Assembly: GCA_950295325.1 (NCBI GenBank)
Contig: OX485807.1
Span: forward strand, 10,441,001-10,505,000
Source of the DNA: Polytrichum commune
Lineage: Eukaryota > Streptophyta > Polytrichopsida > Polytrichales > Polytrichaceae
Direction: 5' to 3'
Length of the DNA: 64,000 bases
The notes beneath the pieces were generated by a model. The model searched no databases. It had not been told where the DNA came from and was given only the letters and a program-made list of their open reading frames with translations. The translations under genes and the position numbers were made by a program. Below, piece by piece: positions 1-64,000 of the stretch. Position 1 is the first letter of the stretch. The number at the start of each line of letters is the position of its first letter.

Positions 1-369
1 TGTTAGCAACGAGCCTATTGGATTCACTTGAGACAAGTTGTGTGACCCATTTGGTGTACGATGTCACATTTAATATTAATAAACTAAGTGGCCCTTTGGA
101 ATATAATAGTCAGATGTTGGGAGCTCAATTAAAATATGAGTCTCCTTGCACAACTTTTCGAGACTCCGATTGTTATATTCCGAAGTCCCATTGAACAAGC
201 ACTAAATGCTAAATAATGTTATGTATGCGAGCGTTATTTGCTTGCTTTTCTTAATTAGTCACAAAGATATCTTCCTTATGGGGTGTCACAACCAACAATC
301 CCTAACACCGCCAACAAACGATGATAAATAATGACTAGTATTTACCAAGAAACTACAACTCTCATTAAT

Positions 370-2115
370 CCCCAACATGACACCATTTACTAGACAAGGG
401 GGACCCAACTATGCCCACACTAGCCTCATAGACGGGTACTACATTCCCCACACCCAAGCAACCAATTATCAATGCAACACCAACACGCATCTACACCTCA
501 ACGCAAACCCACTTTTTGGTATCTATGCAATTCCCCTTGATGCATTGTATGTAGGCCCTCCACATAATCAACAAACACAACCCCTCTATTTACTTATTCC
601 ACACCATAATAAACTCATAATAAACCCCACAAACACACACACACTAAAAAATAAAATTATCATCAAATTGTATGAACATCTCCCAACTTACCAGCTTATT
701 AAAAACAACCGCATCCTTCTTCCCAAAAAATTGGCTAGAAGTGCAGAGACAACAAACTAACCTTATAATTGGTTCCATTAGCGAAAGTGCCATATACACA
801 TACATTGTTCCACCCCCACCCCCACCCCCCAACACTCACACCACAAACAAAAAGCCAAAGAGGCTTCCTCCCTGAAAATGCTTAAAAGAATGAAAAAAAA
901 CACCTTAGAACTTGCCACATGATCCAAACAACCATCATGGCCATCACATACCCAACTCCTCTCAATAGGCAACTCAAACTTGATATCCAAAACCTAAAAC
1001 ACATCCCCAACACACCTCCACTGCCCAACACCAATGGCCTACTTGAAATACATGCTTGGCTAGACACCCTACAAACATAGCAAAAAATGCAAAAGCCAAA
1101 GCTCGCAAAATCACCACTCTCCAAACCAACCAAAACCACAAGAAGCAATTTAAAAAATGTAGATCCATACTAAAACAAAACCCCGAAGAAAATACTTAAA
1201 CAAATCTTCCACTCCCAAGAATCCACACACCTTGATTGTCTGGTAGACAAAGTAGGCAATCTGGAAACGCACCCTAATGTAATTGCAAACATCATATACT
1301 CCACACAAAATAATCCTTCCAAAGAGAAAGTCCACTTCACTCGGACACCATAGATCATCCCATTGAATGCGTATGTGCAGTCCGCCAATGCCCTTGGAAA
1401 ATAAGTGAAGGTTTCACCCAAGAAAGACAAACAACCTCCCAAGAGACACATGTTGCCTCATCATTCACAATAATCATCTATGACACATGCCTCAAAAATC
1501 TTCAAAAGGTAAATCCCCATGCCTAGATGGCATACCAAAGAATATCCCCAAAGTATTACCAAAGAACTTCCATGCTATGATGTACCTATCCTTCCTACAA
1601 TGCCACCACTAGAAAGAAATCCCTAACGCATGCAAACACAATATCACGATATTACTCTAGAAACAAAAAACCCCACTATAATTATCAACTACCAACCTAT
1701 CGCCTTAGCATGCACCATATATAAGATAATCACAAGCATATTAACCTCTATAATCATCACATTCAGGGAACAATGATTTTTTTTGCATCACAACCAAGAG
1801 GGAGTTCGCCCAATGCGAAACACAACTAGACATATTCAAGTGATTATCGCCGCAGTAGAAGATGTTCAATTTACAAATCAAGACATATACCTTACATATA
1901 CAGGCTTCAAATACACATTTGGCTCCATTGACCACCCAATATTATTTGCCCTAATGGAAGACCTCGGCTACCCACCGGATGCCATAGCATTAGTAGTGGA
2001 CATTTATGCCGAATCATCTACATTTTGTGGAACCCACTTCACCACAACCCCACCTGTTGAAAACAAAGTCAACACCATCCAAGCTCGGGGTGATCACACC
2101 CCTTACGTTTCATAA
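370..2115 (+). mobile_element. Decayed LINE (family A), endonuclease/linker and 5' half of reverse transcriptase
   Basis: A non-LTR retrotransposon relic read on the plus strand with many stops and frameshifts. Around 380-480 there is an endonuclease-tail-like stretch (RQGGPNYAHTSLIDGYY). Around 1340-1560 the linker to the RT can be followed across frames (C-V-R-Q-C-P-W motif, then CLKNLQK and DGIPKNIPK). From 1783 to 2115 an open stretch gives RT blocks: QEGVRP.RNTTR, then FTNQDIYLTYTGFKYTFGS, then SIDHP, EDLGYPPDA and TIQ..GD. The last matches the TIQGDTLSPYLF block of this LINE type. The aspartate of the first catalytic block (usually IDFKNAFGS) is lost: the sequence has TGFKYTFGS. The family assignment rests on block order and on my memory of plant LINEs; no alignment was run. 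Bases 1-370 may be more of the same element but carry no motif I trust. Confidence 0.75.
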
Positions 2116-2260
2116 CCATGTGCGATAATCGGGTATTTAATTGGGGGACATTTATGCACCTCTCAATATTTTTTCCCTCCCTATTTGTAAATAAAAAACT
2201 ACTTTGACGTATTTTTTAACACCCTATATTTATTTGTAATTGTTTAGAGAGGATAGTTTT

Positions 2261-2358
2261 AGGCACAATTTTTGTTTATAAATCGTACACAATCATTACT
2301 TTGAATTGTGTCCATGAAGTGGTACTCACCTCCAACGCGTTGTCGTTTACAAGACAAA
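2261..2358 (-). pseudogene. 3' part of a host ORF split by the CACTA insertion
   Basis: Reading minus from 2358 continues the frame of the ORF that runs from 15689 to 15439 on the other side of the CACTA element. Removing the element and one TCT copy joins the two without a frameshift, and the frame stays open for about 32 codons to a TAA near 2261 (the first codons after the junction read LSCKRQRVGGEYHF). A good splice donor (GG|GTGAGTAC) occurs at about 2326, so the natural exon may end there instead. The product is not recognised; the spacing of hydrophobic residues is faintly OB-fold-like, which is a guess. See the matching entry at 15439-15689. Confidence 0.5.
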
Positions 2359-2361
2359 TCT

Positions 2362-2373
2362 CACTAGAAGAAT
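2362..2373 (+). repeat. Left terminal inverted repeat of the CACTA element
   Basis: CACTAGAAGAAT, preceded by the TCT target-site copy at 2359-2361. It pairs with 15427-15438 over all 12 bases. Confidence 0.95.
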
Positions 2374-3480
2374 TTCCGCTATCAATGACTATGCTTATGA
2401 CTATAATTCGAGTCGTATAGGACTAGAATGACTATACCTATTTTAGTTATTATGGACGACTTGTAACGGACACATAGTCGTTCCGGACATGACGAGGATT
2501 CCACGTCAACTTCATCCAAATATGACCACCGTGAGGTGTCATTGCCATGTGGCTCCGACGTGGTTGTCGTCGCTGACTAGGCGGCCATGTCACTATGCTA
2601 CGTGGCAATGGATTTATGACGTGGCGTCCACATCATAAAGTATGCTTGGGTTACGTGGACAATTTAGGAGTGCCATGTCACTAATAGAGTTGTCCTAGGT
2701 GCTACTTGTCATCATCTCATTTGTTGGCGTGGTTTGCCGGACCAATTAGGTTATGCCACGTGTCGACATTGAAGTCGTTCTATAGTCAAATGTCGAAGAT
2801 TGATGGCCACGTGACTTACAAGCGGCATCCATTCCGTTTAATACGTGTGCAACATGTTGTGCACAAGAGGACACGTGTTGATGTGATGGTCTGACACGTG
2901 TATTTTGGGACGTCTATTGTGCCATGTAGGCAACATTTTAAATCATTTGTGAGTCATTTTATTGGGTTCGTACATGTGACATGTCGGCCCATAATTCGAC
3001 AACCACACTGCTAATGTCGACAGACTCACTGAGAAAATGACTATAAATGTATGGTGATAGTCATTCTTTAGTCGACTATGTTGTGCGGCAGATGACACAT
3101 GTAAAAGATGTGTGCTGATGTGGCTATTCAATGACTTGTTACATACATAATTATGACTATGAATTATCTCATGCAGGAGTTTATATATGGTATAATATAG
3201 TTGCCAGGCAAACCGACTACATCATTCACCAATCAATACAAACTTAACCCACATTACTGCAACCCTTGCGAACTCCATGCACTGTGGAAGGGAAAATTGT
3301 GTTCATACATACAACCAATACCATATGAGTCATCAAAATGCATTTAGGTGTTCAGGTCTAGGGTCGAATAATCCTTTAAGTTGAATACCCAATCCCTACC
3401 TGTTCCAATTGTATGGTTGTGTAGGTTTGCCCTACACCCCACTCATGTGTATAATACCTATATACTCTGCCTATATGCCC
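2374..3480. promoter_or_regulatory. Left subterminal region of the CACTA element: ATGACT repeats and an ACGTG cluster
   Basis: From 2379 to about 2480 and from 2940 to about 3180 the sequence is dense in ATGACT/AGTCAT-type hexamers on both strands. The same motif fills the right end (14900-15438), as expected for transposase-binding subterminal repeats. Between about 2550 and 2900 there is a cluster of roughly ten ACGTG or CACGTG cores (for example CGACGTGG, CTACGTGGC, GCCACGTGTC, GACACGTGT), which are G-box/ABRE-type plant bZIP or bHLH sites. No long ORF is present. Whether plant factors bind here is inference. Confidence 0.6.
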
Positions 3481-6400
3481 TTAAGCTTTCATATGCTTCT
3501 GGCTCCATAACACACTACCACCTACCACATCTCTTATCAAAAATTGATCCCCTCCTACATGTGGATGCATGAGAGGTGCATCACCTATTAGAGCATGTGT
3601 AACGTCCACCTTGTAGGAAAATTGGGGTATTGCTTTAAAATGAAATTTATCTACCCCCCAAACACCACTTATCTTGCCTGATGCGACTATTGTGCGCGGA
3701 TTCTTGAAATCCATCAACTGCACAACCTGTCCAAAGTAGAACTGCCCCAACCCAACATCCACAACATACACTGGGCATATTTATCACTCACATATAGTAG
3801 ACACATTGCACTACCACCCATTGCTTACATATCTACCAACTTACACATCATTCATCAAAACAAATGACAAACAACACATTCTATGGAATCAGTTTGGAGT
3901 CATAATCTTACTCTTTGCACTGAAGGCCCTTCAATGACTGGAATCTCCACTGCTTTCACTTTCCTTGTTCGAAGTTCGATCCCTGGACTTATCTGCACAC
4001 AAACCCATATATTACATTTAGTCATACTCAATCTAACATAGGTGAGGGGACATTCCCCAATGTGAACTAGTAGCTCACAAGTCCCCTCACCTGACAACTT
4101 AGGTTGTCCCAACATGTTTGAGTTTGGATGTTTCAAAGTTGAACTTCGGGTCGTCCTTCCAGCCGCATGTAAAGTTGTAACATCTGTAACTCCATTTTCT
4201 GTAGGTGGTAATAGACCTCGAAACTGCTGAACATCAGGACTACTAGCTAGGCTCTCTAGAAGAGGCCACAAATTCTGTCTCAAATAATTCTTATCATCTG
4301 CAAGTTTTTTCATGTTTTCCACATAGAATGCGGGCGGGATGATGATGTTAGCGATTGGATTGCAGTCCACCAAGGCTCCAATGTGGTCAATGATCATCGT
4401 ATTGCTCTCATTCCATAACGGCCAAGTACTCCATACTTTTGACAAGGGTTTTTTCCATTTTGACTTTCCACTGTTATGAGAGACGTCCATGCATTCCTTT
4501 GCTGACCAGCAAAACAATGGCTTATGGCTATCCATCCCCTCGAACCTCCTTGTCATCTCAGCCACTACGTCTTCCATGTTCCCTAAACTTTTGATACCCC
4601 AAAACGCAACTCTAAATTTCTTAAAGCACCTGTCTAGGAATTCAGTCAACCAAGGTCTGAACACAAACCTACGTGTCAAAGACTTCCTAGTAATACGGAT
4701 GTTGGAGTTAGGATTCGATTCTGACAATAGACTGCAATCTACAAGGGTGCCATGGATATTAAAAATCAAAAGTTTGGTTGCAGAGTTTGTACCAATCATC
4801 CCGAGGTCGGTGCTCACCTGGTCATGTGGATGAGCTTCTTGACAGGCACTAGTTTCTACATTTGTAGGAGACTTCTGCTTATGTTTTCTCTTAGTTTTAG
4901 GCCTGACCCTTTTCAGAGGTGACAATGGGGGGGCCAGGTTAGCATCATTGGAAAGAGGTCTATCAACTCCACTCCCTGACCCACCACTATTGCCCTCACC
5001 ACTCTCTGCCCCTACAACATGACCATCCGCTAAGGCCTCTACCTTACTCTCACCTTTTCCGCCCTCTACACAAGATTTCTCACCACCATCCCCATTCCCA
5101 GGTGCTTTAGGAGTGTTATCTCCCATGGGTGCCACTACATTGCCCCCTCCTAAACTCCCATCCTCTGTAGCTCCACCTTGCGGATTCCCTTCTACCTGCA
5201 TTACAGACTTCCCTTTCAGCTTGGCCACATCTAAGGCATCCTCAATTGGGTTCACCTTCAAGCGTTTAGGGTGGGTGGGGGGGTCACCTGCACTACCTGC
5301 CACTGAATTCAACATACGATCCAAACTTGGCATTTGTGAATTAGTATTTTGGGCTGTGGGTGACTGAGGCTCACATACGGTCACAGGGTTACCTATCTTC
5401 TCCATCATAATGGAGAACATTGTAGAAAGGTTCTTTAGGACCAGCTGGTTCTTTTCTGAACTATGCAATACTTCAGACAATTGCTGTCTAAATTCATTAT
5501 GTGTACTCTCTATTGCAGACATCCGTGCTGATATCCTTCCTGAAACCCCTTGCTGTTTAAACACAGCCACAAACAAGTCGTTAGGGTTTAGCATACCAAA
5601 TAGGTCCTACAATGACTCAGACTGTGTAACTATGACTCACAATTGACTACCAAATGACTAAACTACATAATTCCACCAAAATATAGAACACCAATGACTG
5701 CATGAATATGACTGGCAACCCGTGACATAACTGCCAAAAAACTCCTGAAATGACTCCAAAATGACTGCAATATTGAAAAATACTTACAGATGTACATGCC
5801 CCGATCTGCTCGGACTCTTGGAAATCCTCTGCGATTTCGGTAATCCCTGGGCTCCTTTGCCTTTTTTTCCGCTGCCACAGCAAGGGAGATAAGTCAAAAT
5901 TATATGGGTGAGTAAATATAACTATATGCACCTTCACAAACTGAATTAGAAATTTATATACGTACCAGTAGAGCCTCTTTTCCTGCCTTTCCAGCCCTTC
6001 CAACATTTGATTGGTTCTTCACTTGTTGCCTTGCCTTGGCCATCACCTGCGATTTCTGCTTTGTCTCGGGTTTTGCCCAATATTCACATAAGCGTGCCCA
6101 TTGATCAGGTTCGACGAAAAGAGGGCATTGTTTTTTCCCCGACATGAACCAACCTTTCATTTTAGACCGCTCTGTTTTCATTTGTCTTTTTACAGCATTT
6201 TTGAAGCCCACATTGGATAGGGGGTGGTCCAAATACTCAAATTCATTATCTAGTGCGGCTCTAAGCTTCTCTACAGAGGCAGGATTCTGCATCTTCCACG
6301 TTAGGCAGCTCACATCCAATATCCTAGGTACCAAGCTACGGAGCGCCTCATCAAATGCATTTTTACCTTCACAACCTCCATCTATGCCACCGCTGGCTTT

Positions 6401-9004
6401 CACTCTCAAGGCATGAGGTTTTTGCCCTCCCGAACGCCTCAAATTACAACTTGTCTCGACCTCCTTCCTGGCAGCTCTCCTTGCTGCTCTCGCTTCACTC
6501 TCTGGCCTTACTTGCGGAGCGACCTTAGTGCCTTCTTCTGCAGCAAGTGGCGGTGGAATCCATTGGTTTGGATACGATTGACCCATCATCCATGGCATGT
6601 GTTGTCCCATCATCCATGGGTTTTGTTGGCCCATTCCTGTAGCGGGTGGTTGCATGGATGGGCCCATTGCTCCAGGTGGTTGCAGGAGCTGCTGGCCCAT
6701 CATTCCCGGCTGCATCCACGGAGGATATGGCCATTGCCATTGAGGCTGTGTGGTCGTGGTTGCGGGGTTGTGTCCTTGTTGTGCACACACCTAACCCCCA
6801 TCACACAACAGGGTCATTTTAAAGTATGTTGTAAAATTTACTGGAACTGAATAAAGAAAAACTGGAAGATGTCAACTTCTAACCAGTTGGATTTAGAATC
6901 ACTAGGATCTTGACCTCTACTCTGCCCAAAAACAATACAGGCACCGGTTATAAATGTCATATATTGAGGTCAAGCTGGACCCCTAGCCATGTCAGCCTCA
7001 TTATTTAGTTGCTCACTTATCAGGAAATCAATTACACCTCTGGACCATAGATAAGGGACCCTGTAGCTATTGGTCTAACTCAGACAACACATAGTGATGC
7101 AAGTCCAAAACCACAAACAATTGATGCTCTCTTGAGTCCGAAGGCCTCAAATTCAAAACATTTAATCTAAGGTGGAATAAGCCATAAGTGGCATAGATTT
7201 GACAAAAGTAATAGTAGATTACACTCACCCTTGAGAACGTGAGAGGTTTCGGTGCCGGACTTGTGGAATCATGGCTCAAACCACATTACATTCAAGGTTC
7301 ACCCACACGGCATCAACATGTGTCATACATGAACTCAATATCCAAGTAAGAACAACTCAAACTTACATTTTTTTCTGGTGTCTTCGATATTTGTTTTGCT
7401 CGCTTTCTTTTAGTGGCAGTGGATCCAGCCAAATCCACCATGGCTTCATGCACTGACTCAAGGTCCTCATCGCTATCTGCAATAGGAAACCATTTAGCAA
7501 CAATCAACTAGAAGACACATACCAGAAGGGTGAAACACATCACTTAGATAGATGCTTATCCCTCAAACCAATTCTGAAATGGGTTTACTACAATCTACAT
7601 AATTCCTGCAACCCTGCAAACCTCCACGGAACAATTAAAGACGATTCCCCATCCAGTCGATTGTGGAGTTAGTAGTGCCCAAAGATCTTACTAGACATTA
7701 TCCTTGTTGTACACTAGTTTCTCACAAGCACCTTACTCCCTCTGTAATTTGTAATCAATCTTTGAATCTGATAATGGCAGCCTGACTGTAATGCGGCCAA
7801 CTTTATGCAAGGACCAGCAAGTTCATAATTCGAACATGGGAATTCTTAAAAAAACCTTGACTTAGCCTCAACTCACATTGAAAAGCCTACATCATACCCA
7901 AACCACAAACCCTTCTTTCACAAGGTTGCCCCTACACACCACCCACAATATCAAGGACCACCAAGTTCATAATTCACACATCCACACTTCAAAATACCTT
8001 GACTTAGCCTCAACTCAACCTTAAAACCCTATCACACATACAAAAGCACCCAAAACCTCACACCACCTACATCATACCCAAACCCCAAACCCATAAGCAA
8101 TTCTTTCACAAGGTTGCCCCTACAGAACACACACACAGAAATTGATTAGCAAACACATGCACACAAAGTATATCATGATTTGCCTTGACTCACATTGGAC
8201 AACCCTATCTCTCCAACCTAAACACCCAACTATATTACACCACTTAGAACTAAACCCAAACCCTAAACACCCTAAAACTCCCCACAAACCCTACACCACC
8301 ACCCTCTCACATTATCTCAAATACCCAACACCCAAAACTCTACTACCACCACAAGGCTGCCCACCTTTGGCAACCCTCCCTACAAGGACCAGCAAGATCA
8401 AGAAATTGAATACACCCAACAAACAAAACTAAGCTTACACCACAAGTCTGCCCATGTGATACTCTCAAACATGAACTAAACTCCACACAAACCCTACACC
8501 TCCACCCTCTCACATAAACTCTCACACCCATAACCCAATACTACCAACCCTCTCACACAAGCACTAAACCCTAAGCATTCCTACCTCAAGGCTTACCAGA
8601 ACCTCACTCATTGGCAACCCTCCCTACAAGGACCAACAAGATCAAGAAATTGAATACACCCAACAAACAAAACTATGCTTACACCACAAGTCTGCCCATG
8701 TGATACTCTCAAACATGAACTAAACTCCACACAAACCCTACACCTCCACCCTCTCACATAAACTCTCACACCCATAACCCAATACTACCACCCTCTCACA
8801 CAAGCATTAACCCTAAGCATTCCTACCCCAAGGCTTACCAAAACCTCACCTTTGGCAACCCTCCCTACAAGGACCAGCAAGATCAAGAAATTGAATACAC
8901 CCAACAAGCAAAACTAAGCTTAACACCAACTCCCAACTACAAAACTTACCTGGTATGTATTCTCCCTCGGTTTTGGTTTCGTCTGTCTCCTCTGATGCTG
9001 CCAT
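3481..9004 (-). CDS. TNPA-like CACTA gene: Ptta/En-Spm transposase domain, FCP1-like domain, DUF8039-like end
   Basis: A multi-exon minus-strand gene, the second protein of the CACTA element. Exons I can support: 9004-8950 (starts MAASEETDETK), 7476-7367, 6790-5966, 5871-5788, and 5606 onward to at least about 4030. All join in phase with GT-AG borders; a further exon near 7240 is possible but does not keep phase. The 6790-5966 exon begins with a Pro/Gln/Met-rich, aggregation-prone segment. It then has the Ptta/En-Spm (Transposase_24) signature with PDQWARLCEYWAKPETKQKS and a following K/R-rich stretch. The 5606 exon holds a helical start, a long Gly/Ser/Pro linker, a basic patch (KRVRPKTKRKHKQK) and an FCP1/NIF-like domain (4775-4215). 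A last exon near 3772-3481 has a DUF8039-like tail (TIVASGKISG, HFKAIP, GGSVLW). The frame after 4030 is open to 3900, but the splice into the last exon is unresolved. TNPA proteins bind subterminal repeats and assist excision. Confidence 0.75.
4215..4775 (-). other. FCP1/NIF-like HAD phosphatase domain with catalytic motifs lost
   Basis: Part of the TNPA-like gene. The order of blocks matches the FCP1 homology domain (PF03031): a motif I strand (KLLIFNIHGTLVDC), a RPWLTEFLDRCFKKF block, the VAFWG strand, FCWSAKECMD, KPLSKVW, MIIDH, then NPIANIIIPP and a D..LRQNLWPLLESL helix. Motif I should be DxDxT, but both aspartates are replaced (N and H). Motif II lacks the usual Thr/Ser after Trp (WGI for WTS/WSS), and the acidic pair of the IDD motif is ID-H. 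Fold retained with catalysis lost is the simplest reading. Domain naming is by motif recall, not by a profile search. Confidence 0.65.
7560..8945 (-). repeat. Intron of the TNPA-like gene filled with degenerate tandem repeats (about 243 bp)
   Basis: Between the exon ending at 8950 and the exon starting at 7476 the sequence is C/A-rich. The block starting GGCAACCCTCCCTACAAGG recurs at 8369, 8613 and 8854 (steps of 244 and 241 bp), nearly unchanged over most of each unit. Older related fragments (AAGGACCAGCAAG, ACAAGGTTGCCCCTAC) appear at about 7813, 7950 and 8105. No coding potential is seen. Short ACCCTAAAC strings occur here, but scattered rather than as a telomeric array. Confidence 0.8.
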
Positions 9005-10781
9005 TTCGATGGCGGCAGTCACATGAGAGCCCCCAAGCACACACCTCCGCGCGCTCCGCCGACTTGGAAAGGCGGGATTAGGGTCGGAAGCTGGCCGTTG
9101 TCTGTGGAGTGCCTTTGCACTACAGATGTCGCGCCTGCACCATGCACGGCGTCCTTCAAGGTATGTTTTCTAAACCCTCTCTACATGGCTAACAATTTGT
9201 AAACCCTCACACACTACGGATGGATCCACTGCCGCACTCGCGGAGGCCAGAAAACGGTAGGGATAGAGGAGGCAAGGGTTTGGGTTGCACCCGAAGTTGA
9301 AAGGAGAGAGACGAAATCTCCTCCGTCCATCTCTAATCTCGAAGGACGTCACTTGCCAACGTGGCAAGCCACGTCACCATAGAAAAGTATGCCCTTTACC
9401 AACATGCACACGTGGCCTCTATAAACGACTACAATATGTCTTGGAGGCCATTTATCGTTACACGCAGCCTAACAAATGACTGAATTATAGTCGTATGTAG
9501 GTATAACCCTTTACGACTAATTTACAACTATATACTTTATCGGAGTTGGCGGAAAATTCGCGAGGCTCTCAAAATCGCCGAAAACCTCTTTGAATGAACA
9601 GATAAACCCGATAGTGCACATACCACTTTGCCTTAGCTCAGCTCTCAATCAACAGAGAAGACTATAGTAGGATTTCAAAATAGGATTTGAAATGCAGTTA
9701 GAGATGTATGTATAGAAAGCCAAATCCCACAGCAAAGAAAAACCCTAACATATCAGTGCTTCACTGGATAGATACCATTACTCTCGCGCTCTCAGAAATT
9801 GCGTGAAAACATGGGAGCATACATGCTCCTGAACATCTTCATACTTGCAGCCCTCGCTAGTCAACAATAGCTACTTGTGGGGAGAAGAGTTTAGGGAATA
9901 TCTCACAAAGTTATCGCAGCTTCCTGCACTGGCTTGAACATTTCCCTCAATTCTGCAACGCATTTGTCGCGAGCTGTCTCGTACGATCCCTTACTTTGGA
10001 AATCTCCAGCATCTTCTGCACAGGTATGTAATCTCTCACTTGGGTTTAATTTGTTCGTGACAGGTGTTTTTAGTGGCGACCGAACAGAGTCGCCACTGTG
10101 ATCAAACATGGCACCAACACCTGCACCTTCAAAAATAACTCTTCTCCCCAATATCCACAAAGCTAACACTCAATCTAAAACTTTGCACATCGTACACTAA
10201 ACACTACAATTGTATGTTCAATTTTGACAGTTGATTGAAGCAACAAAATAGAGATGAGTATGTCACTATGCGAGTTGTTCTACTTTGCGGTGCTCATAAT
10301 CTAGAGAGTGTGCATGGTCGTTTGAACTGGGGCATAAGTTTCTGGGCTCCTATGTTGCCTCTTTAGGGTTTGGAGACAACTAGGTGACCAAAACCCTAGC
10401 ACTGTCCCTTGTCACTAAGAAATGACTATGTTCTTGTCCACGTGGTGTTAACTATGACTCAAATTCGACTATAGTTTATAATATAAATGACTAATTTCCA
10501 ACTAAATTATTATTGCTAATAGGGGATAAGAAAATACTTTAATTGAAACGACTAAATTATGACTATGAGTCCAAGGATAACTTTACCATATAAATTTCAA
10601 ACAGCGCATCGTAGAATTTTTTGGAACACTCTGTTTTGTTATATAGATCCAATTGTACCTCCTTTATGTAGCTAGTTATAGGGCTCACAACTCATTTGGT
10701 CAAGATTCAATCCGTTAGTAGTCTCTGCCACAATTTGTAATAATGAAGCATGTTTGGAATAATATATTTGTTTGCAGTAAG
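9005..10781. promoter_or_regulatory. Divergent promoter and leader region of the CACTA element
   Basis: This central segment lies between the start of the TNPA-like gene (9004, minus) and the transposase start (10782, plus), so it must hold both promoters. ATGACT/TGACTAT hexamers recur at 9477-9530 and 10420-10570, echoing the element's ends. A splice-acceptor-like sequence (TTTGTTTGCAG) ends at 10777 just before the transposase ATG, suggesting a leader intron. A small minus-strand ORF (9903-10109) lies inside. No exact TATA box could be assigned. Confidence 0.5.
9903..10109 (-). CDS. Small ORF of unknown function inside the CACTA element (68 aa)
   Basis: Starts at MFDHSGDSVRSPLKT and ends at TAG/TGA-free codons until the stop at 9903. 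The second half (SYETARDKCVAELREMF) looks like ordinary helical protein rather than random translation. It sits upstream of both element genes on the TNPA-like strand and matches no CACTA protein I know. The frame crosses a splice-acceptor-like CCTGTGCAG at about 10020, so it could be an intron remnant plus the last exon of a captured gene fragment. It may equally be a leader exon or chance. Low confidence. Confidence 0.3.
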   Translation of the reverse strand: MFDHSGDSVRSPLKTPVTNKLNPSERLHTCAEDAGDFQSKGSYETARDKCVAELREMFKPVQEAAITL

Positions 10782-13700
10782 ATGGAGGACAGAAGACTCC
10801 CCATTAGCGATAAGCGAAGGCAAAAACGACGAGATGACAGGCTATGGAAAAGGGAAGAACAAAGGGCTGCATTGTATAATTTGAAACGAATTCACTGTCC
10901 ATGCTCCAATTGCAAGGGACGTGTTCAATGCTCGTTGGCAAAGGTCAAGGACCACCTCATCCAACATGGCAGAGAACCCACATATAGACTGTGGAGAGGG
11001 CCAGGTGATAGAGACTCATCGGATGAGGAGTGGGAACAAGAATTCAAGACACCTTCGCGAACACGTGAAAATGTCCAATTGGACATTGATTTGGATGTGC
11101 GTTCAATGGTGCAGGATGCATTTCAAGAAATAGACGAACGTCCACCCCCATTGGAAGAAACAATGGAAGAAATTGTCATGGATGCATTTACTGTTGTGGA
11201 TGACCTACAAGATGGAGAAAATGATGACTCCGGAAATGAAGACAATGAAGAACCATTGGGGGACGTTGGCATTGAGCATGGCATGGACGACAACCCACAT
11301 GAATTGGAGGATGCAATTCAAGAATTGTATGAAGGGTCAAAATCATCCATATTGGCTGCGACGATTTTGATCATGACCCTCTGCACAATTCATGGAGTGA
11401 GCAACAAGTTTGCCGATCAATTGTTTGCTCTATTCAGCCTACACCTTCTACCCGGTGAGAACCGCTTACCCAAGAACTACCATGCTGCAAAATCAATGAT
11501 TAGAAAGTTGGGATTAAATTACAACACAATTCACGCTTGTGAAAGAGGATGCGTGTTGTTTAGAGGGCCTTACGAGAATGATGTCCGTTGTCCCAAATGT
11601 AATAAAGCACGATACAAAGACATAGAGAAAAAAAAAAGACCCTGCAAAGTTCTTAGACATTTCCCCTTGATACCTAGACTAAAACGTATGTTTCGATCAC
11701 CTACAATTTCAGAGCTCATGGTTTGGCATTCAAAGAATAGGAGCACAGATGGTATGGTTAGACATCCTTGTGACTCCAAGGCATGGCAACATGTTCATGA
11801 TAATGTAGATCCCACATTTGGGGAAGATGCACGTAATGTACATATGGGACTTGCAGCAGATGGTGTGAATCCCTTCAAGCTTCATCGATCAACTTGGTCT
11901 ACATGGCCAGTGATGTTGCTTAATTACAATATACCTCCATGGTTGACAACCAAGAAATTTTTTGTGATGTTAGCCTTACTTATTCCTGGAAAACAATCAG
12001 TTACATCACAATTTTTCGACGTGTATTTGGCACCATTAGTTGAAGAATTACAGCAGCTATGGAATGGCGTGCTAGCATACGATGTGCTCAAAGAAATAGG
12101 ATTTCGCACATTTAGATTGAGGGCAATCTTGTTATGGACAATCCACGACTTCCCGGGGTATGGGACAGTAGCAGGAGTTGTACACCAAGGTTATGTTGCT
12201 TGTCCAGTATGTGGGCCGGATTTTAGGGGAGAGCATTCCATTGAACTTGGAAAACAAACATACACCGACACACGGAGGTGGCTACCACATGATGACCCTT
12301 GGAGATCTTCTAGAATGAAGGATCACTTCAATGGCCGCATTGAAGAAAGAGGGCCTCCCACAGTGGTCACAGCGGAGGAGCAACTACAACGAGGAGTTAA
12401 TTACCAAACTTGGCTTGGGAACGGAAACAAGGATGGTGGTGATGGAGATCCCTCAAAAATACACGGTGTGAAAAGAAGAAGCATTCTTCACGATTTGCCA
12501 TATTGGAAGGTACTTGGGTCTACATTCTCATTGAAAGTCAATCTTATCGCATGATAATCATTCATAGAAGAACAAGGGTATTTCTCGCATATTGATGTGT
12601 ACATTAATTCCAATGTAGGATTTATATTTCTTGGTCTGTAGGTGGTTCCTAATATTTGTTATTTTGTTTTGGTGTCAGGACCTTCTTATTCGATACACAT
12701 TAGATGTGATGCATTGTGAACAAAATCTTTCAAAGAACATTTTGAAGACCATTACAAGACACAAGGATACAGTGAAAGTTAGACGTGACCTACAACGTAG
12801 GGGAATCAGGAAGCACTTGTGGCTCACCAGTAATCCCAAGAAACCTGGTAAAATGTTGAAACCTACGGCCCCGTATGTGTTGACAAGTGAAGAGTTTGAT
12901 ATTTTTGCTAGCACTATAGAATCTTTGAGAACACCTTCAGGCCACATATCCAACATCTCTCCATACATACGAAAGAAAATTTTTGGAGGACTAAAGTCAC
13001 ATGATTATCATGTGCTTATGCAACAAATATTGCCTTTGGCACTAAGGGGTTTGTTGCAACCTGGGCCAAGGATGGCAGTGATGCGGATTTCTAAGGTATT
13101 CCGTAGAATTTGCAGCAAAGTCTGGAATCCATTAGAGTTTCAGGGACTTCGTGTTGACGTTGCACGGAGTATGGCACTCTTAGAGATGCACTTCCCTCCA
13201 TCGTTTTTTGATATTATGACTCATTTGGTCTATCACCTTGTGGACGAATTGGACGTGTGTGGACCAGTTTCAACAAGATGGATGTACCCTGTTGAAAGGT
13301 ACATGAAAACACTAAAGCACTATATCCGAAATATGGCCAGACCTGAGGCTTCTATGGCAGAGGGATATGTGAAGGATGAGTGTCTTGGTTTCATAACAGA
13401 ATATATGCAGAGGTTTGAAGTTGTAGACCGTCGAGTATGGGATGCTGATGAAGAATACGGAGATGCCGAGGAGGTCCTGGAGGGGGCAGGGACAAGTTTT
13501 ATCATGACTCCACCTATGAGAGAACTTGCTCATCAATATGTTTTAACAAACATATCCCTACTTGAACCTTGGCACAGGTGGGTATGGAGCATTGCAGTCA
13601 TTTTTTGGTCATTTGTGAGTCAATCTTGTTTGTGGTTTGACTGTAGTATGATTAGATAATGACTTCTGTGTATTGGACATATAGAACATGTAGTAATTCC

Positions 13701-14449
13701 AATATCTTGTGTTCAGGCAATGGAGGGAGGAACATGAGGAAAACCCGGACATCAACACGTTTGATGTTTGGGTTAGAAGCGCAATACACAACCTTCCACA
13801 TGACCCGAGTAACATTGACGATATTGATAGGGTTCTATTGGTGAACAGGCCATCCCAAAAAGCAACACGATACACGAGGATGCGGGCATTTGGAAACCAC
13901 TTTCGAGTTGAAGATTCACAATCCGCATTGTTGCAAACATACGACAGTGGAATTGCATCAATATTTGAAATGCCAACAGCAGATTCTCAATCCGAGGTAT
14001 CACTAAACTATGTGGGTGTTCTACAAGATATTTTGAAGCTGGATTATGGTCCATTGCGAACTCCAGTAATTCTTTTTCGATGTGAATGGTTCAAAAGGGA
14101 AGACAATCGTGGAAATCCAACGTACATGCGGGATGATGCCGGTTTCATGGTGGTAAATGCTCGACACAAACTACCAAAGATGTCAGAGCCATTTATTTTC
14201 CCAAGCCAAGCTACACAAGTTTTTTTCTCCAATGATTTGACAAAACCAGGTTGGAAGGTAGTGTTGCGAAAGGAAGCAAGATCAAAAAGAGAAGAACAAG
14301 ACACAACTAATGTTTTCATTACAACTACAGTAGAAGTTCGGGGCATGAGTGCTCCTGAGCGTGTGCCTCCACCTCCAAGTACTGCCTGTCTAGTAGGGGC
14401 CATCGAATTATCAGATATTGATAATATGTTGGCAATTGCAAGGTTTTAA
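10782..14449 (+). CDS. TNP2-type CACTA transposase (TNPD-like)
   Basis: Three exons: 10782-12509, 12679-13577 and 13717-14449, joined in phase across GT-AG borders, giving about 1119 aa. The start chosen is the ATG of MEDRRLPISDKRR; an upstream in-frame ATG at 10743 precedes a probable splice acceptor. Domain order is that of plant CACTA transposases. First comes a transposase-associated zinc-like domain (IHCPCSNCKGR, then VKDHLIQHG and YRLWRGPG), then an acidic linker. The TNP2 catalytic region follows (ACERGCVLFRG, CPKCNKARY, LAADGVNPFKLH, LIPGKQS, DVYLAPLVEEL, TIHDFPGYG, CPVCGPD). The first intron interrupts the conserved LPYWK|DLLIRYTLDVMHCEQN block. Exon 2 has DUF4218 (FPPSFFDIMTHLVYHL, RWMYPVERYMKTLK) and exon 3 DUF4216 (VGVLQDILKLDY, LFRCEWFK, PFIFPSQATQVFF). 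It cuts and joins the element's ends in the nucleus. The frame is intact throughout. Confidence 0.9.
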
Positions 14450-15426
14450 AGTCAGCAGGTTATTATGTAATACAGTAAGTGCTTTTGTGTATTCCCACTA
14501 TCATGTGTAGGGTGTTTCTTCACCTAGATTTCAATGGGGGGGTCAATGCTAGAATTTTACCCTAACACACAAACAACTTAAATTCCATGATGTCAAGGAA
14601 GGTATGATGAAACAGATTCTCTAAATATTTGCGACTCCAAAAAATATACGGGTTTAAACATAAAGTCAGTATAAGCCAGCAGGTTATGTACTTTTGCAGC
14701 ATAAATAGATGAGTTGACTGTTTCAGAAAGGAGGTAGAGGGTGTTGTCTCAACTGCATATCCGAACGGAAGCTAGAAGTATGCTCTGCAAATTCTGTCTC
14801 ATTTGGAGACCGAGAACAGATTGAGAGGGGCTTGACTACAGAAAAGAAGATATAGTTCCAACATGTAGAATGACTTCTCTTAGTGTTTTTCAATTTATGT
14901 GCCACGTTAGCAAATGCGATACTACAATGACTTCAAAACAACTGCATAAGGAGTAGAAATGAGTCGGTATAATGCCACCTAAACAATAATCCTCCTAGAG
15001 TCATTGAGGTTGAAGTAGTATTCATTCTTTTAACATGTCAGCATTATCGAGAGTAATGTACCCTAAATACCTACCTATTTTCCACGTCATTGGAGGGACG
15101 TAGGTGCCACAGAGCATCTTTGAGTCATTTGTGAGTAATAGTATAAACATAGTCGTTAAAGGACGCCAAAATAATGACTAGTGATTAGCTAGGTCATGTT
15201 ATTCTATCCACGTCATACACCTAACGATGTAGTGGATGATATATGGTAGACAGAGCACCGGCAAGTTGTAAAGCATCCAACAGAGTTCATCCTAAGTCAT
15301 TTGTATGACTAGAAAATGACTCAAGAGTTGGCCAGGGCACACAAAGCGAGCTAAGTAGGTGTTTTAGTCATTTAACAAGTTGTTTAGGACAATGAGTCAT
15401 TGATACCATGGTTGGAATGGACAATG
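14450..15426. promoter_or_regulatory. 3' flank of the transposase and right subterminal region of the CACTA element
   Basis: No gene seen. AGTCATT/ATGACT motifs recur from about 14920 to the end (for example near 15000, 15121, 15172, 15296, 15316, 15365 and 15391), several within GAGTCATTTGTGAGT-like longer matches that also occur at the left end near 2945. This is the expected subterminal repeat zone. A terminator for the transposase should lie in the first 200 bases but has no clear signature. Confidence 0.55.
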
Positions 15427-15438
15427 ATTCTTCTAGTG
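15427..15438 (-). repeat. Right terminal inverted repeat of the CACTA element
   Basis: ATTCTTCTAGTG, the exact reverse complement of 2362-2373, followed by the TCT target copy at 15439-15441. Confidence 0.95.
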
Positions 15439-15689
15439 TCTTCAACCTCCTCGAAGAGGACAAGGATCATGAAGACCTTATCTTGAAGGTCATTAAGGGA
15501 GTCAAGGTTGGTTGCCACTTTGCAACACTCATTTGGATCCCAATATTGGAATTCAAACTTTAAAACCTTCTTTTCTCCTATGCTCACTATTAGGTCAACT
15601 AAGAATTCTCCATTCTCCCCCTTCATAAATCCAATGCACTTTGGAGATGCTCCTTCATGAGTAAGTGCATATATCTTGATCTTTTGCAT
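15439..15689 (-). pseudogene. 5' part of an unrecognised ORF interrupted by the CACTA element
   Basis: A minus-strand frame starts at the ATG at 15689 (MQKIKIYALTHEGASPK), with an in-frame stop three codons upstream. It runs 83 codons to the transposon edge; beyond 15439 the frame is element sequence. Restoring the empty site continues it at 2358 (see that entry). The chain has alternating hydrophobic strands (FLVDLIVSIGEKKVLKFEF, KVFMILVLFEEVED) suggesting a beta-rich fold. I do not recognise the family. The interval between the flanking LINE pieces, without the CACTA element, is only about 1.2 kb, so this could be another mobile element's ORF rather than a host gene. Confidence 0.45.
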
Positions 15690-16379
15690 TCCATGTCAAA
15701 CTATAACCCTAAATTCAGACCTTGCAAGACCATACCCAAAATCCCAAAATAAAGTCGTCATCATAAAACCGACAAAAAAAAAGATGAACCATGAAAGCTA
15801 AACCCTAAACCAAATACATGCGGAAAGCATTGCAAAGGAAGTGACCACTCTGCATGAAAGAAACCCTAGAAAATGCTAAGATTATGCGTGAGATTGACAA
15901 TTGAGGACTGAGGTTGTGACAAAATCAAAATCGATTGCCGGAAGCAGTTGACGGTGATGGTGAAGTTTGTTAGGTTCTAAGCATCCAACGAGGTCCCACA
16001 TATTCAACATTGTTGCAAAACCCAACATCCATTGAGGAACGCTAGCACATTCCTTCCCCCAAAAAAACCCACGTAATTCCCTCCGTACTAATGTGCTTGA
16101 TTCAAATTTGGATAGAAACTACACACTTCTCCATCCAAGTAGTCAAACCCATAATTATTTTATTAATCCTACTACACACTTTTAGGGGGATCCTATATCT
16201 ATGACCCTAGTTTTTTTCTACTAATTACTAAAATGGAGGAATTATCCACCACCCTATTTTACATATGATCATGTAGGGGACATATTTCTAATGCTATGGT
16301 AGATCTAACAAAATTATAAATTTTACCCTAAACAAATTATATTGACCTTATTTTCTTTATATCACATGGTTTTTTAAAA
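15690..16379. other. Unannotated AT-rich stretch
   Basis: No ORF, structural RNA or repeat recognised. It would hold the promoter of the interrupted ORF at 15689 if that is a gene. Confidence 0.5.
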
Positions 16380-17859
16380 TTCCAATAGTCACCTTCCCGA
16401 GCATCCAAGGAGACACATTAAGCCCATACCTATTCATCATCTTCCTAGAACCCCTTCTTAGATGGCTAGATAAAGACCAACTAGGATATGACTTTAACAT
16501 CTCACCAAATACCATAATGACCACCACATAAGTTGATGATCTTGCCATCCCCACCAACAAAATAAAACACATACAAACACAAGTCAACAAATTATGACAA
16601 TATGGAGACTGGGCACACACGGACGTAGGAATAGACAAATGAGTGATCATAGGTTGCCCTCATATATCCAAATTACAACCCCTAGTATTCACCACTTATC
16701 AAAATCTCAAATCCTACCTTCGAAAAATCAATAACTCCCCATCCTTTCACAAAACACACCATAACACATACCTAGAAATCCGACTAGTTCAATCGCTCAA
16801 TTGGACCATACAAAAAGAAATCACCACGACACAAAAAAATCCAAAAAAGTAAAATGATAAAAAAAATCCAAAAAACAAAGTGTGGCTCTACTCCTATCAC
16901 CAACGTCACTTCAACAAAAATAAAAATCCTTAACACAATCATATGCCAATGCATTGAATAAACCTTATGTGCCACACCCTACTTTGTTCCAGACATATAT
17001 AAAACACAAATTGCTCGTTTTACTAACAACGACTATGTGCAATATTCCCAAAGACTCCCCAATACCCTCACCCAACTCCCCTAGGACATATTTGGGAGAG
17101 ATGTATTCTCACTCCTCTCAAGATACGCCACAACACTCATCACTCAACTTACACAAACTCTCCATGATCCTTGCTCTCTAGGACAAATCTACCAAGGATT
17201 AGTGAAGTATATAGCCAACAAATAAGGTGGGGCTAAACACCTACCTCTAATAAAATAACAAGCTTGATCTAGATCACACACCACTAGAATCCTCTGTATA
17301 CTCAAAAAGTACTTCAACATATATCTAGACAAAATAGATACCACCTCTCCCCTCAATAAATCCTTAATCTACAACAAATGGCATAAAAAACTATTTGATC
17401 CCGCCTTCAACCCCCACCAAAAATCCAACACACAAAAAAAATCCTCAACAAACTTGCCACATTCAACATCACTGGCCTACATCAAATTCCCCACCTATAC
17501 AAGACTTCACCACATAATTACTCCTTCTAATCAACCTTTACATAAAAACACTACCACGGCGGGAAGTAAACACCATTCCCCTTATCGATAATGGACCACC
17601 TTATACAATCCTTTCAACTCACACACTCATATTTCTCTAGCCCCCTTGACATGCCCTATGCAATTCTCACAATACCACCGCCCCTCCCCCCATGAAAGAA
17701 ACACAATCTTCGGATCACTAGGCCTAGCCTTCTCCACTCAATGGAAAGGGCATGGCTATGCCCACATAAGAGATCCCAACCACCTCCCAAAAATCATTAA
17801 TTGGGCAAAAATAACAACACCACCACCGTAATTATCATCTTTCACGATGACTGGTCAGA

Positions 17860-18255
17860 CAACAAAAATCAACCCTCTCCAACTACCTTATGTACCCTTC
17901 TAATCATAGGACCACCCCTCACATTATAATACCCCCCTTCCCCCACTCTACCTACATACTACAACAACAAGGAACCCTTCTATACCTCTATATTGATATT
18001 TTCCCACAACAACGACACACTACAAATATCCACCTTCATGTGTCAACTCTTGGACACAATCTTCCCTCTAAGCACCACTTATCCATAAACACCTCCTACA
18101 GACATAAACACTCCACCCAACAAAATCCCCAAAGCATGGCATTAAGTCCACCCACTCCCAACCCCAACCCCACCCACCAACACCCCTCCTCTACTAACAA
18201 ATGTCACAAGCATGCCCCCCCTTGCACTTCCTACCTATCCAATCATACTAAATAG
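17860..18255 (+). other. Low-complexity, C-rich LINE linker
   Basis: Between the RT thumb and RNase H the relic is C/A-rich (His, Pro, Asn, Thr codons), as is usual for the linker of this LINE family. No independent gene is supported. Confidence 0.5.
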
Positions 18256-18518
18256 ACGGGTCATTCACACCCTCTAATGGCAAAGTAAATGGGAACATTG
18301 TAGGATCTTATATATATAAAGAACCACTACAAATCAACATTTTTGCATGCTTCCTAGGATATCCAAATATCATTTGGGTTGAATTATATGCCATATTACA
18401 TGCATTGGAACAAACTAAAGCACTCGCAACGGACACCTACATTTTCATAGACAATCTAAACAACATATATCTACTCAACCACATAACCATCATCATAATA
18501 CAACCACCCCGACAAACA

Positions 18519-18545
18519 TAGATAGATAGATAGATAGATAGATAG
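18519..18545 (+). repeat. GATA microsatellite inside the LINE RNase H region (first copy)
   Basis: Six to seven GATA units directly after ACAACCACCCCGACAAACAT. The same junction occurs at 21004-21063. Confidence 0.9.
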
Positions 18546-19444
18546 AGCCAATACAAGCCATAATATATACCAAAACCACAACATACAAAGATAAATGGGG
18601 AGCTAAAGCCATAAGGCAACACTACCTATGTCAATGGGATACCCACCCAAACAACACAACAAAGTGGGTAGAAGCATCACTACTCCTCCACTATGATAAC
18701 ATCACCCTAGACCACAACATATTTATACTCCACAAATTCATACAAAATCAACATAAAACCAACACCCTAGCCACATATAGCTCATGCTTAAACTTCTCAC
18801 AATCTAAAGATCAAATATTTATTCGCCCACCCATCATCGCCCCAAACCTCACACTAAACACAAAGGAATGCAACCTAGATAAAGACATCGTTGCCACCAA
18901 ACCCATCATACAAATACAAGGGACAAAAGTCAATATATATGACCAAAATGGGACATAGGTCTTAACCATGCCAATCACAAGATTACAATGGTTATGGGAA
19001 TGATATAATCAAAACCAAACGCACCTGTGAGGCCAAATCCACCACCCTTTAGCGTCCTAGTCCGGGTGATGACTTTGAGAATCACATTTATCTATTACAA
19101 TATTGAACCATGTGCAAGGTAATTGTCATGTTCAAATGAACACATATTGTCTCACTCATTGTGCTTTATTAAGGTTGGCCTCTTGGCTAGTGCTCGAGTT
19201 GGCTTTCTCAAGAGTCCAACCCGCGGCTTTAGCCGCACATGCCCTTACGGACATTCCCCTCACTCTCTTGATTTTCACCCCATTTCTCTTGCCATTGCAA
19301 GAGTCCTCCACATTCTCCATTAATAATGCAAGTGAGTTATTTTTGACCGATCGGTGCAAGTGTTGAAAAACACTTTTATCAATGGTTAAACACACTCATA
19401 CAACCCACACGTGGTACCAACTAGCACAATGATCTAACTATTTA

Positions 19445-19837
19445 GGGCCGGTTTACACTACGGTGGAGAAGGCCTCCGGTCGGTCAAGAATGCTTGGCCA
19501 AGACATGGTTATATGAGGCAAATGGTGGATGTGCCGGAGAAGAATTAAAGGCAATAAAATATTGTTATTGAGTTGGGCTTCTCCGGAAGAGGAGTTTCTT
19601 GTCCGGCCTCTTGAGGCCGGACAAGAAACTCCTCCTCCGGAGAAGCCCAACTCCAAAAAGTGCCGCCATGTAGGCGCCATGTCATTTTATCATCCATGAG
19701 AAAAGTTCACCACCATTGTTTTCTTCACCTAGTGTAAACACCCACCGGTCAAGAGTTGCATTTTCGACCAATCACAATTGAGAAACGCCCTTTTTTTCAT
19801 GACCGGTGGACTTCTCCACCGTAGTGTAAACCGGCCC
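19445..19837. mobile_element. Tourist-like (PIF/Harbinger) MITE, 393 bp
   Basis: Terminal inverted repeats begin GGGCCGGTTTACACTACGG and match perfectly over 27 bp at both ends, then imperfectly for about 10 more. Flanks are TTA on both sides (19442-19444 and 19838-19840), the usual PIF/Harbinger duplication. It has no coding capacity. It lies inside the solo LTR, so it is younger than that insertion. Confidence 0.92.
19571..19652. repeat. Near-perfect 40-bp palindrome inside the MITE
   Basis: Arms 19571-19610 and 19613-19652 are reverse complements with one mismatch in 40 and a 2-base loop. Transcribed RNA would form a very stable hairpin, a possible small-RNA source. Confidence 0.95.
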
Positions 19838-19971
19838 TTAGCCACCCCTAAAGTGGTCTAATGTGATTTAGTTTTTTGTTTTATGTGCTAACACTTACTA
19901 ATTGAACTAGCCTTGCTAACCCCTAGATGGTCTAAAATGATTTGTTGCTAAGCCTTGCGGCTGCAGTCTGC

Positions 19972-20250
19972 CACGGTCTCGGTGTGGTCTAACCCCCAAC
20001 AGCCCAGCTGCAGTCTGCCACAGTCTCGGTGTGGTCTAACCCACTAGCAGCCCAGCTGCAGTCACACGGTCTCGGTGTGGTCTAACCCACCAGCATCCCA
20101 GCTGCAGTCACACGGTCTCGGTGTGGTCTAACCCACCAGCAACCCAGCTGCAGTCACACGGTCTCGGTGTGGTCTAACCCACCAGCAGCCCAGCTACAAT
20201 CTGCCACAGTCTCGGTGTGGTCTAACCCACCAGCAGCCAGCTGCAGTCTA
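19972..20250 (+). repeat. Minisatellite, about six units of 46 bp
   Basis: Units start at CTGCAGTC-like positions 19972, 20008, 20056, 20102, 20148, 20194 and 20241 (steps 36, 48, 46, 46, 46, 47). The core of each unit reads GTCTCGGTGTGGTCTAACCC. It lies within the solo LTR; I do not see it in the second LTR copy. Confidence 0.95.
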
Positions 20251-20984
20251 AGTCCATGGAGTTACAATACCCAAGTGGGTAACCCAGCTACTAATTTCAT
20301 CTTAATACAAACCCTCTCCTTCCCTAATCACATGTTTTCTAAGTCTTTATCCTTCTTTCCTTTTCCTTGCTCTTAAGTAATGAACTAATCTAATACGCTA
20401 ATTTCACTAACTACTAACTAATCAACACGTCCAATCTTAAACTCTAAGAGTTCCCCCACTAGGAAGGCATTGAGAGAGAGAGCTTAACTAACTACCTTCA
20501 CTAAAAACTAATAACCCACCCACGTGGCTCAAGCTCTTAAGAGCTTGCTCCCTTGAGAGCACTTGATGGAGAGAGAGAAAAATGAGAGAGAGGACACCTT
20601 AAGTAGCAAAGAGGGAGAGAGAGGTGAGGATAGGGTGAGAGGATTAGCACCCCCAATCACAATCCTTTAACCTTCTTCTTCAAAGTAGGGACTAATCCCC
20701 ATCCACCAAGCTTCCTTCTTCCTAAACTACCAAGGTGGATCCAAAAGTGGGCATTTAACCCGCGGAGCTCACCTTGCTTCACCTTACCCCCTACTCACAT
20801 TATCAAGGCATACTCTTATTGAATTCAACCTTGAAATAATCACACAACACATTCTAATGCCTAAACTTAACACACCACACTTCACTCTTTTTATGTTTTG
20901 TGAATAAACATAACACATCAAAGTCAAACACAAATTGGGTTCGAAGAGTTAATCACCACATGTGGGCACGATTTTGGGCTCACA

Positions 20985-22140
20985 GCACCCTATGATACTA
21001 TACAACCGCCCCGACAAACATAGATAGATAGATAAATAAATAGATAGATAGATAGATAGATAGAGCATAGTAAACATCATAAAAAACTTCCAACACAACA
21101 TCATCATATGCAAAGTTAGAGACCACACAAACATCTATGGAAATGATGAAGCACACACACGAGCCAAACATGGCATGGACTAACCATGCATTTTAGAAAC
21201 CCCATGCCACTTAATAGGCCACCATACCCCAAATTGGCCATCAATCCCCCCAACCTCCACATACCATGACGGAACTATACGAAACCAATAGAGATACATA
21301 GAAACAAAACATGAAAATGCACTCATCTCTCATGCAAAAAATACACTACCCTAGCAAAGGGCTCTCCAACCCCGACATCCACTTAAAATGGTCAAACCTA
21401 TTTTGAATGCCCTTCAAATCACTAACAAACAAATTATTCAAATCTTCAAATTTTGATACAGGAGATACCTAGATAACTACCAAAGGAAATACATCCTCCA
21501 ACAAAATATATCCTCAACATGTAACCTATGCACATCCCAAGAAATGATACATGCCTACACCTATTGTTATGTTGCAAAAATAAACACATAAACAACCTAT
21601 GTACCATCCAACGTAACAAAAGCAATACATGAACTAGCAAACACATTTTTAACCCACCCCAAAACACACATGTACACACTGATAAATTATAGTTCAACCA
21701 CATACCACACACTTGACAACACCATACCTTCATGGTAACTCCATTGCGGATGCTATATGCCAAAATGCAAATTTCCAACCTGACTCAAACCAAATATGCC
21801 ATGCATCCTTGGAGCTCCACCTAATGCTAAACCCTTCTTCACTCCTAGCCCAAACCTCAAAGTACAAATAATCAAATTCACATACTGCAATGGCAGATTC
21901 CCCACAACGGCTACAACCCGAACAATGGAAGAACATGACCCCCCCCCCTTCTCTTATCCCAACTATGATAGATAGTCCTACCACCCATCATCATCACGCC
22001 ATGGATAAGGGAAATTGTACACACCACAACCACAACCACAAAGATACTCCAAGACCTACAAATCCCATCACTAGACTACATAAACTAATGGAAGCCTTCT
22101 CACAACTTGCCCTTGGATATTTAACACATCATACCTAAGG
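20985..22140 (+). mobile_element. Decayed LINE (family A): end of RNase H and C-terminal zinc-like region
   Basis: Resumes directly after the solo LTR. Plus-strand frames give an NRPDK block, a GATA microsatellite (21020-21063), then KVRDHTNIYGNDEAHTRAK (end of RNase H). After that come NLCTSQEMIHAYTYC (the CPLC....D.WPHL...C zinc-like block) and, near 21860, IIKFTYCNGRFP, the C-terminal block of this family. Several stops and shifts are present. Confidence 0.75.
21020..21063 (+). repeat. GATA microsatellite inside the LINE RNase H region (second copy)
   Basis: About eleven GATA/AATA units directly after ACAACCGCCCCGACAAACAT, the same LINE junction as at 18519. Confidence 0.9.
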
Positions 22141-23224
22141 CACTAATCCGGGAGGTTACCACCGTAATCTAGGAGTGCGTGGATTACAATAGTTACATCA
22201 AAATTGGTCCAAATCAGAAGAAAAGGAGCTCAAGTTGTCGGGCTCGTCAAGCTTTATTCGTTCTCGGAACAACAATAATTTTTGAAACTTTGGTTTTTGA
22301 GACTCCGCCGTACTGGAAGAGGGTGAACTTTGGCCACTATGACATTGTCAACAAACATGAGAGCAAACACACACACAAATCCCAAAAGACGCAATGATGA
22401 ACCGTGTCCCACGACCATGTTGTTGAGACTGTACTATTCGCAAAGTGCAAACCAAATGTTGGTCCTATTTTGGGCACCCTCTAGAAAATTTATTATTTTT
22501 ATTTTAATAACATTCATGCATTTTAAAAATTCGGTAACCTGCCCTCAAAAAATTTAATTAATTAGTTGTGTTCCCGCACTTTATAAATTTGGTAACCCGG
22601 GTTACCGCCATAGGTCTCACATACCAACCTCCACAAAAGAAAATAAGAAGAGAAACAAAATCCGGTCCCACTTGACTAAAACTATGATATTAACATGGAT
22701 ATTATAGAACTATCACTAACTTACAGTCCACCTATGAAAATAGGCACTAAGCCACCCTCATCCCCACATCCATGCGGATATGGATAGATGGTGGTGAATG
22801 GACATCGCATGCCAATGTCATAACATTGATGTTCCTTTTCCTTTTCTTTGATCGGACACCTGTAGTTGATTGTTGTGTGGTTCAGTGAAAATCAAAGAAC
22901 CAAACAATATAAAGACGTATGTTCAAAGAGAATGAACTACATCCGCAAAATTTATTTAACCGCTCCACATGCAATATCGAACACATCGATATTGAACATA
23001 ATATTGAGAGGCCTTATGTATTTAATTTACGAATCAACAAATTTGTAATAACCGTGACCAAAGTTTGGAAGGTCCGACTTTTGTTGATTCATTGTTGATT
23101 TGCTAACACAACACAACTTTTGTTTTGTGAATCTAATTAGGAGGAGTTGGAGAGCATGGAAAACATGGAAAACAAACCAAATAACACCCACTTACCATAA
23201 TGTAAAGGGCTATCCTCACCTCTT
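22141..23224. other. Unannotated AT-rich stretch
   Basis: No supported gene. Short open frames lack protein-like character, and no terminal repeats were found. Confidence 0.5.
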
Positions 23225-23360
23225 AGGAGACATAACACCTATGCTGCATCACGGACATACGTGATCAACATTAGGCTAACGGGCTCACATTCACGCCAGT
23301 ACCTTGTTACGGACGTTATTGTTTATTCTTTTTTTCTTTTCTTTTCTAAAGGGCTTTCCC
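23225..23360 (+). mobile_element. Fragment of a family A LINE 3' untranslated region
   Basis: The block TAACGGGCTCACATTCACGC at about 23277 corresponds to CAACGGGCTCAAATTCACAT at about 48207 in the LINE tail at 48 kb. Similar surroundings (GTT...TTTATTC after it) occur in both places. Confidence 0.6.
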
Positions 23361-24747
23361 ATTTGACACCAAAATCAAATGAGAGACCTATTTTTGTCAA
23401 CTCTCAAAATGACAATCATTGTCAGACGCAATCTTTTAGATTTATGATGTCACTTTGATTCTGTCCCCAAAAAATAAGCTTCAAAAAGATATGCCTATCA
23501 TTCAAAAGGAAACCCTCTCATCACACACTTCTCAAATCTTGCTCAAATGAAGCAAACGACGACTCTATATTGCACGTTTGGGCAACAACTTTAAGGTGGA
23601 AAGGGGGGTAAGACAAGGGTGCCCAATTGCACCTTACCTATTTCTCATAATAGGAGAGGCTCTCACACACATAATCAAGAAGGTCGTTGCCGAAGGTAGA
23701 TTGAGAGGAATTACCTTACCAGGAGGGAAGAAGCAACAGAGCATCTCACAATATGCAGACGAAGGCCTGGGGCTAGTCAACACCGAGGCGGCCAAAACTA
23801 GTCTCATGTGTAAGTGGATTGTTAAGGCAATGGAGCCGGGGGGAATCCAATCTTCAACTCATGCTCCGATATAGGCTAGCAAGATACAACCCACAAAGGG
23901 GAAATAACTGGGGGGTCAGTTTGGACTAGTTCACAAGCAAAAAAACACCAAGGATTCCCAAGGTCAAAGATTTGGAGCCATATCAGCAAAGTTTGGAAAG
24001 TCATGGTCAAGGGGTTGTATCAAATTCCGCCTCACACTCGAATGGAAGTACTTAACTCAAACATCTGGTGGACGGAGGGGCTGGAACTCTTAAACAAGGG
24101 GTTTTCCTACCATAAAGGTATCAACCTTTATCGCAAAGGGATTCAATAGGTCGTTGACATATGGGACAACAATCAATATAATTTTCACTCATGGGAAAGG
24201 GCACAAGAGAAATTTAAGCTTAGGGATACAGACAAGGATGACTGGGTAGAATTGACCAATAAGATATCCGATCAATGGCGTAACCTTCTTGAGGAGGAGG
24301 AGGAGGAGGAGGACATAGCATACCCATGACAATGGCTCGGATTTATACAAAGGATGTTGAAGACCCAATGTGCGTCTTTCAGTGCGAAGAGGGTTTCACA
24401 CCAGAGTGCATACAATGGCATAATGCTACTCTCCCCTTCCCAATGCAATGTTACACGGTGGGTACCCATTCTCGATGTCTTAGAGTATGGGAAACGCCCC
24501 TCGGAGAGATTGAAGGTTACTTTCACAAGGCTAAGGTCATCCACACAAACAAGGGACCGAAAAGGGAAGGGGAAAGATAAAAGATCATTTTCTTCTATGG
24601 TAAATTGGCTAATCTTGGATGGGATCCGGACAGGTGGCGGTGGATCGATGGAGGTCATGTCCTGGACTATAGTACTTAGGACGGATTCAATTCCATAATT
24701 AACAGAAACCGGGCTCCACCCGCGCGGCCGAGAAATGGGAGGGCTAC

Positions 24748-25389
24748 TTGCCGGGCAACTACAGATTCTATTGGTCGCAAGTTTGGGACCCACTGCGGTC
24801 TGGAAAAGAGGCGGCATTCATTTGGTCAGTTTGGCACAAGGCGGTTGCCGTCAATGAGTGGAGGGCCCGAATTGCTCCGGCCTCTATCTCTAAACAGTGT
24901 GTATTTTGCCTTCCCAATACTAGTGAATCAGTCAAACATAAATTTTGGGATTGCATTCAAGCAAGAAGGGCATGGAGATGGGTCATTTTTATCATGCATG
25001 AGCTATGCGGGGTGAGAACCGGAAACTATGTTTGTTTCAATTGGAAACAAGTCTTGTTTAGGGAAAGAATCCCTAAACGGTACGGCAAGTTGATTAAAGT
25101 TTGGCACTTACTTAGAGGGATAACTCTTTGGACCATATGGATTGAACGTAACGATAGAGTGTTCAACCAAGAACAATGGCAAGAGTCCAGAGTTAAGCAA
25201 AGGATATGGAATGAGCTCCTCATTTATGCCAAAGCGGCGTGGAACCGGGTGCTTGAACTCATCAAGATTAACAACTTCTCGGCAGTGGCCTTGCTTCAAG
25301 GCTTCGACAAGACTTGGGGAGCTAGGAGCGTCTTATGTAGGAGAAGGAAATTACATATTGAGTGGAATTGGCAAAGATGTAGTAGATAG
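24748..25389 (+). pseudogene. zf-RVT C-terminal region of the family B LINE, still open
   Basis: A frame of about 213 codons without a stop (no ATG at its upstream edge) in an otherwise broken LINE. It shows the zf-RVT pattern (PF13966): FIWSVWHKAVAVNEWRARI, then C..C at QCVFCLPNTSESVKHKFWDC, then RIPKRY and a LRGITLWTIWIERNDRVFN block. In intact elements this is the end of ORF2 after the reverse transcriptase. Openness over 640 bases probably reflects a fairly recent death. Confidence 0.85.
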
Positions 25390-25450
25390 GCTGGGTTAGC
25401 CCGCCTTTGGGGCGGGAAGGTGGTCTGGGGGTTGTCCTTGGCTGGCGAAT

Positions 25451-25470
25451 TTTGGGGGGGGGGGGGGGGG
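25451..25470 (+). repeat. Poly-G run in the LINE 3' tail
   Basis: A near-continuous run of about 18 G within a G/T-rich 3' UTR; prone to length errors in sequencing. Confidence 0.8.
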
Positions 25471-25660
25471 ATCCTTGGTTGGGTGGGGGTGGGGGGTAGT
25501 CCGTGGTGGGGTTCTCAGTTTCTTGGTTCCTTTTACGTGGCGGTGTCCCGCGCCCGAGGGGTCCCGCCTCCCCTCGGTGATGAGCGTGGTTTTCTTTTTG
25601 TTTCAATTCATTGGCGTTGGTGGTGTTGGCCTTCTGTCTCATAAAATTAATTGTTTTTTT

Positions 25661-27559
25661 AAAATGCAAGTGCAAGTTGTGAGGAGAGCTTCGAAAAGGC
25701 CGATGATCCAACCTGCTGATGTCATATGCCTCTTTGGCGGAGCCTCCGAAATGCGGAATGTGGGCTCACTTGGCCACCGTTGTTGATCATCATGTAATAA
25801 TCCAAATCTCACCTCTCTTGTGGAAGGGATCTAAACGCGGCAAAGATCTTAAAAGTCTTGCTTTTGCTAGACTCAATGGTTCAAACTTCAAAGGACACAG
25901 TTATTATAGTATGTACAAGCAACAAAAGCCGCAAGCCTTTCGCTTTATGCTTCCCGCTTTGAATCAATTGAATATTGACAGTGGATCAAGTCTGACTTTT
26001 GCTATGGTGAATGGTGGAACAAGTGGTGTCCCATGACGGGCCCGACATCGGACGTGTGGGAATTATCGCATGCGATGGACCTCTCATTCATCCAATGAAA
26101 GCGCCCGAAATACTATGGAGGTCAAGGGCTATGATTTTTAGAGAGTTGGACATCATAATTAGTTTCAAAGACCCCGATATAGTTGAGTGATATCATCACA
26201 AGGATCACGTGGTCAAGTCACTTGCAAATCGACCATTTTAGAAGGTAGAAATGATGCACATCACTAGTCCATTTCCGTAGTATTGTGTCATATATTGTAC
26301 TGGGGACGGAATCAATGGTGGCACCACCCCACAATGTAATATTAACATGAGGAAAGTTTGCATGCAATCAAAATAGTTGAAATTGTTAGGCTTACCCAAC
26401 CAATTTAAAGAATTATCAATTAGTAGGCCTACGTCTAGGCTTGTCAATGCACAATGTGGGGCCTTCACCCACGCCAATCAACACATGATGTGGGGCCTAC
26501 CTAGGCATACATAATTTTGTGACAGGGGATAGCCAATGATTCAAACTCTCGACCTCACCACTCCCAAATGGTAGTCTACCCACGAAGTTCACTCACACAC
26601 CAGGGTTGTTGTTAACCATATATTGATCATTTTAAAGCACCGTGCTTGAATTGAGTTATCAAGGGGCCCACAAAATGAGAGGACGAACTCAATGAGGTAT
26701 ACTACATTCTCCTATTAGTGTGGGCCATAATAACGATCCTCGTAACATTGTTGACAGAGTATGACCTCATAATGTTTCCTCGGTTGAAGGATCTACCCAT
26801 AATGTGTAAAAGTTAGCTCTCCAAAAAATAGTTGAAATCCCTTCCAAAAGTTGGAGGATTAAAGAGGAAACCTACCATCCTCAAAAACAAACACTTAAAG
26901 ATGATGATCACACCATAATATTGAAAATTTTAGCTATGCATGTTGAGATGGTTTGTCTACTCCAGTTCTTCATACATCGGCACCTTCTTGTTCTTGACAA
27001 AAGAGAAAAAAACTCGCTTATGGTCTTGGTTTGGCCAATTATAATATGGGCCAAAGAATCAAATACAATAGAGGGCATGTTACATATAAGTTGAGAAATA
27101 AACTCCTTGGAACATTTCACCCCACCACTATAATGCCTAATTGCACATGCGTTCTCGCTTCTTTGCACAACGAGGATTTCACATGCATGGCTAAAACAAT
27201 GTGCATTTGCTCAAATGTTGTCACTCTCTACCCCTTTTAATGTCCATGTCTTTTCAAATCACATCCATGCTATAAAAACATTCAATATTTCATAATTTCA
27301 TAACACTTTTCACACACACCCCAATGGAGTGGCTTCAAATGAGCTCAAAAGTGGTTCCCCACCACAAGAACCTTCTTTGAGTTTACTTGAGCTCTTCCAA
27401 CTTGAAACAAAGCCTTGAGCTTCAAGGATGGTTGGTATGATCTTTCCATGTTGACCCTCCTTTCAACCGATACCTATAATATGCAATATACATGAATGCC
27501 TGAAGCAAATCGACAATTGCATCTTCATGAAGGCAAGTCACTTTGTTTATGGACTATTG
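25661..27559. other. Unannotated AT-rich stretch
   Basis: A short open frame at 25719-26036 (plus) has no recognised motif. Near 26440-26500 the phrase ATGTGGGGCCT is repeated. Minus-strand frames at 26908-27168 could be further decayed MULE-like sequence but carry no diagnostic residues. Confidence 0.4.
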
Positions 27560-28570
27560 CAACCATTTGTTATGAACCATTCTACAAGGTTGCATATTGG
27601 CAATATTGCATGTTGTTTGATAATCATATCATGTACACAAACCTTAAGTGAATATGTGAATACACACCATTGATCATCATTTAAGCAATATGCAACTAAC
27701 AACAATGTCATAGAAATGAGTGCAACTAAAAGTAATGAATTTACCATAAGCAAATGATAAAAATCCACTCTTTGCAGCAAAAATGAATGACATGATATAA
27801 TGTTGGAACATCTTTCATTGTAGTTGCATCCTTATAATCATTGTATATCTATTTGTGATGAAAAGTCAAAGATGGTTTGGTATACTTTTTTAGTAATATT
27901 GTTTAGATTGGCAAAATAATGAAATGAACATGGGGTGCTTGCAATCCTCCATAAGGACAAATGAGTCAAATTGGCTTAGGCACTATCTACCATGAAACTC
28001 TTGAAGTTCACAACTGCCCCACCATTCTTTTCCATGACATCAATCAACATTTCCCAACACAAAGTATGTGAGGCTCCATCCTAGGATTGCATGTCACAAC
28101 ACGCAATCATGAGGACTTTGCAGTATTTAGTATCGTACACATGGCATGCCACTTTGATGTGGTCAAACATTATCTAGGAATTTTCTTTGTCCCCTCATGG
28201 CTGCATATGTTTTGCTAGTTGCACTACACTGCATGGAATCTCCATTTACATTTTTAAAATGAAGACTTTAAGTTGGATTGTCTTTAACAAACTTGAACCA
28301 CGAATGGTCCTTGAGAGTGATGATATTACCATGGTTCCCATTCTACTACACACAAATCTCTTCGAACCCAACACAAAGTTTATATTGTTGGGAGATGCTA
28401 GTGTAGTGAATCTTTCCATAACAACCTCCAAGAATGCTTCATGAAGGTGATGGTTGTCACCATTTGACAAAGTCTTGAGAAGCCAATCCGCTAAGAAATG
28501 TTTGGTTGTTGCTACAACAATGGAAAAGTTTTTGTCATTGGTGTTTTCACTTCCTTTGCAACACACTAAT
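27560..28570 (-). pseudogene. Dead MULE-like transposase relic
   Basis: Read on the minus strand with frame changes. The best part (28170-27970) gives HIKVACHVYDTKYCKVLMIACCDMQS, a stop, then DGASHTLCWEMLIDVMEK and FKSFMVDSA..AN, followed near 27940 by a C.FH motif. This resembles a plant MULE-type domain where ADSAQANW and RTC.FHW blocks occur in this order. Upstream (28566-28246) a 106-codon open frame (FSIVVATTKHFLADWLLKTL) probably belongs to it. Family naming is from memory of such proteins and is moderately uncertain. Confidence 0.5.
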
Positions 28571-31500
28571 AAGCAACATCCAACGATTCACAATATGTAC
28601 CATTTTGATACATGGTGATCATGCACACCCAAGTGAATGCAAGCACGCGACATCTCCGGTGAAGTGGAATGGACATACACATGCAAGAACAAATGTAGTT
28701 ATGCACACATTTATAGAATGACATGCTTTACACTCCAACATGTACACTTTTGGGGCAACATCACCCACATAAAATGGTATACACATAGATCCAGTCCACC
28801 CATTGCTATTACAAACGTCAACATTTTGGCGAAGATAGTTACAAATTTCATTGGGACATTGTAGGTGACCCATACGAGAACAAACGCCAAGAAATCAAAC
28901 CAAAGCTGAATAAAAAAAAATGGTTGTTTTGGTTGTGCATCACGTGTGCCCATCGTAGACCTTGTCCATTCCATTCATCCCCTAACTAGACAAACTAGGA
29001 GCTCCCAACAGCAAAGGAGACAACACAAAAATCACACCACCATCAAAAGAAGATGGTAGCTACTTCACATCATGCACTTCAATGAGATAAAAATTGATAG
29101 ATGCTAATAGTGTTTCTAAGCTTGGTGTGTTTCAAGGAATTCACCATAGTCAAGCATATGGTAGATGATATTGGTGTACAAACAAGCGTTGGGAGGATGT
29201 TTATTTTGTTCTCTGAAAGATGTAAGGGAATCCTTTGAGATCCAAGGATGGTTTAGATGATGTGTTATCATTAGAGAGCATCTACTTCTAAAGGGAAATG
29301 GTGATGTGCCAAACAAATCTACCATTACACAAACTTCATTGTCTTCATCTTACTAAACCAATACGCTATCTTCATTGAGCTCCAATTTGATAGTTGCAAT
29401 ATATTGGGAGGTTGAATTGTTGATGTTCTGAACTCATTGTCAAGTTGTCATTTGACAATAGTTGCTTAAAGTTGGGCATCGGAGAGGTCAATGACTCTAA
29501 ATGATCCCAAGCCCAATGTCCAATATGATCCATTTTGACTTCCAATCTTTTGTACAAAGATTATTTTTGAAATGTCCCCAATCTCTAGGAAGCTTTCTTG
29601 CTCAAAGTACATAGTTCCAATCTAGAAATTGAATCTCTACCCAAGCAACTCCTATGAGACCGGAACTAATCCATCAACACCCATACGCAATGCGAAGGGA
29701 ACTAAATATCCAAAAGCTCCATTGGATACCATGGTGATTGGAATTGAAAAAGGTTATTGGTGACGTTAGTGGAATTTAAGAGATATAATCAGTGATGACA
29801 TGGTGGGCCGCAAATAATAATTTAATCCACCCTTAAACCCAACCTTAATACTTAGTGCATGGAGTTAGAATGTGAAAGTCAAATAGAGCTCCACATCTTT
29901 AGTTTTGAGCGCCACATTACAAATGCAAAAAGAGAAAAACACATAGCTAGTGCACCAAACAAATGCCAAGAAAAAGGGTATTCAACACCTCCGAAGTGAA
30001 GCAAAGAAACAACACATTATTGTTTCCAAATGGAAGAGATTCACAATATTGAAGAAGTCTAGAATGGAGAGCCTCCCAAAGAGAATAGCAAAGTGCAACA
30101 CACCATATATAAGAAAAATAAAATAAATTGAAGGTTACTCCAAATGGTGCCTTGATGACCAAGATTTGGGAATGAAGGAACACTCTTAACCCCAAAGTCT
30201 TGCAAGTGATCTCAAAGACATTGTGAGTGACACAATATATGGCCATTTGGATCTTGACGAAAAATAAAACATACATGTGTTTAAGCAATATAAGAGATGA
30301 CGAAGAGATTTGGCCGCAAGAGATGCAACCAATGTTGGGGGAAGCAAAGATTCAATAGCGGTGGGAAAGGGATACTATGGAGCAGTGAGCATCTGCCATA
30401 TAAGGACTTCCTCACCCTCTTTGAATTTGAATGTGTGCATATCCTTTGTGTGGAGGTATTTGGTGCAAATTCTTGGAAGGGGGGGGGGGATTCTCTCTCT
30501 CTCTCTCCCCCCCCCCCCTTCCCCTTTGAATTTTTCAAAACTTGGTCCATGCAATCACAAATGTGTGAGTTAGAGGGCATTTGAGGCCTTGTAAGGATTT
30601 CAAAGAGGTTGAACTATGCTTGCAATTCAAATATGGGTTTGATAACCCCAAATCCAAGATTTGAATAATGGGTTTCAAATATGTGACTTTCAATATGATT
30701 TCATGTTTGTATGTTTGACAATTATGTCAAAATCTTCATCCAAATCAATATTTAATATTCCAAAGGTTTGTATTTGTGATTTGACCTTTTGACCTTTTGA
30801 AAAGAAGGACCAAATGAAAATGACTAGAAATTAAAATGTTCCTACACATGTCTAAGTACCAATCAAGAGGCAACAAATTGGTGACAACCATGTAAATTGA
30901 AGGTGAAAACATTGAAAACCCCCTTAAAACTCATAAATTTCTTCTTTGAAATTAACATGGGTCTTGCACTTAACATCAAATACCCAAAACTATTCCAATG
31001 AAAGTAAACGGAGATAAATCAACCACAAACCAAGTAAGGTACATGTCTTTACCATACCTTTATACATGGCCGCCACGATGTCCTTGCCCAATCATGATCC
31101 AGTGTAATAAACTAGCAAAGGCATACCGTAGGTTCATAGCTGGTTCAACACATGTTAGCCGAATAATTAATTAAAGTTCAAAAAGTAGGTTCGGCACCTA
31201 AAAGTGTATATTCATATTTTTGGCAATTTTCTCTTTTAATTTTTAAAAATTCAGCTTAAATTCATTTTTAATTTTCTATTTAAGCTTATATCTTGTACAT
31301 CTCTCTTGCATTGAATGACAAGTAAGATGTGAGTGAAGAGTTGAGAATGCTATGTGCTTTATGCAAGTAGAGTGGAGTTGTGTTCAACAATGCATATGGG
31401 ATATGTAAACTTTGAGGTGAAGCACCGAGTTAGACTTCATTTTTATAACACGCATAACTTTTGCATAGAGTCTTCAAATGACATAAAATTTGTTGGAGGT

Positions 31501-32060
31501 GAAATATTACTTGATTTCTAAACTTTTCTTAGACCAACAAAATTCCAAAAAAGTTGATCTTCTATGCACAAATGAGCTCCGAAAAACTGTTATGAACGCA
31601 TTTTAATTTTTTGATCTTTACACGGCTGCAATGTTTTGTCCTTATCTTTTGCATAAAGACTTATGTTGACACAAAACTTGTTGGAGGGGGAAGAAGGATT
31701 GATTTCTCAACTTTTGTTAGTTGGACAAAATTCTATAAAACTTCATCTTCTATGCTCAATTGGACTCCAAAAATTTGTGTACAACACATTTGAAAAGCCT
31801 CACCTAGAGTCTTGCTACTTCTTAACCCATATTCTTTGTGGACTAATGTAAGTGAGCTTGATTACAAAAGGAGCACCTTCTCTCTTTCAAAATTCACATA
31901 TGCTTTCATTGTAAGTAAAACTCTAGTGAGAAGTACAAATTTCTTACTTTTTGACAATTTTGAAAAATAATTAATTGTATATTCGGCAAAAAAATGCCAA
32001 TAATATTCCAAAAATTTAGGCATCTATTCTTAGAATTATTTTGTGCCGAACCTGCTATTA
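28571..32060. other. Unannotated region, possibly eroded mobile DNA
   Basis: Minus-strand frames between 30580 and 28700 show longer than expected open runs (for example about 84 codons ending near 28619) but no motif I can name. A G-run, CT-run and C-run lie together at 30480-30522. From 30600 to 32060 there is only AT-rich sequence with short frames. Confidence 0.4.
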
Positions 32061-32064
32061 AAAT

Positions 32065-32365
32065 ATGGTATGTCGTCAAGGCCATAACATTATTAAGCAG
32101 TAGGCATTCGTTCATGTGCGGCCCGAGAATATAATTTCGGGATGCCCCAACCTAGTGCAATTTCAGACTCAACAAGGAGCGTCCTTGCACTAGGTTGGGA
32201 CATCTACCTAGTTCATACTCATACTTGATTTGGGTCTCCTCACACTCACGGAGACTCAAAATAAGCCTGAATTTGCACTAGGTCGGGGCATCCCATGGTT
32301 ATATTCTCAGGCCCACATGAACGACTGCACACTGTTGAACAATGTTACGACCCTTTACACCTGTG
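32065..32365. repeat. Imperfect inverted repeat, arms about 110-125 bp
   Basis: The left arm (about 32065-32175) and right arm (about 32255-32365) are reverse complements with roughly 80 percent visual identity. They share TTCATGTG, GAGAATATAA, GGATGCCCC and CCTAGTGCAA in order. Inside the loop a further GCACTAGGTTGGGACAT copy lies in direct orientation with the right arm. Each arm translates to the same short peptide (for example MNDCTLLNNVTTL against MNECLLLNNVMAL), so an old inverted duplication is likely. No target duplication was found. Confidence 0.7.
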
Positions 32366-32407
32366 TGCATATGACACATCACTTTAATGCAGTTCCTACC
32401 CCTTTCT

Positions 32408-32472
32408 TGAACGGTGGGGAGGGGGGGTGACGGCCACCATCACCGCCGCCACCGCCACCACCACCACCTCTT
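32408..32472 (+). repeat. GGGGAG run and CCGCCA/CCACCA microsatellite
   Basis: Low-complexity tract with a G-rich run followed by about ten (CCR)-type triplets. No coding context. Confidence 0.8.
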
Positions 32473-32984
32473 CCGTGGCATAGTAGATGTACATGATGAC
32501 CTAAGTAAGTAGGGTCAAGGTGCCTTAGAATGCAAGGAATACATACATGAAAGCATGGTGCCAGGTCAGCCACCACAAATATTTTCAAGGTACACCCTAA
32601 GTTAGGTGAGGCTAGGCTACGTAGGCTCGAGTGGCGGCATGTGTGATAACAGTCAATCGAACTTTTTCCATTTGTCTCGTGTGTGTGTGTGTGGGTGGGA
32701 GGCGCGACATGGCACATGCGCCCCACTAGCTAGTGCACCCACCGAGCTGTGTAAGCTAAGTTAGTATTGGTAGAATAATCTGATGGTGGCTCGCTAATGA
32801 TAGTAGTAGGCTCACTATCATATAGTATTCTTTAAAAACATCTCGGATGTAACGCGCTTTTAACTTACTACAGCCTAACCTCCAAGGAACGAGTGTACGG
32901 GTTGTTTCCCCCCAGCCGTCTTCATTCCAAGTGTACAAAAGAGCCATGATCTCTACTAGTGTTAAGATGACACTCGTTTACATG

Positions 32985-33712
32985 ACACCCCTCGATATTA
33001 CGACACGTTTTTGTGAGACCAAACTTTTTAGTCCAAAATTCCCTCTTCTATACGACTGCGACACTCAAAAATGCGGCATTCAGAATCTCCGTCTTGTCGT
33101 ATTGAAGAGGTAGTTGATGCTAAAATTTTGTTCATCTATGTTGTGTACATCTAAAATACATCTATTCTCGCTTGGGAATTACTTGGGAACTTCACTTATC
33201 ACTTGGAACTTAATGAGAAATCAGGGTTTCTAGTGTAGACTTTGATCTTAATGTTGATCTAGATTCAATAGATGTGGATGATGTTGCTCCGCCTACAGTA
33301 AAGCTTAGTGATGCTAAACGTCATGCATCATTATTGTCTAGTTCCTTATTAGAGAACTCTTTATATTTTGGTGTTAATGAAATTATTAGTTTTCAAAAGT
33401 TAGGAGGGAATTTAGATAAGATGATTGTTGCTAACTTGGGGCAAGCAACACGAGAGTTCTTTAACCTCCTATTTCAAGAGTTCTTGAGAATATTTGTATT
33501 TGTTTGAAATTATAAGTTATTATTTCATACCATCTATATTGCTTAAACTCGTTGTATACATATTTTAAGCTCGTATTACTTATGTTTTTTGTATTCCCTC
33601 AATAACACTACGACAACTTCACGCCGTTTGTCATATTAATGAGAAGACGACACCTCGATAATACAACTTTTTTTTTGCTGTGTTTCCCAAACGTGTCATA
33701 TTAAAGAGGGTG
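32985..33712 (+). mobile_element. Internally deleted pogo-like element
   Basis: The two ends are similar inverted sequences: left ACACCCCTCGATATTACGAC at 32985, right complement ACCCTCTTTAATATGACACG at 33712-33692. Internal subterminal copies of CCTC..ATACGAC-type motifs occur near 33044, 33097 and 33650. Between them is the end of a DDE transposase gene (33230-33497). The TA duplication expected for the family is not clean, so the exact ends are uncertain by a few bases. Confidence 0.6.
33230..33497 (+). pseudogene. C-terminal fragment of a pogo/Tigger-like DDE transposase
   Basis: Open frame with DVDDVAPPTVKLSDAKRH, then LLENSLYFGVNEIISFQKLG and NLDKMIVANLG. Here one extra G shifts the frame; the shifted frame continues as QHESSLTSYFKSS and a stop at 33495-33497. 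This matches the C-terminal end of plant pogo-type (DDE_1) transposases as I remember it. No catalytic domain remains. Confidence 0.55.
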
Positions 33713-33966
33713 AACTATAGGCCTAAAGCAACTTGAGTCAGTTGAGGTGGGTGGGGTTTGGTCAGTAGGTTAGGCAAGTCCTGCACATGCACCACCATAG
33801 AAGTTTGGGGACAGAAAGTTGAGAGAGGCGTGTAGGACTCTTAGGTTATAGGTAACTAGATCGTGGACAATGGTAAGCCCAAGGTCACAAAATCTGGTAC
33901 TAATTAAGTGAGAATGTGCATGTTGCATGAATAGCACATGAAATGAACATGCGAGCAACATTCAAG

Positions 33967-34412
33967 GGTTGTTTCCACTACAAACGTGGTCATGGTCGTG
34001 GTCGTGGAAAACCACAATCAACGATCACAACTGCAGTCTTTTTCATTCACACTTGTTTTGTGCAAATTCTTGTAGTTGTGGAATTGGTCTTCGAACCTAC
34101 GATCTGACAATGGTTTCAACCTTGGACTTGAGAAGGACCTGAAATTGGATTGTATCCTTGTTGACTTTGGATTGTAGTCGTGAAAGTGGTTGCCTCCTCG
34201 ACTTTCTCCCGATACCTTTGTCTTTAAGCTCTATAAGTGATGCCATGTGGGCATGAATGACCACCCCAAGGGTGGTTAACCATGCAGAGTAGGGGGTGGT
34301 CGTGGGGTAATTATCTTTTAAATATGCATATAACTATGTCTACCATGAACTATGTCATGGAACTATAACTAAAGAAAGTAAACCACTATCACAACCACCC
34401 CTGGTGTAGACA
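33967..34412. mobile_element. Candidate MITE with degenerate terminal inverted repeats
   Basis: The left end GTTGTTTCCACTACAAACGT and the complement of the right end GTTGTCTACACCAGGGGTGG agree imperfectly over about 33 bp. The interior has further short inverted CCACCCC/GGGTGGT pairs. No clear target duplication. Tentative. Confidence 0.35.
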
Positions 34413-34469
34413 ACGTAGGACAATGGTTTTAACTCTAAGTAAGTTAAAAACCATTGTCCTATGTTGTTC
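34409..34469 (+). other. Strong hairpin of about 25 bp arms
   Basis: GACAACGTAGGACAATGG at 34409 pairs with CCATTGTCCTATGTTGTTC ending at 34469; loop of 9 bases, with one or two mismatches or bulges. Could be a terminus of the neighbouring candidate MITE or a small-RNA hairpin. Confidence 0.7.
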
Positions 34470-36100
34470 AAATTGTGCTTATAATATCATTGTGTGTTAG
34501 TAATTAAATAAGCATGTGCCACTCAAGGATTACCAATCAACCTTCACCCTCGACCACTAAGGACCCCCTCCATTTTTCACATAGTACTTACTTACAACAC
34601 ATTGTTCACCTACCTATTGGATCTCACGAATGTTAATAGTGAAAGATAACAATAACAACGACAAGAGCTTGGAAAGGGCATGTGGAATTAGACTCTCAAG
34701 AGGAGAATTTATCATATGTGACTAATGCACTAAGACTAATAATATCAAGATCAAAATCAAAATTGTAGTGAAAGTGCAGCATGTCAGTTGTTCACCGATA
34801 GATGTTGAACGGGCATCGTATGAGTAGTGGTCGTTCACACTACACCGTTTATGGTATTTAATGTCAGGTACACTATTTGCAAAGGGTCTAAATTGAATAC
34901 CTAGAGGTCTTAAAGTGTCACGTCCACTAATTGCCAACACAACTCCATTTGTCTAAATAAGTAACTTTTTAGGGTTACCTTCTTTTACATAGGCACATAG
35001 TAGTTATAAATAATAGGTTTTTTTTGTTGATGTCGAGTTAAATTCAACACTTACACATACAAGATCATAATTCACACGTCAACACAACATGCACAAAATT
35101 TAGCTTCCTAGTATGTACTCTACTTATTCAAAGCATACATAGATGGAAATGGTGATAAAATGCTTGTGTTTTAAAAACACATGCAAATGCTTTCAATTTT
35201 TTGGTTTTAAAACACAATTTGCATACATACATGTAGCATTAGAACTCAACCAACCAACACTAATCACAAAGTTTGTTTAGGGTTTACACATTCAATTATG
35301 AAGCAATTTGTGTCATTGTTCAAGTTCAAGTGGTTTAGGTTTTTGTGCAATGATGACTCAATACACAACTTCTAGTTTCTTGTGCTCAAGACGGAAAGTC
35401 CAAACCCTAACTCTAACCCCAACGTTGCAAACTATATAATCTGACAAAAACATTATGACCAACATTGCCAAGGGTTTCATTGATTCACTAACTTACTTCA
35501 AACCACTCAGGCTTCCTTCTCATATCTCCACAAACACTGTGGCCCATGAATTTATAAGTACATGAGGCAAGCTTGTATGAAGTCTCTCTCAAACCATGCG
35601 AAACACGTGAGTTTAGGCACTTGTAGATCTTGCTTGCTTACCTCATGGATGGGATTAATGCACTTAATTACTTACAATGCACACAACCCCAAGCCTCGTG
35701 TCTATGTGCATGTTCCCATGTTCCACTTGTAGCACTCTTGCTTTGCAAAAGTCGTTACATACACTAGAAGGTACGGCTAACTAGAGTGCATTGCTATTCT
35801 CGCGTATCATAATCGCTTCTAATTTTAGAGACAAACCACCGCTAAAACATCGGTGAGCACGCTAGGGCCCTTCTCTTGGGATTTGCTTCAACAAGAGGAC
35901 TCTAGCATCCGTAGCAGCTACTGCAACTAACTAACTAGCAAGCAACAACAACTCTACAATATCATTACCTTTTCACCATACTACTTTCACATAGACTAAG
36001 CACCAAACAATGTGGGAGAACTTCAAAGAGATCACCATCTTCCCAATCGCGAAGAGAGATCCGTCTTCAGTAAAATACATGCATGATCATCTTCAATGAA
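34470..36100. other. Unannotated AT-rich stretch
   Basis: No gene, RNA or terminal repeat recognised. Confidence 0.5.
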
Positions 36101-36200
36101 AGGGGAGAATCGACCACTAGTTACAGATGAACTGGTTGAGTTTGAGAAATAACCGGTCGAAGCTCAAAACTTCAAGAAATTTACCGATCTTGTGAAATAA
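36101..36200 (+). mobile_element. Truncated copy of the ACCGGTT-rich Mutator-like MITE
   Basis: AGGGGAGAATCGACCACTAG then TTACAGATGAACTGGTTGAG matches the first third of the copies at 36560 and 37143. Confidence 0.7.
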
Positions 36201-36559
36201 CATCAACTCTATTTGATATTTTGCATTTGCTGGCATTGGTGTTTTGGAGCTACCAATCTTGTAGCCTGGAGTTTAAGAAATAACTTGCACAAATCTTTCC
36301 CAAATTCCACACTTGAAAACAAAATTAAAATAAATGACAGATCCTTGGAAACAACTTTCTCTCCAAAGTTGCCGCAATCTCTCTTGGATTGCGAGACTTG
36401 GGCTGCAGTAATCACCCACTATAAAAACCCCAAATTCAAGAAACCATGTAAACCCTACCAAATCCCAACATTTAGAAATCGAAAGCGAGGTCATTCAACC
36501 ACGACGGACTTGGAATTGTCGCCCTCTGGAGCAAGCTGGAATGAGATCCTCCAAGCCTA

Positions 36560-36778
36560 TGATCGGGGAGAACTGGCAGTTCATTACAGATGAACCGGTT
36601 GCGTTTGAGAAAGAAGCAGTTGAAGTTCACGAATTACCGATCATTTTAGAGGAATCTATAGAAGAATATACCCTGATTTAATACAGGAAACACGGAGGAT
36701 GTCATCAACATGTAACCAGTTGGACTTGCAAACACTCGGATCTCAACCGATGAGTATGCCCAAAAATCTCCCCCATCA
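36560..36778 (+). mobile_element. Mutator-like MITE, copy 1 (219 bp)
   Basis: Begins TGATCGGGGAGAACTGGCAG and ends AAATCTCCCCCATCA, giving short inverted ends. Several AACCGGTT cores lie inside. It is about 85 percent like the reverse complement of 37143-37366 by eye. Confidence 0.8.
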
Positions 36779-37036
36779 CTGCTCCGAGCATGCATTATTC
36801 TGGAAGTCATCCACACCTTGCCACATGCCCACCATCCTCGAGTGTTGCCAAACTAGCTGAAGGAATCCGCGTTTGTTCTTTTTCCTCAAGCGCTGCTGCT
36901 GCTGCAGGAGGCCATGCCATGGCCAGCAACAACACCGCAACACCCTTGCAAAGTGCAAAGTCAATTGTCGACACAACCACCAACATCCTCATAAAATCCA
37001 CATGCTGCAGTCCACCGTAATTTGTCCACTCTATCT
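36779..37036 (+). other. GC-richer spacer with a small open frame
   Basis: An open frame (36790-37020) encodes an Ala/Ser-rich peptide containing KLAEGIRVCSF and PLQSAKSIVDTT, around a GCTGCTGCTGC run. Composition is unlike its surroundings and resembles an exon fragment. Because it lies between two inverted MITE copies it could be captured sequence, but nothing identifies a parent gene. Confidence 0.3.
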
Positions 37037-37866
37037 CCTCCATCCTCCACATCCAATGTACACAATCCTTAACTGTGTTGGTAAGGATCTTCGTTTTCTT
37101 TTTAAAAAATAAAAAAATAAAAAAACCCTAAAATTCTACCAGTGATCGGGGAGATTTTTGGACATAACCGGTTGACATCCTAGTGTTTGCAGGTCCAACC
37201 GGTTACATGTTGATGACATCCTCCGGTTCTCCTTTATTGAATTGGGGGTATATTCTATAAATTCCTCGAAAATGATCAGTCATTTCCTGGCAATCGTGAG
37301 CTTCAACCGGTTATTTCTCAAACTCAACCGGTTCATCTGTAAGTAACTGCCGGTTCTCTCCGATCATTGAATTGTATTAGGCGTGGTTATCTTTGGCAAA
37401 CAAGGCTTTGGCAACTATATCAAGACCAATGTTGGACCAATATTTTTGATATGTTAGTGTTTGGTATAAGCATTGGAATCAAGTAGGGTATCTAGACCAT
37501 ACCCAACTAGTGTTAGAGGGCAACAACCTCGTATTTTAGCATTTGTGTTTGCATCTTCACATCTATAAACAAACTTTACATCATCCATATATAATGTACA
37601 CAATCCTTAATTGTGTTGGTAAGGATTTTTATTTATTTATTTATATAATAAAAAACCCTAAAATTGTATTAGACGTGGTTACCTTTGGCAAACAAGGCGT
37701 TGGCAACAATATCGAGACCAATGTTGGATCGGTATATATGTTTGTGCTTGGTATATGCATTGGAACCAAGTAGGGTATCCAAACCATACCCAACTAGTGT
37801 TAGAGGGCAACAACCTCATATTTCAGTATTTGTATTTGCATCTTCATATCTAAAAACAAACTTTGA
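37037..37866 (+). repeat. Tandem duplication of about 295 bp, one copy carrying a MITE
   Basis: Copy 1 (37037-37573) and copy 2 (37574-37866) align from ATGTACACAATCCTTAA to AAACAAACTTT, sharing blocks such as TTTGGCAAACAAGGC and AACTAGTGTTAGAGGGCAAC. The only large difference is the 224-bp MITE at 37143-37366 in copy 1, so copy 2 is the empty site. Confidence 0.9.
37143..37366 (-). mobile_element. Mutator-like MITE, copy 2 (224 bp), with about 9-10 bp target duplication
   Basis: Left flank ATTCTACCAG (37133-37142) and right flank ATTGTATTAG (37371-37380) correspond to the single ATTGTATTAG at 37663-37672 in the empty duplicate. A 9-10 bp duplication is the Mutator signature. The element starts TGATCGGGGAGA and ends TCTCTCCGATCA. 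Confidence 0.85.
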
Positions 37867-40349
37867 TGAAATTCCATTTTTTAATGACATGGGCCGTGAT
37901 GTTGGTCTTCATATTCAATTCATCAACAACTAGAGGTTGAAAATGTATGGATTGGAAAGTAAGGGGCGCTTCACACACAAAATTGAAGGCATGTGACCAT
38001 GGCATTCTTAGATCTCTCATTGGTCAAAAAGGTTGAGACCAATTAAAATCACTTCACACTAGAAGATGAAGGCCTCGACTATGTCCCTTCATACTGACTT
38101 AATTTGGGTTTTTTGAATGAATTCATATGTCAAGTGAGCTTAAAAGAGTAACCTATGGGTTAAATACTACTGAATGATTTTGAATAAATGAGAGGCACGC
38201 TCATATGAGATAATTCTCAATCATCATGTTCTCATTAGTGGTGCATCTATTTTTTAACATATTTTAAAATATTCATCAAATTTTGAGGCATTTTTAATGT
38301 TTTTAATCATAAATTCATTACTACAGGCAGTCCAAACTAGTTGTATGAATATAGACATGCGCAAGTTCTCCAATTGTTCCATATTACCATATAGCATTAG
38401 TACATTCAAACTCAATGGTGGTGTTTTAGCCCTAAGTCTTGCCACACGAAGTGATGAATATTGGAATACGGAATGTGCCACATGACACACCGAACAAGTC
38501 ATGAATGATGGTTTGCATTCGCGATGTTGTCAAAGCATGAAGAACTAACGTTGAACAAGACAAAATTCGCATCCATGCGTAGTCTTGGATCAATACTTGG
38601 GCAAAGAAGAGCTCAAAGAACTGATCATGGAAGAGGGGAATGTTTTCGATAATGATTTGCCATAAAGAACCTCACGGAATGTTGTCTTCGATGATTTTCA
38701 CTTTAAAAAAAACATTTAAAATGTATTTTACAATGCCACCTCCAATCTCTAGAATAAAAAATGCAACACAAGTTGTCATTCAACTGATCAAAACATGTGG
38801 GGTGACTTATAAATCAAGTATTGCAAAGATTACATTCCATTTACTTGAGGAGAAAATACAATTTGATGGGAAGATTTTTTTTTTAAATCCCTTATTAAGC
38901 TTGAAATAAACAAGTATGGGTGTCACCCGTGATCCTTTGGGCATATTTATCCTCATTTGGGTCCCACACCAATGAGTTTATAGCAATCACATGGCTTGTA
39001 CTCTATTGCATTTGACCCTTTTGCTTCTTCAAAGAATGAAAGATATAAGGTCGGCAAGGATTTCATGGTTACGTTTGTTAATCACATGTCTATATTTGAG
39101 TGGTGTGTGCTTAGGTGTGGATGTAAGAACAAACACTGAAAAAACATGCGTTTACAAGATATTAGACTGCGTGTTCATAATATGCTAACCAAATTAAGTT
39201 CAATAATCAACATAATTGGGGGGGGGGGAGGGACCTATACAAACATTCAATGTCATCAATAATTATTACTTCGACAATGAATAAGATATTCATATGATTT
39301 CTGAAAGATACAATGAAAATGACTACGAATATGATGTAGAATTGGCAAGAATCTTGCGCTAATTGTGTGTTACGCAACCCACAAAAAGTGGGTGTGGGCA
39401 CATAGCTTAAAGTGACCATTTAACACATGATGCTTACCCTACCGCTAGCACTGAACTTGTTCAAATTGCTTGGGATATGCATCAGGAAGGTTTCTTCCAA
39501 CATTGAAGCGGTTGCACATTAAATTCGATGTAGTGTTTAAAGTGGTATTGTTTATTTGGGTATGGCACATGAGACCTGATCAAGGTGGGGACACTCTACG
39601 ACATGTTTAATATCCTCTTTCAATCACCAACAAATCCCAACACTAATTTAGGTATTATGAAAACATAAACTATTCTTACATGCTTAAAAAGACGATTGTA
39701 GGTATGGGTGCCGTAGCAAGACCAAGTTGAAATGATTTAACAACAAAGTGGGCAAAGGGCGGGGGGTACTTTGTCCTACACGAGAGAGGTGTTGTTTAGC
39801 TAATTCCATTATTCGGATGAGAAATTCTCGAGGCTTGGATGATGAATGTCCTTTCCTTTTTCCCATCTTGAGGGCATTTATTCCAATACGAAGAAGAAAG
39901 AGGGAGGAGAGAGAGAGACGCGCCAAGTTCCTACTAGCCAATCACCAAGAGATAGGGCAGCCATTGGTCCATTGTAAGGGAGAAAGTTAAACCTTCAGTC
40001 AACCTATTCCCTTGATTTATTCCAAACATAATAAATTTTGGTGCATGAACTTACAAAATAGGTTATGGAATGCACTAAAAAAACTAGCATAGTTTGTTTT
40101 TAAAAGAAGAAGAAGAGATTTGCAGATAACTTGAACTCATAATTACCACGGAGTTACATTGTTAATTCATGCATAGTAGAAATAATATAATTAGTGTTTT
40201 TTAGAATGTTAGTTTAGATTTAAGAAGCTAAGAGTACGTAGTGTGTGATTAACTAAGGAACTAAACAAAATCGGGAGGTTGTGATAAAAATCACGGTTTA
40301 TTTTATCATAGTGGGGATAGGTGAGAGATTGTTTTTTTGTTTTTTTTTT
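37867..40349. other. Unannotated AT-rich stretch
   Basis: No gene seen. A G-run lies at 39219-39230. Short open frames lack motifs. Confidence 0.5.
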
Positions 40350-40395
40350 GGTTGTTGTTGTTGTTGTTCTTCTTCTTCTTCTTCTTCTTCTTCTG
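40350..40395 (+). repeat. GTT/CTT compound microsatellite
   Basis: About five GTT units followed by about nine CTT units. Confidence 0.95.
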
Positions 40396-40881
40396 TTGCC
40401 TACTTGCTTATTAACAATACCAAATTGCGTGCCCCACAATTCAATCAACGAGCTCGGAAGGGTTTAAACTCAGACTGACAAATCGAGGCGTGGAATTACT
40501 TTGCCAATCTTATTCCCGCGGTTTGGTGATCAAGGTGCAGCTTGCAGTGATTTTACACCCTTCTTTTTATTTATTTCATAATTGGTTGAAAGGCTTCCAT
40601 TAGATTTAGTTTGCTTTTACTTCCTCATTGAAATTTTAGTTTCCATTACGTTTATTTTTTTACCTCTAAGGTGAAACAAAAAGTAACAGGTAGAAGGTTT
40701 GCATTAATAATTGACGATGATTGAGTCTAAATGAATATTAGTCAAACTAATCTAGAATTGTTCACATGGAAAGTTGGAAATCATTCATGAACAATGAATG
40801 TGGCTACCAAAAGGAAACCTCTTGTGCGAGTTCTAGAGGAGAAAATGCGGCCACCCAAAGGAAACCCCTTGTGCGTGTACC

Positions 40882-42493
40882 TGTGAGCCCAAAAGGGTGC
40901 CCACATTTAGTCTTAGACCCTTGAAACGTTAGTTGATGCACTTTGAAGTAGCATGTTACTTCACAAAAATATAAAAAGAGTGAAATGTTAGTCTTAGAAG
41001 TACCATGTTGTAAGAGGCTAGGATGTGAGTTGTTATTGTGTTTTTACCTTCGGAAGGATTTGAGTGAATGAGGATAGGTAAGGAGAACTTGGATTGAGTA
41101 GTTAGTGAGTAGGCTAGTACAAATGGATGGAGACAACCAAAGTGACTCAAGAGGCAAGTGCATTCGAATTGGGATGAATGGAGGATCACATGGAGCGCAC
41201 AAGTGGACCACCTCATCATGGCCACTTAATGGGGAAGGCCCAAGGAAGAATGCAAGGTGGAGGATAAGCAAATTCTCAAAGCACCAATCAAATCACGAGT
41301 TAAGCATCGTGGTTTGAATTAAGTGGTGAGCGACGATTTGGGAAAGTAAGGGGAGAAAGTTATGGCGGCGGAAAGCGAAGGAGGCTAAGTTTGGGTTGAA
41401 GCATCCCAAGTTTGGTAAAGTGTGGTAGGTAGAAAGCCAAGGCTAGTTAAATGTTCGAATTAGGATCCTTGTTGATCATTTGAGGGAGGAAGGCTTAGAA
41501 GATAGGATTGGCGCCTACTAAGTAGGAGGAAATCTCAAGGGCTTATCGTGAGCCTTGAGGGTGCTCACCCCCTCAAGCTTACTATATAATCCCTCATTCT
41601 TCCCTCACTCATCCTCTCTTTCCTTTGTGCTCCAAGGCACCCCACGAGTTATAAGTGTGGGTGTGGGAAGCCATATTGGAGCACATGTGTGTGCTTAGTT
41701 TTTAGTTTGAGAGCCAAGGCTTGTTAGTCTTGAAGAGGGCTTGACCTCTTGGTAGAATTAGTGTTGACGTGAAGGATTTTAAAGTTAATTCATGATTCCA
41801 ATTTGTGGTACTTAAAGTTCATATTTTGAATACACGTGGTTGCAAGTTCCATGTTTAAGAGTTGAGCACTTGATGTTGTGATGAGTGCAAAAATATACTT
41901 GTGTGGATTAGTTAGTCTTAGTGAAGTTAGGAAATTCTCTCTCCCCCTCTCCTCTCTAGGATTTTAGGATTTTAGGATTAGAGAAGAATTGTGTGATTAG
42001 AAAGGGGTTGTTAGTAGAATTAGGGAAATTAGGTAGGAAGATTAGTTAAGGGCTTGAATAATTAGTGAGGTAGTTGGGGATTACAACTACAAAGTTGTGG
42101 GTTCATGAAAGAGATGGGTTCATGAAGGAGCTTAGTAGATAGCCTACCTAATTAGCTCATAGACAAGTAGTTAGTTACATTATGCTAGTTAGTGTTATGT
42201 GTGGCTTTCACAAGTAAATGTATTTGAGATTGACTATAGAGAATAGTGTTTTTTTTAACACTTGCATCCTCTCTTTAAAAATAAACCACGTGCACAAATT
42301 AATGGAGAATGTGGAGCACTCTCGCGATGGCAAGACAAAGGAAGCAAAGACCAAAGTTAAATCCAATACCACTTGAAGGGTGAACCTTGCACTATGGACT
42401 CATCCAAGTCCAAATCCAATACCGCGGAGGAATGTGAGCCCAAACCCACTACTCGGACTACGGACGCTTAAGGGTGGGGGGTTTGGCCTCACA
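40882..42493 (+). mobile_element. Solo LTR, second copy (1612 bp)
   Basis: Starts TGTGAGCCCAAAAGGGTGCC and ends GTTTGGCCTCACA, with GTACC directly on both sides (40877-40881 and 42494-42498). It is inverse to the copy at 19026-20984. A TATATAA box at 41584-41590, followed by a C/T-rich tract (CTCATCCTCTCTTTCC), looks like an LTR promoter and sets the likely strand. No internal retrotransposon sequence adjoins it. Confidence 0.88.
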
Positions 42494-42498
42494 GTACC

Positions 42499-45400
42499 AG
42501 AGGAGAAAAATGTGGGTTGTTAGTTAGTATTAGTTGGAGGTTGTTTGGGGAGTTGAAAAATATCACATAAAAAGGAGGGGACTCAAGAAACTTCGTCTAG
42601 GGAGATAACAATGGAAATAAATGATAGAAGAAGAAAGGATTTGTATTGGACTAGTTGTGATTGTCAGAATGTGTGACAATAAAATATGGTTTCTTGTATA
42701 ATTTTGTGTTGGATGTTGAAGTTAATGTGCTAAAATAAGAAATAATGTTTGGATTTACATTTGATGTGTCCAAAATCATCACTTGATGTTTGGAAATAAT
42801 ATTGGGTGAAATTTCATTATTTGATGTGTAGGAATGGGGGTTAAGTTTACAAATGAATATAGTGAAGCTAAATGGCAAATGAGATAAAATGAAGTTGTTG
42901 TGTGATCCATAGAGAGTTGAGTGATGGTTGTTAGGACCTAGAACATCTTTGAGAAGCTAGACAAATTGCAGCCAGGGACCCTGTGTTCCCCGAAGGCAAA
43001 TCCTCTCTACCTAACAATGGTATGTAGCAAGAGTTTAAAAATAAATGTGGCCAAATATACTACAGTTGGAAAGCGAAAAATAACATCAACAAGTTTGTTT
43101 GTTTAAACTTGACTCTGAAAGATGACTCTCATTTAAGGCATTCTACATGCTTTCTATATATAATGGAAGAACATAGTACATATAATAGAGTTACCCTTTA
43201 ATTCAATTAGTATTTTGGTTTGGAGTTGCTTGTTTTGCATACAATCTTTTCATATTTGGTAAAATTACAATGCATGTTTGCAATTGGTGTGGAGGTTTGA
43301 GTAGAAGTAATTCTTTATTGGTTCATTGGGGGCCAACTACTTTTAACACCTCCTTGCATGCCAAAATGAGTTTGGCCCTTAATGAAGTGATGAGAAGATT
43401 TTTTTTTTCAAACTTCCACACTGACTCCACACGTGCACCAAACTCTTACCAAATATAGGAGGTATTGTATGCTCAACAACCAAGTCATGACCAAAACTCT
43501 AGTTAGATTAAGGGTTGACTCTAATGTCTAAAACCAATTAGTGTTGTAGTTGATAACATTAGCTAAGGACACACAAATGTATTTGTGCAATAGGAGTCAT
43601 GTATTATAAAGAAATCAACAAAAAGAAAAACTCCGTGGGGATTATAAGAGTCAATATACTTCTAGCTTAGCAACAATTGTGTTGGTGCATAAAGTATTAT
43701 TACATGTAGAATGCATATCTTATGATGCGTGAAGGATAGTAATGATCCAAACCTCATGTAGAAGATCTTCCCCTTCCAACCTCAAGAGGTGATTGAAAAG
43801 TACAACACTAAAAACACCTCCACTCATGGAGCCACAAGTGAGCCTCTACCCTCAACTTTTAGACCTTTTAAAGCAATGTTGCCTCTCCATCCACCCACAA
43901 TCCCTATAAATATCCAAATTCATCATTGGCCACCGATAACATTAGAGAGGGCCTCCCTTGAAAGCATTTTCGGCTTGCCAAATGTACGGAGCCACAACCC
44001 TTCTTTACAAAAGGGCCATCTATAACATAACCATACCATTATTCATTTGCCTTGTTTTGTTATGTGGATCCATGATATAGGGTGGACTATGCCATAATAA
44101 TTCTCTCAAGTCCCTTGGTGATAAACAATGTCTTTGATTGTGAATAATGCGCAAGACGCTTTGTGATAGTGACTTGTGCAGCCGGGGATTTATGGACTTT
44201 CTCACCAAGTCTTACAATGAATCCTCTCATAGTTATGTTTGGGGGCGATAATAATCTAGGTTAAGTTATATGAGTTATATGAGTTTTTGCATATAAGTTA
44301 TATGTGGCAAAAGGTCAATGTATCAGTTGCCAACGTTCTCACTTATTGCACAAGTGATTTCTCATAGCAACCAACATATGGACAAAGACATCATTGCGCA
44401 TCCAAAAGTGCTCATTAAGTGAGAATTGAGCCACCCATGCAAAGAAGACCACATACTATAGGAAACCATAAAACTAGAAAGCTTGAATCACCTTAACTCT
44501 TGAATTTTCAGCAGATGTTCGCATGTATATATATGGCACGCCATGAATTTGACCTTCCCCTTCGGTGTTTATCGGTATTCATTGACAAATTGCATTCATG
44601 AATAAAAAAAAATAGCAACCTTCTCCTCTGCAAAAGAGACATGCATGCAAGGTTGTTACCTACAAACACAGTGTTTGTGAAAACATCGCATGGCATAGAA
44701 AAATGTCACAAATGTTGTTTTCTTAAATACAAGGAAGCCCGATTTGAATTGGTCTTTGGCAACAGTTTTTGTCAACTACATTTGAATGTATTTACATAAT
44801 GTTAGTAGCATGTGCAAGTGATAGTGAGGGAAGAATTTATTTTTACATATCATGAATGTTATGTTCTTCATTATTACTTCAAACACTCTTTGGTAGCAAA
44901 CAATACGTAACATTCATGATATAAAAAGACCACTTCTTTACTCTATAAACTTGTACCATAGGTACACATACAAAATCAGTTTCAAAATAGAGTTGCAGTG
45001 CACAAGTTTCAAAGTTATAGTGTTTACATAAACTGCAATGTGGATGCCCACTATGCCACCCTTGTACCCACCCTGCCATTCTCGACGCTTTTACCTACTG
45101 ATGGAGGAACTCTTGAAGTTGGGCACCAAGACATGCACTAGCTCAACTTTGCGCAAGGTTATTGGACACATCACGAATTGTCCAACGAAGAAAAATAACA
45201 TAATATCACCCACGTACCTTATAAGGGATAATTAACATTTAGAAACCAAATGAACAAAGTTTTGTGGAGGAGGCCTTCAAATGTCAATCTATAATAGTAT
45301 TAGGTTTGTCTTAGAAAAAACAAACTATGAGCTACACGGATGAAACCAATCATGGCATTTAGTTGAGTATTTGGTGGCACATAGTGTTATATATTTTCTT

Positions 45401-46242
45401 ATTACCGAGAATGTCATTCTTACTATAATATAATATAATGTATATGTACTATTTATCGTTTTGCAAAATCAATAGTGCGGTTGGTACATGACCATCATTG
45501 ATAGATTATGGCAAAATTTGTTATATGACGAGTGGGAAGTTGCCTATGTAAGTTGAACAATATAGTGTCCTTGTATTGTAAATTTTGTGCTTTATTTCTT
45601 ATTATGACATTAAAACATCAAAATACCAAGGAAATTACTGTAACCTTTAAAGAATCTTTACTACAAGCTAAGTGACAAAATTGGACCATTGACATTAAGT
45701 AGTATAAATAGTGTCCATTATTGTATGTTACGTAAGTATACTACTGCTCTCAAACCATCCACAATGATCACCTTTCAACGTCATATTTCATTCGAACCTC
45801 ACTTAACTCACCTCCGCCGATGAATTTGATTCGAGGGTGACCGTGGATGGGATATTTTCAGAATCTAAGTAACGAAATGAAAGCCATGGTTGGATCAAAT
45901 GATTTAGAAAACTATCTTTGATGGCAGAGGACCACATAACATTATTCAAATCCATAATAGTGTTCTATGGGACTGACAATATTATGCGGAATATTCCTCA
46001 CATTTAGTTTTGCAGTGGTTTGACAAAAAAACCATTGCATTATATTTAATCAACAAAGCAATTTGGAGTGGTCTGATTCTGATTGGTAAGGGTAGGTTAC
46101 GGAGATGATTGTTCATATCACTAATTTTGGTGTATCCTTAGAGACACAAGTGTTCAAAAGCGTGGATTGCCCATTGCCTAGTTTCACCTTGGGGAGCCTG
46201 GCTCTTCAGTTTTGCCTCCCCTTGTAGTTGTATTGCAACTGA
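42499..46242. other. Unannotated AT-rich stretch
   Basis: No supported gene. Small repeats (TTATATGAGTTATATGAG near 44265, ATAATATAATATAATG near 45425) and short frames only. Confidence 0.5.
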
Positions 46243-46816
46243 GGGCTGCTTCACACTATTGGCCGAAGGTCGAGAAGCCGTCGATTTTCACCAATCAAAT
46301 TGCAAGAAACCAAGAATTCGGCCACTCGACCCTGCACACTAGAGGCCAAACTTCAAAGGCCGTCGCTCTCCAAAATGCCTACATGGCAATACTTTTTGAC
46401 CAAGGCGACAAACTTTCGAAGGAATTTTGGGTCGGATAGGAATGGAAACCCAAACTATGGTCGAGAGGCCATCGATTTTTTTTCATAAAAAAAGATCAAA
46501 AATTGACAAGATCTTGGTTGTTAGATTGGGGGGGGGTATGTTTTGGATAGGGAACAAAGTGGGATGCTCCTTCTTTCTTTGGACTTTGGGCTTGGCCTTT
46601 GGAGGCTTCACATTATAGCTGTCCAAGTCGAGAGGCCGTGGGAGTTCATGGCCAAAGGTTTGGCCATTGGAGGCTTCACACTATGCCTGGCTGAGGCTCC
46701 AATGCCTATATTTTATTGGCTATCTATTTTCAGCCCGTTTCTTTGGACTCTCAACAAAGTTTGGCCATTCAATCCCACGGCCTCTTGACTTGGGCGGCCA
46801 TACTGTGAAGCGGCCC
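46243..46816. mobile_element. Foldback element with four TIR-like copies
   Basis: The left end GGGCTGCTTCACACTATTGG and the complement of the right end GGGCCGCTTCACAGTATGGC are similar inverted termini. The same GGCTTCACA(C/T)TAT core occurs twice more inside (about 46609 and 46671), next to AGAGGCCGTGG motifs. No matching target duplication. The termini resemble Tourist-type ends like those of 19445-19837 but are a different family. Confidence 0.55.
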
Positions 46817-47269
46817 TATTTCATGTCATTTTGTTCCCCCACCCTGCCCAAAACAAAAAGCATAGAAAACCAGAAACCTTGGTGATTCAAGGCGCCCACT
46901 TCCCACATCTGGAAGCATTTATTCCGACAGAAAGCTTGTGACACTGATGAGGAGGACTTTGCAGGGGGTTGTCCCCAGCGTCCTGACCGACCAACCGACC
47001 AACAAGGTTTGGGACTACCTTACCTATTATTGGTCCCGTCAAAAGTGAGGAAGTCTGCATGTGTCTAGGCCAGTCTTGAGTACCTTGAATATTCCTAATA
47101 TTGTGGGCCATGCTATTTTTTTTAGAGTCCACACTAATTCTCTTAATAAGAATTGATGCGAGGCACATTAAATTTCAACCCACGCCAAATTAATAGTAGA
47201 ATATGAGTGTTCTAACACAAACCTCATTGAAGCACCACCTAGTAAGCATGATATGGAACCTACAAGCAT

Positions 47270-48300
47270 TCATAAAAACAATAGACAATAAGCTTACAAA
47301 AGAATGAGTCAATTTTTTTACATATGTGGAAAAACGGACCTCCAACAATGAAATTTACCACAAACTTTCTAACCACTTCTAGAAAATCCCACAAACTATG
47401 GACGCACAAATCACACAACTCCTCAAATTTCGATTTGCCCAATACATGAGCAATCATAGGGAAAACTTATTATGGCCATGCACACTCACCAAACCTAACT
47501 GCACATTATGCCAAAATGATGATAAAGATACATGGCCACAACTACTCTCTCTATGCAACAATGTATTTCTCAGAGGCTTCAAAAATCACACAATGTCAAT
47601 GCCCACCAACTCACCAACCCACTAAAATCAAGTGTACACACTAGACATCTCATGCCCATTAACATTGGCAATCAACATGGCAACCACCAAGGCAACACCA
47701 TCTTGCAATGAATACTAAGTTGCACATGCAACACTACGCGATGTGAATTCCTTGCAAACTAAGACTGGATATTACATATATACAAGGCACTGCATAGCAT
47801 GCTAATATTCATTGCAACATGGCATGCTAATACCTACACTTGACCTAACCAAACCATTGAATACACCTTCACAGATGATATAATTATTGACCAAGCCATA
47901 CAAATGAACGAAGACAAATACAACCATTTAAAACACGCAATAAGAACACAAGACTGCAAAGTTAGACCCCTCATAGTTATCATCACAACATTAAGGGGAG
48001 ACGTACACACAAGCATAGAACTCCTTGAAAACCTACACATCCCCGCATCAATAATAAAAATATAAAACATTTCCACCAAATATGTCACATACCTTGTACT
48101 TAATAATAGAAAAGTTGACAATAAACAAGAGCGTGTACTCCCCTACTTTAAGGTAGGTAGTAAACTCCACCGTGCACCAAGGGGATTCTTGAGCAAGGTA
48201 GAGCCAACGGGCTCAAATTCACATCAGATTGCCCAATGTTGGTCTTTCATTTATTCTTTATGCTAACACGAGACGTGTGAAGGGGCATGAGGCGATGCAC
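47270..48300 (+). mobile_element. LINE (family A) 3' end
   Basis: A 5'-truncated copy. An open frame at 47398-47625 has MDAQITQLLKFRFAQYMSNH and CTLCQNDDKDTWPQL, the zinc-like block. Near 47930-48130 shifted frames give LLENLHIPASIIK and KYVTYLVLNNRKVDNKQ, the C-terminal end of the family. The tail after 48135 is the 3' UTR (AGGTAGAGCCAACGGGCTC). 5' truncation is normal for LINE insertion. Confidence 0.85.
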
Positions 48301-49273
48301 ATTCAAAGATGTTGATTTCAAAACAAAGTTTAGTGGGCCAAGGTACAAAAATGTTGACCTTAGCATGTGTCTAACCTTGAGGAGTTTAGTTTCAAGGTCG
48401 TCCCTTTTTACTTTCTTTCTTTATGGTTATGGGTGCAAGCACAATAAAGTGGACAACTCGTGATCCTTGCCTAGTGTTAAGTGAAAGTGATTCAAAATTG
48501 TACATTGACTTTGAATTTTGTGAAGAAAAAAATCATAGATATTTGAAAAAAAAATTGATATATAAAACCAAGCAATTTACGATGACAAAAAAAAATTCCA
48601 AGAAAATTCCACATATTTTAGAAGATGGTACAAGTGGTGTGTACAAGTAGGTGACGTTGAACCAAATAACTACTTACAATGTGTTTAAAATATGATAAAA
48701 TTACATTAAATTGAATTTTTTTTACAAACTCTTGTGATGATGCCCTCAAGTAGATAATGAATTTTAGGAATATGATAAATAAATTCAACTTCAAAATATT
48801 TAAGGTCACAAAATCTACGTCCAAAACCGATTTCAATCATTTGCTTTTGAGCACCACTTTTAATGATAAGTTTTGAGATTTCAACTTGATATTCTACATT
48901 TGAATATTTAACACAATAATAGACATCATCATGAAAGAATATCCAATCTAAACTACATTTTGCTACTACTTTTAGGCCTTTGACAAAAAAATGATGGTTT
49001 TAGGATACCAGAGTATTTTTTTGGTCCACTTGACCATGCTTGCACTCTTATAAATGTCCATTTTCAACTCTAATCATGAACGAAAGTTTTGAGCCTTACA
49101 AACTATCCATCGTCTTGGATCGGAGTTGCAAAGATACAATTCTACCCAATAAAAGAAGGACCAACTTTGACACCAAGCTCCTTGAGGTTAGGCATGGAGT
49201 TGACCATTGTTTGAAATGACCAACTAGCACGAGTTGTTGAACAATGGCAATAACGGGCGGGCATAGAGCAAGG
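48301..49273. other. Unannotated AT-rich stretch
   Basis: No gene, RNA or repeat recognised. Confidence 0.5.
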
Positions 49274-49675
49274 CCACATCAACCTCAATCCCGACCTTAA
49301 TTTTGACCTCACAATTTCAATTTCTCAAGATTAGATGGGTATAGGATGACATTTGGTATTGAGATAGGAGCCATTCTTACCGCAATAATTGGCTTGAAGA
49401 GTCCCCAGTAACCTCGATATAAAGTCCTTTATACAAGTTGCATAAGGTATTATCCAAGTTGCCTCAAATTTATTTAGGTTTTGAGGTCGGGTTGAAGTTT
49501 GGATGGGAGTGCCTTCAACCTCAACATTGGTGTCATCCAACACACATCTAATATTCAAATATGGATATGGAGGTTAGGATTGAGGTGAGAATGGATTCCT
49601 TTCCCAACTTACATTGTCATATGATAGTGAGGTATTGAGTTGAGATTGGGTTGGCTTTAAGGTCGGGATGGTCTT
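49274..49675. mobile_element. Candidate small transposon with 9-bp flanking repeats
   Basis: TAGAGCAAG flanks both sides (about 49265-49273 and 49676-49684). The inside ends carry inverted ATCCCGACCTTAA motifs. A Mutator-type MITE would fit, but the termini are imperfect. Confidence 0.35.
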
Positions 49676-49689
49676 AGAGCAAGCCCATT

Positions 49690-51945
49690 GATTTCAACAT
49701 ATGCATATGCATCATGGAAGAGAAAGTGGCCTCTGTCCGGGATGCAAATGCAAATGCATGTAATTGAGCCACCTATCATGCATTATGGAAACTTTAAAGG
49801 GTGCTTTAGATGGGGTCCATGGTCCAAAACATAATGACCAATTCGAAATAATTTGAGGCATAATGAATCCTTGAAGCATACCCTCCCTTGAACTTTACCT
49901 TCCCAAGTGGTGCTCCATAACATGAGCTCTCCTTTGAGCTTCATTTTTTGGTTTGGATCAATGGTGTTTCCCTCCAAAATGATGCCATGTAGGAGACACA
50001 TCACTTTGCCTCCTTGGTCTTAGACCCTCATTTAAAAGCCTTTTGTCCAGTTTACATCTCTATTTTCATCCGAATTTGATGTTTGCAGGAATGTCTCTTG
50101 CATTTACATTGTGAATGGAAATTGCAAATGCAAACGCATATGTAGAGTGAGTGAGCTAGCCCTTAGGATTTACAACATACTAAGGATTGCATCTTTACTT
50201 CATGCTCTCCCATGCACCATGACTAGTCACTCGCGGTACTGACCTTTGGGTGAGACATTTGTTACAAAGCATATTGAATTAGTGATTTGAGACATGTGAT
50301 TAGATTAGTTGTGTGGTCCTATAACAATGTATCATAGGTGATGAGTTTGGTGACTTTAGACATGTGCTTGTTTTTCTTTTGCACATGAAACATTTATTTT
50401 GACAGAAAGCTTTTTGGTTATTATTAAGGAAGGACTTGGCAGGGAGTTGCATGACCGACTGACCAACATGTTGTTGGGATGTCCCAACCAATGGGATGAT
50501 CACTACATGACTCTGCCACAAGGGGTACCTTATTAGACCTACACCAAAGAAGATTCCAAGTTCATAATTATTCTTTAAAATTCAATAGATTGATGACGTG
50601 TGGAGGAAGATCTCGCAGACATAAAACTGTGGAGCTTCCAAATGTACACATGGAAACATTGTCGAGTCAATTTTAAAATGTTTATGAATATAAATATATT
50701 ATATATTGGTCCCTTATCGCAACTTTATTCATTTGCACTTGTACCCTAGTTCTCTCATGCCAAAAGATACAACAAAAGGAAAACAAACAAAACAAACATC
50801 CATGCCATGACAAAAATATATATGCCATTGTCACATGGCTCAAGTGCGAATAAGAAGTCCTCTTGAAGAAGGTTGCTCTATATATTGTTTGCACACATCC
50901 GCCTTCCATTTCTCCCCCACGGTAAGGAAAGTGTGGAAAATGATCTCAAAAAGGCAAATTATTGACCACTTTTAAAAGCTTGGGATGGTGGTTGATTGAG
51001 TACATACATGAAACCTATAGTCACACTTAGGTGCATAAAAACTATATTAACCAAGTCATACTTCACGTCCTTTTAGCTTTTCAAAGAAATACTTGATGTC
51101 ATTTCATGCTAATGTGTTTTTCCAAAGACATTGCAATGAATTTGAGGGTTTATTTATGACAATCAATGAGACATAGAAGATAGACATGCTTTAAAAATCT
51201 CAAAGGTGGATTTATATTTGAAGATAATAATAATAATAATATATTTGCACCAATCCTAGGTAAAATCACAATTTATGTGTACTCAATAAATAATGTCAGA
51301 ATTGATCTTAGTTTTTCATTCAAGGGTTAAACGATAGTGCAATATATGAATTTTGTTTTGCGTTTTTGTTTTGTTTATGATGTGCTTTCAACAATTCAAT
51401 TATAATACAAAAATATTAAGATCTTGGAAATGATAAACATGTACATCGGTGGTATCAATTCTTTGGAGTCAAGTTGATGAATGTGAAAGATTTTGTACAT
51501 ATTTAGATGCTCGGCACCATTTGATGCATATATTCTACACACATTATGTACACCTTTTTCCTTTTAACGAATTTATCAATATTTTAAATAAAATAGTGAT
51601 TTTCATTATTTTAAATAAAAAAATAAGTAAATTACATGATGACCTTTGAGATGTACCTTTTACTTTCTAGGGAGTATATAAGTGCATCAAACATTTCATT
51701 ATGTGGGATATAAAAATGAACGTGGCATGTTAAATAGACTGTTCTTTGTGAGGTGCCAATTAAGTACTATAGAACCTACCAAGCGTTGCTCTAGATGCCA
51801 CCCAGTGATTGCAAGACATATAATGTGGGCCAATGCGCAATATATAGTGTGGGCCTGGGCCACACTAAATAAATTAGATGTTCAGTGTAGTGTGTTTTTG
51901 TTCAGTTAGTGTCTATTTGCCAGGAGTACTAAATAGTAAAAGGAA
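49690..51945. other. Unannotated AT-rich stretch
   Basis: No gene recognised. An AAT microsatellite lies at 51224-51243. Inverted GCATATG/CAAATGC patches at about 49695-49760 and 50090-50140 may be an eroded MITE. Confidence 0.4.
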
Positions 51946-51949
51946 GGGG

Positions 51950-53027
51950 GTTCGATGTCCCAACCGACCAACCAGGGTCGGGCAGTCGCGAGCAGGGCAC
52001 GTGGCGGGCGGTGAGAGGCGAACGGGGCCGGGCGCGGGCCGGACCGGTTCAATACGAAGCAAGGAGGGAGGCCGGGGTCCGGGGGGGGGAGGGCGAGAAA
52101 TAGGAGAGAGAGAGGAGAGAGGAGAGAGGAGAGAGGAGAAGAAAGACTCGCCTGGGCTGGACGAAACAAAGGAACAAAGAAGGAAAGAAAGAAAGAAGAG
52201 TTGCACTGTTATCGAGCTCCAAACGCCATAGCCGCGAGCCCCACGCCCCTAGCGCCCCGATCCAAACACTTCGCCATCTCCGCGTGCTCCGACACTCTTG
52301 TCAGACGCAGCGCCGTCCCGGATTTGGCAGGAAACCGTCCCGAGGACGCCCGATTTGCGTGCGAAATCTGTTGGGAGGAGCCTCGAATCAGGGGGGCAGG
52401 CAGGGGGCAAAAAGAAAAAGTAATCGTCGTCTATATGTGCTCGCCGGAGGTGGAGGAGGAGGGAAGAACATCATAAGAGGAGTGTGGCAGGGGAGCTTCT
52501 TGTTGATTATCATCAGGATCATCGGGAGTGTGATCGGAGCTTCACGTGAGAGGGGCTGTGTTTGAGAAAGAGAGTGGGGAAGAGTGAGTGAGTGAGTGAG
52601 TTGTGCGTGAAACCCTAACGTGTGAAGGAAGGGGAGGTTGAAACCCTTGTCCGCTGGAGAGCAGCGTGTGGTTGGAAGAGGCGACGGTGGCGAGGGGTGG
52701 GAGGCGGAAGCTTGTATCGACGGGGTTTTCAAGCTCTCTCTGCATGTGTGCCTGTATTGCTTTGAGTCACCCGCGGCGCTCCTTTGAAGCTTCACAACTG
52801 GAAGGCAATAATTTGCAGCGAAGGCAACGCCATCTATGGCGCCCACGGAACAACTCAAGGCCAGATCATGTGATTCATCTGGTGTGTGCTCATTCGGATC
52901 TTCGTAAAGCTCCTCTTCATCTGGATCTGCTCCCTGTGCTTTCCCTCACCTCTCTCTCTACACCCTACCCTACCCTGCCCTACCCTATTGATACGTCTTA
53001 CAATCCCTTCAAATTAGCGCAGAAAAA
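51950..53027 (+). promoter_or_regulatory. GC-rich promoter and 5' leader of the polyamine oxidase gene
   Basis: Composition switches abruptly from AT-rich to GC-rich and CpG-rich at about 51950. A GGAGAGA-type purine tract at 52095-52145 resembles plant promoter/5' UTR GA repeats. The leader has several upstream ATGs. A pyrimidine-rich tract (CTCTCTCTACACC followed by CCCTA repeats) ending in TTAGCGCAG at 53022 could be the acceptor of a leader intron just before the start codon. The transcription start cannot be placed. Confidence 0.55.
52836..52907 (+). promoter_or_regulatory. Upstream ORF (23 codons) and an ATG-TGA start-stop in the leader
   Basis: ATG at 52836 encodes MAPTEQLKARSCDSSGVCSF plus three residues before TAA. 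Inside it, in another frame, ATG at 52868 is followed at once by TGA. Both could lower translation of the main ORF if retained in the mature leader. A leader intron might remove them. Confidence 0.4.
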
Positions 53028-56000
53028 ATGTTCTCCCCAACTTCATCTTCCCATGTGGAGGACGATCCTGAAGAAGAACTGCCTCGCAGTGGCGGTTCTG
53101 GTGCGTTCAATCCACTATCTCAAAATTCTCCAATTCTACTACTCTATGGTTAAATGTCCTTCAATCCCCTTATGAAATTCGTTCGTGAAATCCTATTTCT
53201 CAGATCTGGCCCTACTATAAATGCCATTCGGTTTCATCATCGCAATTTGGAAGCATTTTGCAGATCGCCTGTAGAGATCTTCCTGCTGGAGCTTCTCATT
53301 TCGTCATTAATCTGTTCAGAAGCGTGCTCTGCTTTATTTTGGTCGTGCAGAGTTAGTTGACTGTGGCTATATAGTATATTTAGGACAGAAGTGCTCAGCT
53401 TCTTATTACGGCAATGTCGATGTGAGCCTATTGAGACCTCCTTGTGAAGCTAACATGGACGTTGCATATAGTAACGCTGTGCACTCCTGCTGCCACTATA
53501 TTAAATTCCTTTGCTTTTCTCGGACCTTACAGGAACCCAATTACTCTGCCTCGAATGGCGTGCAGTAAATCGGCTATGTTGTCAATCTTACTTGGTCTCA
53601 CCATTTGTGAGGTTTAAGATGATTAAATTAGCAACAGTCTACAGGGCAGAAACGGCTATTTTTTAGCCAATAGAAGCCTTATTAGCGTCCATATGGGGGA
53701 TGATGATGTTGTTCTTCAAACTACGAAGCTTAGGTTCTGTTATCATTTTTGCGGATGACGAGATCTGAATACAAGAGGTTGATTGCTTGATCTACCTCTT
53801 CAGCGTCTTCTTCACATAGATCTTGGATTTGGGCCACTGAGGTGTTTCAAGCGTTGTTGAGGCATCCAGTAATTCCTTTTTGCTAGAATAGGTACTGTGG
53901 TTGATTTTGAATCCGCTAGATAGACTCTTCCAACAATCTGTGGGGTTTTAGGAGCGCACAATTTCTCTTAAACTCTGGAGAACAGTATGAACTGAGTTAC
54001 CTAGTCTCACGCAGCAGTTTTTGGAAGGGTTCATGGGCATTCTGAATTTTCTTCAAAGTTCGCATTTTTTGCACTACATTCTTCTAGTCCTGGTGAAACG
54101 CATGCACTTCGGGTCTCTTTGTCGATCATTCCTTGTCTGCTCTATTCTTTCAGTACCATAAAGAGAGATGGTCGTTCTAGAACATACCTTTTCATTTTGG
54201 ATTTCTCCATTCGTTGAGATAACCTCAACTTGCGCAGTTTTTTGGGCAGTCCAGGGGGTTCTTCTAAGAGTTTTGTAGCAACAACTGTATGTTCCTCCGA
54301 ATTTGCAGAGAAATTCGGAGAAGTTGCTGAAGGAAAGTCTTCAGTTCGGAAGACTGTTATATTTTTTGCTTGCTCCTACTGGACTGTTCTTCCTTGTATT
54401 CCTTGACTTATTCTCTTCCTGTTCCATTTCGTTCTAAAGAAAAGATTCCGGTGAGAGCTTCTTTTACATCATCCTTTTTGATCATTTTCTGTAGTTCGTT
54501 ACTTGCTTTATACAGAGAGGTCATTCGCTTTGCAACCTAAACACAATATCCGGATTCTTCTAGTATATGTGAGATTTTTGTCAACTGTGTATTGCGTCTT
54601 TTAGCATCTTGTGCCTAACAAATGCCAAATGCCCTCTCAAGAAAAGCCCTTCATCCTCTCCATCTAAATTTGTCATATCTTGTGAGTAGGCTGTTGTCTA
54701 CAAATTCGAATTACTACCGAATCCGTGTGACTTCATGATCCGTGTGGCTTCATGATCCGTGTGGAGCTCTTTTGACCTTTGACATTATGTTGGCAGGTAC
54801 ATGTGGTGGGGTAAGAGTAGCACCGGCATCTTCTACTCCCACAGTGATTGTAATTGGTGCTGGCTTTGGAGGCTTAGCTGCTGCGCGGTTTCTTCACAAC
54901 TCAAATTTGAAGGTACAGGTTTCAAGATTAGATTTATATTCTGTTTTACGATTTGGTGTTTTCAGATTGCAGAGACACAGCATTATGTCCTTTAGGACAT
55001 CTTGCCTAGCATATTGGTACACAGCTTTCCATACTGTCAGCACTTAATCAAAGGGATTTTGATTGGATGATTTAGTATCTGTATATACACAGCTCAAAGG
55101 ATGTACTCTAAATGCTTGTTTGCTTCAGGTTGTTGTGTTGGAGTCACGTGACCGGATTGGGGGCCGTGTTTATACTGACTACTCTTTCGGGTTTCCTGTT
55201 GATATGGGGGCTTCATGGTAAATTACTTGCCATTTTAGTTTATGTTGAGAGATCTTGAGGAATTTGTAGCTTGTTATCTCTTTCTTTGTTTCTCTTTGTC
55301 CTCTCTAGTATTCAAAGAAATCAAGTTTGTGTATCTTACCTTGATTCAAATGGGGGTTGGACAGGCTGCATGGAGTATGCAAAGATAATCCCTTGGCTCC
55401 TGTGATTGGAAAGTTGAGGCTGCCTTTATACAGAACCTGTGGGGACAACTCAGTGCTCTATGATCATGACCTACAAAGGTATACCTCCTATTAGAATGTC
55501 TACACATCTATACTCATCTTCAACTTAGTCTTCTTCAGCAATATCACTATTGTCTCTGTTTAGAAGAATGTGTAGGATAGCAATTGGATGCAATTCTAAG
55601 TCAGTCCAGATCGAGAGGTTTGTTAGGTATGCAGGCAGGTAACAATTCTCATTACTTCCTTCTTCTTTACCATAGAGGTTTACAATAGCCATTGTAATTT
55701 TATATTTTTTATATTTTCGGTGTAAACTTAGACTTTTGGTTGAGGGGAATGTCTGAGATTCATGATAGACAAGTCCGAAGTGCTGAGTGGTCCTTCCACA
55801 GGGGTCAAGAGCAGGGAAATCCTGGTCCTACGTTTGATTACTACCTTCACTTCCATTCAAAGTTGACTGATTTCTGAGCAGATGGTAGTAGAGACTTGAA
55901 TACTTGCAGTGAGGTGTTGAGTTTTAATCTTGAGGACCTTAGTATCCCACCCACTGACCAGGGTCAGATTGTTGGCTAGCGGTACTAGTTTTTCGCCATG

Positions 56001-58846
56001 GGCTTGGCTCCAGGGAAACCCTACACACCGTTCTCCAATATCTGACCCCTGGTTTCTGGGTGCTGTGATTACTGAGCTAGTTATTATACCGGGTGGGTTG
56101 TTTAGGGGTATTGTTTAGAGGGCATGAAAGGGGCAGGTGTGTTGGTGACAAATTTAAACCACATAATGTGGCAAGGAGCGGGGCTGAGTAAACATACTTG
56201 GCCGACTAAATCCCCCCAGAGGTGATGTCACGTCTCCACCTGTTGCTCATCTCCCATGTGGAGCTGCTCCCTCACCGATCCCCCTCCCCTCCCCTTCTTT
56301 TTTCCTTCTCTTACCCACTTGCTGATAACGCTTTGTGGCGGTGTCATCAGAAGTGGCGAGTGTGAGGTTAGTGTAGGATCAGTGGATACGGTCTCTAGAG
56401 GAGAGACCTAAAGAAGAGGTGGTTGGAACTAGAAATGGAAGTGCTGTGGGAGTACAGAGATGAAGAGACTTGTCATTGTGCTCAGTCTATTTTTTATGGT
56501 ATTTTGCAGTTATGCACTGTTTGATATGGAGGGGAAGAAAGTTCCACAAACGTTGGTGACACAAGTTGGTGGGGTCTTTGAGAGCTTATTGGAAGAGGTA
56601 CGATTTGTCATTTGTGCACGTGCTATGCTTATCTGTTGTAAAACATCATATTGTGTGGGATGGAAGGAGTATGTTTGGTTGCATAAGAACTTATTACGTA
56701 AGTACTTACTATCTGATGTGATAAAATCTTGCTTGTTTGTCAAATTTCAGACCAAGAAGCTCAGGGATGAGCACACTGATGATATGTCAGTACTGAAGGC
56801 CTTTACCCTGGTTCTGGAGAGGAGACCTGATTTGAGGTTGGTTATTCATGGGATTCAAACTCTATCTCATACAGGCTGTTATCTTTTTCTCTTGGCAAGT
56901 AGTGGAATTCAGATGGATTTTGGTACATTCAGATTTGCAGTTTGGTGGTTTGAGAGATTTAATCCGTGTTTTGTTATGCATGGATCATCTTTATTCATAA
57001 GTGCAGGTGTTTTTGTGCAGGCAAGAAGGTATGGCTCATAAAGTTCTGCAATGGTACATGTGCCGCATGGAAGGCTGGTTTGCAGCTGATGCAGATAATA
57101 TATCTGTGCAGAGTTGGGATGAGGTACTGTGGCGACTCTTAGTTCTCTGGGTCCCTTCCAGTTCGTAGTTATTAAGACAAGTTTTTCAGTTGAGTCAGCT
57201 TGAAGATGGCTGTCTGATATGATATAATCTGCAATTTCCTCTTCATGATTGATGGACTGGTAAGCTGTTATGTTTTGATTTGTCTGACTTGGATTCTTCA
57301 TTGGTTTTATCTTACAGGAGGAGTTGCTCCAAGGTGGGCATGGTTTGATGGTGAGGGGCTATGAGCCTGTAATCAGGTCCCTTGCTGAGGGTCTCGATAT
57401 CCGACTCAATCACAGGTTAGTTCTCCTGACTGGTCAAATTCTGGTTGTGTGTAGCTTGTCTTTCAGCCGTAGGCTTGTCTGCTTGTCTTCTCATCTACCA
57501 ACCTGGATCATTAAGGGTATTTAAACAATTTGTGCAATAGATTTGAGCTGGAGTCATGTGCTGAAACTGCTTTTGTTGTTCAGAGTCGAGGAAGTGAGCC
57601 GATGCAGGGAAAAAAACAGGGTACGAGTCACCACAGTTGGAGGCAAGGTATTTGAAGCAGATGCTGTGGTTATTGCTGTGCCTCTGGGAGTACTGAAATC
57701 CAACTTTTTGCACTTTGAGCCAAGACTGCCTGAGTGGAAGGAGGAGGCCATTGCGGATTTGGGAGTGGGCAATGAAAACAAGATTGCTTTGTTTTTTGAG
57801 AAAGTGTGTTGGCCCAATGTGGAGTTTCTTGGGGTTGTTGCCCCAACTTCATATGGCTGTAGCTACTTTTTAAATTTGCACAAAGCAACTGGTCATCCTG
57901 TGTTGGTATATATGCCTGCAGGTACAGATTCTCCTCATATGCTAGAGATTGTTGGCTTCTTCACCACATTAATTGTACAGCTTTAGAGTTAAGTGTCTCT
58001 CTGTGTGTGCATACACTCGAGTACGCTCATTGTGCTTGCACATGATGCTAAATTCTGGGTTGATTTTGTGCAGGAAGTCTTGCCAATGACATCGAGAAGC
58101 TATCAAATGAGACAGCTGCCAATTTCGCTATCAGGCAATTGAAGCGGATCCTGCCCGATGCTGATGAACCGGTACGAACTTCAGAGTCATGGTGGATCCA
58201 GCCTTTGGAAAACCATGAAAGAAGTCATCAAGGCCTCTGCTTGTTAGCAACATTTGTTCAAATGATGAGTGCTCATTATTTTAACCATTAAGGCATTGCG
58301 AGAGACTGGAAATGGGTACATGTTATTGAATTGTGTGAGAACACTACAGCCAGTGTTGATTCTATTATTTAGGCAGGTGCTGGGCTTACTGCTAGGGTCC
58401 TTCTTTAGTTGACCAGATATTGTCCTAGGACCAAGTATGCTGTATACACAAAGAGGCTGTTGTGAAGATGATTCATTAGGCTCTGCTCTGCTCTGCTCTA
58501 CATTGAGTTAATACTCACTCTGAGTTTTGTAGTGCAGATTCAATACTTAGTATCGCGCTGGGGAACAGACCCGAGCTCCTTGGGCTGTTACAGCTATGAT
58601 GCAGTGGGGAAGCCCCATGATCTATATGAGCGGCTGCGGAAGCCAGTGGACAACATGTTCTGGGCTGGGGAGGCTACGAGTGAGAGGTTTCCTGGCACAG
58701 TACATGGTGCCTTTGCAACGGGTGTCATGGCAGGCAACGAGTGCCTCAAGAGATTTGCTGACAGGTGTCGGGATCTGGAGATGTTCCAGCCCGTCATGGC
58801 GAAGGAGGACGAGTTGGTGATGCCACTGCAAATCTCTCGCATGTGA
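53028..58846 (+). CDS. PAO: Peroxisomal polyamine oxidase (AtPAO2/3/4 type)
   Basis: FAD-dependent amine oxidase that oxidises spermine/spermidine with release of H2O2, in peroxisomes. Eleven coding exons with GT-AG introns, all in phase: 53028-53100, 54797-54912, 55129-55217, 55365-55478, 56510-56597, 56751-56836, 57021-57123, 57318-57415, 57584-57921, 58074-58171, 58538-58846; 503 aa, close to the plant length of about 490. FAD dinucleotide motif [15 protein letters not shown] at residues 41-55, then [17 protein letters not shown] and DMGASWLHG. The conserved active-site lysine is K322 ([10 protein letters not shown]), and the C-terminal FAD motif is MFWAGEA...TVHGAFATG. The last residues are SRM, a type 1 peroxisomal signal like AtPAO3/4. 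The start ATG at 53028 was chosen because its exon joins 54797 in phase; the ATG at 54787 lies in the acceptor. Introns 1 and 4 are long (1696 and 1031 bp). No break is seen. Confidence 0.93.
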
Positions 58847-61595
58847 ATGATCCAGCTCGATGACAAGCCTGCCTGCCCGCGCGCCCTGCCCCTTATGTTG
58901 CATTATGTTGTTGCTGGATGATGTCAGCAGTAGTCAGTGTGCTCTCAAGGCTGCGTAATTGGTTGTGCTCATTCTCAGAGACTTTGAAGCTACTAGTTCG
59001 ATCTCTGCAACCATGGTCAGGTCAGATGCGGTGGACTTCAACTTCTGCTACATTTCACCATCCCTGGAGAGCGAGAAGTCGGTGAGGAGACTGAGCATGT
59101 ATGGAGCCAAAGATCGTCAACACCCTACAGACTGTATGCCTATGAGAGCTTGCGGGTAGTCTTAGCCGCGGGTAAGGCGTGCATAGAGTCGCGAACGGGG
59201 TTTATAGTTTTTACTCGAGCTGAACAGGGCAGGACAGGAATGAAATCACTCACTAGGGGACCTGCCTGCCACCCGGCCATGATTTTAGTGGTGTTGAGCA
59301 TTGTCACCTCTGTAGTGGAGTATACAGGAAAAAAATGGTGAGGGGACGGGTGTGTTGCAGTGAACGCCCCCTTGATCCCCTCCATATTTTGCCCGCTGCG
59401 CAAGCAAGTCACGGGCACGTAGATCTAGTTACCTTTAGGTCCCCAAACAATGCGCGGTTGGGACAACTCCCCACCCTCTTGCATTTTTAATACTTCCTGC
59501 CTCTTGGTTGCCCACCATTCTTTCTTATAATTTACCGCCCTTGCGCCGCTGCTTGTGAGGACGGTTGTGCTTATGGTTCCTACCTCGGGTTTTGGCCATT
59601 TCACTGCCACTTTACTATCTTATGCTTTGTCTATATATCTATTCAAATGGAGGTGGAGAGGCAGGCGCCCTTGTGTGCTTCATTGCTCATCGTTGGTCTT
59701 TGATTACTCCATTCATCATGGGGGTGCTCCCATTTACTGTACACCCCATGCCATTAAACCCTGGCACAAGCTAAATAAAAATATCTAGTGAAGGTAATGC
59801 ATTCCAAAGAGACAGGCTCTACATTCTACCACTTCTCAAATCTGATGATCAGTGAAGGATACATATTGAATTTCCATCTTGCATTACCTCTCCAGAAATT
59901 GTTGTGTTGCTTGTTTAGTTCTTCCACAAAGCAAGATTAGGATTTTGTTACGCTACTGTTCTTCATTGATGTCAAGTCATCAAAAATGGTTTGTTGAGAG
60001 TGACTGTTTTGCAAAATCTCCACAATCATGCCACAATGCACATTCATCAGTCTCCTGCAAAACGGGCAATTGTGAATTACACGTGCACATTGCCTTCTTG
60101 ATACCACTTGCAGTTCTGGTGACTAATGTCCTTGTATAAACTTTGCGAATTGTACAGGTTAGGATCTGCAACTATCCAAGTTGGGATATAGAGAACAGGC
60201 CTTGTCAACAAGGGATTGTTGCATATGAGCGTACCTCTCATCTATCCATCCTAAAAACATGCCCCCCAGTCTTAATGCACTTCAAATGTGTCCCATTACA
60301 CTAATGTAGGAATCTAATGCGGGTAGAATATTAGCTTAAAACCATAAACCTCCAACGTACATACTGTTGCACGCGTCTTCGTTGGATGAGTGGGGTAAGC
60401 GTTTATGCAGTTATTCTCCCTTGCCTTGTATTTCATTGGTAGGATGACAATATAAACGATACCATGGATATCAAAATTGACAACTGAGTGCACTCAGAAG
60501 GCTATTAAGATGAAATCACTTTTTCACAAATCACGTACGTAAGTGTCTACCAAATGCACAATTCATTTTGTTAACCAATGTAAGCAGGTTTATATCGAGT
60601 CGATAGGAGATTTTGAACCTTAAAATCAAACAGATGACTTATCATTACGAATCTATATGAGTCTCCGATTTCAAGTATTCAGAATCTCAATTGTCAGACT
60701 TGCGGAAAGTCAACTGCTGATTCCTGCTAAACTGGCCAAACTTTTACATTGTGCTGGCCAAACTTGCGTTGCGAATTTTACACCAATGTTGTATAAGTGG
60801 TTGACATTTACCACCGACGAAGCTGAAGTAATTGACATCACTTATCGGCGACACGTAGCGACAAATTTCTGATGCCGGCAGGCTGGCCAGTAGCGGCGAT
60901 CACGAGGTGGAATCTGGGAAAATTGTTGTGTCCGCATTCGGAAGTGGTGATCGTGCAAGGTGCTGATCATGCGATCATCACCCCGTAGTCATAGCCACTA
61001 TTCTCGTCGACTTGAGCAGGAAAATTGTGGTCACTCATCTGCCTCATCAGAATGAATGGACAGAAGGAATTAGTTAAATAATTCCGACCTTGATTTCGTT
61101 TTGCAATCCCTCATGGCATAAATGCATATACGAATCGATATTGTCAATACACATCACGCACTGTACACACCGTTAGCAGAGGTAGCGCCAAGCGAGCGGT
61201 AGCTGTGAAGCCAAGTTGCAGGCACCTGCGATCATACACAGTACATGATCATTCCGATGTCTCTGGAACTTGATGGCTCTATTGGACATTTGCAAATACT
61301 GGAACACTAACCTTGTCCGTTGATAGTAGATCATAATGCATGAATTGCTGCGTCTAAGCGGATATTTAGATATCTATCCTCAACACAATGTGACGATGGT
61401 TTTAAATGCGAGTATCTTTCTATCTAAGGCTTTTACAATTATTTGATTATTGGAGTATAAAATAAACGCCTAGCTATGGAAAGAAATAACATGTACTTGA
61501 TCGAATTTTTATAGGAAATAGACTAGAACTAGAAATGAACATATGAGATACACAAGTCGCACATGAAGCCATCATGTTGATACACTGGCGATAAT
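58847..61595. other. 3' flank of the polyamine oxidase gene and unannotated intergenic DNA
   Basis: The 3' UTR begins at 58847; no canonical AATAAA near the end was singled out. Short frames between 59100 and 60900 have no motif. The stretch is less AT-rich than the transposon region and has no recognised mobile DNA. Confidence 0.5.
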
Positions 61596-61934
61596 TCATC
61601 TGAGTGTGAGAAGCAGATGGATGTTAGAAATTGTTTTACAAATATTCCAGAAGTTACATGAAGAATTTAAGAACCTGATTGAAACTTTAATTGTGAGCAT
61701 GTCACCAGGTTTGAAGTCTCGTGATGTCGTACACATTGTGTGCTCGTTCTGCTGTAATTCAGCGGATTTTCTTGGAGTTGGTACCTTAATGAACTTCATT
61801 GAATCCACTCTCGACAGAAAATTGGTGATAATCATTGACGTCTTCATGAAAATTACATAAACCTCATCATGTTCTATGGTCTTCTCAGTCGCAACGTGCG
61901 GGTCCCTCGGCTCAATTCGCCTCATGTGAGGCAT
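61596..61934 (-). CDS. Unrecognised minus-strand open frame
   Basis: Open for 112 codons; the central part (PTPRKSAELQQNEHTMCTTS then DFKPGDMLTIKVSI) looks more protein-like than the ends. It lies on the same strand as, and downstream of, the small membrane-protein array. An overlapping plus-strand frame of 84 codons is equally open, so coding is not secure. Confidence 0.25.
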   Translation of the reverse strand: MPHMRRIEPRDPHVATEKTIEHDEVYVIFMKTSMIITNFLSRVDSMKFIKVPTPRKSAELQQNEHTMCTTSRDFKPGDMLTIKVSIRFLNSSCNFWNICKTISNIHLLLTLR

Positions 61935-62094
61935 TTGTACACAACAGTTAGACGTCTGAGCAAACGGTAAAAGTCATGTATCTAAGCAGAAGTGGCCGAT
62001 GCCTGTGCTTGGGACAACCAACATCCTCAGAATGCACCTCTGCGACGTCGTCCACCTTCGAGGTGAATGCAATACTCTCAGATCTGTCTCTCTT

Positions 62095-62280
62095 TTGCTC
62101 AACTCCCGTTCAAATCTGCCTTCATTCCGGAAAGTGAATATAATTCGTAGAGACTATGTTCAACAGTCATAAGCCAGTTGCTATGAGCTTCAAGGTCTCG
62201 CTGCAGTTTCAGAATCCTAAAATTTGATAATGGATGTTCCCATCGTTTGAAGCTACTCTACGTTAAGAACTCGAGTTTCA
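62095..62280 (-). pseudogene. Possible degenerate member or exon downstream of the micropeptide array
   Basis: About 115 bases after the stop of the last array gene, at a spacing like the others, there is an AGTCAGTAGTAGATACAAG sequence and an ATG (62280), but only seven codons to TAG. The same frame is then open for 53 codons with helical character (LKLQRDLEAHSNWLM). It does not encode a membrane segment. It may be an unrelated exon or a broken unit. Confidence 0.25.
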
Positions 62281-62395
62281 TATTGGTGCGCTTGTATCTA
62301 CTACTGACTGTGTGTCATTAAACGGAGTCTGTATAAAAGTCTAAAGAGCTATCAGCTCAGTGTGTCCCTCTTAAAATGACCTTAAGCGAAATCAC

Positions 62396-62548
62396 TTAGG
62401 GATCCTGTTGCTGACTAGGATTCCCCTTGGGAGCACCTAGCGCTTGTGCAGATCTCATGTGGCGCTGTATCTCGATAATTACTATCACAAGGATGAGTAA
62501 ACTGGCTACACTAACAATTGCTGTCATGACAATCTGCACATTATTCAT
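62396..62548 (-). CDS. Small single-pass membrane protein, array unit 1 (50 aa)
   Basis: Family not recognised. MNNVQIVMTAIVSVASLL opens a hydrophobic span to about residue 25, followed by a basic, polar tail (EIQRHMRSAQALGAPK) ending in Gln/Pro. Positive residues after the span suggest the tail is cytosolic. It is 35/47 identical to unit 2, with changes in the membrane span nearly all between hydrophobic residues. The ATG is the first after the conserved GTCAGATTACAG block. No intron is needed. Function is unknown; expression alone or from a shared transcript cannot be told. Confidence 0.65.
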   Translation of the reverse strand: MNNVQIVMTAIVSVASLLILVIVIIEIQRHMRSAQALGAPKGNPSQQQDP

Positions 62549-62652
62549 TGCTCAACCCACTAGTCTGTAATCTGACCGAAACAATGTATTGGAGGATGCA
62601 ATCAATATGCCACTCTTAGAACGACCTTAAGCGAAATTACTTAATAGGAACC

Positions 62653-62796
62653 CTATGTCTGACTAGGATTCTCCTTGGGAGCACCTAGCGCTTGTGCAGA
62701 TCTCATGAAGCGCTGTATCTCGACAATTATTAGCACAAGGATGAATAAAGCGGCTACACTAACAGTTACTGTCATGACAATCTGCTCGGTATTCAT
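62653..62796 (-). CDS. Small single-pass membrane protein, array unit 2 (47 aa)
   Basis: MNTEQIVMTVTVSVAALF starts the membrane span; the tail has VEIQRFMRSAQALGAPK then ENPSQT. It is the closest sister of unit 1, with the RSAQALGAPK tail conserved exactly and the DNA still similar through the coding part and both spacers. The length is near that of unit 1, but the stop comes three codons earlier. Function unknown. Confidence 0.65.
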   Translation of the reverse strand: MNTEQIVMTVTVSVAALFILVLIIVEIQRFMRSAQALGAPKENPSQT

Positions 62797-62887
62797 TCCT
62801 AATCCCACTAATCTGTAATCTGACTGAACAATGTGTCGAAGGATGCAATCAACATGCCACTCTTAAAACGATCCTAAGCAGATTCAC

Positions 62888-63049
62888 TTAGATGCCATTT
62901 TGTTGAGGATTTCCTTGATTAGGAGCGCCATCTATTTCGACTCTTGCTGGCCTGAAGAGGAGGGGGCATATTGTGGCACATATGACCGAACAAATTACAA
63001 GACCGATTAAAGCAGCAAATACTAGGACGAAAATCATCACTCTATCCAT
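62888..63049 (-). CDS. Small single-pass membrane protein, array unit 3 (53 aa)
   Basis: MDRVMIFVLVFAALIGLVIC begins a long hydrophobic, Cys-containing span to about residue 32, then RPARVEIDGAPNQGNPQQ and a short end. The tail GAPNQGNPQQ parallels GAPKGNPSQQ of unit 1, so membership is supported despite a diverged span. Cysteines in the span (four) could be lipidated or bridge; that is inference. Confidence 0.6.
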   Translation of the reverse strand: MDRVMIFVLVFAALIGLVICSVICATICPLLFRPARVEIDGAPNQGNPQQNGI

Positions 63050-63177
63050 GAGAAGGAATCAATCTAAGCAAATGACCCTTGAGTCCTACGGTTCGGCTTA
63101 GTCTGCTAATCCTAATCTGTTATCTGACTGAACAGTCCACCGGGCCCACTCTTAAGACGACCTTCAAGCAGAACTAC

Positions 63178-63411
63178 TTAGAGCCCTTCTTGATGAGGAT
63201 CATTTTGAGGAGGTTCATTTTGAGGAGGTGCATTTTCTTGAGGTTCAACTTGCTGAGGTTCAACTTGAGGAGGTACAGCTTGTTTAGGAGCACGACGATC
63301 ACGAAGACGTCTGATGATGTAATTCTTGACCACGGCAAATACGGAGCAAAAGGCAAAAACGAAGACTACACAAGAAACTAAAATGAGGACAAGCAGGCCG
63401 TATTGATTCAT
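63178..63411 (-). CDS. Small single-pass membrane protein with Pro/Gln tail, array unit 4 (77 aa)
   Basis: MNQYGLLVLILVSCVVFVFA opens a span to about residue 27, followed by a strongly basic stretch (KNYIIRRLRDRRAPKQ). A tail of repeated PPQxEPQ units follows, ending PHQEGL. The tail expansion makes it the longest member. The ending PHQEGL is shared with unit 5, and RRAPKQ matches its TAPKQ. An overlapping plus-strand frame (63079-63381) is considered a shadow because only the minus frame fits the family. Confidence 0.7.
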   Translation of the reverse strand: MNQYGLLVLILVSCVVFVFAFCSVFAVVKNYIIRRLRDRRAPKQAVPPQVEPQQVEPQENAPPQNEPPQNDPHQEGL

Positions 63412-63557
63412 TGGAACAAAAAAAATCTATGCAAACGACTCTTGACGCGTATGGTGCGGCTTAATCTGCTATCCCAAGTGAGTTATCTGACTGAATATTG
63501 TACGGAAGCAGGAAACCTCAATATGCCACCCTTACGACAAACTTCAAGCAGAACTAC

Positions 63558-63701
63558 TTAGAGGCCCTCTTGATGGGGTGCTTCTTGTTTAGGAGCTGTT
63601 GCACGTACGATGAGGATAAAGATCTTGGTAAATACGTAGCACAAGCAAGTGAAACCGATTGCACAAGCAATGAAAATGGCAATCAGCACGAAGATGTCCA
63701 T
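63558..63701 (-). CDS. Small single-pass membrane protein, array unit 5 (47 aa)
   Basis: MDIFVLIAIFIACAIGFTCL starts a nearly continuous hydrophobic stretch to about residue 31, then RATAPKQEAPHQEGL. The tail shares APKQ with unit 4 and ends identically to it (PHQEGL). It is short but keeps the pattern of span, one or two basic residues, and AP(K)Q tail. Function unknown. Confidence 0.65.
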   Translation of the reverse strand: MDIFVLIAIFIACAIGFTCLCYVFTKIFILIVRATAPKQEAPHQEGL

Positions 63702-63865
63702 AAGAAACTATACACACTGCCAGATAGCTCTGGAGACGTACATGTTGCGGCTTCTTCTATTCCTAGTGTGCATGTAATTTGACTAAACATTCTACATAGG
63801 CACGAGATCAATGCCGCTTTAAAAAAACACAATGAACTCAAGCTAAACCGTTATGATTTCAATCT

Positions 63866-64000
63866 TCATGCACGGGAACAGACTCCATCAATGTAGTAGA
63901 AGGTGGAGGAAGATCCCAAACGGGTCAAAGCTAAGTAAGCAATCAACTCAAAGATGACGACGAAGATTATAATCTTGTGCGCTAAAGACTGGAAGGCATG
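63866..64000 (-). CDS. Probable array unit 6, incomplete at the window edge
   Basis: The frame is open from the window edge to TGA at 63866 with no ATG inside, so the start lies beyond 64000. It encodes a hydrophobic stretch (KIIIFVVIFELIAYLALTRL) and a diverged tail without APKQ. The spacer after its stop still has the AGCTTGAG...AAAGCGGCATTGAT and TTAGTCAAATTACA blocks of the array, which is the main reason to include it. Confidence 0.45.
   Translation of the reverse strand, partial: HAFQSLAHKIIIFVVIFELIAYLALTRLGSSSTFYYIDGVCSRA

Follow-up and report, generated by a model that had tools for sequence, protein, structure and literature searches.

A row of small hydrophobic-span ORFs in a five-copy locus family of Polytrichum commune: candidate membrane microproteins held to a type

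Introduction

What is a row of adjacent, same-strand open reading frames (ORFs) of 47 to 77 codons, each with one hydrophobic span, doing at the end of a moss contig segment, and is it translated at all? Genes this small usually escape annotation, and small-ORF screens commonly rank their candidates on sequence conservation or low dN/dS. The row lies in a 64,000-nucleotide stretch of the Polytrichum commune genome (contig OX485807.1, here C5, positions 10441001-10505000), called the window throughout, and the searches described below covered 407.8 Mb in 64 contigs. LEAFY DNA-binding-domain matches occur at three sites in this genome, and of the two that were read one shows the MRDYVHC form typical of mosses, which makes a bryophyte likely. 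A sequence-only reading of the window had proposed a tandem array of tiny membrane-protein genes with conserved spacers, and we examined the array, its relatives in the genome and the DNA around it.

Results

Five ATG-started ORFs of 50, 47, 53, 77 and 47 codons (units 1 to 5, in that order) are present on the minus strand as had been claimed. Unit 1 (62396..62548), the one nearest to a non-coding tail, and its sister unit 2 (62653..62796) are of type III, units 3 (62888..63049) and 4 (63178..63411) are of type II, and unit 5 (63558..63701) completes the row, its start being overlapped by a 35-codon ORF at 63683-63790. Unit 1 has one predicted span followed by a GAPKGNPSQ-type tail, and AlphaFold2 modelled it as a single helix at residues 3-38 with a low-confidence tail; its homologue in another copy of the locus is E_last (L006:4478-4654). 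In unit 4 a 15-bp repeat (63190-63274) gives a Pro/Gln/Glu-rich tail, and the PHQEGL ending attributed to units 4 and 5 is indeed common to both. The two repeat blocks to which units 1 and 2 belong are 84% identical over 290 bp. The two units had been described as differing almost only by exchanges between hydrophobic residues, which holds in so far as most changes fall in or adjoin the span, but 12 of 47 aligned residues differ and the exchanges include N/T, V/E, I/T, H/F, G/E and Q/T.

All five ORFs reach a mean Kyte-Doolittle hydropathy of 2.87-3.12 in a 19-residue window starting at residue 3-6, with a net charge of 0 or -1 ahead of the span and a positive one in the 15 residues past it. 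On the minus strand of the array every ORF of at least 45 aa (5/5) was of this hydrophobic-span type, compared with 0/1 on the opposite strand, and first-order Markov shuffles of the array (n = 4000) contained no such ORF in 3840 cases, one in 158 and two in 2, so that the regularity previously judged to exceed chance was upheld. Both strands of the rest of the window together hold six scattered hydrophobic-span ORFs of 45-80 aa.

No complete unit was found beyond unit 5. The "partial sixth" unit of the sequence-only reading is not an ATG ORF: the stretch at 63866..64000 (minus strand) is the remnant of a sixth module, of type I, with a hydrophobic frame similar to modules of the copies on C2, and in the contig past the window its frame opens directly after a TGA and lacks an ATG, which led us to reject an intact sixth unit. 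Past 64 kb, where the sequence-only reading had proposed to count units, no seventh was found among ORFs of at least 30 aa in the next 7 kb, of which the sequence itself was read over the first 0.4 kb. Between the remnant and unit 5 lies a stretch (63702..63865, minus strand) that belongs to the 359-nt leader examined upstream of unit 5, which extends to L003:2060.

The claim that the array belongs to no known family was borne out for the seven proteins and the seven-row alignment used, in that neither Pfam nor PHROGs gave a match and the PDB offered no relative that convinced. Against Pfam-A (the five C5 units and two proteins of copy B), the best E-value was 0.041 and all matches lay under the curated cut-off; plastid small membrane proteins were rejected, given that no such Pfam match appeared. 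Against PHROGs (the five C5 units, one protein of copy B and one of copy Da), two weak matches were obtained, the best at E 0.016, both to families of unknown function. A hydrophobic profile of seven sequences found six PDB sequences at E up to 1, belonging to V-type ATPase subunit e (best E 0.0068) and to photosystem II protein T (best E 0.17). These share with the units a hydrophobic helix and a similar length, over 25-30 profile positions (25 for subunit e, in the span), but show no similarity in the tail.

Genome searches with the array, the tail, single units and proteins revealed five copies of the locus, each comprising an array and a tail of ~1.8 kb, one on C5 and four on C2, so that paralogous arrays are present in the same genome. 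The C2 copies are E (L006, at 43.56 Mb), B (L004, at 60.48 Mb) and the tandem pair Da and Db (L005, at 64.60 Mb). By our own reading every copy has the same order, namely type I remnants, type II units, a type III unit and the tail. Five copies, all counts being lower bounds, differ from the many genome copies expected of a satellite or transposable element. Stop-bearing homologues, which the sequence-only reading would have taken as evidence against coding function, do occur in the form of stops or frameshifts in several C2 modules, but other C2 modules are open.

The tail (60559..62395, minus strand; its outer end is set where similarity ceases to be detected) has matches in all five copies. 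Among the matches shown, none of its six frames is free of stops. A five-way alignment of the tails has 505 invariant columns among 1327 ungapped ones, and these are clustered, with a variance above that of all 3000 column shuffles and a longest run of 11 (P = 0.021). Conservation is autocorrelated at short lags without a period of 3, and a coding tail was rejected on these grounds, the stops in every frame and the missing 3-periodicity. The tail would thus resemble non-coding DNA under uneven constraint, with alignment error possibly contributing to the clustering. A splice-acceptor-like stretch ending in TTCTCGCAG or TTCTCGTAG is present in four of the five tails (those of L004, L006 and both of L005) and missing from the C5 tail.

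The four spacers of the C5 array, all taken on the minus strand, had been described as the same blocks between all units. Sequence is shared among them, but they are of two kinds, long before units 4 and 3 and short before units 2 and 1. The long spacers 5-4 (63412..63557, 146 nt) and 4-3 (63050..63177, 128 nt) lack ATG on the coding strand and are 81% identical over 69 nt and 77% identical over 62 nt, respectively, to L005. Of the short ones, spacer 2-1 (62549..62652, 104 nt) also lacks a coding-strand ATG, and spacer 3-2 (62797..62887, 91 nt) holds one, as the sole spacer of the four with any. In 1500 shuffles of the 469 nt of C5 spacer the expected count was 6.67 against the single ATG observed (P = 0.0047), whereas the opposite-strand control word CAT occurred 10 times against 9.2 expected. 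Nine C2 spacers showed 18 ATG against 26.8 expected (P = 0.015), and the tail 44 against 40.3. This coding-strand depletion fits a use of the spacers as leaders. The leader of unit 5 (359 nt) had no ATG depletion (7 against 5.7 expected). Inside the five ORFs, pooled, depletion was not clear either (13 against 16.2, P = 0.17; 8 against 8.55 for ATG out of frame), which makes leaky scanning less likely, so that we do not favour it, and fits reinitiation better.

Other signals on the coding strand were sought around the array. TATAAA, TATATA and AATAAA were absent from the 2.4 kb scanned, and a TATTAA word occurs in spacer 2-1. The -3 position of the start context, from five sites only, is C in units 5, 4 and 3 and G in units 2 and 1. 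The four C5 spacers are enriched in coding-strand TAA, with 11 occurrences against 5.8 expected (P = 0.005). RNA structure in the spacers was rejected, since consensus folding of nine aligned spacers predicted no pairs, and no inverted repeats of at least 14 nt within 300 nt were detected in 60500-64000. Introns between units were rejected as well, the GT-AG stretches of ~45 nt, inspected by eye, being too short.

Comparison of C5 with C2 separated the ORFs from their surroundings. Spacer divergence is 0.33 in the type II comparisons (10 pairs) and 0.33 in those of type III (4 pairs), and that of the tails is 0.35-0.37. For units 3 and 4 against the five C2 type II ORFs it is 0.57 (10 pairs, unit 5 left out; each was paired with all five because one-to-one homology is unclear), and their detectable similarity is gone, given that codon-shuffled ORFs differ by 0.58; shuffled spacers differ by 0.52. 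Type III ORFs of C5 differ by 0.52-0.59 from those of Da and Db and by 0.34 and 0.38 from that of E (mean 0.49, 6 pairs), and the latter two values mean that not every ORF has lost similarity. Within C5, units 3, 4 and 5 differ by 0.42-0.52 and the two long spacers by 0.27. Within the C2 clade, ORF divergence is about that of spacers and tail, with type III somewhat higher. Between C5 and C2, the pattern is thus one of surroundings kept and most ORF sequences not, with the C5 ORFs still open and of one type. The same pattern would arise if ORF cassettes were swapped between flanks that stay constant.

The sequence-only reading had looked to a dN/dS well below 1 between units, and this was not what we found. 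Among 10 pairwise fits, eight gave omega values of 0.72-1.48, none distinguishable from 1. Units 1 and 2 gave 6.65 (p = 0.021, uncorrected and one of 10 tests, so that it would fail correction), having 12 amino-acid changes and no codon with a synonymous change alone. The fit for Da_last and Db_last (omega 0.02, length 35) was saturated or misaligned and was excluded. Star-tree omegas of whole ORFs were 1.48, 1.03 and 0.99, none significant. Of six part-ORF fits, the span part of units 1 and 2 with E_last (omega 4.19, p = 0.011) was the sole one below 0.05, and the nominal omega excesses depend on a single young pair. Differences by codon position are near even in C2 pairs (e.g. 14, 13 and 13), compared with 7, 8 and 1 in units 1 and 2 (Fisher 0.021). 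In the latter pair, third positions differ at 1 of 47 sites and the spacers by ~18% (Fisher 0.012), the silent sites thus appearing more conserved than the spacers.

Frame integrity was compared with a neutral simulation from six starting ORFs, with an indel-to-substitution ratio of 0.098 taken from the tail. A unit remained open and hydrophobic with a probability of 0.0095-0.0485 at a branch of 0.25 substitutions/site and of 0.12-0.32 at 0.1. All five type II and III modules of C5 are open; of these, units 1 and 2 are not independent of each other. In C2 we read 8 of 13 such modules as open (B 2/4, Da 2/3, Db 2/2 and E 2/4). The chance of at least 8 open modules among 13 would be 0.0012 if p were 0.2 and 0.018 if p were 0.3, simulated p at branch 0.1 being 0.25-0.43, and the fitted C2 branch lengths of four type II ORFs were 0.12-0.21. 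Such short branches make open frames not rare by chance, so that the C2 count is weak evidence, and frame integrity is the stronger evidence in C5. The 13 modules exclude those of type I as well as short remnants of type II (e.g. L004:5645, L004:~5073-5254 and what precedes the first counted unit in L005), whose boundaries are hard to set; the open fraction would drop if they were counted, most of those read being broken, although one type I module of B is open (L004:5809-5904, 31 aa).

Hydropathy exceeded the omega = 1 expectation at P < 0.05 in three of seven pairs (0.0387; 0.0043 for units 5 and 3; 0.0097 for units 2 and 4). The other four were non-significant (0.061 for units 4 and 5, 0.17, 0.26 and 0.35). 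These pairs share sequences, and the distances of 0.11 (units 2 and 1) and 0.8 (units 2 and 4) were assumed, not fitted.

Discussion

The reading that we put forward, tentatively and with slightly less than even confidence, is that the end of the window represents one of the five copies of a locus family whose row of small ORFs is translated into single-span membrane microproteins held to a type, perhaps polycistronically. Each peptide would be inserted so that its very short N-terminus faces outwards and its tail, basic and rich in Pro and Gln, faces the cytosol. Selection would retain the type (start, span and tail) rather than the residues, which may be why turnover is about that of DNA without constraint, and even faster in units 1 and 2. 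With less assurance, we suggest that the units share one transcript, on which ribosomes would complete an ORF and begin again at the following ATG, and of which the conserved tail would be the 3' untranslated region. A single transcript with restarts would suit the ATG depletion of the spacers, the close packing, and the lack of TATAAA, TATATA and AATAAA between units, as expected if they have no promoter and terminator of their own. Several observations weigh on the other side. The undepleted leader of unit 5 speaks against a shared transcript. The 35-codon ORF across the start of unit 5, the TATTAA word in spacer 2-1, the lack of the upstream palindrome at C5, the four non-significant hydropathy tests, the type III similarity to E, the broken C2 modules and a dN/dS near 1 are further points against our reading. 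The even codon-position differences in C2, with ORF divergence there close to that of spacers and tail, would be the behaviour of non-coding DNA.

That behaviour is what a family of long non-coding RNA genes would display, with spacers and tail functional as RNA or DNA, the ORFs incidental in fast-changing filler, and their openness in C5 due to luck or to a recently lost function. We consider this rather unlikely, though a possibility of some weight. It would accommodate a tail conserved in blocks, with its variance above 3000 shuffles, stops in all frames and no 3-periodicity, as well as spacers kept while units 3 and 4 are saturated, dN/dS near 1 and broken modules among the C2 copies. It sits poorly with a spacer ATG depletion confined to the coding strand, with five of five C5 ORFs open and hydrophobic where neutrality at branch 0.25 allows a few per cent each, with the lack of any consensus pair in nine aligned spacers, and with the absence of an Rfam family from array and tail. 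If function is removed altogether, the locus becomes a decaying array of neutral relics of old duplications; dN/dS near 1 and the like divergence of ORF, spacer and tail in the C2 clade agree with such decay, but the uneven conservation of the tail, the C5-C2 spacers more conserved than units 3 and 4, the five open C5 ORFs and the ATG depletion all run counter to it, and we hold it to be very improbable.

The spacers could instead each contain a compact promoter and leader, the array being five separate tiny genes born by tandem duplication of a whole mini-gene. Their conservation as units, duplicated along with the ORFs, would follow directly, the ATG depletion is compatible with ordinary 5' leaders too, and spacer 2-1 offers a TATTAA word. 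Yet 91-146 nt is very short to hold a 3' end, a promoter and a leader, and the TATAAA, TATATA and AATAAA words are absent from the spacers, though plant signals are loose; we find this arrangement doubtful and give it a small probability.

Returning to type-held microproteins, a more ambitious version, to which we grant a low probability, would make the array a nuclear polycistronic gene with five ORFs in a land plant. Ribosomes would read it by terminating and reinitiating, its products would belong to a membrane-anchor type with free sequence, and its RNA, spacers and long tail included, would be the constrained part. The anchors may bring RNA and ribosomes to the membrane, or the peptides may diversify in a recognition contest. 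If the ORFs are translated, conserved surroundings combined with an unconserved protein mean that screens based on sequence conservation would discard them; if the transcript is shared, the locus would offer a land-plant example of a nuclear mRNA that naturally carries several ORFs.

Searches of open-licence papers showed no report of such an array. Judged by analogy, the closest systems in kind are probably lineage-specific moss small-ORF genes and nuclear multi-ORF loci. Insect pri/tal is a polycistronic smORF gene whose peptides share a short conserved motif; it resembles the array in having several similar tiny ORFs in one gene, but the array units share a type and little sequence, and their single transcript is putative. 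The moss small ORFs are reportedly lineage-specific, by the title of a 2021 paper on them. They comprise ORFs of 40, 41, 57 and 61 residues in transcripts otherwise taken as non-coding, with one sORF each in the table of PMC9638090, whereas the array has five of one type, adjacent and with shared spacers. Green-algal nuclear bicistronic loci are read by leaky scanning, and the relevant passages of PMC11892635 give as its marks a shortage of ATG ahead of the second ORF together with a weak start of the first. Like the array, these loci have close same-strand ORFs with ATG depleted between them; unlike it, they have two ORFs, with ATG rare in the first as well and a weak context at its start, as that account describes them, against five related membrane-type ORFs without clear internal depletion. 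In the part of Vakirlis et al. (PMC7005711) that concerns them, 'TM-first' emerging membrane proteins arise from thymine-rich DNA and, like the units, are short membrane ORFs with little sequence constraint; the array differs from what is described there in that its type recurs in five neighbouring units and again in the sister loci, and in that its surroundings are conserved.

Features in and around the five copies

Searches of L003-L006 with Rfam at gathering scores returned only two genes, both for U2 spliceosomal RNA and both outside array and tail, and at E up to 1 the array and tail of the window copy and of L005 gave no match. The U2 genes (L005:4805-5002, plus strand, 156.3 bits; L004:1232-1350, plus strand, 56.8 bits) lie past the tails of Db and B, respectively, in DNA common to both regions; L003, L006 and window positions 56000-64000 hold none. 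Upstream of Db there is also a mir-9436-like hairpin (L005:9879-9940; 37.6 bits, E 4.6e-05), short of the gathering score of 80. A palindrome-like TGACATG..CATGTCA precedes E (L006:3158-3184), B (L004:6519-6545) and Db (L005:8907-8933). At up to 3 mismatches it occurs at these three places only in the genome, the reversed control pattern at none, so that C5 and Da are without it.

The gene beside the C5 copy, presumably polyamine-oxidase-like, matches three other places, all distant from the C2 copies, and this one gene thus gave no sign of a common neighbourhood. About 3 kb past the array, a 720-aa ORF with a CCHC-like knuckle (L003:5140-7302, plus strand) resembles, we assume, a LINE or gag-like first ORF. 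Elsewhere in the window, positions 10722-14449 (plus strand) contain three long open frames that we take to be related to a CACTA/tnp2-type transposase, and a tandem repeat of six 46-bp copies with 90% matches occupies 19972-20248.
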